From Stenotrophomonas humi (lineage in GTDB: Bacteria; Pseudomonadota; Gammaproteobacteria; Xanthomonadales; Xanthomonadaceae): DNA of 64,000 bases. The notes below the pieces were generated by a model, which was given only the letters and a program-made list of their open reading frames with translations, ran no database searches and had not been told where the DNA came from. A program made the position numbers and the translations under genes. Positions 1 to 64,000 of the stretch are shown in pieces (within the stretch, counting starts at the first letter, position 1; every line of letters starts with the position of its first letter). The stretch lies in contig NZ_LDJI01000012.1 of the NCBI RefSeq assembly GCF_001431415.1, forward strand, positions 62,001 to 126,000, written 5' to 3'.

Positions 1-589
1 GGATGTTCCACATCGCATCGGCGTACTTCTTGCCGTAGTTGCCCACACGTACGGTGGCGCGCGCCTCGGTCTCGGCCTGTGGCCGGCGGGTGACCAGTGA
101 GATCGCGCCGGCAGCGGTATTGCGGCCGAACAAGGTACCCTGCGGCCCCTTCAGCACCTCGATCCGCTCCACATCGACGAAGGGCAGCAGCACGCCACCG
201 CCACGCCCACCATAAACACCATCGACGAAGATGCCCACTGCCGGGTCGGTACCGATACCGAAGTCGTCGGTCTCCACGCCGCGCAGCCGGAACGAGGGCT
301 GGGTTGGCTGCACCGCGCTGATCACCAGGCCAGGCACGAGCGAATCGATGTCACCGAGGTTCTCGGCGGCCACGTCGCTGAGCAGGTTCTGGTCCACTAC
401 CTGCAGTGCAATCGGCACATCCTGTATTTCCTGCTGCCTGCTCTGCGCAGTGACGGTGATCCGATCCAGTGTGGTGGCCGCATCCTCCGTGGCCGACTGC
501 GCCATCGCCGTCCCGCTCGCTCCCAACACCATCAGCCCGGCAATCGCCCGCTGCACGCCTGTTACCAGACTCCGTTGTTTCACTCGCAT
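1..589 (-). CDS. TonB-dependent outer-membrane receptor, N-terminal part (cut by window edge)
   Basis: Only the first 196 codons are inside the window; the start ATG is at 589-587 and the gene runs off the left edge. A signal peptide of about 30 residues (ending near GTAMA-Q) is followed by a TonB-box-like stretch (TLDRITVTAQ) and a typical plug domain with PSFRLRGV, a DGVYGGRGG loop and the RIEVLKGPQGTLFGRN signature. Such receptors import large or scarce substrates across the outer membrane using TonB energy. It is the third gene of an operon, 34 bp after the diheme-type lipoprotein. The plug resembles receptors usually annotated for siderophores or generic ligands, but the ligand cannot be read from this part. 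Confidence 0.93.
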   Translation of the reverse strand, partial: MRVKQRSLVTGVQRAIAGLMVLGASGTAMAQSATEDAATTLDRITVTAQSRQQEIQDVPIALQVVDQNLLSDVAAENLGDIDSLVPGLVISAVQPTQPSFRLRGVETDDFGIGTDPAVGIFVDGVYGGRGGGVLLPFVDVERIEVLKGPQGTLFGRNTAAGAISLVTRRPQAETEARATVRVGNYGKKYADAMWNI

Positions 590-623
590 CGCCTCTCTCC
601 CAAAGCAGTGGGTGAAAGCCGGC

Positions 624-1811
624 TCAGATGGCCGGCGGTCCCGTCTTGTTGACCGGCACCGCGCCGGCCGTCGTATCGCAACTTCCTTCCAGCGCGTTGA
701 TCCATTCGCGGATCAAAGCCACGCCTTCCTTGTGAACTACCGCCCTGCCCACTTCCGGCATCATCACCGCCGCATCATCGCTGTCCATGCGGTAGGCGAT
801 GATCGACGCATCGGCGTCGCCCGGCAGCACGTCATACAGCCGATTGCCGGTGCCCTTGCCTGCCGCGATGGGCTGCTTGCAATGGCCCAGCTTGAGAAGG
901 TCATTGGTCGGCGCATCCAGCCACAACCCCGACGTGATGGCGGGGCCGGTGCGGCTGTGGCAATGGCCACAATTCACGTCCAGATAGGCACGCGCACGCG
1001 CTTCCAGCGGCGCTTGTGGGTTGGTGGCATCGGCCAGATGCGGCAGTTGTGCAGCGGCCGGCACACCCGAGAGATAGCCCACCCGCGCCAGATGCGCCAA
1101 TTGGTTCTCGCGCCCGTCGGCATAATCGAAATCGCGATTCAGGTGACGCGCCTTCGGCCCGATCGGCAACAGCTTGCGCGAACGGTTGTCGGTGATGTGG
1201 CAGCCGCCGCATTGGTTCTGGTCCGGTACCTGATACGAGAACGCTTCGCGCGCGCCGGCGTCATCCACCAGCTCCAGTTCCACGGTTGCGCCGGTGCGCT
1301 GGAGCGTGGCCGCCGTCTGCTCGCGGTTCCACACATAGGGCAGCGCCACCCATCCTTCCTTGCGATGCACCAGCAGCCGGGTTTCGATCAGCCGCACCTT
1401 TGACAGATCCAGGCTTTCATCCTGCAGCACCGACTGCGACGGCGGCGTGCGCGCGACCGACTTGCCGTCCGCAGCGCCAGTGGCCGGCAGCGGGTAGTAG
1501 AAGGTCTTGCTGAGAATGGTGCCGACCGGGAAGTCAAAGGCATGCTCGGGTTGATAGCCAGCGGCTTGCCCCTTCGGCATCCACACCGTACGCAGCTTGT
1601 GCGCGTAATCGCTGAACAGCGGCGTGTTCAGGTCGTACGGCACCACGCCTTCATTGAGCCGCAGCTTGCCGCCATCGATGCGCAGCACATGCCACTCATC
1701 CAGCGTCGGCGGTTGCCCATCGGCGAAAAATTGCACCGGCGGCTTGCTACATCCAGCCAGCGCCAACAGCAGCCCGGCCAATACCCCCATCCGCACCATC
1801 AACTTCTGCAT
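624..1811 (-). CDS. Diheme-type c-cytochrome-like lipoprotein (SO2930/HNE_0200-like)
   Basis: A 395-residue protein with a lipoprotein signal peptide (lipobox LALAGC, Cys at about 21). Two CXXCH heme c motifs, CGGCH (about residue 202) and CGHCH (about 282), indicate two covalent hemes in the periplasm. The rest matches my memory of the SO2930/HNE_0200-type family, whose function is unknown. In several genomes that family sits beside a parallel beta-helix protein, as here, where the upstream gene ends 9 bp before this start. The downstream TonB receptor begins 34 bp after the stop, so the three genes are probably one transcript. A role in electron transfer or substrate oxidation is inference. 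Confidence 0.8.
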   Translation of the reverse strand: MQKLMVRMGVLAGLLLALAGCSKPPVQFFADGQPPTLDEWHVLRIDGGKLRLNEGVVPYDLNTPLFSDYAHKLRTVWMPKGQAAGYQPEHAFDFPVGTILSKTFYYPLPATGAADGKSVARTPPSQSVLQDESLDLSKVRLIETRLLVHRKEGWVALPYVWNREQTAATLQRTGATVELELVDDAGAREAFSYQVPDQNQCGGCHITDNRSRKLLPIGPKARHLNRDFDYADGRENQLAHLARVGYLSGVPAAAQLPHLADATNPQAPLEARARAYLDVNCGHCHSRTGPAITSGLWLDAPTNDLLKLGHCKQPIAAGKGTGNRLYDVLPGDADASIIAYRMDSDDAAVMMPEVGRAVVHKEGVALIREWINALEGSCDTTAGAVPVNKTGPPAI

Positions 1812-1820
1812 GCCAAGCCC

Positions 1821-3056
1821 TCAACCACGCTTGAGGTCGATGGCCGGCAGACGCGGCAGCTCGCAGTCGAACGGCTTGGCATCCTTGCTCGGGTTCTTGT
1901 AGCCCCCCGGACCATCGGCGTTCACCACCCCATTGACGTTGCGCAGGCAGATCTGCGGGCCGGTCTTGACGCCATCCACCATACGTTCCTTGTTGTAGTA
2001 GCCATCCCACAACACGTCCGGGAAGTTACCGGTCAAGCCATACATCGCCACTTTCAGCGCCTTCAGGTCGAACCCGTCCGGTGAATCGCCACCACCGGAC
2101 AAGGTGTTGTTGTGCACGTAGATGCGCTCGGGGTACGGATCGAAGTTTGGCGATGCGCTGCTGTCCTTGTAGCCGGTGGAGTACACGCTGGAGATGATGA
2201 TGTTGGTGGTGGCGTTGTCACGCACCTCGTTGTCGAAGACCTCGATGTCATCGTTGGAGTTGATGACGATGCCCGACCCCGCCGGCACGCTGGCCACCGG
2301 CGTGCCCTTGGCACCGAAGTTGGCGTGGTTGTTGGCGATGACCTTGTTGTTGAACACGCGGATGTTGGCGCCCTGCTGCGACAGGCCCGGCATGTTGAAC
2401 ACCAGGATGCCGCCGGTGTTGCCGGTTGCCACGTTGTCGTACACGTCGGCATTGCGGGTGTTTTCCACCTCGATGCCGGCCACGTTCTGCTCGGCGCGGC
2501 TGTTGCGCACGATCACGCCGTCGGACTGGCCGACGTAGATGCCGGCGTCGGAAGCGCCGATGGAGATGGTGTTCTCGATCAGCACGTTTTTTGTCAGCAC
2601 CGGGTAGATGCCATAGGCGCCGTTCTTGGTGCTGGGCCCGCCGGTCCACTGCACCTTGATGCCACGGATGGTGATGTGTTCGGACTCGCTGATCTTCAGC
2701 CCGTCGCCCTTGGAATCCTCGATGGTGAGGTTCTCGATGGTGAAGTTGTCGCCATTGACCAGCAGGCCCTCGGCACCGGCCTTCTGACCCTTGAAGCTCA
2801 GTACGGTCTTGTCCATGCCGGCACCACGGATGGTGACGCCGTCGGCGCGCAGGCTCAGGCTGCGCTCGAACTGATGCTTGCCGGCGGGGATGTCGATCAC
2901 GTCGCCCGGCTTGGCATCAAGCAGGCGTTCCTGCAGCGTGGCCGCAAATGCCCCGTCCGCCGCAGCGACCTCCGGGCCCTGTGCCGCCTGCTTCTGGCAG
3001 CCGGCCGCCAACACACTCAATGTGGCGGCAATCGCCAAGGTAATGCTGCGCTGCAT
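1821..3056 (-). CDS. Parallel beta-helix repeat lipoprotein
   Basis: This is a 411-residue protein. The start at 3056 is chosen because it gives a lipoprotein signal peptide (MQRSIT, lipobox VLAAGC) with a GGAGAGG ribosome site just upstream; a longer frame to 3326 runs into the divergent regulator. After residue 45 the sequence consists of repeated short strands such as FTIENLTIEDS, ITIRGIKV and VLIENTISI, with Asn and Gly at turns: the right-handed beta-helix fold shared with pectin lyases and alginate epimerases. No catalytic pattern of a known polysaccharide lyase was recognised. It is the first gene of the operon, 121 bp from the divergent AraC-type regulator. It probably binds or processes an extracellular or periplasmic ligand, but the substrate is unknown. 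Confidence 0.82.
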   Translation of the reverse strand: MQRSITLAIAATLSVLAAGCQKQAAQGPEVAAADGAFAATLQERLLDAKPGDVIDIPAGKHQFERSLSLRADGVTIRGAGMDKTVLSFKGQKAGAEGLLVNGDNFTIENLTIEDSKGDGLKISESEHITIRGIKVQWTGGPSTKNGAYGIYPVLTKNVLIENTISIGASDAGIYVGQSDGVIVRNSRAEQNVAGIEVENTRNADVYDNVATGNTGGILVFNMPGLSQQGANIRVFNNKVIANNHANFGAKGTPVASVPAGSGIVINSNDDIEVFDNEVRDNATTNIIISSVYSTGYKDSSASPNFDPYPERIYVHNNTLSGGGDSPDGFDLKALKVAMYGLTGNFPDVLWDGYYNKERMVDGVKTGPQICLRNVNGVVNADGPGGYKNPSKDAKPFDCELPRLPAIDLKRG

Positions 3057-3177
3057 GAATCCTCTCCCCATACGCCTGCAGATGGTGGGATGCAGTCTGG
3101 GCTTCAGGAAGTGTTCACGCGAAGGGCAAGACCGGCATACTTGGGGGGGTAAAGCGGACAAGCTTGAGGGGGCTTCG

Positions 3178-4215
3178 ATGCATCGGAAATCAGGAAATGG
3201 CGACCGGCTGTCCATCGCCAACGTTCCAACCAACATGCTGTGCGGGCTGCTACTGCTCGCCGCCGAGTACAACGTCAACAGTGAAAACTGGCTGGCGGGG
3301 CAACGCCTGAGCATTGAGCAACTCAACGATCCGCTGACCCGTATTTCCTATCGGCAGGCGATCGAGGTGATCCGCCGCGCCTTGCCCACCCTTCCCATCG
3401 ACGGCGTTGGCCTGGCCATGGGCGGCAACCAGAACGGCGGCAACTTCGGCCTGTTGGGTTTGGCCATGAAAACCGCACCCACCTTCGGCGATGCAGTGCG
3501 GATCGGGCTGGATTACCAGCGCAATCTCGGCCCATTGATGGCGCTGTGTCTGGAAGACCAGGACGATCAGACCCTGGCCGTCATCGCCACCGCACCGGAA
3601 GAGGCGCATGACCTGCTGCCGTTCCTGTGCGAGGAGATGTTCTCCAGCATCCTGATGTTGGGCCGCGAACTGGCCGGTGACACGTTCGCCCCGTTGCGAC
3701 TGGAGCTGGGCTATCCGACGCCACCGCACGCGGAGAAGTACCGCACGCTGTTCCGCTGCGACATTCAATTCGAACAACCCCGCCACGCGATGGTGTTGGG
3801 ACGGCACTGGATGGAATTGCCCTTTGCCAGCTACAACCCGGTGACCTCGCAGCAGGCCTTGTCATTGTGCCGCGCGCAGTTGGCCACGCTGTCATCGCGC
3901 GGCGAAACCACCGCGGCGGTGGAACGCCTGCTGCGTCCACAATTGCGCGACAACCCACAGATGAGTGAGGTAGCGCTGGCCCTGCACCTGAGTGAACGCA
4001 CCCTGCGCCGGCAGTTGGCCGACGAGGAAACCAGCTTCAGCGAAGTGCATGACCGCGTGCGCAGCGAACGTGCGCTGGAGCTGCTGCAGGACGCCGAGCT
4101 GGCGATTTCCGCCATCGGCAATCAGCTGGGTTTCAACGACGCGCGCGAGTTCAGGCGCGCGTACAAACGCTGGACCGGACAGACGCCGAGCGAGACCCGG
4201 CGCCATCTGGCCTGA
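3178..4215 (+). CDS. AraC-family transcriptional regulator with arabinose-binding-like N domain
   Basis: A 345-residue protein. The N-terminal two thirds resemble the Arabinose_bd type effector domain (about residues 30-220) found in many AraC regulators that respond to lipids, sterols or amino acids. The C-terminal 100 residues hold the two helix-turn-helix motifs of AraC/XylS proteins (MSEVALALHLSERTLRR and AISAIGNQLGFNDAREFRRA, ending in the family's WTGQTPSE block). The frame is open further upstream, but ATG at 3178 fits the domain start and leaves a divergent promoter region toward the beta-helix gene. By position it probably controls that operon; the effector is unknown. Confidence 0.9.
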   Translation: MHRKSGNGDRLSIANVPTNMLCGLLLLAAEYNVNSENWLAGQRLSIEQLNDPLTRISYRQAIEVIRRALPTLPIDGVGLAMGGNQNGGNFGLLGLAMKTAPTFGDAVRIGLDYQRNLGPLMALCLEDQDDQTLAVIATAPEEAHDLLPFLCEEMFSSILMLGRELAGDTFAPLRLELGYPTPPHAEKYRTLFRCDIQFEQPRHAMVLGRHWMELPFASYNPVTSQQALSLCRAQLATLSSRGETTAAVERLLRPQLRDNPQMSEVALALHLSERTLRRQLADEETSFSEVHDRVRSERALELLQDAELAISAIGNQLGFNDAREFRRAYKRWTGQTPSETRRHLA

Positions 4216-4222
4216 TGCCCGA

Positions 4223-4606
4223 TCAGTCGAGGATCATCACCGCATCGACTTCGAACGCGGCGCCCTTCGGCAGGCCCGACACTTCGATGGTGGAACGGGC
4301 CGGGAACGGCGCCTGGAAGTACTCCTGCATCACCGCATTGACCTTGGCGAACTCGCCCAGGTCGGTCAGGTACAGGCCCAGGCGGACCATCTTGTCCAGC
4401 GAACCGCCGGCTTCTTCGGCCACGGCCTTGAGGTTGTCGAACGCACGGCGGGCCTGCGCGGTCACGTCGCCGGCGACGATGTCACCGGTGGCCGGGTCCA
4501 GCGGGATCTGGCCGGAGAAATACACGGTGTTGCCGGCGCGCACGGCCTGCGAATACGGGCCGATGGCGGCCGGGGCGTTGGCGGTGTTGATGATCTGGCG
4601 GGACAT
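4223..4606 (-). CDS. ridA: RidA family enamine/imine deaminase
   Basis: A 127-residue cytosolic protein of full family length. RidA hydrolyses reactive 2-aminoacrylate and related imines formed by PLP enzymes such as threonine dehydratase. Visible family features are GPYSQAV near residue 20, the substrate carboxylate-binding Arg at about 104 (FPARSTIEV) and Glu at about 119. Start at 4606; a longer frame upstream lacks homology. The gene is convergent with the AraC regulator (7-bp gap) and downstream of spoT, a linkage common in gammaproteobacteria, although here a 610-bp repeat-rich gap separates them. Confidence 0.95.
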   Translation of the reverse strand: MSRQIINTANAPAAIGPYSQAVRAGNTVYFSGQIPLDPATGDIVAGDVTAQARRAFDNLKAVAEEAGGSLDKMVRLGLYLTDLGEFAKVNAVMQEYFQAPFPARSTIEVSGLPKGAAFEVDAVMILD

Positions 4607-4690
4607 GGACAGCTCCACTGGGGAAAAGGTTGGCCATTGTAGCGCCCGCCCATGGCACCGACCGGCACCGGGCCCTGCCAATCATGCACA

Positions 4691-4791
4691 TGGACAAATC
4701 TTCACCACCCTCTGGAGAAGCCCGCCCCGCAAAGGCCCGCGCACCTTATCCACAACTTCTGCGCCGGGTACCGCACATGCATTGTGGAAAA
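4691..4791 (+). repeat. Repeat module copy A with DnaA-box-like motifs
   Basis: This aligns without gaps to 4985-5085; by hand count about 76 of 101 positions are identical. It carries TTATCCACA at 4746-4754, identical to the Escherichia coli DnaA-box consensus, and TGTGGAAAA at 4783-4791, the reverse complement of the box-like TTTTCCACA. The two motifs face each other. The central CCCGCCCCGCAA block is also conserved. Confidence 0.8.
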
Positions 4792-4827
4792 CCGTGCCTG
4801 CCAGATGAAAGCCCGGCCAACGCTCCT

Positions 4828-4852
4828 TGCAGGAGCGGCTCAAGCCGCGAGG
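4828..4852 (+). repeat. Short dispersed palindrome (AGCGGCTCAAGCCGCGAGGC type)
   Basis: This is one member of a family whose core is AGCGGC-NN-NN-GCCGCGAAGCC. It forms a hairpin. A second member lies inverted at 4918-4943, and others occur near 22156, 24586, 35845 and 50451. Confidence 0.65.
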
Positions 4853-4917
4853 CTGACGATTCTGTCGCCATCGATCAATCTGCGATTGCGGGTGATCCGG
4901 CGATCGCGGCCTTCATT

Positions 4918-4943
4918 GGCTTCGCGGCTTAAGCCGTACTACA
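4918..4943 (-). repeat. Short dispersed palindrome, inverted copy
   Basis: Read on the minus strand it gives TAGTACGGCTTAAGCCGCGA followed by AGCC, the same family as 4828-4852. The two inverted copies bracket about 65 bp, and the pair is itself bracketed by the two DnaA-box modules. Confidence 0.65.
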
Positions 4944-4984
4944 AAACCAGCGTCACCCCAGCCCGCGAAGCTTTCGCAAGCAAC

Positions 4985-5085
4985 TGGATAAATTTTCACC
5001 ACACTTTGAAGAGCCCCGCCCCGCAAGGGCTGCCGGCGGTTATCCACATCTTGTGCGTGCATTGCCGCACATCGATTGTGGAAAA
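4985..5085 (+). repeat. Repeat module copy B with DnaA-box-like motifs
   Basis: Second copy of the 4691-4791 module. TTATCCACA lies at 5040-5048 and TGTGGAAAA at 5077-5085, so motif spacing is exactly as in copy A (28 bases between the two), although the bases between the motifs have diverged. Confidence 0.8.
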
Positions 5086-5216
5086 CATGCGGGCGCCGCG
5101 CGGCATTCGCAGGTCCACCGGAAGAGCGCCGCCATGCGGCGCTGGAGTACTGGCGCAGCAACCGCCTGCCAAGCATGGCTCGGCAATGGATCAGCTAAGC
5201 CTTCCGCGCGGCCGAC

Positions 5217-7379
5217 TTACTGCCGGCGCACTGACTGCACCACCGACAACCTGCGCAGGCGACGCATCACTTCCGCCAGGTGATTGCGGTCACGGACCTG
5301 GATGTTGAAGCACAGCACCGCCGCATTGAAATCGCGGTCCAGGTAATCCACGCGCTCGATGTTGGAATGGCTCTGCGCGATGGCCGCAGCCAACTGCGCC
5401 AGCACGCCGGTGCCGTTCTCCACTTCCACCACCAGTGCGGTGTCGTAGTCGCCGACCACGCTGGTGTCCCAGCCAATCGGCACCCAGCGGTCCGGCGTCT
5501 TGCGCAGCTCGGCCAGGTTCGGGCAATCCAGACGGTGCACCACGATGCCCTTGCCGGCCGTGTGGTAACCCATGATGTCGTCGCCGGGAATGGGCTGACA
5601 ACAGTTGGCGAAGCTGACCACGCCACGCTCGCTGCCGTTGATCAGGATCTTCTCCTGCATGCGGCTGGCGTGACCGATGCCGCCGCGCAGTTCGGCATGG
5701 GCCATGAGCGCCTGCGCAGCCTGCGTCGGCATCCAGTTGCCCAGCGCCACGTCGGCCAGGAACGCTTCCAGACGCGGATAACGGTGTTCGTTGAGGAACG
5801 CATCCAGACGCCCCTTGGGCAGGCGTTCGATGGAGCTGTCCATCGCTTCCAGCGCGCGGTCGAGCATGCTGTGGCCCAGCTGCACCGCGTCTTCGTGTTC
5901 GAGCTGTTTGAGCTGGTGGCGGATGGCGGTGCGCGCCTTGCTGCTGACCACGAATTCCAGCCACTGCGGCTTGGGCGAGGCCGAGCGCGCGGTGATGATC
6001 TCCACGCTTTGCCCGCTCACCAGACGCGTGCGCAACGGCACCAGTTTCTTGTCCACGCGCGAGGCCACCGCGCGGTTGCCCACATCGGTATGCACCGCAT
6101 AGGCAAAATCCAGCGCGGTGGAGTTGCGCGGCAGCGCCAGGATCTTGCCCTTGGGCGTGAACAGATAGACCTCGTCAGGGAACAGATCGACCTTGACGTT
6201 GTCCAGGAACTCCAGCGACGAACCGGCGGTGCGCTGCGAGTCGATCAGGTCCACGATCCACGCATGCGCACGGCTCTGCGCACTGTTGGGCGTGTCACCG
6301 CCGAATTTGTAGGTCCAGTGCGCGGCCACGCCGCGTTCGGCGATCAGGTCCATTTCCTCGGTGCGGATCTGCACTTCGATCGGCGAGCCATACGGCCCGA
6401 ACAGCACCGTGTGCAACGACTGGTAACCGTTGGCCTTGGGAATGGCGATGAAGTCACGGAATCGCCCGTCCAGCGGTTTGAACGTGGCATGCACCGCGCC
6501 CAGTGCGTGATAGCAGTTGGGCACGTTGCGCACGACCAGGCGGAAGCCAAAGACATCCATCACCTGGTCGAAGCTTTTGTTCTCCTCGTGCATCTTGGTG
6601 TAGATGCTCCAGGGCGTCTTGATGCGACTGATCAGGCGGTGCTCCAGCCCTTCGCGCGCCAGACGCTGCGACAGCTGCACTTCCACCTGCGCCATCGACT
6701 CACGCCGCACCACCGGCTGGCTGCGGATGTGCTTCTCGATGATGGCGTGACGCCACGGATACAGCGCGCGGAAGCCCAGGTTCTGCAACTCGGACTTGAT
6801 CAGGTTCATGCCCAGGCGCTGGGCGATGGGCGCGTAGATGTCCAGCGTTTCCAGGGCGATGCGGCGCCGCGCCTCGGCACTCTGCGCGCCCAGGGTGCGC
6901 ATGTTGTGCAGGCGGTCAGCCAGTTTGATCATGATCACGCGCAGGTCGCGCGACATCGCCAGCAGCATCTTGCGGAAGCTCTCGGCCGCCGCTTCCTGCC
7001 GGTCGCGGAACTTGAGCTTGTCCAGCTTGGTGACGCCATCCACCAGGTCGGCCACGGCCTGACCGAACTCGCCGGCCAGCTCCTCGCCGGTGAGCGGGGT
7101 GTCCTCGATCGTGTCGTGCAGGATCGCAGCGATCAGCGCTTCCACATCCAGGCCGAGCTCGGCCAGGATGCGCGCCACGGCGACCGGGTGGGTGATATAG
7201 GGCTCGCCGGACTTGCGGGTCTGGCCCGCATGCGCGGAGGCGCCGACTTCCCAGGCACGACGCAGCAACGGCAGCTGCTCGGCGGGCAGGTAGCTGGCTG
7301 CGCGTTCGAGTTGGAGTACATAGTCAGGTACCGCCCCGCCCGCTGGCGTGGCTACCTGGGCGGTGGGGCCTGGGTTCAT
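5217..7379 (-). CDS. spoT: Bifunctional (p)ppGpp synthetase/hydrolase SpoT
   Basis: A 720-residue RelA/SpoT protein of full length. The N-terminal HD hydrolase domain has H64 (YITHP), the HD pair near 88-89 (LHDTIEDT) and the TKLDKL segment. The synthetase domain (about 240-370) has YQSLHTV and EVQIRTEEM. A TGS domain follows (VYLFTPKGKILALP, about 400-460), and a C-terminal ACT domain covers about 645-720. The intact HD residues argue for SpoT rather than a hydrolase-dead RelA. It makes and breaks the stringent-response alarmone. It follows rpoZ and gmk, the usual order, with a 107-bp gap containing a hairpin that could separate expression. Confidence 0.97.
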   Translation of the reverse strand: MNPGPTAQVATPAGGAVPDYVLQLERAASYLPAEQLPLLRRAWEVGASAHAGQTRKSGEPYITHPVAVARILAELGLDVEALIAAILHDTIEDTPLTGEELAGEFGQAVADLVDGVTKLDKLKFRDRQEAAAESFRKMLLAMSRDLRVIMIKLADRLHNMRTLGAQSAEARRRIALETLDIYAPIAQRLGMNLIKSELQNLGFRALYPWRHAIIEKHIRSQPVVRRESMAQVEVQLSQRLAREGLEHRLISRIKTPWSIYTKMHEENKSFDQVMDVFGFRLVVRNVPNCYHALGAVHATFKPLDGRFRDFIAIPKANGYQSLHTVLFGPYGSPIEVQIRTEEMDLIAERGVAAHWTYKFGGDTPNSAQSRAHAWIVDLIDSQRTAGSSLEFLDNVKVDLFPDEVYLFTPKGKILALPRNSTALDFAYAVHTDVGNRAVASRVDKKLVPLRTRLVSGQSVEIITARSASPKPQWLEFVVSSKARTAIRHQLKQLEHEDAVQLGHSMLDRALEAMDSSIERLPKGRLDAFLNEHRYPRLEAFLADVALGNWMPTQAAQALMAHAELRGGIGHASRMQEKILINGSERGVVSFANCCQPIPGDDIMGYHTAGKGIVVHRLDCPNLAELRKTPDRWVPIGWDTSVVGDYDTALVVEVENGTGVLAQLAAAIAQSHSNIERVDYLDRDFNAAVLCFNIQVRDRNHLAEVMRRLRRLSVVQSVRRQ

Positions 7380-7427
7380 GCCGGAAGACTATTCCAGCGG
7401 GCGTACTTCGGCAAACCCTACAAAGCA

Positions 7428-7454
7428 GAACAGCCCGCACAAGGCGGGCTGTTC
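7428..7454 (-). terminator. Hairpin between rpoZ and spoT
   Basis: A perfect 11-bp stem (GAACAGCCCGC with GCGGGCTGTTC) with a 5-base loop lies 32 bp after the rpoZ stop. On the minus strand only a weak T-rich tail follows (TGCTTTGTAG), so it may be a leaky terminator or an attenuator of spoT. Confidence 0.55.
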
Positions 7455-7486
7455 CAGACATCCAGTGACGCGTTTGATCTAGGCGA

Positions 7487-7786
7487 TCACTCGTCGTTCT
7501 TGGACATGTCTTCGTCGGCGACCACTTCAGCGGCGGCCCACTCCAGCGCTTCACGCTCGATGCGCTCGCGCTCGGCCTTCTCGACTTCCTCGATCAAGGT
7601 GTTGTCGATCTTGCGGGCGGCGATTTCGCGCAGCGCCAACACGGTCGGCTTGTCCTCGGTTTCGCTGTTGTCGATGGTCGCCTGGACACCATTGGCCAAC
7701 TGGCGGGCGCGCTTGGACGCCATCATGACCAGCTCGAAACGGTTGTTAACGACTTCCAGGCAATCTTCTACGGTAATGCGGGCCAT
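7487..7786 (-). CDS. rpoZ: RNA polymerase omega subunit
   Basis: A 99-residue protein starting MARITVEDC, with the conserved block [15 protein letters not shown] and the [10 protein letters not shown] helix that clasps the beta-prime C-terminus. Omega helps assemble RNA polymerase and forms part of a ppGpp-binding site, so its placement between gmk and spoT is meaningful. The start at 7786 follows the family; the frame is open to 7870 without similarity. The acidic tail is as expected. Confidence 0.97.
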
Positions 7787-7897
7787 GCGGGCTCCCGGCG
7801 ACCTGCACGGCCGCTCGAACGAATGAGGGAAAGGGGACGGATTGTAGGGGCTGGCCCGGTCGGAAATCAAGTCGACGCCTGAACAGGCCCTTGCGAA

Positions 7898-8530
7898 TCA
7901 ATCGCTTGCTTGGCTTTCCGGGTCCAACAACGAGGCAATCAGCTGGGCATGACGCTGTTGTTGGGGTTCCCGACGCAGGCGGCTGGCGGCGAAAATCGCG
8001 CACATTTCGCCTACGGCGGTGTCGAAATCCTCGTTGACGATGACGTAGTCGAACTCGTCGTAATGCAGCATCTCCTCACGGGCGGCGGCCAGGCGCTGGG
8101 CCATGACGGCCTCGCTGTCCTGCCCCCGCTTGCGCATGCGCTCATCCAGCGCCTGTCGCGATGGCGGCAGGATGAAGACGCTGACCGCGCCAGCCACCTT
8201 GTCACGCACCTGTCGGGCGCCCTGCCAGTCAATCTCCAGCAGCACGTCCTTGCCCGAGGCCAGCTGCGGCTCGACCGACTGCCGGGCGGTGCCCTTCCAG
8301 TCGCCGTGCACCAGCGCGTGTTCGAAGAAATCACCGGCAGCGATCATCCGCTCGAACTCGGCGGCGCTGACGAAGTGGTAGTGCTTGCCATTCTCCTCGC
8401 CCGGGCGCATGGCCCGCGAGGTGAAGGAGATGGACAGGGAAATATGCGGATCGCGCGCCAGCGTGGCGTTGACGATGCTGCTTTTGCCAGCCCCGGACGG
8501 GGCGGCGACGATGTAGAGAGTTCCGCGCAT
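7898..8530 (-). CDS. gmk: Guanylate kinase
   Basis: A 210-residue cytosolic enzyme that phosphorylates GMP to GDP with ATP. The P-loop APSGAGKSS is at residues 9-17; the GMP-binding region follows (SFTSRAMRPGEENGKHYHF), with LLEIDWQGARQV and the lid segment. The start at 8530 gives the usual MRGTLYIVAAPSG N-terminus. It is the first gene of the gmk-rpoZ-spoT group, with 111 bp between it and rpoZ. Confidence 0.97.
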   Translation of the reverse strand: MRGTLYIVAAPSGAGKSSIVNATLARDPHISLSISFTSRAMRPGEENGKHYHFVSAAEFERMIAAGDFFEHALVHGDWKGTARQSVEPQLASGKDVLLEIDWQGARQVRDKVAGAVSVFILPPSRQALDERMRKRGQDSEAVMAQRLAAAREEMLHYDEFDYVIVNEDFDTAVGEMCAIFAASRLRREPQQQRHAQLIASLLDPESQASD

Positions 8531-8965
8531 GGAACCGCTGGGCCACTTGAAATGGCAGCGAAGGATATCACGCGGTTGGCGGGGGCCCGTCCGAACCGTC
8601 ATGGGCGGGCATTGCTGGAAGCTCGATGCGGCAGCCTGGGCCGGAACGCGGAAGCCCCTGCGCTCCTGCAGCAAGTTGATGGGAAGTATCCCTTCTCCCG
8701 CCTGCGGGTTAGGGATTGTTGCTTACGAGTCATTGACTCGTCCAAGACTGAACGCCCAGTGCCCTGCGCTGGGCTGGGGCGCGGAGCGAGGTGCCCCGGA
8801 GGGGCGGATGCGGGAAGCCTCTGGCTTTGGAAGCTAAAAGCTGCCCTCACCCCAGCCCCTCTTCCGCACGCGGGCGAGGGGCTTCGATCCTGCACAGAAC
8901 CGGAAAAGGGCTCGGCTCCTGCACTCGGCTCGGCGCCTGCGCGGGCAGCAACACCCGGCACGCGC
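8531..8965. other. 435-bp gap between yicC and gmk with decayed palindromic repeats
   Basis: No gene was found. It should contain the gmk promoter. From about 8687 to 8890 it holds pieces of the same composite repeat seen at 20930 and 25684: a CTTCTCCCG-type hairpin, a GGTGCCCCGGAGGGGCGGATG middle segment (8790-8812 region) and a CCCTCACCCCAGCCCCTCTT end with a GGGCGAGGGGC arm. The copy is rearranged or degenerate. Confidence 0.6.
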
Positions 8966-9826
8966 TTACTCGATGTTCTGCACCTGTTCGCGGATCTGGT
9001 CGATCAGCACTTTCAGCTCCACCGAGGCGTTGGAGGTGCGGCTGTCCACCGACTTGGAGCCCAGCGTATTGGATTCGCGATTGAACTCCTGCAGCAGGAA
9101 GTCCAGGCGGCGACCGACCGGCTCGCGCTGCTTGAGCACACGGCGGATTTCGCTGATGTGGCTGTTCAAACGGTCCAGTTCTTCGTCCACGTCGAGCTTC
9201 TGCAGCCACATCACCAGCTCCTGCTCGGCGCGGCCCGGGTCAACCGGATGCGGCAGGTCGGCCAGGCGGGCAGCCAGCTTGGCGCGCTGCCCTTCCCGGA
9301 TCAGCGGGATCAGCTCATGCACCTCGGCGGCGATGCGCTCGATGCTGTCCACGCGCTCGCTGATGGCCGTGGCCAACTTGTCGCCTTCACGCTCGCGGGA
9401 ATCCACGAAGCCATTCAGCACCTCGTCCAGCAGGGCCATCGCCTCAGCCTGCAGCGCGGCGGCGTCGGTGGCCTCCGTGCGCAGCACGCCGGGGTACTGC
9501 AGCAGTTCGGTGAACTGCACCCGCATGCCCGGAAAGCGTGAGTGCAGGCGCAGGGCCAGATCGCCCAGCTGCTCGACCAGCGCGTTGTTGACGTTCAGCG
9601 TCGCAGCCGCCTCAGGCACCCGCAGGCGCATCACCAGATCCAGCTTGCCGCGGCTGATCCGCCCGGCCACGCGTTCGCGCAGCTGCGGCTCCAGCGCGCG
9701 CAGTTCTTCCGGCAGCCGTACCCCCACTTCCAGGAAACGGTGGTTGACCGAGCGCATCTCGCAGCCGAGGGTGCCCCAGGGCGTGACACGTTCACCGCCG
9801 GCATAGGCAGTCATGCTTCGAATCAT
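8966..9826 (-). CDS. yicC: YicC/YloC family endoribonuclease
   Basis: A 286-residue protein with the YicC N-terminal domain ([12 protein letters not shown] at the start; SVNHRFLEV near 27) and the DUF1732 C-terminal domain ([36 protein letters not shown]). Family members are endoribonucleases; in E. coli YicC influences small-RNA turnover. The start at 9826 is family-like and the longer open frame to 9937 is not. The gene is divergent from rph, with 109 bp between starts holding both promoters. Confidence 0.95.
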
Positions 9827-9935
9827 GTGGAATTCCGGTGCGTTGCAAAGGGCGAATGGTACCCTAGGCGCCCCCGGACGCTGGCCAATTGACCGCCCGG
9901 GCGCCCCCTGCACACCTTCGCAATCCGGACTTCCC

Positions 9936-10664
9936 ATGACCTTTTCCCGTCCCAGCGGCCGCCAGGCCGATCAGCTGCGCACCGTCACCATCGAACGCGC
10001 CTTCACCCGCCATGCCGAAGGCTCGGTGCTGGTGAGCTTCGGTGACACCCGCGTGCTGTGCACCGCCAGCATCGAAAACCGCGTACCGGGTTTCCTGCGT
10101 GGCAAGGGCGAGGGCTGGGTCACCGCCGAATACGGCATGCTGCCGCGCGCCACCCACACCCGCTCGGACCGTGAAGCGGCGCGTGGCAAGCAGGGCGGCC
10201 GCACGCTGGAAATCCAGCGCCTGATCGGCCGCACCCTGCGCGCCTGCATCGACCGCAATGCGCTGGGCGAGCGCACCATCACCCTGGACTGCGATGTGCT
10301 GCAGGCCGATGGCGGCACCCGTACCGCGGCCATCACCGGCGCCTATGTGGCACTGGTGGACGCGGTGAACGTGCTGCTCAAGCGCGGCGACATCAAGCGC
10401 AACCCGATCTTCGGCGCGGTCGCGGCGGTGTCGGTCGGCGTGTACAAGGGTGAGCCGGTGCTGGACCTGGATTACGCCGAAGACAGCGATTGCGATACCG
10501 ACATGAACGTCGTCATGAACGACGGCGGCGGCTTCATCGAGCTGCAGGGCACCGCCGAGGGCCATGCTTTCCGTCGCGATGAACTGGACGCGCTGCTGGT
10601 GCTGGCCGAAAAGGGCATCCGCGAGCTGTTCGACGCCCAGCAGGCGGCATTGACGCAGGCATGA
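9936..10664 (+). CDS. rph: Ribonuclease PH
   Basis: A 242-residue phosphorolytic 3'-to-5' exoribonuclease that trims tRNA precursors. The start MTFSRPSGR is typical, with the [20 protein letters not shown] core, [17 protein letters not shown] (phosphate-site Arg), [11 protein letters not shown] and [18 protein letters not shown]. Length is normal. It overlaps the next gene by 4 bp, starting a five-gene plus-strand operon. Confidence 0.97.
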
Positions 10665-11050
10665 GCCGGCGCATCGCCCTGGTCACGCTGGTAGTCGCCG
10701 ACTACGACGAGGCGATTGCCTGGTACACCGGCAAGCTGGGCTTCCAGCTGCTGGAAGACATCGACCAGGGCCGCAAGCGCTGGGTCGTGGTCGGCCCGAC
10801 CGACAACCGCGCCGCCGCGCTGTTGCTGGCCCGCGCCAGCGACGAGGAACAACGCAGCCGCATCGGCAACCAGACCGGCGGCCGCGTCGGCTTCTTCCTG
10901 AACACCGATGACTTCTGGCGCGACCACGCCGCAATGATCGAACGCGGCGTGGAATTCCTCGAAGCGCCACGCGAAGAACCCTATGCCACGGTCGCGGTGT
11001 TCCGCGACCTGTACGGCAACACCTGGGATTTGTTGGAGCCCACGCAATGA
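10661..11050 (+). CDS. VOC family (glyoxalase-fold) protein
   Basis: A 129-residue single-domain protein with paired beta-alpha-beta-beta-beta modules typical of the vicinal oxygen chelate superfamily ([48 protein letters not shown]). The C-terminal D-x-x-GN-x-W-D-L-L segment and the Glu residues could bind a metal. The substrate is unknown: it could be a glyoxalase-like, dioxygenase-like or antibiotic-binding protein. ATGA overlaps with both neighbours imply coupled translation with rph and rdgB. Confidence 0.88.
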
Positions 11051-11646
11051 AACTGGTACTGGCCAGCGGCAACGCCGGCAAATTGAAGGAACTGCAGGCC
11101 ATGCTCGCCGACCTGCCGCTGCAGATCGTGCCGCAGGCCGAGCTCGGCGTCGGTGATGTGCCGGAAACCGGCCTGACCTTCGTCGAGAACGCGCTGATCA
11201 AGGCACGTCATGCCTGCGAGGTCACCGGCCTGCCCGCGCTGGCCGACGACTCCGGCCTGATCGTTGACGCACTGGACGGCGCCCCCGGCCTGTACAGCGC
11301 ACGCTACGCCGGCAGCCCCACCGACGATGCCGCCAACAACGCCAAGCTGCTCGACGCGCTGCGTGATGTCCCGGTCGACCGTCGCAGCGCGCGTTTCTAT
11401 GCGGTGATCGTGCTGCTGCGCCATGCCAGCGATCCGCAACCGCTGATCTGCGAAGGCAGCTGGGAAGGCCACATCATCGATGAGCTTCGCGGCAGCAACG
11501 GCTTTGGCTATAACCCGGTGTTCTTCGATCCGGTGCACGGCCTGACTGCCGCGCAGATGGAGCCGACGCTGAAGAACACCATCAGCCACCGCGCCATCGC
11601 CCTGCAGCAACTCAAGCAGCAGCTGATCCAACGCAGATTCGATTGA
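11047..11646 (+). CDS. rdgB: XTP/dITP pyrophosphatase
   Basis: A 199-residue Ham1/RdgB enzyme that removes non-canonical purine triphosphates (dITP, XTP), preventing their incorporation into nucleic acids. Motifs: LASGNAGKLKEL at the N-terminus, ETGLTFVENALIKARHA, ADDSGLIVDALDGAPGLYSARYAG, and GSNGFGYNPVFFDP. Full length. It sits in the rph operon by a 4-bp overlap. Confidence 0.97.
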   Translation: MKLVLASGNAGKLKELQAMLADLPLQIVPQAELGVGDVPETGLTFVENALIKARHACEVTGLPALADDSGLIVDALDGAPGLYSARYAGSPTDDAANNAKLLDALRDVPVDRRSARFYAVIVLLRHASDPQPLICEGSWEGHIIDELRGSNGFGYNPVFFDPVHGLTAAQMEPTLKNTISHRAIALQQLKQQLIQRRFD

Positions 11647-11662
11647 CCAGGGAGATCATCGG

Positions 11663-12163
11663 ATGACGGTACGTCGCTACAGGACCCGCATGGCACTGGT
11701 GCAATTGGTGGCCATTGTGGGTGGCATCAGCGGTGCGATCCTGGGAGGCCTGCTGGCCTATGACGGCGAACAGTCCTGGCTGGCGCTGCCACTCTGGGCG
11801 CTGGGCTGCGCGGCGTTCTTTTCACTGATTGCCGCGCCGATCATCTGGCAGCGTGTCGTGCTAGATGAACGCGCCGGTCATCTGCGTTACCACAACATCG
11901 CCACCCTGCATCGTTGGCGCCAGGTGTCACTGCCCGACGTACTCGAAGTGCGCTATGACAACTTCGCCGACAAACGCAAAGCCATGGTCTCCGGCCTGTA
12001 TCTGCACATGCGCAATGGCAGCCGACCGGCACGCCACCGCCTGATGGACAACGAGATCGGCAGCTATCAGGGGGCCTCGCCATTGTTCCGTGATGTCGCA
12101 GCGAGCGTGCTGCGAGCGCAACCGCGCTCACTCGTCGATCCGATTCTGCTGACGGGGCAATGA
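11663..12163 (+). CDS. Conserved membrane protein of unknown function
   Basis: A 166-residue protein with two hydrophobic segments (about 11-29 and 41-61), followed by a soluble domain of alternating strands that recalls small membrane proteins with a PH-like domain (VVLDERAGHLRYHNI). No enzymatic motif was seen. It begins 16 bp after rdgB and its stop overlaps the hemW start (ATGA), so it belongs to the same operon. Confidence 0.75.
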   Translation: MTVRRYRTRMALVQLVAIVGGISGAILGGLLAYDGEQSWLALPLWALGCAAFFSLIAAPIIWQRVVLDERAGHLRYHNIATLHRWRQVSLPDVLEVRYDNFADKRKAMVSGLYLHMRNGSRPARHRLMDNEIGSYQGASPLFRDVAASVLRAQPRSLVDPILLTGQ

Positions 12164-13440
12164 CGCCAGCGTCACCACCGCTTCCCCCTTCTTCGTCCAT
12201 CCTGTCGCCCATGCCGCACTCCCACGACCACTGCAACCACCTGCCCGGCGAAGCCTGTTCGGGCGATCACGGGCATGCCACCGGCCCGCAGCTGGTTCCG
12301 CCGCCGCTGGCGCTCTACGTGCATCTGCCATGGTGCGTGCGCAAATGCCCGTACTGCGATTTCAACTCACATGCGGCCAAGGGCGAGCTGCCGTTCGATG
12401 CCTACATCGATGCATTGATCCGCGACCTGGACCAGGACCTGCCGCTGGTCTGGGGCCGGGTCGTCAGCAGCGTGTTCTTTGGTGGCGGCACACCCAGCCT
12501 GTTCCCGCCCGAAGCCATCGATCGCTTCCTGCAGGCGGCCAGCGCACGGCTGCGTTTCGCGCCGAACCTGGAAGTGACGCTGGAGACCAACCCGGGCACT
12601 GCCGAGCATGGCCGCTTCGACCGCTACCGCCAGGCCGGCGTGAACCGCATCAGTTTCGGCATCCAGACCTTCAACGATGAGGCGCTCAAGCGCCTGGGCC
12701 GTATCCACGACAGTGGCGAAGCCGAGCGCGCGGTCAAGCTGGCGCAGGACGCCGGCTACCGCAACTTCAACATCGACCTGATGTACGCGCTGCCGCAGCA
12801 GACGCTGGCCCATGCCGAGCACGACCTGGAACGTGCCTTCGCGCTGGACCCCACCCACATCTCGCACTACCAGCTCACGCTGGAGCCGAACACGGTGTTC
12901 TTCGCGCGACCGCCGCAGGGCATTCCCGACGAGGACAGTGCGTGGGATATCCAGGAGCACTGCCAGGCCCTGCTCGCCCAGGCCGGTTATGGCCACTACG
13001 AAGTCAGCGCCTACGCGCGCGATGGCTACCAGTGCGCGCATAACCTCAATTACTGGCGCTTCGGCGACTATCTCGGCATTGGTGCCGGCGCGCACGGCAA
13101 GATCAGCTCCGGCGCCGAGCAGCATGTGCTGCGCCGCTGGAAGCACAAGCACCCGCAGACCTTCATGGACACCGCCGGCACGGCGGCGTCCATCGGTGGT
13201 GACGATGTCATCAGTGCGGACCGGCTGCCGTTCGAGTACATGCTCAACCTGCTGCGACTGCACGAAGGCTTCAGCCTGCGCGATTTCGAATCCCGCACCG
13301 GATTGCAACGCAGCGTGCTGCAGCCGGCATTGGACACGGCAGTTGCCCGTGGCTGGCTTGCAAACAGCAAGGACCTCTGGGTACCGACGGACCTTGGTCG
13401 CCGTTTCACCAACGATGTAGTGGAATTATTCTTGGCGTGA
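12160..13440 (+). CDS. hemW: Radical SAM heme chaperone HemW
   Basis: A 426-residue protein when started at the ATG overlapping the previous stop. The radical SAM CxxxCxxC motif (CVRKCPYCDF, Cys 59, 63 and 66) carries the [4Fe-4S] cluster. GGGTPSLF, NRISFGIQTF and the C-terminal HemN domain follow. HemW inserts heme into respiratory enzymes; it is not the coproporphyrinogen oxidase HemN, which has a longer N-terminus. Unusual: about 50 residues precede the usual YVHLPWC start, including a His-rich patch (HSHDHCNH and DHGHA). A start at 12211 would still keep that patch. Confidence 0.93.
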   Translation: MTPASPPLPPSSSILSPMPHSHDHCNHLPGEACSGDHGHATGPQLVPPPLALYVHLPWCVRKCPYCDFNSHAAKGELPFDAYIDALIRDLDQDLPLVWGRVVSSVFFGGGTPSLFPPEAIDRFLQAASARLRFAPNLEVTLETNPGTAEHGRFDRYRQAGVNRISFGIQTFNDEALKRLGRIHDSGEAERAVKLAQDAGYRNFNIDLMYALPQQTLAHAEHDLERAFALDPTHISHYQLTLEPNTVFFARPPQGIPDEDSAWDIQEHCQALLAQAGYGHYEVSAYARDGYQCAHNLNYWRFGDYLGIGAGAHGKISSGAEQHVLRRWKHKHPQTFMDTAGTAASIGGDDVISADRLPFEYMLNLLRLHEGFSLRDFESRTGLQRSVLQPALDTAVARGWLANSKDLWVPTDLGRRFTNDVVELFLA

Positions 13441-13510
13441 GCACACCACCAAAGTGGTGATCACATCACAAAAATGATAGAACTCGCCCATTAAGGGGGA
13501 AGGAATCAGG

Positions 13511-16015
13511 ATGTCAGGCACTGCACCACGCTCATCCAGCCAGGCGATGGCTCGGGTCGCGGCTACGCCGGCGCCTGCCCGCGTACGTCAACTGTTGGAA
13601 AGTACGTTCCAGGTCGCCGATGAAGTCCTGCGCACCCCGCTGCAGCTGACCGCCATCGACTTCGAGCGCGCCTTGTTCAAACGCGCGGAGATGGCCCACA
13701 ACAGCCAGGCCCAGTCCGATGTGTATGCTCAGCTGCGGGTGCTGCGTGAACACGCCGAGCAGCTGCCCGACATCTTCCTGGATGCCCTGGCCGGGCAGCT
13801 GGCGGCATTCAAGGAGCCGCCCAAGCCCAGCGCCGAAGCCCATGCGGCCACGTTCAAATCGATGACGCTGGTCGAAGACACCGATATCGACCGCGACATC
13901 GTGCTGCACGAAATGGCGCGGCGCGAATCCTTCCGTGTCACCAGTCCGTTGCTGCTGCTGGGACAACGTTTCGCGGTGCTGGCGGCGCAGCCGGCGTTCG
14001 ATCCCGAGCGCCTGCCGCTGGGGCCCTATGCACTGTGCCGGGCCCTGCGTGATTGCGGCGAACAGATGCAACTGAACCTGGATGCCCAGCTGGTGCTGTA
14101 CCAGGTGTTTGATCGGTTGGTGATGGCCCGACATGCCGAACTGATCGATCGACTGAACATCCTGCTCGAACGCGAGGGCGTGCTGCCCGGTCTGGTTTAC
14201 CGCCCCCACCTGCCCCGCCCCTCCGCACCCCGTGGCGCCGGCGCTGCAGGCAGTCAGGCCGATGCCGGTGGCACGGCGGCCCGCGCAGGCCAGACACCAC
14301 TGACCAGCTGGCAAGGTCAGGCCCCGGCCGCATCCTGGGCCAACATTTCCAATGAACTGCAGGGCGTCATCCAGCCCAGCACGAACGGGCACGGCACCGC
14401 CCCGGTGGCTTCGCCGTCGGCAGCCACCAGCAGCGGGCCCAGCCCTGCGGCTAGCATGGAAAGCCTGCACACCCTGCTGGATGCCGCCCGCCACGCGCTG
14501 ACGATGGCGGGCAATGGCGCCGGTGGTTCGGCCGGAACAGGTGTCGCCGGGGTCGCCGCTGTTGCGGGTTCCGGCTCCGCCGGAATGATGGGCGCTGCCG
14601 GCGCAGGTAACTCACTGCCGCACCCCGGCGCCGCGCAGGCGCAGCCCGGCATCGGCCCTGCCCCGGGTACCGGCACGGGTGCCCCGGCGATGCCGGTGTC
14701 CAGCCAGGTGGCGATGAACGTTTTGGGCAAGCTGCAGGCGCCGGCCGCGTCGTCCGGCAGCCGTCACAGCATTGCCGACATCCGCGACGCGCTGCTGTCG
14801 CAGGTCAAGGCCGAACATGGCCCGACCGCGACACTCTCGATGCAGGATGCCGACACGATGGACCTGCTGGGCATGCTGTATTCCCAGCTGCAACGCGAAG
14901 TCCGCAGCGAAGGCCCGGCCGCCGACCTGCTGCAGCGCCTGCAGGTGCCGCTGGCCCGCGCCGCCATCAGTGATCAGGAATTCTTCCTGCGCGACCAGCA
15001 CCCGGCGCGCGAGCTGCTCAATGCCGTTGCCGAATCCGGCGCGGTCTGGCTCAGCGACGAAGACAGCGACCCGCTGTTGCTGCTGAAGCTCAAGGACGCG
15101 GTCAACAAGGTAGTCACCGACTACCAGGGCGACGAAGCGGTCTTCGTCGAAGCCAACGATCACATCCAGGGCCATCTGCGCGCGGCGGCACGCCGTGCCG
15201 AAATGGCCGAACGCCGCCAGGTGGAAGCCGCGCGCGGCAAGGAGCGCCTGGAAGCGGCCAAGCAATTGGCCAACCACACCATCGACGAGCTGTGCCACAG
15301 CACCGAGCCACCGAAGTTCGTACAGACGCTGTTGCGCAAGGCTTGGGCCGACGTGCTCACCCTTACCTTGCTGCGCCAGGGCGAAGGCTCCAACGAGTGG
15401 CTGCAGCGCGAGCAGGCGACCCGCCGCATCAGCGAGATCACCGGCATGGCGCCCGGCGGTGCCGCCGATGCCGCTTTCGGCGAAGAAATCGAACAGGCGC
15501 TGCTGCAGGTGGGCTATCACCAGGACGAAGCGGCGGCGATTTCGCGCCGGCTGTCCACGCCCGGTGGTGAAGATTCCCTTGTGTCCCGCACCGAGCTGGC
15601 CGCCAAGCTCAAGGCGCGCGCGCGTCTGGGCGAAGCCGGCGAACCCGACGAGGAAGAGGGCCGCCGCAAGAAAGCCCAGCCGGCGCGCAACGACGAGGAA
15701 GAAGCACACCACCGCCAGCTGCGCACGCTGCCGTTCGGCACCTGGTTTGAATTCACCGTCAACCAGCAGGGCGACAACCGCCGCCAGCGGCTGTCGTGGT
15801 ACAGCCTGATCACCGACAACGCGCTGTTCGTCAACCAGCGCGGCCAGAAGGTCTCCGAGCATTCGCTGGATTCATTGTCGCGATTGATGGCCAAGGGCCA
15901 GCTGCGCATCGTCACCGAAGACCGTGGCCGCCTGATCGACCGTGCCTGGCAGGCCACCGTGCGCGCCCTGCGCTCGATTGCCGGGCAGGCCTCCAATGCC
16001 GGGGACTCCGCATGA
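13511..16015 (+). CDS. DUF1631 family protein
   Basis: A large 834-residue protein of the DUF1631 family, seen mainly in beta- and gammaproteobacteria. The N-terminal 230 residues are helical; about 235-430 is a low-complexity Gly/Ala/Pro/Ser linker; then a long helical domain runs to about 720. The C-terminal stretch (LPFGTWFEFTVNQQG, LSWYSLITDNALFVNQRG) looks like a small beta-barrel comparable to those in other family members. No signal peptide or membrane segment. The function is not established. It has a good AAGGA ribosome site, and its stop overlaps the PilZ gene (ATGA), which suggests a c-di-GMP-linked job. Confidence 0.88.
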   Translation: MSGTAPRSSSQAMARVAATPAPARVRQLLESTFQVADEVLRTPLQLTAIDFERALFKRAEMAHNSQAQSDVYAQLRVLREHAEQLPDIFLDALAGQLAAFKEPPKPSAEAHAATFKSMTLVEDTDIDRDIVLHEMARRESFRVTSPLLLLGQRFAVLAAQPAFDPERLPLGPYALCRALRDCGEQMQLNLDAQLVLYQVFDRLVMARHAELIDRLNILLEREGVLPGLVYRPHLPRPSAPRGAGAAGSQADAGGTAARAGQTPLTSWQGQAPAASWANISNELQGVIQPSTNGHGTAPVASPSAATSSGPSPAASMESLHTLLDAARHALTMAGNGAGGSAGTGVAGVAAVAGSGSAGMMGAAGAGNSLPHPGAAQAQPGIGPAPGTGTGAPAMPVSSQVAMNVLGKLQAPAASSGSRHSIADIRDALLSQVKAEHGPTATLSMQDADTMDLLGMLYSQLQREVRSEGPAADLLQRLQVPLARAAISDQEFFLRDQHPARELLNAVAESGAVWLSDEDSDPLLLLKLKDAVNKVVTDYQGDEAVFVEANDHIQGHLRAAARRAEMAERRQVEAARGKERLEAAKQLANHTIDELCHSTEPPKFVQTLLRKAWADVLTLTLLRQGEGSNEWLQREQATRRISEITGMAPGGAADAAFGEEIEQALLQVGYHQDEAAAISRRLSTPGGEDSLVSRTELAAKLKARARLGEAGEPDEEEGRRKKAQPARNDEEEAHHRQLRTLPFGTWFEFTVNQQGDNRRQRLSWYSLITDNALFVNQRGQKVSEHSLDSLSRLMAKGQLRIVTEDRGRLIDRAWQATVRALRSIAGQASNAGDSA

Positions 16016-16359
16016 TCACCAACACCCGCCGCGCGCCACGACTGCAGGTCCCCGAAATGGTGGCGGTACGCGATCAGATGACCGGCGCCCAGATCGGCAG
16101 GCTCGGCAACATATCCGAAACCGGCATGCTGCTGATCACCTCCGTGGCACTGCAGGAAGATGCCCTGTACCAACTGCAGTTCGCCATTGCCGACGGCCGT
16201 GGCGGGCAGTTGCAGATCGACGTCGGCGTCCACCTGCTGTGGTGCGAACCCACGCATGCGCCAGACCAATCGTGGGCCGGGTTCCGTTTCCTGACCCTGG
16301 ACAAGGGCCAGCGCGAGCAGCTGCAACGCTGGATCGAGGACCGGCTACCGCCAGCCTGA
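16012..16359 (+). CDS. Single-domain PilZ protein
   Basis: A 115-residue protein made of one PilZ domain, the common c-di-GMP receptor. The RxxxR motif is present (RRAPR, residues 6-10). The second motif reads NISETG (about 36-41), with Asn instead of the usual Asp in D/NxSxxG, a known allowed variant. The start at 16012 overlaps the DUF1631 stop. Binding of c-di-GMP is likely but not certain; the partner is probably the DUF1631 protein. Confidence 0.88.
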   Translation: MITNTRRAPRLQVPEMVAVRDQMTGAQIGRLGNISETGMLLITSVALQEDALYQLQFAIADGRGGQLQIDVGVHLLWCEPTHAPDQSWAGFRFLTLDKGQREQLQRWIEDRLPPA

Positions 16360-16443
16360 GTGCCGAAAACGGCACAGCGGCAGGCGGCCGATTGCGGCAA
16401 AATCGCAGGCTCCGCATCACGCACCTGCAAGCGAGCCACTGCG

Positions 16444-17772
16444 ATGAACCAGCAAGATCCCGGCACCCTGTATTCCCAGCACCTGGGCGTGCTCACCGAA
16501 CGCGCCGACACGGCACTGGCGCGCGCCGGGTTCGACCATCTGGTCATCCCCAGTGGCACCCAGCATTACCAGGTGTTTGACGACCGCGACTATCCGTACG
16601 CGGTCAATCCGCAGTTCAAGACCTGGCTGCCGCTGACCAAGCTGCCTTACAGCTGGCTGATCCACACCCCCGGCAAGCGGCCGACCCTGGTGTTCTACCA
16701 GCCGTTCGACTATTGGCACGTGGTGCCGGACGCCCCCAGCGGCTGGTGGGTGGAGCATTTCGACATCCACATCATCCGCAAACCGGAAGATGCACTGGCC
16801 CTGCTGCCCAAGGACCCCAGCCGCTGCGCCATCCTCGGCGAAGCACAGAGTGCGCTGGGCGGCTATGTGCCCAACAATCCCGATGTGGTCATCAACCATC
16901 TGGATTGGCACCGCGGCTACAAGACGCCCTACGAAATCGCGCTGATGCGCCAGGCCCAGGCACATGCCGTGCGCGGCCATCGCGCCGCCGAAGCTGCATT
17001 CCGTGCCGGCGCCAGCGAGTTCGACATCCACATGGCGTACTGCAGCGCCGTCGGCCAGGATGCCAATGAGCTGCCCTACGGCAACATCATCGGGCTCAAT
17101 GAGCATGCGGCCGTGCTGCATTACACCGACCTGGGCAAGCAGGCACCGCAGCCACTGCGCAGCTTCCTGATCGACGCTGGCGCATCGGCCCATGGCTATG
17201 CCAGCGACATCACCCGCACCTATGCCAGCGCTGGTCATGACGAATTCCAGGCATTGATCGATGCCGTCGATAGCGCGCAGCAGAAGATGTGTGCGGCCGT
17301 GCGCGCGGGCTTCGACTACAAGCAGCTGCATGTCGATGCGCACCTGTCGCTGATGGGCATCCTCAAGGATTTCGGGGTGATCAACGTCTCCCCGGAAGCG
17401 GCCCTGGCCACCGGCGTCAGCGCGGCACTCTTCCCGCATGGCATCGGTCATCTGATCGGCGCGCAGGTACACGACGTGGCCGGTTTTGCCGCAGGCGAGC
17501 ATGGCGGTCGCGTCGAGCGCCCGGCCGGGCACCCGTACCTGCGCATGACCCGTGTATTGGAACCGGGCATGGTGGTGACCATCGAACCGGGCCTGTACTT
17601 CATCGACATGCTGCTGGATGAAGTGAAGCAGGCTGGCAACGCCGCCAGCGTGAACTGGAACCGCGTGGATTTCTTCCGCCCTTACGGCGGCGTGCGCATC
17701 GAGGACGAGGTGCTGTGCACCGACGGCGAAGCCGACAACCTCACCCGGCCGGCATTCGCGGCGCAGGCGTGA
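16444..17772 (+). CDS. pepQ: Xaa-Pro dipeptidase
   Basis: A 442-residue M24B metallopeptidase (prolidase) that splits Xaa-Pro dipeptides in the cytosol. The dinuclear metal ligands are visible: Asp pair in DAGASAHGYASDITRTY, His in FPHGIGHLIGAQVHD, Glu in VTIEPGLYFID and Glu in GVRIEDEVL. The N-terminal sequence (DHLVIPSGTQHYQVFDD) follows E. coli PepQ. The start at 16444 is preferred over 16360. Convergent with pepP. Confidence 0.95.
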   Translation: MNQQDPGTLYSQHLGVLTERADTALARAGFDHLVIPSGTQHYQVFDDRDYPYAVNPQFKTWLPLTKLPYSWLIHTPGKRPTLVFYQPFDYWHVVPDAPSGWWVEHFDIHIIRKPEDALALLPKDPSRCAILGEAQSALGGYVPNNPDVVINHLDWHRGYKTPYEIALMRQAQAHAVRGHRAAEAAFRAGASEFDIHMAYCSAVGQDANELPYGNIIGLNEHAAVLHYTDLGKQAPQPLRSFLIDAGASAHGYASDITRTYASAGHDEFQALIDAVDSAQQKMCAAVRAGFDYKQLHVDAHLSLMGILKDFGVINVSPEAALATGVSAALFPHGIGHLIGAQVHDVAGFAAGEHGGRVERPAGHPYLRMTRVLEPGMVVTIEPGLYFIDMLLDEVKQAGNAASVNWNRVDFFRPYGGVRIEDEVLCTDGEADNLTRPAFAAQA

Positions 17773-17861
17773 CTCTGTGGCTGCGCAGCAAGTGAAGCCA
17801 GCAACGCGATGATGTACCGGGATGCGCAATGCACCCGGGGTAGATGACAAGCATGGGCACC

Positions 17862-17887
17862 GGGCGGAGCTTTGACTCCGCCCTTTC
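17862..17887 (+). terminator. Rho-independent-type terminator of pepQ
   Basis: An 8-bp GC stem, GGGCGGAG with CTCCGCCC, followed by TTTC, about 90 bp after the pepQ stop. The rest of the 320-bp convergent gap (17773-18091) shows only a second hairpin for pepP. Confidence 0.6.
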
Positions 17888-18027
17888 ATTTGTCCGGCAT
17901 CTCCATTCCCCTGCACTTCCCAGATGCGCTGACGCTTGTTCGGCCCCTCCCCTGCAGAGGAGGAACAGCTGAGAAATCCGGAATGCACGAGAAGGCGAAG
18001 CAAGGCAAAAGCAGAACATCGACCATG

Positions 18028-18063
18028 AAAAACCCCCGGGAAGCCGATGCTCACCCGGGGGTT
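18028..18063 (-). terminator. Rho-independent terminator of pepP
   Basis: On the minus strand a stem of GAACCCCCGGG pairing with CCCGGGGGTT runs straight into TTTTT. It lies 28 bp past the pepP stop. Confidence 0.85.
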
Positions 18064-18091
18064 CACCCAAACAGCGCAGATACCGAACGCC

Positions 18092-19417
18092 TCAACGCTC
18101 GGCCATGAACGCCTCGATCTCGTCGGCGCTGCGCTCCAGCGCACCGGTCAATACCCGGTGGCCCTCCCCGGTGATCAACACATCGTCCTCGATGCGAATC
18201 CCGATGCCACGCCAACGTGCCTCCACGCTGCGGTCATCCGGCGAGATGTACAAGCCCGGCTCGATGGTGAATACCATGCCCGGCTCCAGCAGCCGCGACT
18301 CACCGGCCACCCGGTAATCACCCACATCGTGCACGTCCAGGCCCAGCCAATGCCCGGTCTTGTGCCGGTAAAAGCGCTGGTAATGACGCTCGAGGATGTT
18401 TTCTTCCAGGTCGCCTTTCAGCAAGCCAAGCTGCAACAGGCCTTCGGTCAATACCTCGACCGCCGCCAGATGCCCCTCTTCGTAGGCGATGCCCGGCTGC
18501 GCCTGTTCCAGCGCAGCAACCTGCGCGGCCAACACCAGGTCATGCAGCGCGCGCTGTTCCGGCGTGAAGCGGCCATTGACCGGGAACGTACGGGTGATGT
18601 CGCTGGCGTAGCCGAGATACTCCGCACCGGCGTCGATCAGCACCAGGTCACCGTCACGGCTGCCACTGCGGTTGTCGCGATAATGCAGCACGCACCCATT
18701 GGCGCCGGCACCAACGATGCTGTTGTATGCCGCACAGGCATCGTGCCGACGGAACTCACGCTCAAGCTCGGCCTGCAGCTCGTATTCGTGGATGCCTGCA
18801 TGCGCAGCACGCATCGCCGCACGGTGTGCCCGCACGCTGATGTCGGCGGCGGTCTGCATCAGTGCGATTTCATCGACCGATTTGTACAGCCGCTGCTCGT
18901 GCAGCAGATGCCCCAGCTCCAGGAACTCATGCGGCGGCTGTGCGCCGTGACGCACCTGCGAGCGCACGCGATTCACCCAGCCGATCAGCTTGAGATCGAA
19001 GTCCGCATCGCGGCCGAAGTGGTAATAAACGCGCGAACGCCCTTCCAGCAGGCCCGGCAGGATTTCGTCCAGGTCCTCGATGGGATACGCATCGTCCATG
19101 CCGTAATGCGCCACCGCGCCATCCTGACCTTCGCGCGGGCCATCCCAGGCCTCGCGGTCCGGATCGCGCTCGCGACAGAACAGGATCGCCTCTCCGTGGC
19201 GCCGGCCCGGGATCAGCACCAGCACCGCCTCCGGCTCCTGGAACCCACTCAGGTACCAGAAATCCGAATCCTGCCGGTAGGGGTAGAACGTGTCATGGCT
19301 ACGCACGCGCTCAGGTGCAGCCGGCAGTACCAGAATGGCATCGTCACCGGCCGCTTCCATCAGTTGCCGGCGGCGACGCGCGTACTCGGCGGGGGTGATC
19401 CCGGAAAGACGCTTCAT
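18092..19417 (-). CDS. pepP: Xaa-Pro aminopeptidase P
   Basis: A 441-residue M24B aminopeptidase that removes N-terminal residues before proline. Metal ligands: DAGAEYLGYASDITRTF, TGHWLGLDVHDVG, FTIEPGLYI and IRIEDDVLI. The N-terminal AMP_N domain includes FWYLSGFQEPEAVLVL. Start chosen at 19417 (MKRLSGITPAEYARRR); 19465 would add 16 unrelated residues and overlap the upstream gene. It lies 8 bp after ygfB, as in the E. coli ygfB-pepP operon. Confidence 0.96.
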   Translation of the reverse strand: MKRLSGITPAEYARRRRQLMEAAGDDAILVLPAAPERVRSHDTFYPYRQDSDFWYLSGFQEPEAVLVLIPGRRHGEAILFCRERDPDREAWDGPREGQDGAVAHYGMDDAYPIEDLDEILPGLLEGRSRVYYHFGRDADFDLKLIGWVNRVRSQVRHGAQPPHEFLELGHLLHEQRLYKSVDEIALMQTAADISVRAHRAAMRAAHAGIHEYELQAELEREFRRHDACAAYNSIVGAGANGCVLHYRDNRSGSRDGDLVLIDAGAEYLGYASDITRTFPVNGRFTPEQRALHDLVLAAQVAALEQAQPGIAYEEGHLAAVEVLTEGLLQLGLLKGDLEENILERHYQRFYRHKTGHWLGLDVHDVGDYRVAGESRLLEPGMVFTIEPGLYISPDDRSVEARWRGIGIRIEDDVLITGEGHRVLTGALERSADEIEAFMAER

Positions 19418-19425
19418 GCGGTCCC

Positions 19426-19971
19426 TCAGTTGAGGCTCTGACGGTGGCGCGAGCCCATCACGCAATCGCCGTGCAGCAACAGCGCGGCAACGCGGACAAA
19501 CTCTTCAATCTCGGCCAATGCATCTTCATCCTCGTCGGCACTGTCGAACTGGTCGCTGGAGGCCTGCGCCAGACGGGCCAGATCCTGCAGCGCCTCTTCG
19601 CCTTCTTCGCTCAGCGCCGGGCGCTTGCCCGAGGCCAGGCCGAAGCCGCCGAGGAAGGCACGGCACCACTCAAACAGTGCATCGGTGCGCGCCTGCAGCG
19701 GTTCCGACGCATCGGCCAGCACCAGCTCGAAGGCGAAATCGCGGTCTTCCAGCTGCGCCACGGTGGCCTGGCGCAGACGATCCAAGGCACTGCCAGGCTC
19801 CGGGGTCTGCATGTTGTCGTCGGCCAGCACCTTGGCAGGCCAAGCCTGCAGGTCGGCACCGCCACCGGCCAGCCAACCGGTCAGGCCGCCGTGGAGTTCA
19901 GCCGGGGAAGCACCCAGGCCCAGCGACTGGCTGGCCTGGACAATGTCGTTGATGACAGGGAGTTCGCTCAT
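19426..19971 (-). CDS. ygfB: UPF0149 family protein YgfB
   Basis: A 181-residue acidic helical protein of the UPF0149/YgfB family, whose members lie upstream of pepP. Visible: SPAELHGGLTGWLAGG near the start, LFEWCRAFLGGFGLA in the middle, and AEIEEFVRVAALLL near the end. The molecular role is little understood; in Pseudomonas a homologue affects the control of an amidase gene. The start ATG is at 19971. It is divergent from the zapA group. Confidence 0.92.
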   Translation of the reverse strand: MSELPVINDIVQASQSLGLGASPAELHGGLTGWLAGGGADLQAWPAKVLADDNMQTPEPGSALDRLRQATVAQLEDRDFAFELVLADASEPLQARTDALFEWCRAFLGGFGLASGKRPALSEEGEEALQDLARLAQASSDQFDSADEDEDALAEIEEFVRVAALLLHGDCVMGSRHRQSLN

Positions 19972-20097
19972 GTGACGGTTCTGTAAAGCGGGAAAGGGTC
20001 GCAACCATGGCCAACATGGTGACGGCCGCACAGTGTAGCAATCGGGCTGTGCCATCCGCCTTGACCACCCCTCCCCGCCATGCCTATCGTGCCGTCC

Positions 20098-20319
20098 ATG
20101 GATGCCTTCGACCCCGCCGGCCAACTGCTTGCCCTCGTTTCCCGTCTCGAGCTGTTGCTCGAGCGCAACCAGCGGCTGGCCGATGAGAACCGGAGCCTGC
20201 GCCAGCAGCAGGAACAATTGATGAATGAACGCTCGCAGCTGCTGGCCAAGAACGAGCAGGCCCGCTCGCGGGTCGAAGCGATGATCACCCGACTCAAATC
20301 GTTGGAGCAGCACACGTGA
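20098..20319 (+). CDS. Small coiled-coil protein upstream of zapA (TIGR02449-like)
   Basis: A 73-residue protein (79 if the ATG at 20080 is used), nearly all one alpha-helical coiled coil (LLALVSRLELLLERNQRLAD, then ENRSLRQQQEQLMNERSQLL). It resembles the small conserved family often found directly before zapA and reminiscent of ZapB. The stop overlaps the zapA GTG start, so translation is coupled. A role in divisome assembly is inferred from context. Confidence 0.85.
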   Translation: MDAFDPAGQLLALVSRLELLLERNQRLADENRSLRQQQEQLMNERSQLLAKNEQARSRVEAMITRLKSLEQHT

Positions 20320-20615
20320 GCCACAACGAACCGGTCAGCGTCCGCATCCTCGACCGCGAGTACACGGTCGGTGTCGAAACCGCCGAACGCGACAGCCTCA
20401 ACGCCGCCGCGCGCATGCTCGACGCGAAAATGCGCGAGATCCGTGGCAGCAACCGCATGGCGGCCGTGGACCGGGTGGCGGTGCTGGCCGCGCTCAACCT
20501 GGCCCATGAACTGCAGCAGGTCCGTGACGAACAGGCCGCGCAGCAACAACGCTTCCAGGCTGCGTTGAACGAGCTCAACCAGCGCCTGGACATCGCCATC
20601 GACAACGCGCGTTGA
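20316..20615 (+). CDS. zapA: Cell division protein ZapA
   Basis: A 99-residue protein starting at GTG 20316. It shows the ZapA pattern: a small N-terminal sheet (VSVRILDREYTVGVE), RDSLNAAARMLDAKMREIRG, the VDRVAVLAALNLAHEL helix and a C-terminal coiled coil. ZapA cross-links FtsZ filaments at the division ring. The order zapA-6S RNA-5-formyl-THF cyclo-ligase is conserved in gammaproteobacteria, which supports all three calls. Confidence 0.95.
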   Translation: MSHNEPVSVRILDREYTVGVETAERDSLNAAARMLDAKMREIRGSNRMAAVDRVAVLAALNLAHELQQVRDEQAAQQQRFQAALNELNQRLDIAIDNAR

Positions 20616-20686
20616 TCCAGCTGAGTGGCTCAGGCAAGTGAATTGGACACATGCCTGAAAAGGCTCCCCGCACCGGCACAACCGGC

Positions 20687-20692
20687 TATACT
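20687..20692 (+). promoter_or_regulatory. -10 element of the 6S RNA promoter
   Basis: TATACT, one mismatch from the sigma-70 consensus TATAAT, placed 6 bases before the predicted 5' end at 20699. No clear -35 element was seen at normal spacing. Confidence 0.6.
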
Positions 20693-20698
20693 TGCCCC

Positions 20699-20884
20699 GC
20701 GTTCTCTGCTGTGAACGACGGCGTGTGCAAACATTCGCCTTGTCCCTTAATTACGACCACGGGGGCGCGACGGAGCCGGGTGTGCAAGTCCGCCTTGTAG
20801 CGGGAAGCCCGATGGCCCCCCAGCGTTCCCACTTGAACCCCGGGTTCAAGGTCGTTTCGCACGCATCGTCACCGCGGAGAATGC
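20699..20884 (+). ncRNA. ssrS: 6S RNA (SsrS)
   Basis: About 186 nt. The ends form the closing stem (20699-20709 with 20874-20884: GCGTTCTCTGC pairs with GCGGAGAATGC through one G-U and one mismatch-tolerant position). The 3' side carries CACTTGAACCCCGGGTTCAAGG, close to the E. coli 6S segment CCTTGAACCAAGGGTTCAAGG. 6S RNA mimics an open promoter and sequesters sigma-70 RNA polymerase in stationary phase. Position between zapA and the cyclo-ligase gene is the conserved one. Exact ends are predicted, not measured. Confidence 0.9.
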
Positions 20885-20893
20885 AATATTCCA

Positions 20894-20923
20894 GAACGGC
20901 GCCTAACGGCGCCGTTCTTTTTT
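20894..20923 (+). terminator. Rho-independent terminator after 6S RNA
   Basis: A 10-bp perfect stem, GAACGGCGCC with GGCGCCGTTC and a 4-base loop TAAC, followed by six T. It lies ten bases after the predicted 6S 3' end. Confidence 0.88.
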
Positions 20924-20929
20924 GTCGTT

Positions 20930-21053
20930 CTCCCTCCGGGAGAAGGTGTCCGCAGGGCAGATGAGGGTTCGAGCCAAACCCGGCGAGAACAGGCTGCACG
21001 AGGCTGCCCCGCCCCCTCTTCCCAACCCCTCTCCCGGTGGAAGAGGGGCTTTG
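20930..21053 (+). repeat. Composite palindromic repeat (CTTCTCCC...CCCCTCTCCCG family)
   Basis: Starts with the hairpin TTCTCCCTCCGGGAGAA, then GGTGTCCGCAGGGCAGATGAG, a variable middle of about 50 bp, and ends with CCCAACCCCTCTCCCGGTGG and AAGAGGGGC. The same layout is seen at 25684-25810 and, decayed, at 8687-8890. Confidence 0.7.
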
Positions 21054-21079
21054 CAACCTGATTCCGATACGCTGTGCCG

Positions 21080-21666
21080 ATGACTGACGATCCCCGCCAA
21101 CTGCTGCGCCAACGGCTGCGTCAACGCCGCCGCGACCTTCCGGCCGCCGAGCGCATCGCCGCCGCCGAAACCCTCGCTTTACACCTGCTTACCCTCCCCT
21201 TTGCCGAGGTCAGCGGCCACGTTGCCGGCTATTGGGCGATGGACGGGGAAATCGCGCTGCATCGCTGGCAGATGCAGCTGCCGCCGCAGCAGACGTATTG
21301 CCTGCCGGTGCTGCACGGCAAGCTGCTGCGCTTCGCGCCATGGCGGCCGGGTCAGGCGCTGGTCAGCAACCGCTACGGGATTCCCGAGCCGGACGTGGAC
21401 CCGGCACAGGCATTGCGACCTGAGGAAATGGCGCTGGTGGTCGCGCCGCTGGTGGGCTTCGACCCGCACGGCCGGCGGCTGGGCATGGGAGGCGGCTGGT
21501 ATGATCGCAGCTTCGCATTCCGGCAGCGCCAGGCCGCGCCGCCGTGGTTGGTCGGGGTCGGTTTTTCCGCCCAGCAGGTACCCTCACTGCCCGTCGAAGA
21601 CTGGGACGTGGCGGTCGATGCGATCTGTACCGAGCAGGCCACTCTCTACCCGGAACCGTTGAACGC

Positions 21667-21670
<4 letters not shown>
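21080..21670 (+). CDS. 5-formyltetrahydrofolate cyclo-ligase
   Basis: A 196-residue enzyme of the YgfA/MTHFS family that converts 5-formyl-THF to 5,10-methenyl-THF with ATP. It shows the N-terminal basic helix (LRQRLRQRRRDL), YWAMDGEIAL, the LVVAPLVGFDP block and the ATP-binding RLGMGGGWYDRSF loop, then GVGFSAQQV. ATG at 21080 is chosen; a GTG two codons earlier is possible. The stop overlaps the EVE-domain gene. Confidence 0.95.
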
Positions 21671-22149
<479 letters not shown>

Positions 22150-22155
22150 TCCCTT

Positions 22156-22179
22156 GGCAGCGGCCTCGGCCGCGAAACC
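22156..22179 (+). repeat. Short dispersed palindrome
   Basis: AGCGGCCTCGGCCGCGAAACC, a member of the same family as 4828-4852, directly after the EVE gene. It could help end that transcript, though no T-run follows. Confidence 0.5.
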
Positions 22180-22308
22180 GATACCGCTGGAAGACCCGGC
22201 CGAATCCGCAGTTGCACGCACCATCGCCACAGAGCCGGTTCGTGCGTGCCTGGCGGGCCACCCCGCTCCTACCGCCACACGTAATTCCTCCAACCATCGA
22301 GTCCCACC

Positions 22309-22956
22309 ATGTCTGAAGCCAAGCGCCTGGCCGCCGAAAAAGCCATCGAGTACGTCGAGAAGGGAATGATTGTCGGTGTCGGCACCGGCTCCACCGTCGC
22401 CTATTTCATCGAAGCGCTGGCCCGCATCAAGGACCAGATCGAAGGCGCGGTTTCCAGCTCGGACCAGAGCACCACACTGCTCAAGTCGCACGGCATTGAA
22501 GTGATGGACCTGAACCACGCCGGCACGCTGTCGCTGTACGTGGACGGCGCCGATGAGTGCGATGGCAACAAGAACCTGATCAAGGGCGGCGGTGCCGCGC
22601 TGACCCGCGAGAAGATCATCGCCGAGGCCAGCAAGAAGTTCGTCTGCATCGTCGACCCGAGCAAGCAGGTCAAGGTGCTGGGCAAGTTCCCGCTGCCGGT
22701 GGAAGTAATCCCGATGGCACGCAGCCTGGTGGCCCGCGAAATCCTGGCCCGCACCGGCGGCCAGCCGGTATGGCGCGACGGCGTGGTTACCGACAACGGC
22801 AACGTCATCCTCGACATCCACAACCTCGCCATCACCGATCCGGTGAAGTTGGAGCTGGAACTCAATCAGATCCCCGGCGTGGTCTGCGTGGGCCTGTTCG
22901 CGCGCCGTCCCGCCGACGTGGTGATTGTCGGCGGCGAGCCGCCGCAGGTGCTCTGA
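22309..22956 (+). CDS. rpiA: Ribose-5-phosphate isomerase A
   Basis: A 215-residue enzyme interconverting ribose-5-phosphate and ribulose-5-phosphate in the pentose phosphate pathway. Motifs: [15 protein letters not shown] (phosphate loop), [19 protein letters not shown] with the catalytic Asp residues, and [14 protein letters not shown] with the catalytic Lys/Glu. Full length, with its own 160-bp upstream region. Confidence 0.97.
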
Positions 22957-23156
22957 AGCGAAGGAACCCACCGAAGCCGAGGAATGGGTGAAGAAGGGCA
23001 AGGGGTGAAGTCACATCCGCTTATTGCCCCGCCATTTCCCGCTCCCGCTTCTTTCCTCCGGCGTTCCCAAGCAGCAACCCGCAGTGAGAGACCCGGCGCC
23101 AGCCCTCTCTCACTGCTCACTCCGATTTACCTACTCCTCGCTCCCAGGCCCCGCCC

Positions 23157-23609
23157 ATGTACTTGCTGCGTTCACTCCTGCTGATCTCCCTGCTCGCCCT
23201 TGCCGGTTGCGCCAGCGCCGATGGCAGACACTGGGTCGAATTGGCCGGCAGCCGCTACCAGGTGGAACTGGCACAGGACGACGAGACCCGCGCCCGTGGC
23301 CTGATGTTCCGCGAGCAGATGGATGCCGATCACGGCATGTTGTTCATCCACGACCGTCAGGAACCTCAGGCGTACTGGATGAAAAACACCAAGCTGCCGC
23401 TGGATATCCTGTACTTCGACACCGATCGTCGCCTGGTCAGCCAGCAGCGCGACGTGCCGCCATGCTCGGCCGGCGACATGTGCCCGCCCTACCCCAGCTT
23501 CAAGCCAGCGCGTTATGTGCTGGAACTCAATGCCGGCCAGGCCACCAAACTCAACCTGCAGGACGGCACCGAGCTGATCTTCGGCCCGGGCATCCCCAAG
23601 GCCGATTGA
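23157..23609 (+). CDS. DUF192 family lipoprotein
   Basis: A 150-residue protein with a lipoprotein signal (lipobox LALAGC, Cys 18) and one DUF192 domain: ELAQDDETRARGLMFRE, a HGMLFIHDRQEP segment, WMKNTKLPLDILYFD, and PCSAGDMCPPY. Family members are small, usually exported, and of unknown function; some archaeal members were suggested to be thermally stable inhibitors or carbohydrate binders. Start at 23157. Confidence 0.88.
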   Translation: MYLLRSLLLISLLALAGCASADGRHWVELAGSRYQVELAQDDETRARGLMFREQMDADHGMLFIHDRQEPQAYWMKNTKLPLDILYFDTDRRLVSQQRDVPPCSAGDMCPPYPSFKPARYVLELNAGQATKLNLQDGTELIFGPGIPKAD

Positions 23610-23675
23610 ACCTGCGCCACATGCCGCTCCGCGCCGGCCTTGAACCGGCGCCGCTTTGCCCGCAGTCTTGAGTCC

Positions 23676-24524
23676 ATGTCCGATACACGCCTCACCCTGC
23701 CGATCTGGGATGAACTGGCCAGCCTGTCCGACGACGCGCTGCCCCTGCTGCCGACCGCGCTGCTGATCGCCAGCGACGAATACCCCGAGCTGGACCCCGC
23801 CGCCTACGACCGGATGCTGCAGGCCCACGCCGACCATCTGCGCGTGGAAGTGGAAGCCACCGGCGAATGGCCGCTGAAGATCGCCGCGATCAACCACCAC
23901 CTGTTCAATGAACTGGGCTACAGCGGCAACAACGACGAGTATTACGACCCGCGCAACAGCTATCTCAACGAAGTGTTCGAGCGGCGCCTGGGCAATCCCA
24001 TCTCGCTGGCACTGGTACAGATGGAAGTGGCGCACCGGCTCGGCCTGCCGCTGGAAGGCATTTCCTTCCCGGGCCATTTCCTGGTGCGGCTGCCGGTGGA
24101 AGACGGCGTGCTGATCATGGACCCGTTCAATGGCGGCCGCCCGCTGAGCGTGGACGAACTGCGCGAACGCGCCCGCAGCAACCTCGGCGGCGAAACGCCC
24201 GATGACACGGTGCTGGCGCAGATTCTCGACCCGGCCCCGCACCGGGCGATCCTGATGCGCATGCTGCGCAACCTGCACGGCGTATATGTCGAACGCGGCG
24301 AGTGGGACCGCGCCGCACGCAGCGCCGACCGCATCCTCAAGCTCGCCCCCAAGCAGGCCGACGCCGTGCGCGACCGTGGCTTGGCTTATCTCGAACTGGA
24401 GCATCTGGCAGGCGCCCGCGCCGACTTTGCCAGCTACCTGAAGATGGAACCGGAAGCGGCCGACGCAGGCAGCGTCCGCGATCGACTGATCGAACTTGGC
24501 GGCGAGCGACCAAGGCTGCATTGA
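23676..24524 (+). CDS. SirB1 family protein (transglutaminase-like fold with TPR)
   Basis: A 282-residue soluble protein. The central region carries the SirB1 signature (NEVFERRLGNPISLALVQMEVA, HRLGLPLEGISFPGHFLV, MDPFNGG), a transglutaminase-like fold in which the usual catalytic Cys is not evident. The C-terminal third (RGEWDRAARSADRILKLAP and onward) holds TPR-type helices. In many genomes such genes lie near peptide-release or prmC genes; here they do not. The function is unproven. The start at 23676 avoids a 12-residue extension. Confidence 0.88.
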   Translation: MSDTRLTLPIWDELASLSDDALPLLPTALLIASDEYPELDPAAYDRMLQAHADHLRVEVEATGEWPLKIAAINHHLFNELGYSGNNDEYYDPRNSYLNEVFERRLGNPISLALVQMEVAHRLGLPLEGISFPGHFLVRLPVEDGVLIMDPFNGGRPLSVDELRERARSNLGGETPDDTVLAQILDPAPHRAILMRMLRNLHGVYVERGEWDRAARSADRILKLAPKQADAVRDRGLAYLELEHLAGARADFASYLKMEPEAADAGSVRDRLIELGGERPRLH

Positions 24525-24585
24525 CGCGCTGCTGCTTCGAAGCGCCTCTGCCTCCGCCGTCCGGGATTTCATCCCCGCCTACGGC

Positions 24586-24614
24586 TGTGCAGGAGCGGCC
24601 TCGGCCGCGAAGCC
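24586..24614 (+). repeat. Short dispersed palindrome
   Basis: TGTGCAGGAGCGGCCTCGGC followed by CGCGAAGCC, the fullest copy of the AGCGGC/GCCGCGAAGCC family in this window. It lies in the 242-bp convergent gap between the SirB1 gene and rubredoxin. Confidence 0.6.
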
Positions 24615-24766
24615 GCTGCAACACCCGAAGCCGGGGGGAAACGCCATCATCTCGAAGCGATCAGCCGCCATCTCGGCGGCTTCATTTCACGCTTCGGATA
24701 TGAGCCGCTGCCAGCCGTCGCGGCCAAGGCCGCTGCTGCATATGCCGTCACGCCATGCTTCTGGCG

Positions 24767-24958
24767 TCACTCCAGCTCGATCATCTCGAAATCGTCCTTG
24801 GTCACGCCGCAATCCGGGCAGGTCCAGGTATCGGGCACCTCTTCCCAGCGCGTGCCCGGGGCGATGCCTTCTTCCGGCAAGCCGTCGGCTTCGCGGTAGA
24901 TGAAGCCGCAGACAACGCACATCCAGTTGCGGAAGGTGGAGGCCGTGGCGTCGGACAT
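24767..24958 (-). CDS. Rubredoxin
   Basis: A 63-residue mononuclear iron protein with the two Cys pairs CVVCG (14, 17) and CPDCG (47, 50), plus the conserved YREADGLPEEGIAPGTRWEE loop and TWTCP. Rubredoxins pass single electrons, for example to alkane hydroxylases or peroxide/superoxide reductases. No redox partner is adjacent. The start at 24958 gives a standard length; the reading frame continues upstream through thiE only as a shadow. Divergent from thiE. Confidence 0.95.
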   Translation of the reverse strand: MSDATASTFRNWMCVVCGFIYREADGLPEEGIAPGTRWEEVPDTWTCPDCGVTKDDFEMIELE

Positions 24959-25027
24959 CGGGGATAATCGCCGGATAAAGAAACGGCGTTGATTGTCACA
25001 TTCCCGCCGCCGTACCGGTAGCCATCC

Positions 25028-25657
25028 ATGCCCCATACCTCCATCGCCCCACGCGGCGTTTACCTGATCACCCCGGACGAAACCGACAGTACGCGCCTGC
25101 TGGAGCGGGTGAAACCGCTGCTGGCCGGCACCACCTGGCTGCAATACCGCAACAAGGCGGTCGATGCACCGACCCGTCTGGCGCAGGCGCAGGCCCTGCA
25201 GGCGTTGTGCACCGAGGCCGGTGTGCCGTTGATCATCAATGACGATGCGGCACTGGCCCAGGCGGTGGGTGCGGCCGGCGTTCACCTGGGGGAAGACGAT
25301 GGCGACATCGCCGCTGCCCGTGCCCTGCTCGGCCCGCAGGCGATCATCGGCGCCTCCTGCTACGACGAGTTGGGGCTTGCCCAGCGCGCGGTGCAGGCCG
25401 GTGCCAGTTACGTTGCCTTCGGCGCGTTTTTCCCCAGCCGCAGCAAGCTGACGCCGCGTCGGGCATCCCTCGGCCTGCTGCGACAAAGTGCCGCACTGGG
25501 CGTACCACGGGTGGCTATCGGCGGGCTGACGCCGGACAATTCCCGGCCCGTCGTGGACGCCGGCGCGGACCTGATCGCGGTGATCAGCGGCGTGTTTGCC
25601 GAGGATGACCCGGTGGCTGCGCTGCAGGCGTATCGGCGTTGTTTCCACATTGATTGA
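25028..25657 (+). CDS. thiE: Thiamine-phosphate synthase
   Basis: A 209-residue TIM-barrel enzyme that joins HMP-PP and thiazole phosphate to thiamine monophosphate. Seen: [64 protein letters not shown] and the phosphate-binding IGGLTPDN. No TPP riboswitch was recognised in the short 69-bp divergent gap before it. Confidence 0.96.
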
Positions 25658-25683
25658 ATTCACCTGACTGCTGAAAGGCACGG

Positions 25684-25810
25684 CTTTTCCCTTCTCCTGT
25701 CAGCGGGAGAAGGTGCCCCGAAGGGGCGGATGAGGGGAGCTTCTTGCGTTTGTTCGCTGGAAGCTCCCATCACCCCAACCCCTCTCCCGCAAGCGGGAGA
25801 GGGGCTTTGA
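25684..25810 (+). repeat. Composite palindromic repeat, best copy
   Basis: CCTTCTCCTGTCAGCGGGAG and AAGGTGCCCCGAAGGGGCGG ATGAGGGGAGC form the left half, a short spacer follows, and AAGCTCCCATCACCCCAACC plus CCTCTCCCGCAAGCGGGAGA with GGGGC forms the right half. Two hairpins flank a spacer, and the halves are partly complementary. It occupies most of the 198-bp thiE-hemL gap. Confidence 0.72.
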
Positions 25811-25855
25811 ATCCGCGCGCTTCAACGCTGTTGGAACCTTACAGAGGAGTTACCC

Positions 25856-27148
25856 ATGAACCACGCCCAATCCCACGCCTTGTTCGAGCGCGCCCAGAAG
25901 CTGCTGCCCGGCGGCGTCAACTCGCCGGTGCGCGCGTTCAAGTCGGTCGGTGGCGAACCGTTCTTCGTGCAGCGCGCCGACGGTGCCTACCTGCATGACG
26001 TGGATGGCAATGCTTACATCGACTACGTCGGTTCGTGGGGCCCGATGATCGTCGGCCACAACCACCCGGCCGTGCGTGAAGCGGTGCAGCAGGCGATCGG
26101 CAATGGCCTGTCGTTCGGTGCGCCCTGCGCGGCGGAAGTGACCATGGCCGAGACCATCACCGCACTGGTGCCGTCGTGCGAAATGGTGCGGATGGTCAAC
26201 TCCGGTACCGAAGCCACCTTGTCTGCAATCCGCCTGGCGCGTGGCGCCACCGGCCGCAACAAGATCGTGAAGTTCGAGGGCTGCTACCACGGCCACGGCG
26301 ACTCGTTCCTGGTCAAGGCCGGCAGCGGCATGCTGACCCTGGGCGTGCCGACCTCACCGGGCGTGCCGGCCGGCCTAAGCGAGCTCACCCTCACCCTGCC
26401 CTACAACGATTTCGACGCGGCCACCGCGCTGTTCGAGCAGCAGGGCGCTGACATCGCCGGCCTGATCATCGAACCGGTGGTCGGCAACGCCAACTGCATC
26501 CCGCCGCGCGAGGGCTACCTGCAGCATCTGCGTGCGCTGTGCACGCAGTACGGCACGCTGTTGATCTTCGACGAAGTAATGACCGGCTTCCGTGTCGCCC
26601 TTGGTGGTGCGCAGGCGCATTACGGCATCACCCCGGACCTGACCACCTTCGGCAAGATCATCGGCGGCGGCATGCCGGTAGGCGCCTATGGCGGCCGGCG
26701 TGAACTGTTGTCGCAGATCGCGCCGGCCGGCCCCATCTACCAGGCCGGCACGCTCAGCGGCAATCCGGTGGCGATGGCGGCGGGCCTGGCGATGCTGAAG
26801 TTGATCCAGCAGCCGGGCTTCCATGACCGCCTCAGCGCTGCTGCCGCGCGCCTGTGTGCAGGACTGGAAGCTGCTGCAGCAGACGCGGGTGTGGCTGTGA
26901 CCACTACCCAGGTCGGCGCGATGTTCGGCCTGTTCTTCACCAATGAAAAAGTGGAGACCTACGCGCAGGCAACGGCATGCGACATCCCCGCTTTCAATCG
27001 CTTCTTCCATGCGATGCTGGAGCGCGGCGTGTTCCTGGCCCCGTCGGCGTATGAAGCCGGCTTCCTGTCCAGCGCGCATGATGATGCGGTGATTGAAGCC
27101 ACGCTGGCGGCAGCGCGCGAGGCGTTCAAGGTGGTTGCGGCGGGTTGA
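25856..27148 (+). CDS. hemL: Glutamate-1-semialdehyde 2,1-aminomutase
   Basis: A 430-residue PLP enzyme making 5-aminolevulinate, the tetrapyrrole precursor, by the C5 pathway. The PLP lysine is K267 in [14 protein letters not shown]; other marks are [45 protein letters not shown] and [19 protein letters not shown] ribosome site just before the ATG. A clear terminator follows. Confidence 0.98.
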
Positions 27149-27170
27149 TCTGCTGCGTTTCCCGCACATG

Positions 27171-27198
27171 AAAAAGCCGGCTTGATGCCGGCTTTTTT
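27171..27198 (+). terminator. Rho-independent terminator of hemL
   Basis: AAAAAGCCGGC and GCCGGCTTTTTT form a strong stem with a 5-base loop and T-run, 22 bp after the stop. Because of the A-run it could also end the convergent azurin transcript. Confidence 0.9.
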
Positions 27199-27267
27199 GT
27201 CTGCGCCAAAGCCTGCCCTCATCCGCCTGGCAGACGCTGGAACTTCATTCCCGCCTGCGCAGCCGGC

Positions 27268-27717
27268 TTAACCGAAAGCCAGCTTGCCCTTCATCATTCC
27301 CCAGTGGCCGGGGAACGAGCAGAAGAAGGTGTAGTCACCACCGCGCGTCAGCTTGCTGGTGGCAAAGCGCACCTGCGTGGTCTGCCCACCGCCGATCATC
27401 GGCGTGAACGCGATCACCCGCGCGTCGTTCTTCGGCAGATAACTGTCGGCCAGAGTCGAGCGCATGCCCGCTGTCGCCACCGGCTGGAAATCCGGCGTGC
27501 GGGTCAGTACCCAGTTGTGTCCCATCGCGGTGGCCGGCATGCGCCCGGTGTGCTTGAGGGTGAGATTCACCTGGGTGCAGTCGGCCGCCACACGGATCTC
27601 CGGCGCCGAGAACTGCATGCGGTCATTGCCCTCGATGGTGACCGCGCAGGTGCGGGCCATGGCCGGGGCCGCAGGCAACAGGACGACAAGGGCCAACAAC
27701 AGACTGGAACACTTCAC
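27268..27717 (-). CDS. azu: Azurin (type 1 blue copper protein)
   Basis: A 149-residue periplasmic electron carrier with a signal peptide cleaved about residue 21 (PAMA-RT). Copper ligands are in place: His67 in MGHNW, then Cys133, His138 and Met at 141/142 in CSFPGHWGMMKG. Cys24 and Cys47 would form the usual disulfide. Azurins donate electrons to nitrite reductases, cytochrome oxidase or peroxidases. The gene stands alone, convergent with hemL. Confidence 0.96.
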   Translation of the reverse strand: MKCSSLLLALVVLLPAAPAMARTCAVTIEGNDRMQFSAPEIRVAADCTQVNLTLKHTGRMPATAMGHNWVLTRTPDFQPVATAGMRSTLADSYLPKNDARVIAFTPMIGGGQTTQVRFATSKLTRGGDYTFFCSFPGHWGMMKGKLAFG

Positions 27718-27851
27718 GCCGAACTCCGGTAACTAGCAGTGTCCCGATTCTAGGCAACTGACCCATAACGGCGCATGTGACGGGTTGTCGCAGGGATGCG
27801 CCGCCGCCGCGCAACACCGATACTTGTCTGCTTCCCACGCACGTTCAACCG

Positions 27852-28448
27852 ATGCCCGTACTGCACGCCCTGCTGCTTGATTTCGACGGCCTGCTCGCCG
27901 ATTACGACCATCGCCGCTTCCTGTTGCAGCTGGCCGATGCGGCCGGCTGCGACACCATGCAGCTGGATACCGCCCTGCGCACCGAACACATCGAACTGGC
28001 CCATGCGCGCGGCGAGCTCGATGGCACACAGCTGCTGCAGGCGTTGAACAGCCGGCTCGGCGTCAGCTTGCAGGCAAGCGACTGGCAGCGCGCGCGACTG
28101 ACCGCAACCTCGGTGCGACGGGACTGCATCGGCATACTCGACCAGCTCCGCACCGATGTCTGCCTCGCCGTGCTGACCAACAACGGCTTGCTGACGCTGC
28201 CGGTACTCCAGCAACTGCTACCGGGCCGCACGGTGCTGTGCAGCGCCATGCTGGGTGTACGCAAACCCGACCCGGCCGCCTATCACGCTGCCTGCAGCGC
28301 ATTGCAGTGCGATCCGGCACGCACGCTGTTCGTCGATCACCTGTTCCGCAATGTGCAGGGCGCGCGTGCCGCCGGCCTGCAATCGGATACCGCGTATCAC
28401 GCGCAGTCGTTGCGGCGCCTGTTGCGTCGCCAGCACCTGCTGCGCTGA
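27852..28448 (+). CDS. HAD superfamily hydrolase
   Basis: A 198-residue phosphatase-like protein. Motif I is LLDFDGLLADYD (nucleophile Asp 10, acid Asp 12), motif II LAVLTNNG, motif III Lys in GVRKPDPAAY, motif IV FVDH with only one of the two usual acidic residues. A helical cap lies between motifs I and II. The substrate is unknown. ATG at 27852 places DFDG correctly; an upstream open frame to 27777 has no homology. Confidence 0.85.
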   Translation: MPVLHALLLDFDGLLADYDHRRFLLQLADAAGCDTMQLDTALRTEHIELAHARGELDGTQLLQALNSRLGVSLQASDWQRARLTATSVRRDCIGILDQLRTDVCLAVLTNNGLLTLPVLQQLLPGRTVLCSAMLGVRKPDPAAYHAACSALQCDPARTLFVDHLFRNVQGARAAGLQSDTAYHAQSLRRLLRRQHLLR

Positions 28449-28523
28449 CGCAGGCGTTCGCGGCGATTGAAGTTCATTTGATCTCCGCTGGCGACACTGG
28501 GCTCCCGTTCCCCGGAGCCCGCC

Positions 28524-29651
28524 ATGAATCCCCTGTCACGTGTACTTCTCACTGCCAGCGTCTGCCTGCTGGCAACATCCGCCACCCCGTTGCTGGCCGC
28601 ACCCTCAACCGACAAGGTGCTGATCGTGGTCAGCGGCGAAGGCAAGGACGCCGGCAAGCAACGCCCTGGCTATGAATTCGATGAACTGTCGCAGGCCTGG
28701 GGGGTGTTCAAGGCCAACGGCCTGGAAGTCGAGATTGCCAGCCCCAAGGGTGGCCCGGTCGAAGCGGACAAGTACAACCCGGCCGAGCCCTTCAACGCGG
28801 CCCTGCTGGCCGACAAGGAAGCCATGCGCAAGCTTGCCGACACCCAGGCAACCAGCACGCTGGAAGCCGATGACTACGCGGCGATTTACGTGGTCGGAGG
28901 CAAGGGCGCGATGTTCGACCTGCCCCGCGATGCCAGCCTGCGGCAGTTGGCAGGCCGCATCTGGGACAACGGCGGCATCGTGGCCGCGGTCTGCCACGGG
29001 CCGGCGGCGTTGGTGGATGTGCGCCTGGCCGATGGCAGCCTGCTGGTGAACGGACGCAAGCTCACCGGCTTCAGCAATGAGGAAGAAGCCCTGTTCGGCA
29101 AGAAATGGGCAGCGGAGTTTCCGTGGCTGCTGGAAGACACGATGCGCCAACGGGGCGCGCAATGGTCCGAAGCGCCATTGATGATGCCCAAGCTGGTGGT
29201 TGATGGCCGCTTGATCACCGGCCAGAACCCCTATTCAACCTATGCCGTCGCCGAGGCCATCGTGCGGGCCACCGGCCGTACGCCCGTAGCGCGCAAGCCA
29301 TCGCGCGACGAGCTGAGCATTGCGCTGGTTGAACGCCTGCTGGCGGGCGATGCGCAGGGCCCGCGTGATGCACTGGCCACCGAACCTGGCCGCTACCACA
29401 TCGATCTGATCGGCATCCTTGGCTACTACCAGGCGCAGGCCGCCACCGACGATGCCGCGCTGGAGCAGGCATTGCAGGTGATGGACCTTGCCCTGCCACA
29501 CATGCACGAGCCACAGCTGAAACTGGCCGCGGCCGAAGCACACCTCAAGCTCAAGCGCCCGCAGCAGGCACGGGCGCTGGTACTGAAGGCACTGGAAACA
29601 GATCCCAAGCTGGAACAGGCTCAAGCCCTACTGCAACGGATTGATGGCTGA
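28524..29651 (+). CDS. Exported DJ-1/PfpI family protein with C-terminal TPR-like region
   Basis: A 375-residue protein with a signal peptide (cleavage near residue 26, LLAA-PS). The DJ-1/PfpI domain spans about 30-250, with the nucleophile elbow AAVCHGP (Cys157, His158) and an acidic partner in GYEFDELSQAW. That pattern fits Hsp31/YajL-like proteins (glyoxalase or deglycase activities have been reported for the family). The last 100 residues are helical repeats (LEQALQVMDLALPHM, AAAEAHLKLKRPQQARALVL) resembling TPRs. Export is unusual for this family. The gene starts an operon: the response regulator begins 3 bp after its stop. Confidence 0.85.
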   Translation: MNPLSRVLLTASVCLLATSATPLLAAPSTDKVLIVVSGEGKDAGKQRPGYEFDELSQAWGVFKANGLEVEIASPKGGPVEADKYNPAEPFNAALLADKEAMRKLADTQATSTLEADDYAAIYVVGGKGAMFDLPRDASLRQLAGRIWDNGGIVAAVCHGPAALVDVRLADGSLLVNGRKLTGFSNEEEALFGKKWAAEFPWLLEDTMRQRGAQWSEAPLMMPKLVVDGRLITGQNPYSTYAVAEAIVRATGRTPVARKPSRDELSIALVERLLAGDAQGPRDALATEPGRYHIDLIGILGYYQAQAATDDAALEQALQVMDLALPHMHEPQLKLAAAEAHLKLKRPQQARALVLKALETDPKLEQAQALLQRIDG

Positions 29652-29654
29652 ACC

Positions 29655-30356
29655 ATGCCCCTGCCTGCGCTGCGCATTCTGGTGATCGAGGACAACCGCC
29701 TGCTGCGTGACAACCTGCAGGCGCTGTTCGCCGCGCATGGCTTCCACAGCGAGTTCGCCGCAGACGGCCGCAGCGGCCTGCAGTCGGCGCTGGCCGCACC
29801 GCCGGACGTGCTGGTGCTGGACCTGGGCTTGCCCGGCATGGATGGCCTGCAGGTATGCCAGCAGCTGCGTGCCGATGCCGACCGCCACATCCCGATCCTG
29901 ATGCTGACCGCGCGTGATGCGCTGGATGACCGTCTGCGCGGCTTCCGCAGCGGTGCCGATGACTACCTGGTCAAACCTTTCGCCGGCGAAGAACTGGTTG
30001 CGCGCTGCATCGCCCTGTCGCAGCGCCACCGTGCCGGGCAGACACACGTGCTGCGCATCGGCAGCCTGCATATCGACCGGCGCAGCCACAGCGTTCATCG
30101 CGACGGACAACTGCTGGAGTTGCACCAGACCAGCCACGACATCCTGCTCGCGCTGGCCGAGGCCTGGCCGCGCACGCTCACCCGCAGTGAGCTGGTGCAG
30201 CGGTTGTGGGGCGATGCTCCGCCCGACTCTGATCCGCTGCGCACCCACCTTTACCTGCTGCGACAGGCCTTGGACAAACCCTTCGCCACGCAGATGCTCA
30301 AGACCGTGCATGGCGTCGGCTTCCGGCTTGAATCCGACGAGGCACCTACTTCATGA
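29655..30356 (+). CDS. OmpR-family response regulator
   Basis: A 233-residue regulator. The receiver domain has the acidic pair in VIEDNRLLRD, the phosphoacceptor Asp in VLVLDLGLPGMDG (about 56), Thr in MLTARDA and Lys in DYLVKPF. A winged-helix DNA-binding domain follows (LTRSELVQRLW, THLYLLRQALD, TVHGVGFRLE). Its stop overlaps the histidine kinase start by 4 bp, so the pair is matched. Targets are unknown; autoregulation of this operon is plausible. Confidence 0.95.
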   Translation: MPLPALRILVIEDNRLLRDNLQALFAAHGFHSEFAADGRSGLQSALAAPPDVLVLDLGLPGMDGLQVCQQLRADADRHIPILMLTARDALDDRLRGFRSGADDYLVKPFAGEELVARCIALSQRHRAGQTHVLRIGSLHIDRRSHSVHRDGQLLELHQTSHDILLALAEAWPRTLTRSELVQRLWGDAPPDSDPLRTHLYLLRQALDKPFATQMLKTVHGVGFRLESDEAPTS

Positions 30357-31642
30357 GCCACACCAGCACGCCACCACGAAGGCATCTGCGCAACCGGCTG
30401 ATGCTCGCCTTCGCCGGCTTCACGCTGGTGGTGGCTGCCCTGTTCGGCCTGTACGTGGCCGTGTTCGCTTACGCGGTGGAGGACATGTTCTTCAACGGCC
30501 TGCTGGACCGTGAAGCCGGCGAGCAGATCGAACAGCATGCACGCACCGGCCAATGGAAGGCACCGCGTGAATCGTGGATGCAGGTGATCGCGTCGCCCGA
30601 CCAGCTTCCCGACGGCATCGCCGGCACACTGGCTGCCGAACCACGCCGCACCGAGTTTCCCGGAGCCGACGGTCGCCACTACCACTTAAAACGCCTGCAG
30701 CCCGCAGACGCCGGCAAGCCTGCCTGGCTGCTCGCCGAAGTCAGCCAGCTGCTGGTGGTGCGACCCCAGCGCGCGGCGCTGTTGCAGCTGTTGGCGTGGA
30801 CGGGCGTGGCGGTGATCAGCCTCGCGCTGCTGCTGGGCTGGTGGTTGGCCCGGCGTACCACCGCACCGCTTTCGAAGCTGGCACAGCGGGTGGACCAAAC
30901 CGATCCGCAGCACATGCCGGACACCTTCGCAGCGGATTTCCCAAATGATGAAGTCGGCTTGCTGGCAGAACGCCTGCAGGCGCTGATCGCCCGTATCCGC
31001 GCGTTCGTCAGCCGCGAACGCGAATTCACCCGCGACGCCAGCCATGAGCTGCGCACGCCACTGACCGTGATACGCAGCACCACCGAGCGACTCGCACGTG
31101 AGCCGGGGCTTTCGGCCAGTACCCGACAGGGCCTGGCCCATATCCAGCAATCGACCCTGCAGCTTGAGCAGACGGTGACCATGCTGCTGACGCTCGCGCG
31201 CGAACAGGCATTGCCTGCTGATGGCCAGCCCCTGCGCGTCCTGCCGATGCTGGAGCGGGTTGTCATCGAGCAATCACCGCTGCTCGATGGCAAGGACATC
31301 CATCTCGATCTCGACGTTCCCACACAGACCACCAGCACGCTGCCCGCAGCGGTGCTGCAGGTACTGTTGGCCAACCTCATCGGCAATGCGTTCGCCCACA
31401 CCGATGCGGGACAGATCCGCGTGACCGTCGAAGCGCAGCGGTTGTGCATTTCCAACCCCGGCACGGCGATCAGCAACGACGCGTTGCGCCCCTTCGTCAA
31501 GGACGAAGCCAGCAGCGGTTTCGGTCTGGGCCTGGCCATCGTGCGTCGCCTGTGCGACCACCACGGCATCGACCTGGTCATCGACAACACCGGACAACTG
31601 ACGACGGTCAGCTTCGCGCTTGCCACAGAGCCTGCGCCATGA
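30353..31642 (+). CDS. Sensor histidine kinase
   Basis: A 429-residue inner-membrane kinase. Two transmembrane segments (about 17-40 and 142-164) enclose a periplasmic sensor domain of about 100 residues. A HAMP-like linker (WWLARRTTAPLSKLAQRVDQ) precedes the H-box (FTRDASHELRTPLTVI, phospho-His about 231). The N-box is NLIGNAFAHT and the G-box GFGLGLAIVRRL, so it should be active. It overlaps both neighbours by 4 bp. Signal unknown; the secreted DJ-1 protein and serine hydrolase in the same operon hint at cell-envelope damage or peptides. Confidence 0.95.
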   Translation: MSHTSTPPRRHLRNRLMLAFAGFTLVVAALFGLYVAVFAYAVEDMFFNGLLDREAGEQIEQHARTGQWKAPRESWMQVIASPDQLPDGIAGTLAAEPRRTEFPGADGRHYHLKRLQPADAGKPAWLLAEVSQLLVVRPQRAALLQLLAWTGVAVISLALLLGWWLARRTTAPLSKLAQRVDQTDPQHMPDTFAADFPNDEVGLLAERLQALIARIRAFVSREREFTRDASHELRTPLTVIRSTTERLAREPGLSASTRQGLAHIQQSTLQLEQTVTMLLTLAREQALPADGQPLRVLPMLERVVIEQSPLLDGKDIHLDLDVPTQTTSTLPAAVLQVLLANLIGNAFAHTDAGQIRVTVEAQRLCISNPGTAISNDALRPFVKDEASSGFGLGLAIVRRLCDHHGIDLVIDNTGQLTTVSFALATEPAP

Positions 31643-33483
31643 CGATGAAATGGCCACGCCTGCTGGCCGGGTTTCTGCTGTGGACTGCAGTGGCCACAAC
31701 AACTTCCGGGGCCACAATTGAAGGCACATCACTACAGGCCGACATGCAGCAGCTGCTGCGCGAGGAAGGATGGGAAGGCGCCGTCTGGTCGACCGTGGCG
31801 GCCGATGGCAGCGTCATCAGCGGCGCTGCCGGCGTCAGCGACGCCCGCACCCGCGCGCCGATGCTGGCCTCCAGCCGTGTGCATGTCGGCTCGGTCACCA
31901 AGACGGTGCTGGCCGTTGGTGTGCTGCGTCTGGTCAGCAGCGGCCGGCTGTCGCTGGATGCGCCGGTGAGCGAGGTCTTACCTTCCCTCCGCTTCGACAA
32001 TCCCTGGGAAACCACTCATCCGGTGCGTGTGCGCCACCTGCTGGAGCACACTGCCGGGTTGGAGAACCTGAAGCTGTCGCAGTTCTTCAGCCTTCAAGCC
32101 ACGACGGATACGCCGTTGGCCACGGGCTCGGGAACCGACAAGGGTGTTCTGTCGGTGCTGAGCCGGCCAGGCAGCCGCTTCAGTTACTCCAATGTCGGTT
32201 ACACGCTGCTCGGGCAGGTGATCGAAGCGGTTGCCGCTGAGCGTTACGAAACCTGGATGGACCGCGAAGTGCTCGCGCCCCTGGCCATGCACGACAGCAC
32301 CTTCGCGTTCACCGCGCAGTCCGGGCCGTCCGCGGACGCGCGGCTGGCGATGGGCCACTTCGAACAGGCCCACCCCGCACCGGCCGTACCCACTTACCTG
32401 CGCCCTGCCGCCCAGCTGACCACCACCGCAGCGGATATGGCGCGCTTTGCCGTGTTTCTGCTCGGCGATGGGACCGTGCATGCGCAGCCATTCATCAGCC
32501 CCGAGCTGATGGCAGCGATCACCCGGCCGGGTGATACCGAAGCGGCGCGCGCGGGGCTGCCGCTGGGGCATGGATTGGTGCTGGTCGGCCGTGACCGGCA
32601 CGGCGTGGTCGGCGCCTGCCATCCGGGCAACACGGTCGGCTTCTGGGCAATGCTCTGTGTGTTTCCTCAACACCGCGGTGCGTTCTTCGTTGCGACCAAC
32701 ACCGACAACGAAGACGCCGACAACGAACGCCTCAATCGTCGTCTGGCCGATGCCTTGGCGCTGCCGAAGGCCGCACCAACGAGTGCTTCGAAGCCAGGGG
32801 AGCACTCGCTTTCCGATTGGTCTGGTTTCTACGTGCGCGCACCGGCACCCATGCCCGCAATCGCACCCTTGCAGGCGCTGACCGATTTCATTCGTGTGGA
32901 TGAAGTCGGCAACACGTTGCGTCTACGCACTTTGTCTAAGGATGCGCAGTTGCTCCAACCGATGGGCGGCAACCTGTTTCGCGCAGACGGCCGCACCCTG
33001 CCCTCGCATGCATTGCTGATCGGTGATGACGGCAAGCGCGTGCTGAGCGATGGATTGCGCAGCCATGTCCGCGTTCCGAAATGGCAGATCGCTTTGCCGG
33101 CGCTGCTGCTGGCGATCGCCTGCGCCGCGCTTGTCATCCTGCTGGTACTGGGGTTTGCACTCGCACTTCGACGCCGGCTGCATTGGCGGCACCCCGCGTT
33201 CGCGCCATTGCTGGCCTGCACGGCGCTGTTGTTGCCGTGGCCGTTCTTCCTTCAACAGTCGTTGCTGCAGCTTGGCGACAGGACCGTGGCCAGCTCCCTG
33301 CTCGCGCTGCTGACCTTGGCCCTCCCGGTGGCGTTGCTCGCTGGTGTTGCGTTGGGGACGCGCCAATGGCGCGAAGGGAGTCGCAGCTTGCGGGCCGCGA
33401 CGCTGTGCATCGCCATGTCGCTGCCCGGTGTCCTGCTGCTGGTGGCGTGGGGATTGCTGCCGCTGCGGTTGTGGTCGCTGTAA
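31639..33483 (+). CDS. Serine hydrolase (beta-lactamase/penicillin-binding-protein fold) with C-terminal membrane domain
   Basis: A 614-residue protein with a signal sequence. The class C beta-lactamase-type domain has SxxK as SVTK (Ser85, Lys88) and YxN as YSN (183-185); the third motif may be HGLVLVG. It lacks a classic KTG. A linker region follows. The C-terminal 150 residues hold about four transmembrane helices (for instance LPALLLAIACAALVILLVLG and LLALLTLALPVALLAGVALG), so the enzyme is anchored in the inner membrane. Likely a peptidase or esterase acting in the periplasm; antibiotic hydrolysis is not implied. Start at 31639 overlaps the kinase stop. Confidence 0.9.
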   Translation: MTMKWPRLLAGFLLWTAVATTTSGATIEGTSLQADMQQLLREEGWEGAVWSTVAADGSVISGAAGVSDARTRAPMLASSRVHVGSVTKTVLAVGVLRLVSSGRLSLDAPVSEVLPSLRFDNPWETTHPVRVRHLLEHTAGLENLKLSQFFSLQATTDTPLATGSGTDKGVLSVLSRPGSRFSYSNVGYTLLGQVIEAVAAERYETWMDREVLAPLAMHDSTFAFTAQSGPSADARLAMGHFEQAHPAPAVPTYLRPAAQLTTTAADMARFAVFLLGDGTVHAQPFISPELMAAITRPGDTEAARAGLPLGHGLVLVGRDRHGVVGACHPGNTVGFWAMLCVFPQHRGAFFVATNTDNEDADNERLNRRLADALALPKAAPTSASKPGEHSLSDWSGFYVRAPAPMPAIAPLQALTDFIRVDEVGNTLRLRTLSKDAQLLQPMGGNLFRADGRTLPSHALLIGDDGKRVLSDGLRSHVRVPKWQIALPALLLAIACAALVILLVLGFALALRRRLHWRHPAFAPLLACTALLLPWPFFLQQSLLQLGDRTVASSLLALLTLALPVALLAGVALGTRQWREGSRSLRAATLCIAMSLPGVLLLVAWGLLPLRLWSL

Positions 33484-33664
33484 CGCGATCAGGAAACGGG
33501 AAACCCTCCGCTCCTCGCCTGACGGAAGAAGCCGGCAGCCCGCACATTCACTCACCGGCACGCACGCCCAACAAAATGCCCCCGACGCATCCGGAAAACC
33601 GGAGGCATATCGAGGGCGGTATTGAGCCCGGGCGCGGCGCTTGCCCGAGCTTTGACGTTCAGGA

Positions 33665-34894
33665 TTACTTGCGCGACGCCATGTACGCGGCAATCGCCTC
33701 ACGCACGCGCTTGAGGCCTTCGGCAACTTCTTCGTCGGTGATGTTCAATGCCGGCACGAAGCGCAGCACGCTGGTGCCGGCCTGCAGGATCAGCACCTGC
33801 TTCTCGGCAGCCAGGTCCAGCAGCGTGCCGATGTCGGCCACGTAATCGGGCTTGAGCACCGCACCAAGCATCAGGCCCATGCCACGCACCTGCTCGAACA
33901 CGCCGAACTCTTCGCCGATGGCTTCCAGACCAGACTTCAGCGCGGCTGACTGACGCACCACGTTGGCCTGGATCTCATCGGACGACAGCTTGCGCAATGC
34001 CACGCGCGCAACCGCAGCGGCCAGCGGGTTGCCACCGAAGGTACTGCCGTGCGCGCCCACGCCCATCACGTCGGCCACCTTCGGGCCGGCCAGCATCGCG
34101 CCGATCGGGAAGCCGCCGCCCAGCGCCTTGGCCAGGGTGACGATGTCCGGGGTCACGCCCCAGTGCCAGTGCGCGAACAACTGGCCGGTGCGGCCCATGC
34201 CGACCTGGATTTCATCCAGCACCAGCAGCGCGTCGTGCTGGTCGCACAGCTCACGGGCGCGGCGCATGAACTCGGCGCTGGCCGGCATCACACCGCCCTC
34301 GCCCTGCACAGGCTCGAACATCACCGCGGCCACGTCGCCGCCGGCCATCGCCGCCTCGAGCTGGGCCACGTCATTGAAATCGACATAACGGAAGCCACCG
34401 GGCAGCGGCTCGTAGCCTTCCTGGTACTTGGGCTGTGCGGTGGCGGTCACTGTGGCCAAGGTGCGGCCATGGAAGCTGCCGCGGAAGGTGACGATGAAAC
34501 GCTTCTCCGGGCCGCGGTCCTGCGTGCTGGCCCACTTGCGCACCAGTTTGATGGCCACTTCGTTGGCCTCGGCACCGGAATTGCACAGGAACACGCGCTT
34601 GGCGAAGCGCGAAGCATCCACCAGCTCCTGTGCCAGGTGCAGCGGCGGCTCGCTGTAGAACATGTTGCTGGTGTGCCACAGCTTCTCGGCCTGCTCGAAC
34701 AGTGCGGCCTTCAGGTCCGGATTGTTGTGGCCCAGGCTGCACACGGCGATGCCGGCAGCCAGATCGATGAACTCCCGCCCCTGCGTGTCCCACAACCGCG
34801 CACCCTGGCCTCGCTCCAGCACCAGCTGGCGCGGGCGGTATACCGGCAGGTAGTAGTTGGAAAGGGACAGCAACGGTTCGGCGACAGCAGTCAT
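33665..34894 (-). CDS. argD: Acetylornithine aminotransferase family protein
   Basis: A 409-residue class III PLP aminotransferase. The PLP lysine is K256 (TLAKALGGGFPIGAM); other marks are FLCNSGAEANEVAIKLVRK, SFHGRTLATVTAT, EPVQGEGG and LLVLDEIQVGMGRTG. ArgD converts acetylglutamate semialdehyde to acetylornithine; many ArgD enzymes also serve as succinylornithine (AstC) or DapC aminotransferases, which sequence alone does not exclude. Start at 34894. Divergent from the ion channel. Confidence 0.93.
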   Translation of the reverse strand: MTAVAEPLLSLSNYYLPVYRPRQLVLERGQGARLWDTQGREFIDLAAGIAVCSLGHNNPDLKAALFEQAEKLWHTSNMFYSEPPLHLAQELVDASRFAKRVFLCNSGAEANEVAIKLVRKWASTQDRGPEKRFIVTFRGSFHGRTLATVTATAQPKYQEGYEPLPGGFRYVDFNDVAQLEAAMAGGDVAAVMFEPVQGEGGVMPASAEFMRRARELCDQHDALLVLDEIQVGMGRTGQLFAHWHWGVTPDIVTLAKALGGGFPIGAMLAGPKVADVMGVGAHGSTFGGNPLAAAVARVALRKLSSDEIQANVVRQSAALKSGLEAIGEEFGVFEQVRGMGLMLGAVLKPDYVADIGTLLDLAAEKQVLILQAGTSVLRFVPALNITDEEVAEGLKRVREAIAAYMASRK

Positions 34895-34966
34895 GGCGTT
34901 CCGGATTCGGGTGGGAATGAAGGCCGCATTGTCCCCCATTCCACCGGCTGCGGCACAATGCCGCCC

Positions 34967-35830
34967 ATGCGACTTTTCTCTGCCCCCCAATTGAACCCGG
35001 CCAGCGAAACCGGCTGGCGCCGCCGCTGGTTCGACATCATCCACCGCACCGACACCCCGCCCTCGCGCCGCTTCGACCTGCTGCTGGTCTGGGCCATCCT
35101 CGCCAGCGTGCTGGTGGTGATGGTGGACAGCGTGCAGCGCATCCATGCGTCATGGGCCACCGGCTTCTATATCGTCGAATGGGGCTTCACCCTGCTGTTC
35201 ACCGCCGAGTACGTGCTGCGTCTGCTGGTGGTGCGGCGCCCGCTGCGCTATGCGTTCAGCGTCTGGGGCATCATCGACCTGCTGGCGATCCTGCCGTCCT
35301 ACATTTCCTTCTTCATCCCCGGCACGCAGAGCCTGCTGGTGGTGCGCGTGCTGCGCCTGCTGCGGGTGTTCCGCATCCTCAAGCTCACCCGCTACATCGA
35401 GGAAAGCGGCGAGCTGATGCAGGCGTTGTGGCGCAGCCGCCGCAAGATCCTGTTGTTCCTGTCGATGGTGGTGACCATTGCGATCATCGCCGGCGCGCTG
35501 ATGTACGTCATCGAAGGCCCGCAGTACGGCTTCAGCAACATCCCCACCAGCATGTACTGGGCCGTGGTGACGATGGCGACGGTGGGCTTCGGCGACATCG
35601 TCCCGCACACCACGCTGGGCCGCTTCATCACCTCGGCGTTGATCCTGATCGGTTACAGCATCCTGGCCGTGCCCACCGGCATCTACACCGCCGAGCTGGC
35701 CGGAAACATGCTGCGCGAACGCCGCCACGACACCCGCGGCTGCACGGTCTGTGGCCACGAAGGCCATGAAATCAAAGCGCACTACTGCAATCGTTGTGGG
35801 CATGAACTGCCCGAGCATATCGATCCCTGA
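34967..35830 (+). CDS. Voltage-gated-type potassium channel with C-terminal zinc ribbon
   Basis: A 287-residue inner-membrane protein with six transmembrane segments. S4 has regularly spaced basic residues (VVRVLRLLRVFRILKLTR, about 126-142). The pore filter is TVGFGD (205-210), typical of K+ selectivity. After S6 a short cytosolic tail holds two Cys pairs (CTVCG at 259-262 and CNRCG at 274-277), a small zinc-ribbon-like unit instead of an RCK/TrkA domain. ATG at 34967 is used; 34958 adds three residues. Confidence 0.92.
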   Translation: MRLFSAPQLNPASETGWRRRWFDIIHRTDTPPSRRFDLLLVWAILASVLVVMVDSVQRIHASWATGFYIVEWGFTLLFTAEYVLRLLVVRRPLRYAFSVWGIIDLLAILPSYISFFIPGTQSLLVVRVLRLLRVFRILKLTRYIEESGELMQALWRSRRKILLFLSMVVTIAIIAGALMYVIEGPQYGFSNIPTSMYWAVVTMATVGFGDIVPHTTLGRFITSALILIGYSILAVPTGIYTAELAGNMLRERRHDTRGCTVCGHEGHEIKAHYCNRCGHELPEHIDP

Positions 35831-35844
35831 TCGGTAGCCGCAGA

Positions 35845-35864
35845 AACGGCTTCAGCCGCGAAAC
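35845..35864 (+). repeat. Short dispersed palindrome
   Basis: ACGGCTTCAGCCGCGAAACC, the AGCGGC/GCCGCGAA family again, here 15 bp after the channel stop. Confidence 0.5.
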
Positions 35865-35876
35865 CGACGATATCCA

Positions 35877-35922
35877 CGATGCCGACCACCTCCGCTATCG
35901 CAGGCGGATGTGGTCGACATCG
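35877..35922. repeat. Large imperfect hairpin between convergent genes
   Basis: Two 19-base arms (CGATGCCGACCACCTCCGC and GCGGATGTGGTCGACATCG) pair at 17 positions around an 8-base loop. No T-run on either side. It may block transcription from the channel gene and the SDR gene running toward each other, or be another repeat family member. Confidence 0.6.
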
Positions 35923-35990
35923 TCTTGGTCGGAAGTGTTTCTCGCTCCGCGGCTGGAACTGCGCCTGCGAGCCACTCCTGCCGCGCGGTT

Positions 35991-36809
35991 TCAGTCCAGG
36001 AACAGGTCCGGCAACAGCGGCCGCGAGGGGTCCATCGCGTAACCGCTCAGATCGGTGATGCCGGCCTGTGCCAGTACTTCGTCATCGATCAGGAACTGGC
36101 CGCTGAAGCCGGCAGCCGGGCGCGTCAGCACCGCGTGCGCGGCATCCGCCATGATTTCCGGACGACGACAACCGGCCACATCAACGCCGGGAATCATGTT
36201 GATCGCATCGGTAGCGATCACCGTACGCGGCCACAGCGCATTGACCGCCACACCCTGCGGCCCGAATTCCGCCGCCAGCCCCAACGTGACAAAGCTCATG
36301 CCCATCTTGGCCAGCGTGTAACCGGTATGCGGCGCCCACCATTTCGGATCCAGGCTCGGCGGTGGCGCCAGCGTCAGGATGTGCGGATTGGGGGCCTGCA
36401 GCAGATACGGCAGGCACGCCTGCGCGCACAGGAAACTGCCACGTGAGTTGACCTGCTGCATCAGGTCGAAGCGCTTCATCGGCGTGTCCAGCGCACCGCG
36501 CAACCAGATCGCCGAAGCATTGTTGACCAGGATGTCGATGCCACCGAACGTATCCACGGCGGCGGCCACGGCGGCATTGACCTGGTCTTCCTCACGGATG
36601 TCGCACTTCAGCGCCAAGCCCTGGCCACCGGCCGCATTCACCGCTTCGGCAGCACTGTGGATGGTGCCCGGCAACTTGGGGTTGGGCACCGACGACTTGG
36701 CCGCGATGGCCACATTGGCACCATCGCGCGCGGCGCGCAGCGCAATGGCCAAACCGATGCCACGGGAGGCACCGGTGATGAAAAGGGTCTTGCCCTGCAA
36801 GCTGCTCAT
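35991..36809 (-). CDS. Short-chain dehydrogenase/reductase (HSDL2-like)
   Basis: A 272-residue SDR. The NAD(P) motif is TGASRGIG (12-19), followed by ILVNNASAIW (NNA motif) and the catalytic YTLAK (Tyr and Lys). The segment LAPPPSLDPKWW and the WPRTVIATDA loop resemble the subgroup related to hydroxysteroid dehydrogenase-like protein 2, often linked to fatty acid or acyl-CoA metabolism. The substrate is unknown. Start at 36809. Confidence 0.92.
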   Translation of the reverse strand: MSSLQGKTLFITGASRGIGLAIALRAARDGANVAIAAKSSVPNPKLPGTIHSAAEAVNAAGGQGLALKCDIREEDQVNAAVAAAVDTFGGIDILVNNASAIWLRGALDTPMKRFDLMQQVNSRGSFLCAQACLPYLLQAPNPHILTLAPPPSLDPKWWAPHTGYTLAKMGMSFVTLGLAAEFGPQGVAVNALWPRTVIATDAINMIPGVDVAGCRRPEIMADAAHAVLTRPAAGFSGQFLIDDEVLAQAGITDLSGYAMDPSRPLLPDLFLD

Positions 36810-36950
36810 GCCTACTCCGACCACATGGATATCAATCCGCATTATGCCGATGCCGGCGGGTTTTGGCGGTCGGCGGCAATATCCGGCCCGCGACATTTTC
36901 TGTTCATGCGACATGCCGATACTGGGGGCGCTCTTTTTCAGGATCCTGCA

Positions 36951-37628
36951 ATGAAACCCCTGCTTTACACCGCCCCGCTGCTTCTGGCCCTTTCACTTGG
37001 CGCCTGCCAGAAGCCCCACACCGCGGCGGAATCCTCCCCTGTCACCAAGGATGTGACTGCGCAGACCACCGGCCTGGGCGAGACCGTGACAAAGATCGAC
37101 GCCCGCGCCGTCTGGCAGGGTTCGCTGGATGCCTGCCGCGAAGCCACCACCGCAGCCGATGCCTGTCTGATCAACACCCTGCGTACCGGCGGTGCGTCGC
37201 CCTCTGCGATCAACGCGGCACGCACGTTGTCCGCGCAGGGCAAACCCGGTTACATCAGCGCGTGGCAATCGATTGAAGGTATCGGCGTGGCCACGCTGGA
37301 GTTCCCATTCCGCGCCAATACCAACCAGGGCACCTGGCTGGTGGATGCCGCCGGCAAGACCGTGGACGTGGATGAGCAGGTGCTGGATGAAGGCGTGCGC
37401 AACCTGCCCGAGTACAAGGCATTCATCGACAAGCATCCGGAGGCCAGTCCCTTCGCGCCGGCCGAGGCCAGCGGCAGCGACGCCCTGCCCGACGGCGGCG
37501 TGCGTCTGCGCTACACCACCCCGCTGCGCAACTGTCATGCCTGCGCCGACGAAGGTCAGGTCACCATCGGCTACGACTTCGATGCCAAGCGCAGCTTCAA
37601 GGGAAAGCAGCTGGTGGAACTGCGCTAG
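36951..37628 (+). CDS. Lipoprotein of unknown function
   Basis: A 225-residue protein with a lipoprotein signal (lipobox SLGAC, Cys 19). The N-terminal part after the signal has a DACREATTAADACLI stretch with two Cys. The C-terminal half is a mixed alpha/beta region ending with CHAC (about residue 200), then YDFDAKRSFKGKQL. CHAC is not a heme c motif (CXXCH). I do not recognise the family. It is divergent from the SDR gene with 141 bp between starts. Confidence 0.78.
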   Translation: MKPLLYTAPLLLALSLGACQKPHTAAESSPVTKDVTAQTTGLGETVTKIDARAVWQGSLDACREATTAADACLINTLRTGGASPSAINAARTLSAQGKPGYISAWQSIEGIGVATLEFPFRANTNQGTWLVDAAGKTVDVDEQVLDEGVRNLPEYKAFIDKHPEASPFAPAEASGSDALPDGGVRLRYTTPLRNCHACADEGQVTIGYDFDAKRSFKGKQLVELR

Positions 37629-37714
37629 ACAGGTGATCGGCACGCCGGCAGCCCGAACGCGCCCCCGGTGAACGTTCAAGATGAGCGGGAGTGCGCCCTG
37701 CGCCTCCCGGCCCG

Positions 37715-38256
37715 CTACGCGGGCTGATCCCTGCAATGCGGCGTCGCCATGTAGCGTCCGTATCGCTCCAACAGGCGCGGCACGATGGCGCGGTGCAAAG
37801 GCGCCACCGGCAGCATGTACAGCCGACCAAATGGCCGGTGCAGGTGAACCACGGTCGCCAATGTGAGCTCACGGCTTTCAGCACCCGGACCGAGCTGCAA
37901 TGACAGCGCCACCCGCAGGTGACGGTCACTGTCCTCCAGCACGACACCATCCGTCGCCAATACCTGCGCGGTGAAGATCCCCAGCCGGTCCCCAACCGCC
38001 AGCGCGACGGGGGCAACGGCCGGCACACTGCGTCCTTCATCCCCAGCATGCGCATGCCCCTGTTGCGCATGCGCATCAAACCATCGAACCAACCCGGCAC
38101 CTGCCGGGCGATGTCGAGATACGCCTGTACCGCACTGATCGGCCGGTAAGGCAGGCAGATCCGGGCAGCATGGGCAAAATGACTGCCCGCCAGCACCGGA
38201 TGCAGCAACGCGCCCGACTCGATCTCCACCGTGTCTGCCCGCACAGGACCACTCAT
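37715..38256 (-). pseudogene. DUF2867 family gene broken by a -1 frameshift
   Basis: The start MSGPVRADTV is at 38256 and reads in frame through MRNRGMRMLGMKD (to about 38030), then the family-like sequence continues in the next frame (GRSVPAVAPVALAV, DDRHL-like SDRHLRVALSL, HRPFGRLYMLPVAPLHRAIVP) to a TAG at 37715. Joining the frames gives about 180 residues, normal for DUF2867. One missing G in AAGG(G)ACGC near 38035 would repair it and give LGMKGRSVP. It is either a real mutation, a sequencing error or, less likely, programmed frameshifting. The start overlaps the upstream kinase-like gene (ATGA). Confidence 0.75.
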
Positions 38257-38918
38257 GGCTTCGGCCCCTGCCCTTCGTTGTCTTCCCAATGCAGGATGCG
38301 ACGGGTGACAAAACGGTAGACCGGCTTGCCGGTGGCGAACCACAGCTCGCGTACCCAGGAGTGGCGCTTGAGCACACGCAGCTCCACCGGGGTCAACGAC
38401 TCCCGGCAGTACATGCGCTTGTGTTTGAGCAGATGCCGTAGGTCCTCGCGCGCCAGCAGCCGCATCCAGCGCGAACGCGGGTTGCCGCAGACCGCCAGCT
38501 GGAAATCGATCAATGCCGGCGAGCCATCTTCGCGCACCAACCAGTTGGCTTCCTTGGCCAGGTCGTTGTGGGCGATGCCATGCCGATGCACCCGCTGCAG
38601 CAGCCGGCGCGCGGCTCGAAAGTAAGCAAGGTCGCCCCTGGGCGGCCGCTGGTACATGGCCGCCCCCTCCATGTAGCTGCGGTCCAGCCAATGGCCGTCC
38701 CAGGCCAGCAGCTGCGGGGTGGCCTCCATGCCATCGAGCTTGGCCAGCGCCCGTGCCTCACGCCGGGCCAGCCACCAGGCCGGCAACCGCAACCACAGCG
38801 GCGTGGCGCCGAGGTCACGCCGCACGAAACGGCCGTGGGCGCCCTCGACCAGCAGGATGCGACCAAAGCTGTCTGCCTTCAGCGCGGTGAATGATGTCTC
38901 TGGAATGGGTTCTGCCAT
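38253..38918 (-). CDS. Kinase-fold protein (RIO/WaaP-like)
   Basis: A 221-residue protein with a compact kinase fold. The catalytic loop is HGIAHNDLAKEANWLV (HxDLxxxxN type). The metal site reads LIDFQLAV, with DFQ in place of DFG, as seen in small bacterial RIO-like and lipopolysaccharide kinases. The N-terminal lobe has LLVEGAHGRFVRRDLG. Target unknown: it could phosphorylate a sugar of LPS, a small molecule or a protein. Start ATG at 38918. Its stop overlaps the start of the frameshifted DUF2867 gene, so the two were an operon. Confidence 0.82.
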   Translation of the reverse strand: MAEPIPETSFTALKADSFGRILLVEGAHGRFVRRDLGATPLWLRLPAWWLARREARALAKLDGMEATPQLLAWDGHWLDRSYMEGAAMYQRPPRGDLAYFRAARRLLQRVHRHGIAHNDLAKEANWLVREDGSPALIDFQLAVCGNPRSRWMRLLAREDLRHLLKHKRMYCRESLTPVELRVLKRHSWVRELWFATGKPVYRFVTRRILHWEDNEGQGPKP

Positions 38919-39054
38919 GGTCACATTCTAGGCGGTGCCATTGATTCCACGGTCTTCATGCAGCGCTCCGGCAGGTGAACAAGCTACTTTCCAATCGAAA
39001 TGAACCTGCAGCGCATCTGCCGGTCTGACTGAACCCTGCCTCTATAATCGACCG

Positions 39055-41061
39055 ATGAATTCCTGGATCGACACCACGCTGACGTGGATCGCTGCTCATC
39101 CCGTCCTGGCCGGTGTCGCGATTTTCGCCATCGCCTTCTGCGACGCCGTCATCATTCTGGGCGCCATCGTGCCGGCATTGCCGTTGATGATCGCCGTGGG
39201 TGTGCTCATCGGCATGGGCGAGCTGTCCGGCCCGTATGCGGTGGCCTGCGCCACGATCGGCGCCTTCGCCGGCGACGGTTTGAGCTACTGGGTGGGCCGG
39301 CGCTGGGGTGACCGCCTGCGCGGCGTGTGGCCGTTCAGCCGCTACCCGCAACTGCTCGACCGCGGCGAACTCCTGTTCCGCCGCAATGCCTTCAAGAGCA
39401 TCCTGCTGGCCCGCTACGTCGGCGCCATCCGTCCGTTCGTGCCGGCAATCGCCGGCATGGCGAACATGCCATTCATCAACTACCTCAAGGCCAGCGGCAT
39501 CGCCTGCCTGTCCTGGGCGGTGCTGTTCCTGTTGCCGGGCTGGGCGCTGGGCCAGGCCTACGACGCCGTGGCGGCGGTAGCCGGCCATCTGTTCCTGGTC
39601 ATTGCCCTGCTCGGTGCGATTCTGGGCCTGGTCTGGGCCATCGTGCTCTACAGCTATCGCTGGTCCGCCGCACGCATGGATGGCTGGCTTGCACGCGTGC
39701 TGCGCTGGTCACAACGTCATCCGCGGCCGCTGGGGCGCGCATTGAGTGACCTGTTCGACCCCAAGCGACGCGAATCGGTGCCGTTGGCGACACTGGCACT
39801 GATGCTGCTGCTGCTGGGCTGGGGCTGGTTTGTGCTGTTGATGGTGGTGGTGGGCCACGGTGAGCCGCTGGCGCTGGACCTGGCCGTACACCAGCTGATG
39901 CTGGCCCTGCGCAACCCGCTGGCCGACTACCCGATGGCCGCGCTGGCATCACTGGGCGACTGGCAGGTGCTGCTGCCGGCCATCGCTGCCGGCATGGGCT
40001 ACCTGGCCTGGCGTCGACGCTGGATGGCGGTCGTGCATTGGCTGGCCGCACTGGCTTTCGGCCTGGCCCTGACCAAACTGCTCGGCACCACCGTGGACGT
40101 GGTGCGGCCACCGTCGGCCAGCAGCGGCTTCGGTTTCCCGTCGGTGGCGGTGACCATGGCCACCATCACCTTCGGCTTCTTCGCCGTACTGATCGGCCGC
40201 GAGCTGCCCGGCCGCACCCGCGTGTGGCCTTACCTGCTGTCCGGCGTGGTCGTCACGGTCATCGGGTTTGCCCGCATCTACCTGGGCGCGCACTGGCTGA
40301 GCGATGTCATCGGCGGCATGTTGTTCGGCATCTTCTGGCTGCTGCTGCTGGGCGTGGCCTACCGGCGCCGCTTCAACCGCTCGTTCTGGGTGAAGCCGGT
40401 GGCATGGCTGTTCTATGGCGTGTTCGTGCTGGCGGCACTTTGGTACGCACCGCGCAACGTGCCGGCCAAACTGGCCAAGTTCGAACCGGTGGCCGAAGCA
40501 ACCCGGTTGATGGATGCCAGCCAATGGTGGCAGCTCGGCTGGCGTGAGTTGCCCGCGCGGCGCAATGAATTCGATGACGACCAGCGCTGGCCGCTGGACG
40601 TGCAGGTGGCCGGTCCGTTGGCACCGTTGCAGCAGCAGTTGGAGCGCAACGGCTGGACCCGGCAGCCGCAGGCCGGCTGGCAACAGGCGCTGGTGATGCT
40701 TGACCAGAAGGCCACGCCGCAGGAAGTCCCGGTACTGCCAGCCACGCTGGACACCAATGTCGAGGCGATGCTGATGCTGCGTCCGGGCACGCGTCCGGAT
40801 GAGATGTATGCGCTGCGCCTGTGGCCCTCGGCAGTGCGCCTCCAACCAGGACAGGACCCGGTGTGGCTGGGCAGCGCGCAGACCCTGCGCTATCAACGCC
40901 ACCTGAAATTGTTCGGCATGTGGCGCCCGCTGCGCGGCGTCGACCCGGCATTGGATGCGGTCAAGACCTCCCTGGACGGCATGCACAGCCAGCAGCAGAC
41001 CCAGCCGGAAACCGGCTTACCGCTGTTGATGATCCGCAGCGGGGAGAAGCCGGCGCAGTAA
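39055..41061 (+). CDS. DedA-PAP2-LssY fusion membrane protein
   Basis: A 668-residue inner-membrane protein. Residues 1-200 form a DedA/VTT domain (ILGAIVPALPLMIAVG, FRRNAFKSILLARYVGAIRPFVPAIAGMA), a family linked to lipid scrambling. Residues about 240-440 form a PAP2-like domain and 460-668 a soluble LssY_C-like domain. In the PAP2 part, motif 3 is intact (FARIYLGAHWLSD, His413, Asp417), but motif 2, normally PSGH, reads PSVAV (362-366), and the Lys of motif 1 is not at its usual distance from RP. Phosphatase activity is therefore doubtful. Related fusions are annotated as bifunctional DedA/PAP2 proteins. Confidence 0.9.
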   Translation: MNSWIDTTLTWIAAHPVLAGVAIFAIAFCDAVIILGAIVPALPLMIAVGVLIGMGELSGPYAVACATIGAFAGDGLSYWVGRRWGDRLRGVWPFSRYPQLLDRGELLFRRNAFKSILLARYVGAIRPFVPAIAGMANMPFINYLKASGIACLSWAVLFLLPGWALGQAYDAVAAVAGHLFLVIALLGAILGLVWAIVLYSYRWSAARMDGWLARVLRWSQRHPRPLGRALSDLFDPKRRESVPLATLALMLLLLGWGWFVLLMVVVGHGEPLALDLAVHQLMLALRNPLADYPMAALASLGDWQVLLPAIAAGMGYLAWRRRWMAVVHWLAALAFGLALTKLLGTTVDVVRPPSASSGFGFPSVAVTMATITFGFFAVLIGRELPGRTRVWPYLLSGVVVTVIGFARIYLGAHWLSDVIGGMLFGIFWLLLLGVAYRRRFNRSFWVKPVAWLFYGVFVLAALWYAPRNVPAKLAKFEPVAEATRLMDASQWWQLGWRELPARRNEFDDDQRWPLDVQVAGPLAPLQQQLERNGWTRQPQAGWQQALVMLDQKATPQEVPVLPATLDTNVEAMLMLRPGTRPDEMYALRLWPSAVRLQPGQDPVWLGSAQTLRYQRHLKLFGMWRPLRGVDPALDAVKTSLDGMHSQQQTQPETGLPLLMIRSGEKPAQ

Positions 41062-41171
41062 TGCTGCCGGTCGCTGCAGCCCCGGCTGGCGCAATGCGCC
41101 CGGGGCTCGGCCAACTGCGATGCGCTCAGGAGCGCTGCCTGCCTTTTCCCGATGCTGCGGTGATGCCGCTG

Positions 41172-41780
41172 TTACAGGTCTTCTTCCTGCGGCACATCGA
41201 GCTCGGGAATCCACTCCAGCAGCAGGTCCAGACGTCGATGTGGATCTGCTTCCTTCAGCAGCACCAGCCGTTGTTGTTCCTGCAACGGCAGTAGTCCGGC
41301 AAGCCGCCAGCCTACCCAGGCCGCCTGATCCAGTTGAGCCGGGCCAGCGGAGGCATGCTCGCCACCGACCTGTTCGAGAATGCGTTCAAGCAAGGTTCCC
41401 AGCAACCCATGCTCAGGCCGCAGTTCATCGTCGCTGTCGCGATCGCACCACTCCACGTCGGCATCCACAAGCCCGTTGCTGCGCACCCGCGTTTCCAGCA
41501 CATGGAAGCGGCGACCGCCGCGCAGGCGCAGCACCAGCACGCCGTCGGCGCCGACATCGAAATCCTCGATTGATGCCTCCACGCCCCACGTCGCGGGGAT
41601 GGCCGGCGCACCCACTTCATCACCTTCCAGAATCAGACAGACACCGAAGGTACTGCCAGTGCGACCACACTCGCGCACCAGATCCAGATAGCGCGGCTCG
41701 AATACGCGCAGGCCCATGGCCGCGCCCGGCAGCAACGTCGAATGCAGCGGAAACAATGACAAGCTTTGCAGTTCGTTCAT
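41172..41780 (-). CDS. LON N-terminal (substrate-binding) domain protein
   Basis: A 202-residue stand-alone LON substrate-binding domain: LSLFPLHSTLLPGAAMGLRVFEPRYLDLV at the start is split here as PLHSTLLPG and RVFEPRYLDLV, followed by FGVCLILEGDEVG and RLRGGRRFHV. There is no ATPase or protease domain. Such proteins occur in many proteobacteria, and some are annotated as peptidase S16; their function is unknown. The start at 41780 follows the family. 156 bp separate it from mpl. Confidence 0.9.
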   Translation of the reverse strand: MNELQSLSLFPLHSTLLPGAAMGLRVFEPRYLDLVRECGRTGSTFGVCLILEGDEVGAPAIPATWGVEASIEDFDVGADGVLVLRLRGGRRFHVLETRVRSNGLVDADVEWCDRDSDDELRPEHGLLGTLLERILEQVGGEHASAGPAQLDQAAWVGWRLAGLLPLQEQQRLVLLKEADPHRRLDLLLEWIPELDVPQEEDL

Positions 41781-41936
41781 CAGAGACAAGAACAGGTGGA
41801 CCGCGATGATGTTACCGCAGCCCACCGGTGCGTATCCCTGCAGCAGCTGCATGCTGCGGACGCTATCTGCATCGCACCTCACGCAGTGCTTCAATCGTCA
41901 GCGTTGCGACTTTCGCCGCATCTGCATGCAGATGCA

Positions 41937-43346
41937 TCAGCCCTGCAACTGCGCCAGGAACCGGCGTGGCGCGCCATCGAAGCCGCCGTTGGACATGAAC
42001 ACCACATGGTCGCCATCGCGCACCACGCTGCCCAACTGCGCCAGCAAGGCATCCGTATCGGCCACCGCCTGTGCATCACCACGCACCGCGGCAATCACCT
42101 TGGCCGCATCCCACGGCAATTCCGGCCGTGCCAGGAACACCACTGCATTGGCGATATCCAGCGACGGCGCAAGCGCATCGGAATGCGCCCCCAGCCGCAT
42201 CGAATTGCTGCGCGGCTCCATCGCCACCACGATGCGTGCATCACCGACCTTTGCACGCAGACCTTCCAGCGTCGTGTGGATGGCCGTGGGGTGATGGGCG
42301 AAATCGTCGTAGATGGTCACGCCCTGCGCCTGGCCGATCACTTCCATGCGGCGCTTGACGCTGTGGAAGCGGGCCAAGGCCGGTGCCACGCTGGCCACAT
42401 CCACGCCCACCGCGTTTGCCGCGGCAAGTGCTGCCAGACCATTGAGCACGTTGTGCCGGCCCAGCAACGACCACTGCACCGTCGCAATCTCGGCCCCTCG
42501 ATGCAGCACGGCGAATGCACTGCCGTCCTGTTGAATCAGGCGCGCACTCCACTCCAGTGATGGATCGAAGCCGAACCGCTCCACCGGCGTCCAGCACCCC
42601 ATCGCCAACACTTCGGCCAGATGCCTGTCCTCGCCATTGACGATCAAGCGCCCACGGCCCGGCACCGTACGCACCAGATGGTGGAACTGGCGCTGGATCG
42701 CAGCCACGTCCTGAAAGATATCGGCGTGGTCGAATTCAAGATTGTTGAGGATCGCGACCAGCGGCCGGTAGTGAACGAACTTGCTGCGCTTGTCGAAGAA
42801 CGCGGTGTCGTATTCGTCGGCTTCGACAACAAAAAGCGGACGATCCGCAGGGGTCGACGCCTTGTTCCCTTCTCCCTCCGGCAGAAGCTTGCGCCCCAAC
42901 CTTGCGGAAACCCCGAAATCCTCCGCCACACCACCAATCAGGAAGCCCGGCTCACGCCCGGCGGCCTGCAGCAGGAACGCCAGGATCGTGGTGGTCGTGG
43001 TCTTGCCATGCGTACCGGCCACAGCCAGCGTGTCGCGGCCCGGCAGCACCTGCTCGGACAACCACTGCGCGCCGGAGATGTAGCGTCGGCCTTGGTCCAG
43101 CACCGCTTCCACGGCCGGGTTGCCGCGCGAGAGCGCATTGCCAATGACAATTTCGTCGCAGTCATCGCTGATATTGTCGGGCAGATACCCTTGCGACAAC
43201 GTAATGCCCAGGTTTTCCAGCTGCGTGGACATCGGCGGGTACACCGCCTGGTCGCTGCCTTCAACCTGATGACCGAGTTCGCGGGCCAAGGCGGCCACAC
43301 CGCCCATGAAAGTACCGGCAATGCCGAGAATATGGATCTTGCTCAT
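41937..43346 (-). CDS. mpl: UDP-N-acetylmuramate:L-alanyl-gamma-D-glutamyl-meso-diaminopimelate ligase
   Basis: A 469-residue Mur ligase that recycles cell-wall tripeptide by joining it to UDP-MurNAc. Marks: IHILGIAGTFMGGVA, the ATP loop AGTHGKTTTT, VEADEYDTAFFDKRSKFVHY, NNLEFDHADIF, and YDDFAHHPTAI. Compared from memory with E. coli Mpl (457 residues), it has about 16 extra residues between SARLG and PLFVVEADEYD. The DNA there resembles a dispersed palindromic repeat. Catalytic motifs on both sides are intact, so the enzyme is likely functional. Confidence 0.96.
   Translation of the reverse strand: MSKIHILGIAGTFMGGVAALARELGHQVEGSDQAVYPPMSTQLENLGITLSQGYLPDNISDDCDEIVIGNALSRGNPAVEAVLDQGRRYISGAQWLSEQVLPGRDTLAVAGTHGKTTTTTILAFLLQAAGREPGFLIGGVAEDFGVSARLGRKLLPEGEGNKASTPADRPLFVVEADEYDTAFFDKRSKFVHYRPLVAILNNLEFDHADIFQDVAAIQRQFHHLVRTVPGRGRLIVNGEDRHLAEVLAMGCWTPVERFGFDPSLEWSARLIQQDGSAFAVLHRGAEIATVQWSLLGRHNVLNGLAALAAANAVGVDVASVAPALARFHSVKRRMEVIGQAQGVTIYDDFAHHPTAIHTTLEGLRAKVGDARIVVAMEPRSNSMRLGAHSDALAPSLDIANAVVFLARPELPWDAAKVIAAVRGDAQAVADTDALLAQLGSVVRDGDHVVFMSNGGFDGAPRRFLAQLQG
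42840..42893 (-). repeat. Palindrome-like insert inside the mpl coding region
   Basis: The 54 bases encode 18 residues (RKLLPEGEGNKASTPADR) where E. coli Mpl has two. On the plus strand they contain CCCTTCTCCCTCCGGCAGAA, nearly the same as the TTCTCCCTCCGGGAGAA hairpin of the repeat at 20930, and the bases next to it read GCGCCCCAACC, like the repeat's CACCCCAACC end. In frame, no stop. Confidence 0.6.
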
Positions 43347-43560
43347 TGCCTGATTGTCGCCGATGCAAACACAGACCGGTATCCGTGTAGGGCAAACCCA
43401 TGCGTATGTAAGGTTATCCCCGATACCCTTACGACCACTTCACACACAGAATGCCCGTTGCCAGCCGCAACACCCTCCGGTCCTACTCCCCAAGAGGCCA
43501 TCCCCAGGGAGCTCATGTTGCGGGGCTCTGAGCAAGCTCATCTGCTGGCATCTACAAACG

Positions 43561-43596
43561 CAAACGCCCGGCTTCATGCAATGAAGCCGGGCGTTT
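43561..43596 (-). terminator. Strong hairpin downstream of adk
   Basis: CAAACGCCCGGCTTCAT and ATGAAGCCGGGCGTTTG are fully complementary (17 bp, loop GCA). It lies 66 bp after the adk stop in the 315-bp gap before mpl. The following bases on the minus strand (CGTTTGTAG) are only mildly T-rich. The remaining gap presumably holds the mpl promoter; nothing else was seen in it. Confidence 0.7.
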
Positions 43597-43661
43597 GCGT
43601 ATGACCTGTAGTATCACCGCCAGTCACCGGCTGCGGGGTTACCCGCCGCAGCCTTGTTCCT

Positions 43662-44225
43662 TCAGTGCTTGATCGCCGCCAGGATGCGGGCCAGCACGTC
43701 GTCCAGCTCGCCTACACCGTCCACGCGGGCCAGCGTGCCCTTGGCGGCGTAGAAGTCGATGACCGGTGCGGTGGAGTCGTTGTAGACCTGCAGGCGCTGA
43801 CGCACCGATTCCGGGTTGTCATCTGCGCGGCCCTGCTCCTGGGCGCGACCGGCAATGCGCTCGACCAGCAGTTCGGTCGGCACATCCAGCTGCACGATGG
43901 CGTCCAGCGGCTGGTTGAGCTTGGCCAGCAGTTCGCCCAGCGCATTGGCCTGGGCGACATTGCGCGGGTAACCGTCGAGGATGAAGCCCGTGGCGACGTC
44001 GGCCTGGGACAGGCGCGACTCCAACATGCCCAGCAGGATGTCGTCGGAAACCAGGTTGCCCGAATCCATCACGGCCTTGGCCTGCTTGCCCAGCTCGGTG
44101 CCGGCGGCCACTTCGGCGCGCAGCAGGTCACCGGTGGAAATGTGTGGAATCTGCAGTTCTTCCTTCAGGCGGGTTGCCTGCGTGCCCTTGCCCGAACCGG
44201 GCGGTCCCAACAGAACCAATCGCAT
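43662..44225 (-). CDS. adk: Adenylate kinase (short form)
   Basis: A 187-residue enzyme, ATP + AMP to 2 ADP. The P-loop is GPPGSGKGT (7-15); then HISTGDLLRAEV, LDGYPRNVAQANAL and the short lid (GRAQEQGRADDN), which lacks the Cys/zinc LID insertion of long forms. This short type is usual in xanthomonads. Start at 44225. Divergent from pfp, with 141 bp between starts. Confidence 0.97.
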   Translation of the reverse strand: MRLVLLGPPGSGKGTQATRLKEELQIPHISTGDLLRAEVAAGTELGKQAKAVMDSGNLVSDDILLGMLESRLSQADVATGFILDGYPRNVAQANALGELLAKLNQPLDAIVQLDVPTELLVERIAGRAQEQGRADDNPESVRQRLQVYNDSTAPVIDFYAAKGTLARVDGVGELDDVLARILAAIKH

Positions 44226-44366
44226 TCCTGACTCCCATATGTTTTGAGTAAACGGGACGGACAGCGGCGTTAGACTCATGGGCCGATTCACGCTGCACCG
44301 CAATATGCGCAGCTTACCGCATCCGGCCAATGTCCCGGAAATGTCCCCCGCCCGGAGAGTCTTCCC

Positions 44367-45623
44367 ATGTCCCAAGGCACTTTGCTTTACGCCCAGTCCG
44401 GTGGCGTCACCGCCGTCATCAACGCCACTGCTTCTGCTGTCATCGCCGAGGCAAGATCCAGGAAAATCAAGGTGTTGGCTGCCCGTAACGGCATCCTTGG
44501 CGCATTGCGCGAGGAGCTGATCGACACCTCCAAGGAATCGGCGGCCAACATCGCCGCGCTGGCCCATACGCCTGGCGGCGCCTTCGGCTCGTGTCGCTAC
44601 AAGCTCAAGTCACTGGATGCGGACAGGGCCAAATACGAGCGCCTGCTGGAGGTGTTCAAGGCCCATGACGTGCGTTGGTTCCTCTACAACGGCGGCAACG
44701 ACTCGGCCGACACCGCGCTGAAGGTCTCGCAACTGGCCAAGGAGTACGGCTACCCACTGACCTGCGTCGGTGTACCCAAAACCATCGACAACGATCTGGC
44801 CGTTACCGATACCTGCCCGGGCTTCGGCTCGGCCGCCAAGTACACCGCCGTGTCGGTACGCGAGGCGGCGCTGGACGTGGCCGCCATGGCCGAAACCTCC
44901 ACCCGCGTCTTCATCTACGAGGCGATGGGCCGCCATGCCGGCTGGCTGGCAGCGGCTGCGGGGCTTGCAGGCGAGAACCCCGACGATGCCCCGCAGATCA
45001 TTCTGCTGCCCGAACGTGCCTACGACGAAGCAGCCTTCCTGGCCAAGGTGAAGCAGGTCGTGGCCAGGGTCGGCTTCTGCGTGGTGGTGGCCAGCGAAGG
45101 CATCCACACAGCCGATGGCCGGTTTGTCGCCGATGCCGGTGGTATCAAGGACTCGTTCGGCCATACCCAGCTGGGCGGCGTGGCGTCGTATCTGGCAGGC
45201 CGGGTCAAAGCCGAGCTGGGGTTCAAGGTGCATTGGACCCTGCCTGACTACCTGCAGCGTTCGGCACGCCATATCGCTTCCAAGACCGATTGGGAGCAGG
45301 CGCAGGCCGTCGGCAAGGCGGCGGTGCAGTTCGCACTGAAGGGCCAGAACTCGGTGATGCCGGTGATCGTGCGCAGCTCCGATGCGCCTTATCGCTGGAA
45401 AATCGAAGCCGCGCCATTGTCCAAGGTGGCCAATCACGAGAAAAAGATGCCAGCCGGGTTCATCCGCAAGGACGGGTTCGGCATCACCGAGAAGGCACGC
45501 CGCTACCTGCAGCCGCTGATCCGTGGCGAAGCACCGCTGCCTTATGGGCGTGATGGATTGCCGAAGTACGTGACGTTGAAGAACGTGGCGGTGGCAAAGA
45601 AGCTGCCGGGCTGGGAGGGCTGA
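44367..45623 (+). CDS. pfp: Pyrophosphate-dependent 6-phosphofructokinase
   Basis: A 418-residue phosphofructokinase. The active-site segments are YNGGNDSADTALKV (with GGNDS where ATP enzymes have GGDGS) and VPKTIDNDLAVTDTCPGFGSA (PKTIDND, the mark of PPi-dependent forms). EAMGRHAGWLAA and ASEGIHTADG follow. It phosphorylates fructose-6-phosphate with PPi reversibly, so it can serve glycolysis and gluconeogenesis. Nearby hppA (+48300) also uses PPi. Confidence 0.95.
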   Translation: MSQGTLLYAQSGGVTAVINATASAVIAEARSRKIKVLAARNGILGALREELIDTSKESAANIAALAHTPGGAFGSCRYKLKSLDADRAKYERLLEVFKAHDVRWFLYNGGNDSADTALKVSQLAKEYGYPLTCVGVPKTIDNDLAVTDTCPGFGSAAKYTAVSVREAALDVAAMAETSTRVFIYEAMGRHAGWLAAAAGLAGENPDDAPQIILLPERAYDEAAFLAKVKQVVARVGFCVVVASEGIHTADGRFVADAGGIKDSFGHTQLGGVASYLAGRVKAELGFKVHWTLPDYLQRSARHIASKTDWEQAQAVGKAAVQFALKGQNSVMPVIVRSSDAPYRWKIEAAPLSKVANHEKKMPAGFIRKDGFGITEKARRYLQPLIRGEAPLPYGRDGLPKYVTLKNVAVAKKLPGWEG

Positions 45624-45655
45624 AGATCACCTGGCGCCTTGGATTTGTTCCTGCT

Positions 45656-45683
45656 CGTCATTCCCGCGCAGGCGGGAATGACG
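45656..45683. repeat. CGTCATTCCCGC palindrome
   Basis: A perfect inverted repeat, CGTCATTCCCGC with GCGGGAATGACG around a 4-base centre (GCAG overlapping), 32 bp after the pfp stop. This sequence type is widely dispersed in many proteobacterial genomes as an intergenic element. It may also work as a pfp transcript end. Confidence 0.7.
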
Positions 45684-45900
45684 AATCGGGAATCTGCTTG
45701 ATCTGTGATGAACCCCGAGTGCGCTGCCGTACCCGGTTTACAGGTTGAAACGCGCTCGTACAACAGCGTACCTGCCCGGCAAAGACACCGCCAACGCCCT
45801 GCACGCTCGCTGCCCATTCGTGGCGATGACTTCAGGCAGGTGTGCCGCTGCAGTCAGCGGCGCACCCTTCGGATCAACGTCCCTCGGCTGGCGGTGCACC

Positions 45901-46029
45901 ATGTTGCGGAAAGTACTGATCGGAATGCTCGGCTTCCTCATCGTCTGCCTGCTGGGTGCGGCCGGTTATCGCTTCGGCCAACACCTGGCACAGCAGGACG
46001 ACAGCGCCGACACAACACCGCGCCATTGA
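45901..46029 (+). CDS. Possible small single-pass membrane protein
   Basis: A 42-residue frame (MLRKVLIGMLGFLIVCLLGA and AGYRFGQHLAQQ then an acidic tail). Basic start, one hydrophobic helix (about 5-22), hydrophilic C-terminus: the layout of real small membrane proteins. The upstream ribosome site is weak (GGCGG). No family was recognised, and it may be a chance frame. Confidence 0.4.
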   Translation: MLRKVLIGMLGFLIVCLLGAAGYRFGQHLAQQDDSADTTPRH

Positions 46030-46187
46030 AGAACAACACTGCGCCAGCGTAGGCGCGCAGCAACTGTTCGACGCTGCGACAGCATGACCTCTGTCTGGGT
46101 ATCAGACCCAGGACAGCACCTGCAGGCACATTCCAAAAACACCCGCCTGCCGCTACGATCGGCCATTCAGGCGGGGGGCCTCTCAAC

Positions 46188-46913
46188 ATGTCGTTAGTCA
46201 TATTCCGCTGCGCCACGATGGCGCTGGTTCTGCACGCCACATGCAGCAGCGCAGCCGCCCAGCAACAAGTCTCACCGCCAGCCCTGTCAGCGGAGCAGGC
46301 AACCCTGACAGAAGTGACTGAAGCCGTTCCCGCGATTCCGTCGGGTACGCCTGTTTTCATTGAAATCGCCGAACCACTCGCATCCTCCACACACAAGCGC
46401 GGCGACATTTTCGCCATCACCCTGGCAGAGCCATTACTGCTCGACGGTGTTGAGCGGCTCCCCCGTGGAACCCGTGGGACTGGTCAAATCATCCACGCTG
46501 CTGCTGCACGCGGTGGTGGTGCCCCCGGCGAACTGCTGATCGCCGCACGTACGCTGGAAACGGCCCAAGGCCCGCTGCTGTTACGCGGTTTCAAGCTCGG
46601 CGCCAGCGGTGAGGACAACACTGGAATGGCACTTGGCGTATCGCTCGCCGCAGGCCCGTTTGCCATGTTCATCAGGGGCCGGGAGATCGTGATTCCCGCC
46701 GGGACGCGAGGCATCGCCAAAACCAAGACTGCGCCAACACCCGCTACAAGCGCACCGCCCGTTGCGGCGCCTGGCGCCGACATCGAAGTCCAGGGACAAC
46801 CAAGTGCCGCAAGCGCTATCGACCAGGTTGCCGCCTCCCCGGGCAACATCGATGCAACTGCAGTACCCGCCGTTACATCCCAGCCGGAAACCCCGGTCCA
46901 ACCCAAGGAGTAG
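46188..46913 (+). CDS. Exported hypothetical protein
   Basis: A 241-residue protein with a signal peptide (cleavage near SSAAA-QQ, about 24). A middle domain (PSGTPVFIEIAEPLASSTHK, then LPRGTRGTGQIIHAAAA and FKLGASGEDNTGMALGVSLA) has a strand-rich pattern like small surface-exposed or SH3-like domains. The last 60 residues are Ala/Pro/Thr rich and disordered. No known family. The next gene begins 4 bp after the stop, so they are one operon. Confidence 0.75.
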   Translation: MSLVIFRCATMALVLHATCSSAAAQQQVSPPALSAEQATLTEVTEAVPAIPSGTPVFIEIAEPLASSTHKRGDIFAITLAEPLLLDGVERLPRGTRGTGQIIHAAAARGGGAPGELLIAARTLETAQGPLLLRGFKLGASGEDNTGMALGVSLAAGPFAMFIRGREIVIPAGTRGIAKTKTAPTPATSAPPVAAPGADIEVQGQPSAASAIDQVAASPGNIDATAVPAVTSQPETPVQPKE

Positions 46914-46917
46914 TTCG

Positions 46918-47511
46918 ATGCGTCTACGTTCGTGTGCATTGGTCCTTTCTGCCAGTCTGCTCACCCCGCTCGGCGTTTTCGCGCAACAAGTGCAGGCACC
47001 GCCGGTTACCGATGCCGCTGTCACCGCGCAGGAAGCGCCTCCGGCCGATGCACAGTCAGCCACCGCCCCTGAAGAAGCTGAAGCCGCCGACACCTCGGCC
47101 AAGCCAACGCAGGCTGCAGGTGCTGCCGTCGCCGACAGCCCTGTCGCAGGAGAGACCGCTGCACACAGTGGGCTGATCGGCCCTGCCCCCGCCGACAGGG
47201 CTCAGATCGTCTTCTTCCGTCCGTCAAAGTTCACCGGTGGCGCGATCGGCTTCAAGGTCCGCGAAGGTGAGCAGGAACTGGGCAAGCTGCGCAGCGGCAA
47301 CTACTTCATCCATCTGGCTGAGCCGGGTACCCACGAATACACCGTCCACTCGGAGGCCAAAGACGTGCTGAGCATGGAAGTGGAAGAAGGCGAGACCTAC
47401 TTCGTGCAGGGAACGATCACCATGGGTGTGTTCGCTGGCCGCCCCAACCTGTCACCGTCCGATGAAAACACCTTCAACGGCATGGCCGACAAGCTGAAGC
47501 TGCGCGAATAG
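46918..47511 (+). CDS. Exported DUF2846-like protein
   Basis: A 197-residue protein with a signal peptide (GVFA-QQ, about 22). A disordered Ala/Pro-rich stretch (about 25-85) precedes a domain with the DUF2846 pattern: AQIVFFRPSKFTGGAIGFKV, YFIHLAEPGTHEYTVHSEA and SMEVEEGETYFVQGTITMG. Such domains occur in envelope proteins of unknown role. An AAGGAG ribosome site overlaps the end of the preceding gene, which supports co-expression. Confidence 0.8.
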   Translation: MRLRSCALVLSASLLTPLGVFAQQVQAPPVTDAAVTAQEAPPADAQSATAPEEAEAADTSAKPTQAAGAAVADSPVAGETAAHSGLIGPAPADRAQIVFFRPSKFTGGAIGFKVREGEQELGKLRSGNYFIHLAEPGTHEYTVHSEAKDVLSMEVEEGETYFVQGTITMGVFAGRPNLSPSDENTFNGMADKLKLRE

Positions 47512-47548
47512 GCAGCTCAGAGGGAGAGCAGTCTTGATCCTGCCGCAC

Positions 47549-48058
47549 TCAGCGACAGGGTCTGCCTTCCATCTGCAGACGCGCCGAATACGCCGGCAGC
47601 GCAGCCAGGCGACCGGCAGCCGCCTGCGCCTTGGCGTCTTCCAGGTACACGCGGTTCTGGCCCTGCCCGTCCAGTGCCACCTGCTGGCCCGCCGGCTTGC
47701 GCCACACCTCGACCAATGCCTGCTGCGAACGGCAGGCCGCTGACGGAATGCGTACCACCTCATTGAGTTTCCAGCCGTTGGCTTCGCTGGGGTTGACCTT
47801 GGCGAACTCCAGGAACATGGCACGCGGCTGGCAGTGTTCACTGGTGCGCACGAGCTGCATGTCATAAGGCGCACCGGCATCACCGGTAAAGCGACCTTCG
47901 ATGCGCGTGCAGGCTTCTGGAATCTGCCTCACGGTGTGCAACGCAGCATCGGCCTGCGCGCTGGCGGCCGGCCGTTCGATCTCCGGCTTGGGGTTGGCGG
48001 CCAGCAGCGGCAACGGCAGCGCGGCAAACAGGATCATGGGGAATGCGGCTTTCATCAT
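47549..48058 (-). CDS. Exported hypothetical protein
   Basis: A 169-residue protein with a signal peptide (LPLLAA-NP, about 20). It has four Cys that could pair (EACTRIEGRF, EHCQPRAMF, SAACRSQQAL, GRPCR). The body reads as a small beta-rich domain (YDMQLVRTSEH, LNEVVRIPSAA, GQNRVYLEDA). No family recognised. A second ATG directly follows (48055). It is convergent with the preceding operon and divergent from hppA. Confidence 0.75.
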   Translation of the reverse strand: MMKAAFPMILFAALPLPLLAANPKPEIERPAASAQADAALHTVRQIPEACTRIEGRFTGDAGAPYDMQLVRTSEHCQPRAMFLEFAKVNPSEANGWKLNEVVRIPSAACRSQQALVEVWRKPAGQQVALDGQGQNRVYLEDAKAQAAAGRLAALPAYSARLQMEGRPCR

Positions 48059-48299
48059 CGGGAGTTCCGTATCGGCAGGCTGCCGACGTTGCCAGCGTGC
48101 GGCTGAACCATCGGGCAAGAGTGAACGCGGCTGGCGGCCGAGACAGCCGCCAGTCATACTCGAACCGCCTCAGAGTGTTTGAACACAGCGACACGTACCA
48201 CAGCCGCATGCGGCCCGGGTCTGTTCCAGTGCTTCGATCTACCCGGCGTGTCCCCGCTTCATCCACAGCTGGATGGCATCCACCAACGCTGGAGGGGTC

Positions 48300-50327
48300 A
48301 TGCTCGAACAGTACGGTCTTGTGCTTTCGCTTGTCTGCGCCGCTGTCGCCATCGTCTACGGCATCATCTCGGCCCAATGGGTCCTACGACAACCTGCCGG
48401 CAATGCCCGCATGCAGGAAATCGCCTCCGCCATCCAGGAAGGCGCGCGGGCCTACCTCAACCGCCAATACCTGACCATCGCGCTCGTCGGCGTGGTGTTG
48501 TTCGTACTGGTCGGTTTCTTCCTCAGCTGGTACACGGCGATCGGTTTTGCGATCGGCGCGGTGCTGTCCGGCGCGGCCGGTTACATCGGCATGAACGTGT
48601 CGGTTCGCGCCAACGTGCGCACTGCCGAGGCGGCCCGCAACGGCATGAGCGCGGCGATGGATGTGGCATTCCGGGGCGGCGCCATCACTGGCATGCTGGT
48701 TGTTGGCCTGGGCCTGCTCGGCGTGGCTGGGTATTACCTGATCCTGCAGCGCATGGGGCTGAGCCAGGCCGATAACCTGCACGCGCTGGTGGGCCTGGCA
48801 TTTGGCAGCTCGTTGATTTCGATCTTCGCGCGACTGGGCGGTGGTATCTTCACCAAGGGTGCGGACGTGGGCGCGGATCTGGTCGGCAAGGTGGAAGCCG
48901 GCATCCCCGAAGACGACCCGCGCAACCCGGCAGTGATCGCCGACAACGTCGGTGACAACGTCGGCGACTGCGCCGGCATGGCAGCCGATCTGTTCGAGAC
49001 CTACGCGGTGACGGTGATCGCCACCATGCTGCTGGGCGGGATGATGATGGACGAGGTCGGCCGCAACGCGGTGCTGTACCCGCTGGTGCTGGGCGGTGTG
49101 TCGATCATCGCATCGATCATCGGCGCCTTCTTCGTCAAGGTGAAAGCCGGCGGTTCGATCATGGGCGCGCTGTACAAGGGTGTGATCGTCTCCGGGGTGC
49201 TGGCGGCCATCGCCTTCTGGCCGGTGACCACGCAGCTGATGGCCGATTCCAGTCATGGCGCCACCAACCTGTACGTCTGCGCCTTGATCGGGCTGGTGCT
49301 GACCGGTTTGATCGTGTGGATCACCGAGTACTACACCGGCACCCAGTACAAGCCGGTGCAGCATGTGGCGCAGGCGTCCACCACGGGCCATGGCACCAAC
49401 ATCATCGCCGGCCTCGGCGTGTCGATGAAATCTACCGCATTGCCGGTGATCGCGGTGTGCGTGGCGATCTGGCTGGCACACCATTTCGGCGGGCTGTACG
49501 GCATCGCCACCGCCGCAACGGCAATGTTGTCGATGGCCGGCATGATCGTCGCGCTGGATGCGTATGGGCCAATCACCGACAACGCCGGCGGCATTGCCGA
49601 GATGGCCGATCTGCCGCCGGAAATCCGCAACATCACCGACCCGCTCGATGCGGTGGGCAACACCACCAAGGCAGTGACCAAGGGCTATGCGATCGGGTCG
49701 GCCGCGTTGGCTGCGCTGGTGCTGTTTGCCGACTACACGCACAACCTGCAGATGGCGCATCCGGGCGAAATCTTTGCCTTCGATCTGTCCGACCACACGG
49801 TGATCATCGGCCTGTTGATCGGCGGCCTGATTCCGTACCTGTTCGGTGCGATGGCGATGGAAGCGGTCGGCCGGGCGGCGGGCGCGGTGGTGGAAGAAGT
49901 CCGCCGCCAGTTCCGTGAGATCCCCGGCATCATGCAGGGCACGGCCAAACCGCAGTATCACAAGGCCGTGGACATGCTGACGCGTTCGGCGATCAAGGAA
50001 ATGATTGTGCCTTCGCTATTGCCGGTTGCTGTGCCGGTGGTGGTTGGGCTGCTGCTCGGGCCGAAGGCATTGGGTGGCTTGTTGATCGGCACCATCGTCA
50101 CCGGCTTGTTCGTGGCCATATCGATGACCACCGGCGGCGGTGCCTGGGATAACGCCAAGAAGTACATTGAGGATGGTCACTTCGGCGGCAAGGGCAGTGA
50201 AGCGCACAAGGCGGCGGTGACCGGCGATACGGTGGGTGATCCGTACAAGGACACGGCGGGGCCGGCGATCAACCCATTGATCAAGATCATCAATATCGTC
50301 GCGTTGTTGCTGGTGCCGTTGCTGTAA
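48300..50327 (+). CDS. hppA: Membrane-bound proton-translocating pyrophosphatase
   Basis: A 675-residue inner-membrane pump of about 16 helices that couples PPi hydrolysis to H+ export. The PPi site is [19 protein letters not shown] with [19 protein letters not shown]; a second acidic cluster lies near the end ([18 protein letters not shown]). The sequence [10 protein letters not shown] has Lys where K+-dependent pumps have Ala, pointing to the K+-independent type. Start at 48300 with an excellent GGAGGGG ribosome site; the longer frame from 48273 is rejected. Confidence 0.97.
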
Positions 50328-50354
50328 TCAAAACCAGTTGCGCACCGCACACTC

Positions 50355-50382
50355 GCCCCTCCCCCGCTCGCGGGGGAGGGGC
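50355..50382. repeat. Palindrome after hppA (GCCCCTCCCCCG type)
   Basis: A 12-bp perfect stem, GCCCCTCCCCCG and CGGGGGAGGGGC, loop CTCG, followed by TCTTGT. It resembles the right half of the composite repeat at 25684 and could act as the hppA terminator. Confidence 0.65.
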
Positions 50383-50450
50383 TCTTGTATCCCGCATTGG
50401 CTGCGTGGAAGGTGCATGGAACGTCCCGACAACCAGAAGCAGTTGTCGTT

Positions 50451-50470
50451 GCGGCGTAAGCCGCGAAGCC
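50451..50470 (+). repeat. Short dispersed palindrome
   Basis: GCGGCGTAAGCCGCGAAGCC, another member of the AGCGGC/GCCGCGAAGCC family, in the convergent gap after hppA. Confidence 0.5.
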
Positions 50471-50517
50471 GATGTGTCATCAGCCACCCATGATTCGTGG
50501 CATGAGAACAACACTAC

Positions 50518-51186
50518 TCAGCGCGGGCGTTTCACCGCATACACCCTGCCGTCGTTGCCGCCACCGCAATAGAACAGCTCGCCGCCATCCGCTTCCAGTC
50601 CACTGACACTGATCCCGTCTGGCATCTGCAGGCGCTCAAGCACCGCGCCGGTATCGGCCTGCAGGCGACGGATGTCACTCTGCCCTGCCTCACCCGTGGC
50701 ATGCCAAAGTTCCCCGTCCACCCAGGTCACGCCGGTGACGAAGCGGTCGGACTCGATCGTGCGCAGGATCTTGCCGTTGGTCGGATCGATCTGATGAATT
50801 TTCCGCTGCCGATACTGCCCCACCCACAGACTGCCTTCTGCCCAGGCCATGCCGGAATCCGTTCCGCCGCCCGGCGCGGGAATCGAAGCCAGCACTTCAC
50901 CGCTATGCGGATCGACTTTGTCGATGCGCGCTTCGGCGATCTGCCAAAGATAGGTACCGTCGAAGGTGGTACCGGCATCGCAGGGCACCGCCAACGTGCG
51001 CACCGGCTCACCATTGCGCGGGTCAAAAGCCACCAGCGCCGCGCCAGTGGCAGCCCAGACGTTGTGCCCATCGAAGCTGACGCCATTGATGGTATCCGAG
51101 CCGGCAAACGGGCCGTATTCGCCTACCACCTCGGCGGGTCGAACCTTGCTAGTCGCCGCTGTAGGAGTGAGGGTTTCCGTATTCAT
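50518..51186 (-). CDS. Beta-propeller-like (YncE/Vgb-type) protein
   Basis: A 222-residue protein without a signal peptide. It has repeated short blades such as GVSFDGHNVWAATGAALVAFDP, split here into GVSFDGHNVWAATG and ALVAFDPRNGEPVRTL, then TTFDGTYLWQIAEARIDKVD and GMAWAEGSLWVGQYRQRKIH. The pattern resembles streptogramin lyase/glutaminyl-cyclotransferase-like propellers. With only about five blades the enzyme is not identifiable. The start at 51186 has an AGGAGA site. It begins 48 bp after the regulator gene and is probably co-transcribed with it. Confidence 0.78.
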   Translation of the reverse strand: MNTETLTPTAATSKVRPAEVVGEYGPFAGSDTINGVSFDGHNVWAATGAALVAFDPRNGEPVRTLAVPCDAGTTFDGTYLWQIAEARIDKVDPHSGEVLASIPAPGGGTDSGMAWAEGSLWVGQYRQRKIHQIDPTNGKILRTIESDRFVTGVTWVDGELWHATGEAGQSDIRRLQADTGAVLERLQMPDGISVSGLEADGGELFYCGGGNDGRVYAVKRPR

Positions 51187-51233
51187 CGCTGCATTCTCCT
51201 GGCATGTCCGCGATTGGCTGCCTGTCACCGACA

Positions 51234-52454
51234 CTAGTCAATCGGCAGCGCAGCAGGGAGTAACAAGATCGTCGTGAATCCGCTCAACGGCATCGACCGC
51301 CAGCGCTGCGCTCGACCGCGTCCGTTGGAGTACACACGCCCTGCCGTCTCCAGCTCGATCAACGCCCGTTGCACGTTGCGCTGGCTGACTCCCAACGCCA
51401 AGGCCAGCGCCGAGGTTGACCATGCGGCGCCATCGGCGAGCAGTGCGACCAGCGCGCCCTGTTCACCTTCGATGGGTGGGAACAGCACCTTCACCGAGGT
51501 GGCCGAGCAAGGTGACAGGCGAAAGCCCGTCGCCGTGGCTTCGATACGCGCCTGCGCCGCGATGAGTCCGCGCAACCTGCCGATTTCCACTCGCAGCCGG
51601 GCTCGCAGCGTCTCGTCGGAATGACGCATGCCAAATGCGCGTGAGATCAACACATCGCGGTCAACGTCGCCCGGCCAGGCTTCGGCCAGTACGCGGGCAA
51701 GCTCGAACAGCACGGGACGCCTTGCCAACGATTGCCAGCGGGCTCCCGCCAGTACGCCGCGACGGCAGCCGTCCACGATCAGTGCTCCAGACTCCAGCAA
51801 CTGCTGTACCTGATCGATACGCAACAACTGATCCGCGCCTCCACCAAGGCAGCGCGCAGCCGGTTGATCCAGTTTAGTGCGGGCTTCAGCTACTTCCATC
51901 TGCAGCGCCGTGATTCCTGCCTCAGCAGCCGCCTCGCGGGCGCTTTCGAGCAATGAATGTGCCTGCCCGATCCGCATCCGGCGCATTGCCAACGTTGCAG
52001 CTGTCAGCCCGGCCATCGCGCTCAGCGCGGGAGGCAAGCGCCTGCCGTCCATCCGACTCAGCGCATGTGCCGCATCATCCAGTCTGCCCAGCAGCAACAA
52101 CCGTCGCGCCAATATCAGCCACGCCTGCAATGCATTGGCCGTATCACCATTCGAATCAAGCACGGCCGCGATAGCTGACAGCGGTTCGGAAGAACCGCCG
52201 AGTTCACGCAGTGCCAAAGCCACTTCGGCTTCGGCCAGTCCGCAGCGCGCACGCGCCAGCACCTCGTGCGTGTCGAAGCCACGCTGCGCACGTCGCAGCA
52301 GTTCCCGTGCAAGCGACAGGTCGCCCAGCTGGGCCATTGCGATTCCGCGCAACGCCAACGCCGGTGGATCCTCACGCAACGCGACGTGCTTGAGCGCGGT
52401 GAGGACGTCACCGGTAGCGAGGGCGCGGGCGGATGCTGCGATCAGGGAATCCAT
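51234..52454 (-). CDS. TPR/helix-turn-helix transcriptional regulator
   Basis: A 406-residue soluble protein. Residues 1-210 are helical repeats of TPR type (LALRGIAMAQLGDLSLAREL, AWLILARRLLLLGRLDDAAH). The middle (about 230-320) looks like a degenerate winged helix of the Trans_reg_C/BTAD kind (WPGDVDRDVLISRAFG, LRARLRVEIGRLRGLI). The C-terminus holds a second HTH (TSALALALGVSQRNVQRALIE). It probably controls the propeller gene just downstream. The ligand is unknown. Confidence 0.75.
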   Translation of the reverse strand: MDSLIAASARALATGDVLTALKHVALREDPPALALRGIAMAQLGDLSLARELLRRAQRGFDTHEVLARARCGLAEAEVALALRELGGSSEPLSAIAAVLDSNGDTANALQAWLILARRLLLLGRLDDAAHALSRMDGRRLPPALSAMAGLTAATLAMRRMRIGQAHSLLESAREAAAEAGITALQMEVAEARTKLDQPAARCLGGGADQLLRIDQVQQLLESGALIVDGCRRGVLAGARWQSLARRPVLFELARVLAEAWPGDVDRDVLISRAFGMRHSDETLRARLRVEIGRLRGLIAAQARIEATATGFRLSPCSATSVKVLFPPIEGEQGALVALLADGAAWSTSALALALGVSQRNVQRALIELETAGRVYSNGRGRAQRWRSMPLSGFTTILLLPAALPID

Positions 52455-52676
52455 GGGTGCAGGCTAACTGCGGAGATGCGCAGATGCACTTTTCCGTGAC
52501 CGCGCCGGTTGCGATCGGCGTGCTGCCGGGGTTCTTGCGGGTGCTGGATGAGTACTGGCGGGATGTCCAGATGCGTCGAGCTGCAAGAGAACGGCGATGA
52601 GCACTTTCTTCCCTGCCCTCCCCCGAAAGCAGCAGAGGGGACGACCTGCGCCCCCGGCTCACCTGGGCGCTGTTGT

Positions 52677-53411
52677 CTACCTGCGATTGATGAAGAATTC
52701 CACCGGCACCATCACTTCCACCGGATCGCCGCTCACCTCCGCAGGGGGCGGCGGTATGGGCGTTGCCCGCGCAATGGTTTCCAATGTGGCCTGGTCCAGC
52801 GCATCGTGGCCGCTGCTGCGACCAATCCGTGGATTGCTCACATTGCCCCGGCGGTCCACGCTGAAGCGCACATACGCCACGCCTTCCTGGCGCATGCGTT
52901 CGGCAAGCCGCGGATACCGGCGGTACTTTTCCAGATGTCCCAACAACAGCCCCTGCCAGGTGAGTGACGCCTGCGCCCGTTGGCCGGAGGTGGTCTGCCT
53001 GGCGGCATAGCGATCGCTGGGCGTGGCGGTGACATCCGGTGGCGCGAGGGTCTGGTCGACGTTGTGCGCATCCGATGCCGGCTGCTCGCGCGGCTGCGGC
53101 GGCACGTAGGCGTCCACAACCTCCGGTTCCTGCGGTGGTGGCTCACGCTCAACGCGCGGTGCCGGTGTGGGTTCGCTGCGCTGTTGCTCCTGCTGCGCTG
53201 GACCGGGCGGAATCTCGGTGGGTACCGCAGGCGGTGCTTCCGGTGACTCGGCCAGCTCCACCATCACCGCCTCCAGCGGTTGCGGATCGAGCAGCACGGG
53301 AGGTGCACGCAAACTCCACCACAAGGCCACGCCGATCACCACGACGTGCAGCAGCACCGCGACCAGGAAGCTGCCGCCCCAGCGCAGACGGGAAGATGCG
53401 CACCAGCCCAT
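52677..53411 (-). CDS. tonB: TonB energy transducer
   Basis: A 244-residue protein: one N-terminal membrane helix (about 13-33), a Pro/Glu-rich periplasmic span (about 45-120), and the C-terminal TonB domain (LGHLEKYRRYPRLAERMRQE, then GVAYVRFSVDRRGNVSNPRI). It transmits proton-motive force to outer-membrane receptors. ATG at 53411 shares a base with the exbD stop (TGATG). Third gene of exbB-exbD-tonB, next to a heme-uptake block, which suggests dedicated service. Confidence 0.95.
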   Translation of the reverse strand: MGWCASSRLRWGGSFLVAVLLHVVVIGVALWWSLRAPPVLLDPQPLEAVMVELAESPEAPPAVPTEIPPGPAQQEQQRSEPTPAPRVEREPPPQEPEVVDAYVPPQPREQPASDAHNVDQTLAPPDVTATPSDRYAARQTTSGQRAQASLTWQGLLLGHLEKYRRYPRLAERMRQEGVAYVRFSVDRRGNVSNPRIGRSSGHDALDQATLETIARATPIPPPPAEVSGDPVEVMVPVEFFINRR

Positions 53412-53833
53412 CACGGCGCCTGCTCTACCCCGACCAGCGCCACTTTCAGATAGCCGGCGCGACGCAGTGCATTCATCGTTTGCATCAGGTCGCCATAGGC
53501 GACCGAGCGATCCGCACGCAGGAAGATGCGCTGCGCGTGATCCCCCTGCGTACGTCGGTCCAGTGCGGTTCCCAGTGCCGTGGCGGTGACGATTTCCTCG
53601 CCCAGGCGCAGTGACAGATCCGCCTGCACCGTCAGGAACAGCGGCTCTGCATCACGCGGCTGCGGTTTGGCGCTGCTGGCCGGCAGTTCCACCGGCACGT
53701 CCACGGTGGCCAACGGCGCGGCAACCATGAAGATGATCAACAGCACCAGCATCACGTCGATGAAGGGCGTGACATTGATTTCATGCGATTCGTCCAAGGT
53801 CTCGTCGGACTCGCGGGAAGTGCGGATCGCCAT
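53411..53833 (-). CDS. exbD: Biopolymer transport protein ExbD
   Basis: A 140-residue protein with one membrane helix (about 22-44). The conserved membrane Asp is in VTPFIDVMLVLLIIFMV, and the periplasmic domain ends LRRAGYLKVALVG. It forms the proton-driven motor with ExbB. It begins 12 bp after exbB and overlaps tonB. Confidence 0.97.
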   Translation of the reverse strand: MAIRTSRESDETLDESHEINVTPFIDVMLVLLIIFMVAAPLATVDVPVELPASSAKPQPRDAEPLFLTVQADLSLRLGEEIVTATALGTALDRRTQGDHAQRIFLRADRSVAYGDLMQTMNALRRAGYLKVALVGVEQAP

Positions 53834-53845
53834 GACGTGGTGGCC

Positions 53846-54562
53846 TCAGCGCGCGTTGCGCGGCTGCGCGCGGCCGCAATCCAGATCGCGCGAAACGATC
53901 TGCTGCACGCTGGCCGAGATGTCGCCGCCCAGCGCGCGCAACGTCAGCAGCCGCCGACTGAAGTAGTTGTAGATGACCACGGCAGGAATCGCGGCCACCA
54001 GGCCCATCGCCGTGGCCAGCAATGCTTCGGCGATGCCCGGCGCGACCACCGCCAGATTGGTGGTGTTGGATGCGGCGATGCCGACGAAGCTGTTCATGAT
54101 GCCCCACACCGTGCCGAACAAGCCCACGAACGGTGCTACCGCCCCGATGCTGGCCAACAGCCCGACGCCGTGCCGAAGTTGCCGGCTGCTGCCCAGCTCG
54201 ATGCGCTCAAGCCGCGAGCCGAGGCGCTCCTTGATGCCCTCATGGCCCTGCGCATCCACCGACAGCGTCAGCTCGGTGCGGGCTGCGTCCAACATGGCGC
54301 GCGCCAGCCCCGGCTGCTGCAACTCCGGCTGCGCATCGGTGATGTCCAGGCTGCCACTCGTATCCAGCAATTGGCGGGCGGACTGCAGTCTGCGGCCGAT
54401 GCGCCCCAGCTCCAGCGTCTTGGCGATCAGCACCGTCCAGGTGGCCAAGGATGCCAATGCCAGGCAGATCATCACTGCCTGTACCACCCAATCGGCGGAC
54501 TGATACATGGCCCAGGGCGTGAGTACCTGCGTGGTGGCGTGTGGAGAGATATCAGCGTGCAT
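53846..54562 (-). CDS. exbB: Biopolymer transport protein ExbB
   Basis: A 238-residue MotA/TolQ/ExbB protein with three membrane segments, including VQAVMICLALASLATWTVLI, the GLLASIGAVAPFVGLFGTVWG block and IAEALLATAMGLVAAIPAVV. Start uncertain: ATG at 54562 (MHADISPHATT) is used, ATG at 54586 is possible. Both have weak ribosome sites. First gene of the exbB-exbD-tonB operon; 165 bp of upstream DNA separates it from the DUF454 gene, with no clear Fur box found there. Confidence 0.95.
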   Translation of the reverse strand: MHADISPHATTQVLTPWAMYQSADWVVQAVMICLALASLATWTVLIAKTLELGRIGRRLQSARQLLDTSGSLDITDAQPELQQPGLARAMLDAARTELTLSVDAQGHEGIKERLGSRLERIELGSSRQLRHGVGLLASIGAVAPFVGLFGTVWGIMNSFVGIAASNTTNLAVVAPGIAEALLATAMGLVAAIPAVVIYNYFSRRLLTLRALGGDISASVQQIVSRDLDCGRAQPRNAR

Positions 54563-54727
54563 GTATGAGTTCCGGATCGTCGTCATGAAAATTCGCACTG
54601 GCGATCTGGCTGGTGCGTTGAACAGGAAGCGAAGCAGCGCCTCCCGTGGATGGGGCGCTACGATAGTGCGTCGACGTGTGTGGTGAATGAACCGAATCGA
54701 TCCGCGCGGCGGGGAAATTCCGTTGCA

Positions 54728-55120
54728 TCAGCGCTGCTCCGTGTCGTTCGCAGGCTGCTCGCGCGGGCTTGGCCGCGACAGCACATAGGCGGCACTGGCG
54801 AGAAAGAACAAGCCCACGCACACCGCCAGTTTCCAGCCCGGATGCGCTCCGATGAAGAACAACACGTAGCCCAGCGCCATGCCGGCAGCGGCAAATACCT
54901 TTCCCTTGCGACTCACCGCGCCCTGTTCACGCCAGAGCGTCAGTGCCCGGCCATAGCGCGGGTGCTGCAACAGCCACGCTTCAAAGCGCGGCGAGGATTT
55001 GGAGAAGCACCACACCGCAAGAATCAGGAAGATGGTGGTCGGCATCACCGGCAGCAATGCGCCGATCACGCCAAGCGCCACCATCACCCAACCCAGGCAG
55101 AACCACAGCCAGCGGATCAC
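54728..55120 (-). CDS. DUF454 family inner-membrane protein (YbaN-like)
   Basis: A 130-residue protein with three or four membrane helices (WLWFCLGWVMVALGVIGALL; VFAAAGMALGYVLFFIGA; LAVCVGLFFLASAAYVL) and the family motif LPVMPTTIFLILAVWCFSKSSPRF. GTG at 55120 is selected since GGAGG lies 7 bases before it; a TTG two codons earlier is too near. Function unknown. DUF454 genes are often next to heme oxygenase genes, as here (40-bp gap). Confidence 0.88.
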   Translation of the reverse strand: MIRWLWFCLGWVMVALGVIGALLPVMPTTIFLILAVWCFSKSSPRFEAWLLQHPRYGRALTLWREQGAVSRKGKVFAAAGMALGYVLFFIGAHPGWKLAVCVGLFFLASAAYVLSRPSPREQPANDTEQR

Positions 55121-55160
55121 GGCCAATCCTCCCTGGCTTCAGGCCGTGCGCTGGCGTGCA

Positions 55161-55751
55161 TCAGGCAAATTCCTGCTCGACATAACCGCGCACGGTACGG
55201 AACGCCACGTTCGCGCCTTCGATGGCGGCAGCTTCCTGCGCCTCGGTCATGGCAATGGCATCCAATGCGGCCGTGAACTCGCGCCAATGACGGGCCGCGC
55301 CATCGGGATGCGCGGCCAGGTGGCTGGCACCAAATGCCGCACCCAGCCCCAGCTTCGCCGCCAGCTTGAACAGAATGGTGCCGCCGAGGTTGGAACCCTC
55401 GGCCACGTACAGCCAGCCCAGCGCCTGCGGCAGTTCGATATCGTTGGGAATGACCGCGGCGGTTTCGGCCGGAATGCCCTGCCCCAGATCGCCGAGATCG
55501 GCAGCAATCTGTGCAAGCCGCTGGCGTTGTTCAAGGTCTGGCAACAGTGCGCGCAACAAGGGCGTTGCGTACAGCGTCTGAATGTCGCGGTGGAAGCGGT
55601 ACTGCACCCGCACGAACTTCGCGAAACGCTCGCGGCTGACGAAGATGTCCTCGGACATGATGCGTTTATCCAACGAATCATGGGTGCTGCTGGTGGCTGC
55701 CTTCAGGCGTTGACTGCGGAGGGAGCCGGCAAGGGTTTCGGTGGTGGTCAT
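55161..55751 (-). CDS. hemO: Biliverdin-producing heme oxygenase (HemO/PigA-like)
   Basis: A 196-residue enzyme that opens heme to biliverdin, CO and iron. The proximal heme ligand is the His of ATSSTHDSLDKRIM (about 24), as in Neisseria HemO and Pseudomonas PigA. The distal helix region is LGWLYVAEGSNLGGTILFK (GSNLGG flexible glycine motif). Start at 55751. It follows the FecA-like receptor by 172 bp on the same strand, which ties heme import to iron release. Confidence 0.95.
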   Translation of the reverse strand: MTTTETLAGSLRSQRLKAATSSTHDSLDKRIMSEDIFVSRERFAKFVRVQYRFHRDIQTLYATPLLRALLPDLEQRQRLAQIAADLGDLGQGIPAETAAVIPNDIELPQALGWLYVAEGSNLGGTILFKLAAKLGLGAAFGASHLAAHPDGAARHWREFTAALDAIAMTEAQEAAAIEGANVAFRTVRGYVEQEFA

Positions 55752-55880
55752 GGCATGCAACAACGTAACGGAGGGGGAGCCGGCGGCATCGCGCACGATG
55801 CGGTTGCCGGCTATCAGGGTTAAGACGTCTGTCGGGGGCACATCCCCCAAGCTGCGCCGCCACATCCGTTGTGACGTCTG

Positions 55881-55905
55881 ATCCCGGCAGCACTGCTGCC
55901 GGGAT
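55881..55905 (-). terminator. Hairpin after the FecA-like receptor gene
   Basis: ATCCCGGCAG and CTGCCGGGAT form a perfect 10-bp stem with loop CACTG, 18 bp past the receptor stop. No T-run follows on the minus strand, so it may act as an mRNA stabiliser or partial terminator before heme oxygenase. Confidence 0.45.
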
Positions 55906-55923
55906 CATGGCTTGCGACGTGGA

Positions 55924-58839
55924 TCAGTAGCGGAACGTCAACGCCATCCGCGCGGTACGACCCGGCGCCGGCAACACCCCCAGCGCGAGTGGGTCCAGGT
56001 AGTAGCGATCGGTGGCGTTGTCGAGGTTCACATCCACCGCCCACTGCTCATTGAACGACCAGCTCGCGAACAGGTCGACGATGGTCGCCGGGCGATACAG
56101 CTGCTGGATAGCCGACAGGCCGACATTCCATTCCTTGTCCAGCTTGCTGATTGGTCCGGCGTTGTGCACCACGCGGGTGCCGAACGTCAGCCGCTCGTCG
56201 AACAGGCGCGCCCCGAGCGTGGCGTTGACCGTGTAGCGCGGCGGGTTCTGGGTATTGCTGTACGAACCCTCGAAGCCACCATCCACGCAATTGGGCGTGT
56301 TCTTCAGTTCCTCGATGTTGCGCTTCACTCCGTATTCGCGACGCTCGGCCGCGATGTCCGGCGCACAGGTCTTGGCCTTGAAGTAGTAATGCGCGGACAG
56401 GTCGGCGAACACCTTGCCAGCGTCATAGTTGGACTGGAACTCCATGCCCGACACCTTGAAGCGATCGACATTCCGGATCAGGCCGGCCGACAGTGTGCGG
56501 TAGTCGCGGGTGATCAGGTCATCGACGCGGGTATCGAAGTACGCCAGCTTCAGCGCCAACTGATCGCCACCGATGAACAGATCATGCTTGATCGTGCTGG
56601 CGCCGATTTCCCAGCTGCCGGCGCGTTCCGGCTTCAGCTCACCCACCGGTTTGGCGGCAGTGAACAGGCCCAGCGTGGTTTCAAACAGACTCGGCAGCTT
56701 GGTGCCTTCGGCGTACTTCACGTACACCATGCTGTCTTCATCGAAACGATAGGTGACGCTGGCACTGGGCGAGAAGGCGCTGTCGCGGCGGTGGATCGGC
56801 CTGGACCAGGCCCAGCTCACCGGGACCATCAGGTCTTCAGCATCGTCGGCATCATGGAAGTTCCATCCTCCGATGTCGGCCACCGTACCCCTTTCGTAAG
56901 GCGAGGCCAGCAGCGAGGCTTCGGTGAAGTTGCCCTCCGCATCCGGGTACCAGTTCAACATCGCGATGCGCTTGGCACGCCACGACGGAAGGTTCGGGTC
57001 GCCATTGAGCAGCTGGGTGTAACGGTACTGACCGTCCGCCTCGAAGCGGTCTGCGGTGGCCAGTCGGTTGCGGTCCTGCACGTTCACGCGGTTCCAGCGG
57101 CCACCGAGCATCAGCTCCCAATGTTCATCGGGCTCCCACTTCATCGACGCCACAGCGCTGTATTCCTTGCGCTCGGCATTGCGCAGGAAGCGGTTGTTGA
57201 CGATATCGTCGTGCATCACCGGCGCATTCGGGCGGATGTCCTCGTCGCTGAGCGACAGGCCATAGTCGAAGGTAAACAGACCGGCGCGGGTATCCAGCAA
57301 TGAGGTATTGCTCACGTCCAGACCAAAACGCTTCTGCTTCAGCGGATTGGCGTAAGCGTCCTTGTAGCCGGGGTTGCCGCTGAAGCTCGGCGCGTCATAC
57401 CACTCGGTGCGACGGTCGTAGTACCACGGCGTGATGCCGGTGAGGCTGTTGTACATCAGGCTTTCGGCATCGGTGAACCAGGCATTGGCCCGCAGGTCGA
57501 CCAACGCGCTGTCCGGGTTGAAGCGATAACGCAGGCTGTAGCTGTCCATGTCGACGTGACCCGGATCCCACTGCGGTACGCGGTCACGGTCCACGCGGAT
57601 GATCTGCGAGGCCATGATCTCGCCAGCCGTGCCCTCGTAGCGGCGGTAACCCAGCTCCAGGGTCTGCGCGTCATCGATGCGCCAGGTGCCCTTGAGCAAC
57701 GCCGACTCCGACCGCGAGGAGGTATTGAAGACCTCCGTGCGCGGCGGGTTCAACGGCGCCAGCGTGCGGCGCGCCTGCGGGAAGTCGTCGTAGCCGTGCT
57801 TGCCACCAAAATAGTTGCCGGTATCGCGCCAGGCGTAGGCCGCTACCAGATCGAAGCGATCCCAGCGCTGGGCCACGGCGACGTTGGCGAACTGATTGCC
57901 GGTGGCGTTGCGGTCGGTGCGCGGAGCAGCACTGTAGTCCGGCACGTTGTTGGCGCTGTTGTTGGCCAGGCCGGTGCGCACGCGGATGCCGCTGTCACGC
58001 CCTTCGCGCAGCACGTCATCGACCTTCAGCGTTTCCATTTCCACCACGCCCCCAATGCCACCGGAGGCGTTGGCCTGCAAGCTCGGGCCCTTGGTGATGG
58101 TGATGTTGGAGATCAGGTCCGGATCCAGATAGGTACGCTGCGACTGCCCGGCGTAACCGCGATAGGTATCCATGGTGGACTGGCCACCATCGATGATCAC
58201 CGGGATGCGGCTCTGGCCCTGGATGCCGCGGATGTTCACGTCCAACGCGTTGCCCACGCGCGGATCACCGGCGGTCACACCGGCCACGCCCTTGATGATG
58301 TCGGCGGTGGACGTGCCACGGAACCGTTCGATGGTCTGCTGCGGGATGTAGGCGGTCGAGCCGGTGGTGCGGTAGGTATCGAGCAGACGCGCGGCATCGC
58401 TGCCGCTGCCCTGCCCGTCACGCTGATCGCCAGCCACGCTGAGCGTGCTGGTGACGACCAGGTCTTCCTCGGCCACACCAGCCGGCAGCTTTTCCAACGT
58501 CACCGCACCACTCCCTGCAGCGCGGGCGACGATGCCGGTACCACGCAGCATCTGCTGCAAGGCCGCCGACGGCGCCAGTTGCCCGGAAACCGGCATGGAT
58601 GTCGCGCCATCCGCCAACGAAGCCGCATATGCCACCTGCACACCCGACTGGCGCATGTACTGACCCAGTGCCGTGGCCAGTGGCTGTGCGGGAATATCAA
58701 ACTGCACCGATGCGGTCGCAGCAGTGGTCTGCGCCGATACGGAAACGGCCGGCGTCAGCATCGCCAGGCCAGCGGCCAACATCGCGACATGCAGACGGGA
58801 CAGGCACAGGCGTGGGCCGGCGCGGAAAGAACTGGGCAT
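55924..58839 (-). CDS. FecA-like TonB-dependent receptor, probably for heme
   Basis: A 971-residue outer-membrane receptor. After the signal peptide (VSVSA-QT, about 37) comes a secretin/TonB short N-terminal (STN) signalling domain (VQFDIPAQPLATALGQYMRQ, SGVQVAYAA), the mark of receptors that talk to a FecR/sigma pair. Then the plug (DVNIRGIQGQSRIPVIIDGG, ITITKGPSLQANASGGIGGV) and a 22-strand barrel ending in RMALTFRY with C-terminal aromatic residue. The neighbouring heme oxygenase suggests heme or hemoprotein as ligand. Start ATG at 58839. Confidence 0.94.
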   Translation of the reverse strand: MPSSFRAGPRLCLSRLHVAMLAAGLAMLTPAVSVSAQTTAATASVQFDIPAQPLATALGQYMRQSGVQVAYAASLADGATSMPVSGQLAPSAALQQMLRGTGIVARAAGSGAVTLEKLPAGVAEEDLVVTSTLSVAGDQRDGQGSGSDAARLLDTYRTTGSTAYIPQQTIERFRGTSTADIIKGVAGVTAGDPRVGNALDVNIRGIQGQSRIPVIIDGGQSTMDTYRGYAGQSQRTYLDPDLISNITITKGPSLQANASGGIGGVVEMETLKVDDVLREGRDSGIRVRTGLANNSANNVPDYSAAPRTDRNATGNQFANVAVAQRWDRFDLVAAYAWRDTGNYFGGKHGYDDFPQARRTLAPLNPPRTEVFNTSSRSESALLKGTWRIDDAQTLELGYRRYEGTAGEIMASQIIRVDRDRVPQWDPGHVDMDSYSLRYRFNPDSALVDLRANAWFTDAESLMYNSLTGITPWYYDRRTEWYDAPSFSGNPGYKDAYANPLKQKRFGLDVSNTSLLDTRAGLFTFDYGLSLSDEDIRPNAPVMHDDIVNNRFLRNAERKEYSAVASMKWEPDEHWELMLGGRWNRVNVQDRNRLATADRFEADGQYRYTQLLNGDPNLPSWRAKRIAMLNWYPDAEGNFTEASLLASPYERGTVADIGGWNFHDADDAEDLMVPVSWAWSRPIHRRDSAFSPSASVTYRFDEDSMVYVKYAEGTKLPSLFETTLGLFTAAKPVGELKPERAGSWEIGASTIKHDLFIGGDQLALKLAYFDTRVDDLITRDYRTLSAGLIRNVDRFKVSGMEFQSNYDAGKVFADLSAHYYFKAKTCAPDIAAERREYGVKRNIEELKNTPNCVDGGFEGSYSNTQNPPRYTVNATLGARLFDERLTFGTRVVHNAGPISKLDKEWNVGLSAIQQLYRPATIVDLFASWSFNEQWAVDVNLDNATDRYYLDPLALGVLPAPGRTARMALTFRY

Positions 58840-58954
58840 TGAAAAATCCTGTTGTCGAAGCCGCAATGAGGCGGCGGGGGTTCGACGTACGTGGCGGCGG
58901 CTGAGGTACGGTCGGGGTTAAGACGAATGACCCGGGCAAACCCCCAAGATCAAA

Positions 58955-59935
58955 TCACCTGACTGGCCAAGGCCGTGCCGGAAGTTCGGTGCGTGCGGCC
59001 TGCACGATCGCGATGCCCAAGGGCAGTCGCGTCACCGAAAGGCCGCTGCCGGCCGCCAGCGCGTCCAGCGCCTGCTCCGGTTGATCCAGCCGCAGCGCGG
59101 CATTGATGGGCGGCAATGCCGACAGGTCGCCGCGCACAAACACATGGCCGGGACGGTAACGCCCGAGCTCGGCAAGCACCTGCGCCACCGGTGCGTTTTC
59201 CAGCAGCAGCTCACCGCGTCGCCAGGCGGCGACACGATCCAGCGGCAGCGCATCGCCACGCGCTGCGACTCCGCCTTTGCTCCAGCCAGCAGCCTGTCCG
59301 GCCTGCAGGTACATCCAGCCTTGATCGGGCCGCGCCGCTACCCGCACGCGCCCCTGCTCCACGGCGGTATCGACCCGATCCTCGTCACGGCTGACCACAA
59401 ACGCGGTGGAAACATCTTCCACCACCCCATCACCGACAGTGATACGGAACGGCACTGCACGCTGTGGTGTCACTTCAAACCAGGCACGTCCGCGCAACAG
59501 TTCGATGCGTCGCACCTCGTCGTTGTAATGCACGGCGATGGCCGCGCCCGCATCGAGAACTGCGGTGGAGCCATCAGGCAGGCTGACCTGACGGATGCCA
59601 TCGATCGCGCGGTAGTCCGCACGCATGTGCAGCAGCAGTTCCGGCGCGAACATCGCGCAGGCGAACATCGCCACCGCTGCCAGCACAGCAAGGCGTCGGC
59701 GCGGCGTGCGCCGCCGTGACTGCACCACCACGCTCGTTTGCGGCCTGGCCCCGAGACTGCGCCACACCATGCGCTCGCACTCGAATGCATGCCGGTGCCC
59801 CGGCAACGCCAGCCATTGCTCGAACGCCTGCAGTTCCTGCTCGCCCATGGTCCCGGAGGCCAGGCGCAGCACCCAGTCGCGCGCTTGCTGCGCGGCGGGG
59901 CTTTCAGGCGACGGGGAGGAAGGCGGCGGGCTCAT
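58955..59935 (-). CDS. FecR-family anti-sigma factor
   Basis: A 326-residue inner-membrane regulator. The cytosolic N-terminus has the DUF4880-type segment (ARDWVLRLASGTMGEQELQA, FEQWL) that holds the sigma factor. One membrane helix follows (about 82-103), then the periplasmic FecR domain (VSLPDGSTAVLDAGAAIAVHYN, RRIELLRGRAWFEV) and a C-terminal STN-interacting part. It transmits the receptor signal to the sigma factor. 84 bp from the sigma gene; same operon. Confidence 0.95.
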   Translation of the reverse strand: MSPPPSSPSPESPAAQQARDWVLRLASGTMGEQELQAFEQWLALPGHRHAFECERMVWRSLGARPQTSVVVQSRRRTPRRRLAVLAAVAMFACAMFAPELLLHMRADYRAIDGIRQVSLPDGSTAVLDAGAAIAVHYNDEVRRIELLRGRAWFEVTPQRAVPFRITVGDGVVEDVSTAFVVSRDEDRVDTAVEQGRVRVAARPDQGWMYLQAGQAAGWSKGGVAARGDALPLDRVAAWRRGELLLENAPVAQVLAELGRYRPGHVFVRGDLSALPPINAALRLDQPEQALDALAAGSGLSVTRLPLGIAIVQAARTELPARPWPVR

Positions 59936-60019
59936 GGGCTGGCGTTGATGGCAAGTGATGATGATGGGACTGGATACAAGACGAACGGCGGCAGCGTGTC
60001 CCCAAGGGCAAGTACGACG

Positions 60020-60526
60020 CTAGGTGCCGCTGCGTGCCCAGGCCAGCCGCTGCAGGGCAAGCCGCAGGTGGTTTTCCACCGTGGTCACCGACACCCCCAT
60101 GCGCTGCGCCACTTGCGGCTGGGTAAGCCCCTGCAGGCGATTGAGGCGGAACATGCTGCGGGTCGGTTCAGGCAGGTGCTCGGCGGCCGCCAGCACCCGC
60201 GCCAGCTCGTCCTGTGCCATCACCTGCTCCTCGGTGGACAGCACCTCATCCGCCCCCCACAGGTGATTTTCCGCCTGCAGCCGCAGCCGCCGCGTGCGTT
60301 CGCGGCCGTGGTCGGTGGCCAGGTTGCTGGCCAGCCGGTACAGGTAGGCACGCGGATTGCCGATCACCGGCTCGTTGCCCACCCCGCGAACCTTGAACCA
60401 GACGCCCTGGATCACATCGTCGGCACCGCTGTCGCCGGCGCTGCCAAGGATCTGGCGGACCAGGCGCAGCAGCGCCGGGCGCTCGCGGATCAGGAGTTCA
60501 GTCAGGGTGCTGGCGTTGCTTTGCAT
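60020..60526 (-). CDS. ECF sigma factor (FecI-like, iron/heme group)
   Basis: A 168-residue sigma-70 family protein with region 2 (LLRLVRQILGSAGDSGADDV, NPRAYLYRLASNLATDHGRE) and region 4 (PEPTRSMFRLNRLQGLTQPQ, VAQRMGVSVTTVENHL). It should direct transcription of the receptor and downstream genes once freed by FecR. The start at 60526 follows the FecI group; the open frame upstream to 60730 is not homologous. A Fur-box-like site lies 64 bp before the ATG. Confidence 0.95.
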   Translation of the reverse strand: MQSNASTLTELLIRERPALLRLVRQILGSAGDSGADDVIQGVWFKVRGVGNEPVIGNPRAYLYRLASNLATDHGRERTRRLRLQAENHLWGADEVLSTEEQVMAQDELARVLAAAEHLPEPTRSMFRLNRLQGLTQPQVAQRMGVSVTTVENHLRLALQRLAWARSGT

Positions 60527-60589
60527 GAGGCAATAGAGGCGAGACAGGGTGCCGGCATCGGGCAGGTGCGGCGGCCGATGATACCCTCT

Positions 60590-60608
60590 AATGATAATGG
60601 TTCTCATG
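60590..60608 (-). promoter_or_regulatory. Fur-box-like operator before the sigma factor gene
   Basis: The plus strand reads AATGATAATGGTTCTCATG, close to the Fur consensus GATAATGATAATCATTATC and to the common GATAATGATTCTCATT form. It lies 64 bp upstream of the sigma start and 140 bp from ppa, so it most likely silences the sigma gene when iron is sufficient. Confidence 0.75.
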
Positions 60609-60747
60609 AACATTTCGCGACACTGCGTTCCCTCTTGCTGCGACCGATACGGCCCCGGCACCTCCCAAGGCCCCGGTTTGGTGCGCCGCAATAGCGGCAC
60701 GCGTAGAATGGAGCTCTTTTCGCCAATCACGATTCGGAGTCAGCGCA

Positions 60748-61293
60748 ATGAGCCTGAAGCTTGTCTCGCCGGGTAAAAACCCGCCGGAAGAAATCAACGT
60801 CATCGTCGAGATCCCGAAGGATTCGGAGCCGGTGAAGTACGAAATGGACAAGGAAAGCGGCGCGATCTTCGTTGACCGCATCCTCTCCACGCCGATGCGC
60901 TACCCCTGCAACTACGGCTTCGTGCCGCAGACCCTGTGTGGCGACGGCGACCCGGCCGACGTGCTGGTGGTGCTGCCGTTGCCGCTGGTGCCGGGTTCGG
61001 TCGTGCGTTGCCGTCCGGTCGGCGTGCTCAAGATGAGCGACGAAGCCGGCAGCGACGAGAAGATCCTGGCCGTTCCGGTGGCGAAGATCTTCAGTGGCTA
61101 TGCCCACGTTGAAGACATCAACCATGTGTCCAGCCACTGGCTGGAGCGCATCGGCCACTTCTTCGAGCACTACAAGGACCTGGAGAAGGGCAAGTGGGTC
61201 AAGATCGAAGGCTGGGGCGACGCCGCCGAGGCCAAGAAGATCCTGGTCGAAGCCCACCAGATGTTCCTCGCCCAGCAGGGCCAGGAAGGCTGA
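60748..61293 (+). CDS. ppa: Inorganic pyrophosphatase (soluble, family I)
   Basis: A 181-residue cytosolic enzyme, PPi to 2 Pi. The family I pattern is intact: IVEIPKDSEPVKYEMDKESG, YPCNYGFVPQTLCGDGDPAD (metal-binding Asp residues in DGDPADVLV) and KWVKIEGWGDAAEAK. Full length. It shares an intergenic region with the divergent sigma operon. Confidence 0.97.
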   Translation: MSLKLVSPGKNPPEEINVIVEIPKDSEPVKYEMDKESGAIFVDRILSTPMRYPCNYGFVPQTLCGDGDPADVLVVLPLPLVPGSVVRCRPVGVLKMSDEAGSDEKILAVPVAKIFSGYAHVEDINHVSSHWLERIGHFFEHYKDLEKGKWVKIEGWGDAAEAKKILVEAHQMFLAQQGQEG

Positions 61294-61454
61294 TCACCCG
61301 CAGCAGGCGGCCGTAACCCGGCCTCCCGCAGCGACAGCGATCACGTTTCGCCTGTGCGGAACATGACCAGCTGCCAGTGATTCGCTACATTTACAGGCCG
61401 GTTGTCCGGCCTGTTTCTGTATGTGGCCGTGTGCTTTTCCAAGGGGAATGTGTC

Positions 61455-62570
61455 TTGCGAATCCTGTTAGTCGGTGGCGAAGCCAGTCTGCCTGCCGAGC
61501 TTCTCCAGTACGTCGACGATCTGGGCGACGAGTGGGAAGTACAGTCGGTACCCGATGGCAGCGCCGCCATCGTGGCAGTGGCCTCGGCCACCATCGATGC
61601 GGTGATCGCCGCCCCCACCCTGCCCGATCTGTCGCCGGTCACGCTGCTCGGCCAGATCCGCACTCTGCGCCCGGAGACCATCCGCATCGCGCTGATCGAC
61701 GGCGACAGCAGCCAGCGCGTGCCTTCGGCTCGCATCATCGGCGTGGCGCATCGGTTCCTGCCGCTGCCGCTGGCGCCGGAAGTGCTGCTCGAAGCACTCA
61801 CCAGCCTGGAAGAGCTGCGCGAGTTGCTGGATGGTGCGCGCCTGCGCGCGGCCATCGGCCGCATCGAGAAGCTGCCCTCGCCGCCCCACTTGTACCTGAG
61901 CCTGATGCAGGCGCTGGAAGCCGACGAGGACAGCAACGCAGCCGACATCGCCAAGCTGGTATCCACCGACCCGGCCATTGCCGCCAAGGTGCTGCAGCTG
62001 TCCAATTCGGCCTTCTTCAACAACGGCCGCGCGATCTCCGACCTGCGTGGTGCGGTGACACGACTCGGGCTTTCCACCCTGCGTGACCTGGTGCTTGCCA
62101 GCGAGGTGTTCGCCCTGCCCGGCATGTCCGGCAGCGAGCGCAACGCCCTGCAGTCGCGTGCGTTGATGGCTTCGCAGCTCGCAGCGAAGATGTTGCCGGC
62201 GTCCAGTGCCGAACTAGGCGCTACTGCCGCACTGCTGGCCGACATCGGCCTGTTGCTGGCAGGTGTGCGCGACGAACGCCTGCCGCTTGAATCCGGCGAC
62301 GAGCGCCCCGGCCATGCCGAAGCCGGCGCGTATCTGCTGGGCCTGTGGGGCCTGCCGATGCCGATCATCGAGGCGGTGGCCTTCCACCTGCAACCGCAGC
62401 GTTCCAACGTGCGCAGCTTCTGGGTGGCCGGTGCGGTGCATGTGGCCTGCGCATTGGCCGCCGGGCACGAGGTCAACGAAGACTACCTGGCGCGCGTCGG
62501 GGTGCTGCCCAAGCTGGCACAGTGGCGCGAACTGGCCGATGAGATGATGGGCATCAGCGTCGAGGCATGA
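61455..62570 (+). CDS. Pseudo-receiver plus HDOD domain protein
   Basis: A 371-residue protein. The N-terminal 120 residues have the receiver fold (RILLVGGEASL, VQSVPDGSAAIVAVASATID), but the phosphoacceptor position in AVIAAPTLPD is Ala, so it is probably not phosphorylated. An HDOD domain follows (LPSPPHLYLSLMQALEADED, VSTDPAIAAKVLQLSNSAFF, LRGAVTRLGLSTLRDLVLAS), a fold tied to c-di-GMP or virulence signalling. The start is taken as TTG 61455, with AAGGGGA 8 bases upstream; a GTG at 61377 has no good site. Confidence 0.88.
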   Translation: MRILLVGGEASLPAELLQYVDDLGDEWEVQSVPDGSAAIVAVASATIDAVIAAPTLPDLSPVTLLGQIRTLRPETIRIALIDGDSSQRVPSARIIGVAHRFLPLPLAPEVLLEALTSLEELRELLDGARLRAAIGRIEKLPSPPHLYLSLMQALEADEDSNAADIAKLVSTDPAIAAKVLQLSNSAFFNNGRAISDLRGAVTRLGLSTLRDLVLASEVFALPGMSGSERNALQSRALMASQLAAKMLPASSAELGATAALLADIGLLLAGVRDERLPLESGDERPGHAEAGAYLLGLWGLPMPIIEAVAFHLQPQRSNVRSFWVAGAVHVACALAAGHEVNEDYLARVGVLPKLAQWRELADEMMGISVEA

Positions 62571-62599
62571 AACCCGACGACATGCAGCGATGCAGATCG

Positions 62600-62628
62600 A
62601 CGGCCGCCTGGTGCGGCCGTTTTTTTTT
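62600..62628 (+). terminator. Rho-independent terminator of the HDOD gene
   Basis: ACGGCCGC and GCGGCCGT around CTGGT, followed by eight T, 30 bp after the stop. Confidence 0.92.
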
Positions 62629-62776
62629 GCCGGACGCTCCCGCGCTGCATGGATGGGGCCTTGATATCGATTGCAGTCATGCCGTGCTGAGGGAGCACCC
62701 ACGAGGGAAGCCCGGCAGGCATGCGCGGGCACCCCGCGCAATCGCCTGATCGTCGTTCAAACAATGCGCCAAAGAA

Positions 62777-62804
62777 AAAGGGTGGGCCCGAAGGCCCACC
62801 CTTT
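62777..62804 (-). terminator. Rho-independent terminator of the last TonB receptor gene
   Basis: On the minus strand AAAGGGTGGGCC, a TTCG tetraloop and GGCCCACCCTTT with a further T-rich tail (TTCTTT), 27 bp after the stop. A UUCG loop makes the hairpin very stable. Confidence 0.9.
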
Positions 62805-62830
62805 GTCGTGTCGCACAGAACTTCGATGGA

Positions 62831-64000
62831 TCAGAAGCGCTGGTTGTACTGAATGAACAGGAAGCGGTCGTAGTCGAGCATCGGATCGATCTGCGAGGCG
62901 CTGCTGTTGCTCACCGAGTAGGTGATCGGCGGCTGCTTGTCGAACACGTTACGTGCGCCGATGGTCACGCTGCCGTCCCACGGAGCCTGCCAGGTGACAG
63001 ATACGTCGTGGTAAACGATCGCACCCTTCTTGTTGGCACCTTCGCCACCACCCCAGCCACCGTTCGGCGTCTGGTAGTTCGGCTCGTTGCACTCAATGCC
63101 TTCGTCGTAGCAATAGTCACGGAAGCCGCCGTAGTAGCGCATGCCCCAGTTAGCCGACAACGTATCCTTGGCCCAGTTCAGGCCGAGGGTTGCACGCACG
63201 CGCGGGAAGTTCCAATAGCCGGCGTAGTTGTCCCACTCCGCACCCTTGGTCGACTGCTGACGGTACGCGCTCAGGTAGTTGGCATCCAGGTTGACACCGA
63301 AGGTGCCCACGGCGGTTTCCGGCAGGCGGTAACGGACACCGAAGTTGTAGCCTTCGGTTTCCAGCGAGCCCAGGTTGGCGTTACCGCGGCTCAGGCTGGT
63401 GACCTGACCGGTGGTTGCATCACGGCTGTACTGGTCACAGAACTGCGCAACGCCGTTCTGGTAGCACTGGCCCAACACGTAGTTGGCCGACACGGCGGTG
63501 ATCACGTTATCAACCGTGATCTTGTACCAGTCCAGCGAAACGTCCAGACCCGGCACGTAGCTCGGGCTGTACACCAGACCCACGGTGCGGGTCTTGCTGG
63601 TTTCCGGCTGCAGCTGGTCGTTGCCCACGCCCGACTGGAACGCAGCATTGGCCTGCGTGTCACGTGCGGTGACCGGCTTGCCGGCGGCATCGGTCTGGCG
63701 GTAGGTCGAAGCCAGGCCTTCGGACTGGCAACGCGCGGCAACGCCGGCATCGCTCAGCATGCCGAACTGTGCATCGCACGGATCGGTGAAGCGGTCGAAG
63801 GTCTGCGAGCCACCACCGAAGGTGTCGTCCATGGTCGGGGCACGGAAGCCTTCGCCATAGGTACCACGCACCAGCAGGTCTTCAATCGGACGCCAGGTCA
63901 GGCTGAACTTGCTGTTGATGGTGTCGCCGAACTTGTCGAAGTCCGAGTAGCGGCTGGCGATATCCAGCGACAGCTCCTTGGCACCCGGCAGATCGCGCAG
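62831..64000 (-). CDS. TonB-dependent outer-membrane receptor, C-terminal part (cut by window edge)
   Basis: The last 390 codons lie in the window; the 5' part is beyond the right edge. Barrel-type sequence ends with LDYDRFLFIQYNQRF, the terminal aromatic residue expected for BAM insertion. Seen: RGTYGEGFRAPTMDDTFGGG, LDVSLDWYKITVDNVIT, VTIGARNVFDKQPPITYS. The pattern DKQPP...YD-RFLFI is typical of large xanthomonad receptors that act on carbohydrates, peptides or other nutrients rather than the FecA group; the ligand is unknown. Four Cys pairs in extracellular loops (for example YCYDEGIEC) suggest disulfides. Confidence 0.93.
   Translation of the reverse strand: MRDLPGAKELSLDIASRYSDFDKFGDTINSKFSLTWRPIEDLLVRGTYGEGFRAPTMDDTFGGGSQTFDRFTDPCDAQFGMLSDAGVAARCQSEGLASTYRQTDAAGKPVTARDTQANAAFQSGVGNDQLQPETSKTRTVGLVYSPSYVPGLDVSLDWYKITVDNVITAVSANYVLGQCYQNGVAQFCDQYSRDATTGQVTSLSRGNANLGSLETEGYNFGVRYRLPETAVGTFGVNLDANYLSAYRQQSTKGAEWDNYAGYWNFPRVRATLGLNWAKDTLSANWGMRYYGGFRDYCYDEGIECNEPNYQTPNGGWGGGEGANKKGAIVYHDVSVTWQAPWDGSVTIGARNVFDKQPPITYSVSNSSASQIDPMLDYDRFLFIQYNQRF

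What the first reader, a model, noticed from the sequence alone, without database searches (positions are those of the whole stretch)
42840..42893. Repeat-derived insertion in the coding sequence of mpl
Mpl here carries about 16 extra residues (RKLLPEGEGNKASTPADR in place of two) just before the VEADEYD motif. The corresponding DNA contains CCCTTCTCCCTCCGGCAGAA followed by GCGCCCCAACC, matching the dispersed repeat family. A palindromic repeat seems to have entered an essential-pathway enzyme without breaking the frame, as described for repeat insertions in a few other bacteria. The insertion lies beside the substrate/ATP site, in what should be a surface loop.
Basis: partly seen in the sequence, partly recalled or inferred. 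Interest (0 to 1): 0.6.

Follow-up and report, generated by a model that had tools for sequence, protein, structure and literature searches.

The report
Repeat DNA inside an Mpl enzyme loop
In this Stenotrophomonas genome the cell-wall recycling enzyme Mpl carries 16 extra amino acids that look like the decayed remains of a genome-wide DNA repeat that landed in its gene without breaking it, and related bacteria carry whole, decayed or different repeats at the same spot, so one enzyme loop seems to be a repeated landing place for repeat DNA.

Summary
Confirmed and extended. Mpl (41937-43346, minus) has 25 residues between SAR and EADEYD; most relatives have 9. The extra codons (42840-42893) include a 21-nt remnant of a dispersed two-stem palindromic repeat (at least 77 matches at E<=1e-3 in this genome). 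Alone the remnant is weak (13.8 bits). The case rests on relatives: with a model built from non-mpl copies, 18 of 41 long-loop or related loci carry the repeat in this loop in the same orientation (29-73 bits), including other Stenotrophomonas, other family genera and Rhodanobacter. Long loops need 17 changes on a 153-protein tree. Elsewhere the loop holds the opposite-orientation unit or heptamer arrays. Mpl stays under purifying selection; the insert is modelled as coil. Mpl is a recycling enzyme. In-frame palindromic repeats in proteins are known (Rickettsia elements; GTAG/CGTC REPs, also in X. campestris and X. oryzae recB), so this is a new member of a known kind. Its special feature is capture of several repeat forms at one loop. 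HrpB, MetH and probably RecD of this genome carry such insertions too.

The parts
41937..43346 (-). mpl, UDP-N-acetylmuramate:L-alanyl-gamma-D-glutamyl-meso-diaminopimelate ligase, 469 aa
   Evidence: ORF; TIGR01081 614 bits; solved relatives 3hn7 and 3eag
42840..42893 (-). 18-codon segment RKLLPEGEGNKASTPADR, 16 residues net longer than the plain loop
   Evidence: Sequence; loop length 25 against 9 in 173 of 220 rows
42867..42887 (-). Remnant of the right-hand stem-loop of the dispersed palindromic repeat
   Evidence: 13.8 bits alone; corresponds in position to full copies in L090, L091 and L368
42894..42908 (-).
   Evidence: Same place in insert-free relatives
42825..42839 (-). P-L-F-V-V flank. 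Of 36 long-loop family rows 35 have a proline in the two residues before F (one ends ALFVV); of 97 plain rows 88 end REFVV and one (PDFVV) has a proline
42807..42824 (-). Conserved E-A-D-E-Y-D motif just after the loop
   Evidence: Invariant in a 93-row alignment
25689..25736 (-). Full-length copy of the same repeat family elsewhere in the window
   Evidence: G000:C4:87689-87736, 54.7 bits
20925..20967 (-). Second full-length copy in the window
   Evidence: G000:C4:82925-82967, 39.7 bits; near match

Best explanation
The extra residues are the decayed remainder of a dispersed palindromic repeat (unit about 45 nt, two stem-loops) that entered mpl in frame, most likely in an ancestor of the window species and its three nearest sampled relatives, in a loop between SARLG and the EADEYD strand that tolerates length change. 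Shown: the insert; full copies of the repeat at the same position in relatives; the dispersed family in the same genome; patchy presence and variable length; purifying selection on the rest of the enzyme; other repeat forms at the same loop in other lineages. Inferred: the site was entered independently several times; copies then decay by substitution and deletion, and some were replaced by conversion or allele exchange; the insert is near-neutral. Unknown: what moves this repeat.
For: Model R1 was built from 5 own-genome copies outside mpl; one of them, L002, later proved to be the hrpB copy. It finds 112 matches at E<=1 in this genome, 77 at E<=1e-3 by my count, a lower bound since 150 of 2481 candidates were scored. 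Of 41 mpl loci given to it, 18 have a forward match in the loop: 49-73 bits in L097, L102, L095, L117, L096, L025, L090, L091, L139, L099, L098, L100, L094 (48.6) and 29-41 bits in L103, L026, L142, L154, L031. The match starts at the same gene offset in L091, L095-L100, L103, L117. In Stenotrophomonas 6 of 61 genomes have a long match and 55 do not. Four of the six, the window among them, form one branch (100/98) with four different inserts; the six as one clade are rejected (p-AU 7e-46). Over 153 rows the long-loop label, whatever its sequence, needs 17 changes, 14 forced. Other forms: L143 holds the opposite-orientation unit, one of 40 places in its genome; L115 and L159 hold heptamer arrays, L023 another. 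dN/dS 0.015-0.11 in ten long-loop pairs. In-frame repeats also in HrpB, MetH and RecD.
Against: The window remnant alone is not significant. Of the 41 loci, 22 have no convincing forward match and no opposite one; among g7 (17 of 17 rows long) many inserts are Ala/Gly-rich without a visible repeat. Long loop and proline flank go together (35 of 36, against 1 of 97), which repeated insertion into REF-type alleles would not predict; allele exchange, or insertion only into proline-type alleles, must be added. L143's unit is itself found by R1 on the other strand (34.5 bits), so it is a related unit, not an unrelated one. For the heptamer pattern in G208 the reversed control also gave 3 hits against 7. 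Target-site duplications were not looked for systematically and none was noticed; PF01797 gave 0 matches in the own genome and R1 found 1 weak match in 16 Y1 loci of relatives. The 3eag and 3hn7 loops are long without shown repeats.
Confidence: 0.83

Rival explanations
1. One ancient insertion at the base of the family, inherited vertically, with many later exact losses.
For: Same offset, orientation and frame in several genera; similar right flank (xASxLPDRPLF-like) in L089, L090, L091, L102, L117; the proline flank resembles the PFF of other Gammaproteobacteria.
Against: Most losses would have to restore the same 9-residue loop ending REFVV (88 of 97 plain family rows). The heptamer arrays in L115, L159 and L023 and the opposite orientation in L143 do not fit one insertion. 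At least 14 forced changes.
Confidence: 0.2
2. Long-loop alleles spread between species by short-tract homologous recombination from few origins.
For: L091 and its plain sister L104 agree at 84-100% in the 45-nt blocks printed except 76 and 82% in the two blocks before the insertion; there L091 is 80 and 96% identical to the window gene, and 100% in the first block after it. The carriers are not one clade. L091 and L104 group near g51, another genus, in both trees.
Against: The tract is short and the difference is a few substitutions. No formal recombination test was run. It does not explain the different repeat forms.
Confidence: 0.4
3. The loop lengthened by slippage or drift, and the resemblance to repeats is chance from high G+C.
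For: The window remnant alone scores 13.8 bits. The loop is long in 3eag and 3hn7. Many g7 inserts are Ala/Gly-rich.
Against: Full-length matches at 49-73 bits in 13 loci; an exact multi-copy unit in L143.
Confidence: 0.05
4. The insert is adaptive: it tunes Mpl activity, or its hairpin acts in the mRNA, and so is kept or renewed.
For: L090 and L368, in one clade, differ by two flipped base pairs in stem 1, which pairs in both; over 11 copies 8 cells changed on both sides, shuffled mean 2.6, 0 of 500 as high. Long in all 17 sampled g7 genomes.
Against: The number of pairs changed on both sides is not unusual (3; 61 of 500 shuffles as high). The window, L367 and L370 copies no longer show the two-stem unit (by eye). 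Paired changes are equally expected if another genomic copy replaced the mpl copy.
Confidence: 0.1

Closest known systems
Intragenic GTAG/CGTC REPs (PMC3733652: section 15 read whole, other passages)
   Same: Palindromic dispersed repeats entirely inside ORFs; S. maltophilia, X. campestris and X. oryzae among the hosts; DNA-repair, recBCD and RNA-helicase genes among targets; different REPs at about the same site of X. campestris and X. oryzae recB.
   Different: The repeat here lacks the GTAG/CGTC tag. mpl is not named in the section read, but the target list (Additional file 3) was not seen.
Rickettsia palindromic elements (described in passages of PMC10969869; original papers not read)
   Same: Palindromic elements inserted in frame in unrelated metabolic genes.
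   Different: RPEs are given there as ~150 bp elements of Rickettsia; this unit is ~45 nt. No sequence comparison was run.
RAYT-associated REPs of Stenotrophomonas and Xanthomonas (PMC2817692: passages with Table 1)
   Same: High-copy palindromes in the same bacteria, also in inverted pairs.
   Different: The listed REPs have GT(A/G)G-type heads; this repeat does not. The own genome has no PF01797 match and 16 Y1 loci of six relatives are not flanked by it, bar one weak match.
GGGAATC-type heptamer repeats of Xanthomonas (PMC4692102: passages)
   Same: Heptamers (GGGANTN)n, also as inverted pairs, some intragenic; the L023 and L115 inserts resemble them.
   Different: Not the form found in the window. 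L159 units (GGGAGAC on the other strand) deviate from GGGANTN.
Natural loop variation in Mpl (3eag Neisseria, 3hn7 Psychrobacter)
   Same: Extra residues at the same position before the EADEYD strand.
   Different: Repeat origin was not tested there.

Membership tests
In-frame intragenic palindromic repeat (general kind) | Sequence belongs to a dispersed palindromic family | tested here: met
   For full copies in relatives, with a model from window-genome copies outside mpl, and L143 in its own genome. For the window remnant alone: inconclusive (13.8 bits).
In-frame intragenic palindromic repeat (general kind) | Reading frame kept, and homologues without the insert exist | tested here: met
GTAG/CGTC-tagged REP | GTAG or CGTC tetranucleotide at one end of the palindrome | tested here: not met
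   Copies read CCCTCATCCG...GAGAAGG(G)
RAYT-associated REP | Cognate Y1 transposase gene flanked by the repeat | tested here: not met
   In the 8 genomes searched: 0 PF01797 matches in the own genome and in G269; 16 loci in six others, 1 weak repeat match. Other genomes not tested.
Rickettsia palindromic element | Sequence homology to an RPE family | not tested
   RPE sequences not fetched; the original paper asked for is not held
BIME-like paired repeat | Two palindromic units in opposite orientation with a spacer | tested here: inconclusive
   Seen by eye around several own-genome copies and in the HrpB, MetH and RecD inserts; the window mpl copy is part of one unit only
Mpl (TIGR01081) | Score above the curated cut-off | tested here: met
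   614.1 against 388.7 bits

The most novel reading that the evidence does not exclude
The loop before the EADEYD strand of Mpl is a true hotspot: palindromic units in both orientations and G-rich heptamer arrays of several kinds have landed at one loop in Lysobacterales, and intact copies are renewed there by conversion or reinsertion from genomic copies, giving a natural record of repeat mobility read out in one enzyme.
Probability: 0.3. Interest if true: 0.6.

Novelty: new member of a known kind. Interest (0 to 1): 0.45.

Why it matters
It indicates that dispersed repeats without a GTAG tag also rewrite proteins in this family, and gives one locus with empty, fresh, decayed, nested and different occupants in a conserved enzyme. 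That makes it a convenient place to measure how often such repeats move, decay and are tolerated, and it warns annotators that the extra residues need not be a functional domain.

Tried and rejected
Local folding of the window remnant: no better than shuffles. Mpl in plasmids: 71 records, all below 60% identity. Y1 transposase as the mover: not supported. Pieces of the repeat as words in papers: 0 papers with 2 of 4 terms, which says only that those letters are not in the held texts. Searches for mpl with insertion and repeat (8 of 1,748 listed) and for intragenic repeats in Xanthomonas (10 of 54 listed, 12 of 16 listed) listed no title on an mpl insert; apart from the papers named above these were seen as listings only (of PMC2267715 I saw passages).

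Survey of the own genome: 90 repeat loci gave 56 candidate ORFs running through the repeat; 55 were scanned with Pfam, one (L250) had a wrong coordinate and was left out. HrpB, MetH and RecD (two of the loci) matched families on both sides of the repeat. L334 is PanD with a marginal repeat match (E 0.57), taken as chance. L234, L249 and L254 matched on one side only; the rest had no match. So most candidates are not evidence of genes.

Rows dropped: one search parsed 195 of the 220 loci L009-L228; 5 (L144-L148) were the MurC-like matches and 20 others failed my motif (18 named ones, and L172 and L174). Family rows are not a random sample, since lengthened matches were fetched first, and one search listed places for only part of its 297 genomes. 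The tree used 153 of 195 rows (3 short rows and 39 named rows, nearly all from outside the order, left out). dN/dS used the left arm and at most 450 nt of the right arm, ungapped. The pair count used 11 gap-free copies; L099, L100, L103, L117, L026, L031, L142 and L154 were left out.

Full report
What was claimed.

Observation. The 469-aa mpl ORF lies at 41937-43346, minus strand, 614 bits to TIGR01081. The 18 codons RKLLPEGEGNKASTPADR are exactly 42840-42893. The SAR-to-EADEYD stretch is 25 residues here and 9 in 173 of 220 parsed rows. The 21-nt CCCTTCTCCCTCCGGCAGAAG is at 42867-42887.

Organism. One of the window's genus-mates, G267, has a contig of the same length (148,444) as the S. pavanii LMG 25348 contig that holds L015, and their Mpl are identical; I therefore call genus code g1 Stenotrophomonas. 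Other genus codes are unnamed.

The repeat family. Copies outside mpl share a two-stem unit, in several cases beside an opposite unit CCCCTCTCCC-loop-GGGAGAGGGG; the latter has 51 exact-pattern places in this genome. A covariance model from five own-genome copies (one of them turned out to be the hrpB copy) gives 112 matches at E<=1, 77 at E<=1e-3 by my count (only 150 of 2481 candidates were scored). The window holds two full copies besides the mpl remnant. The GTAG head of the known Stenotrophomonas and Xanthomonas REPs (PMC2817692, passages with its table) is missing.

Relatives at the same loop. The model, which had seen no mpl sequence, finds the repeat in the loop, coding orientation, in 18 of 41 mpl loci given to it: Stenotrophomonas L090, L091; g7 L094-L098, L100, L103; g51 L102; g29 L117; g17 L099, L154; g46 L139; g26 L142; Rhodanobacter L025, L026, L031. 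Most full copies read like PSSGAARHLLPEGEG. L368, another Stenotrophomonas, was read by eye. Five of six reading frames of the unit are open, so this frame is not forced by stops. The window copy scores 13.8 bits, having kept only the second stem; 22 of the 41 loci, the window's among them, show neither this nor the opposite unit convincingly.

Other occupants. L143 holds CCCCTCTCCCATCGGGAGAGGGGTGGGGGTGAGGG, one of 40 places of that pattern in its genome; R1 finds it on the other strand at 34.5 bits, so it is a related unit in the opposite orientation. L115 and L159 hold heptamer arrays: their genomes have 7 and 5 overlapping hits of the pattern, 3 and 2 of them in mpl, and for G208 the reversed control gave 3. 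L023 holds CCCCAAT arrays; 9 hits in its genome, 2 of them by position in mpl. L142 shows the unit interrupted by further palindromic sequence (by eye). Heptamers of GGGANTN type are described for Xanthomonas (PMC4692102, passages).

History. In a 153-row protein tree without the loop the long-loop label needs 17 changes, 14 forced by well-supported branches; 0 of 500 shuffles are as low, so it is clustered but patchy. Within Stenotrophomonas 6 of 61 genomes have long matches. Four of them (window, G315, G029, G337) form one branch (100/98) with four different inserts; all six together are rejected as a clade (p-AU 7e-46, 43 rows). L090 and L368, both in that branch, differ by two flipped base pairs in stem 1, which pairs in both. 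Over 11 gap-free copies 8 cells are changed on both sides against a shuffled mean of 2.6, but the number of such pairs, 3, is reached by 61 of 500 shuffles. This fits replacement by another genomic copy, or reinsertion, without proving it. L091 resembles the window gene more than its own sister in the blocks next to the insertion, a hint of short-tract exchange. Long-loop alleles have a proline flank in 35 of 36 family rows, plain ones in 1 of 97; L020, a named row, has a plain loop with PLF. This linkage is the main point that simple repeated insertion does not explain.

Protein. dN/dS in ten pairs of long-loop genes is 0.015-0.11; two plain pairs gave 0.09 and 0.21. The model of the window protein (mean pLDDT 89.4) has the insert as coil with a 3-residue turn, at about pLDDT 76, between strands 148-149 and 171-176. 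Nearest folds are MurC and Mpl structures; 3eag Z 40.0, rmsd 2.3, 315 aligned. 3eag and 3hn7 carry extra residues in the same loop. Exposure and distance to the ATP site were not measured.

Other genes. In the same genome a full copy lies inside hrpB, encoding PSSGAARHLLPQGEG, and MetH and RecD carry paired units in frame. E. coli HrpB and MetH structures have 8 and 11 residues where the window genome has 45 and 54 between the aligned parts. For RecD the part before the insert aligns only at an insignificant score, so that case rests on Pfam matches on both sides. In Stenotrophomonas 3 of 61 genomes (window, G029, G337) matched HrpB in one piece, and the same 3 MetH; several others are fragmentary. 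In G315 the two HrpB pieces overlap by 9 nt while leaving out 33 query residues, an empty or shorter site.

Judgement. The mechanism best supported is passive: repeat units enter tolerant loops in frame, survive because the enzyme still works, and decay. What moves this repeat is unknown. Intragenic REPs, including same-site ones in X. campestris and X. oryzae recB, are in print (PMC3733652, section 15 read; its target list not seen), as are Rickettsia elements (PMC10969869, passages). What I did not find in the texts seen is the gene, this untagged family, and several repeat forms at one loop.

Noticed in passing
L229 (G000:C14:103378-103422): ATP-dependent helicase HrpB has an in-frame paired repeat, SPSPSGGG...PSSGAARHLLPQGEG, before EVLPLHG; one-piece match in 3 of 61 Stenotrophomonas genomes.
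   Followed up: yes
L289 (G000:C20:11987-12099): Methionine synthase MetH activation domain carries an in-frame paired repeat lacking in E. coli MetH; one-piece match in 3 of 61 Stenotrophomonas genomes.
   Followed up: yes
L298 and L332 (G000:C40:48123-48229): RecD appears to carry an in-frame paired repeat just before the helicase core; relatives were not searched. A low-complexity stretch near the end of the read frame (SEASPFSGSEGGSRGTT) may be another insert.
   Followed up: partly
L142 (G068), mpl loop: The palindromic unit in mpl is itself interrupted by further sequence holding palindromes, giving a 66-residue stretch.
   Followed up: no
g7 genomes (L107, L123, L124, L134, L135, L150, L153), mpl loop: Ala/Gly-rich inserts without a recognisable repeat; decayed repeats or another origin.
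   Followed up: no
L091 and L104 (G221, G233): The mpl genes of these two Stenotrophomonas group near another genus (g51) rather than with most of their genus in both trees, a possible gene transfer.
   Followed up: no
L244 (own genome C14:63579): Tandem array of a repeat-derived unit (LLPRAGEGxQxDPxLSQLTxS read in one frame).
   Followed up: no
L086, L048, L077, mpl loop: Short loop extensions in Mpl of other proteobacteria without visible repeat.
   Followed up: no
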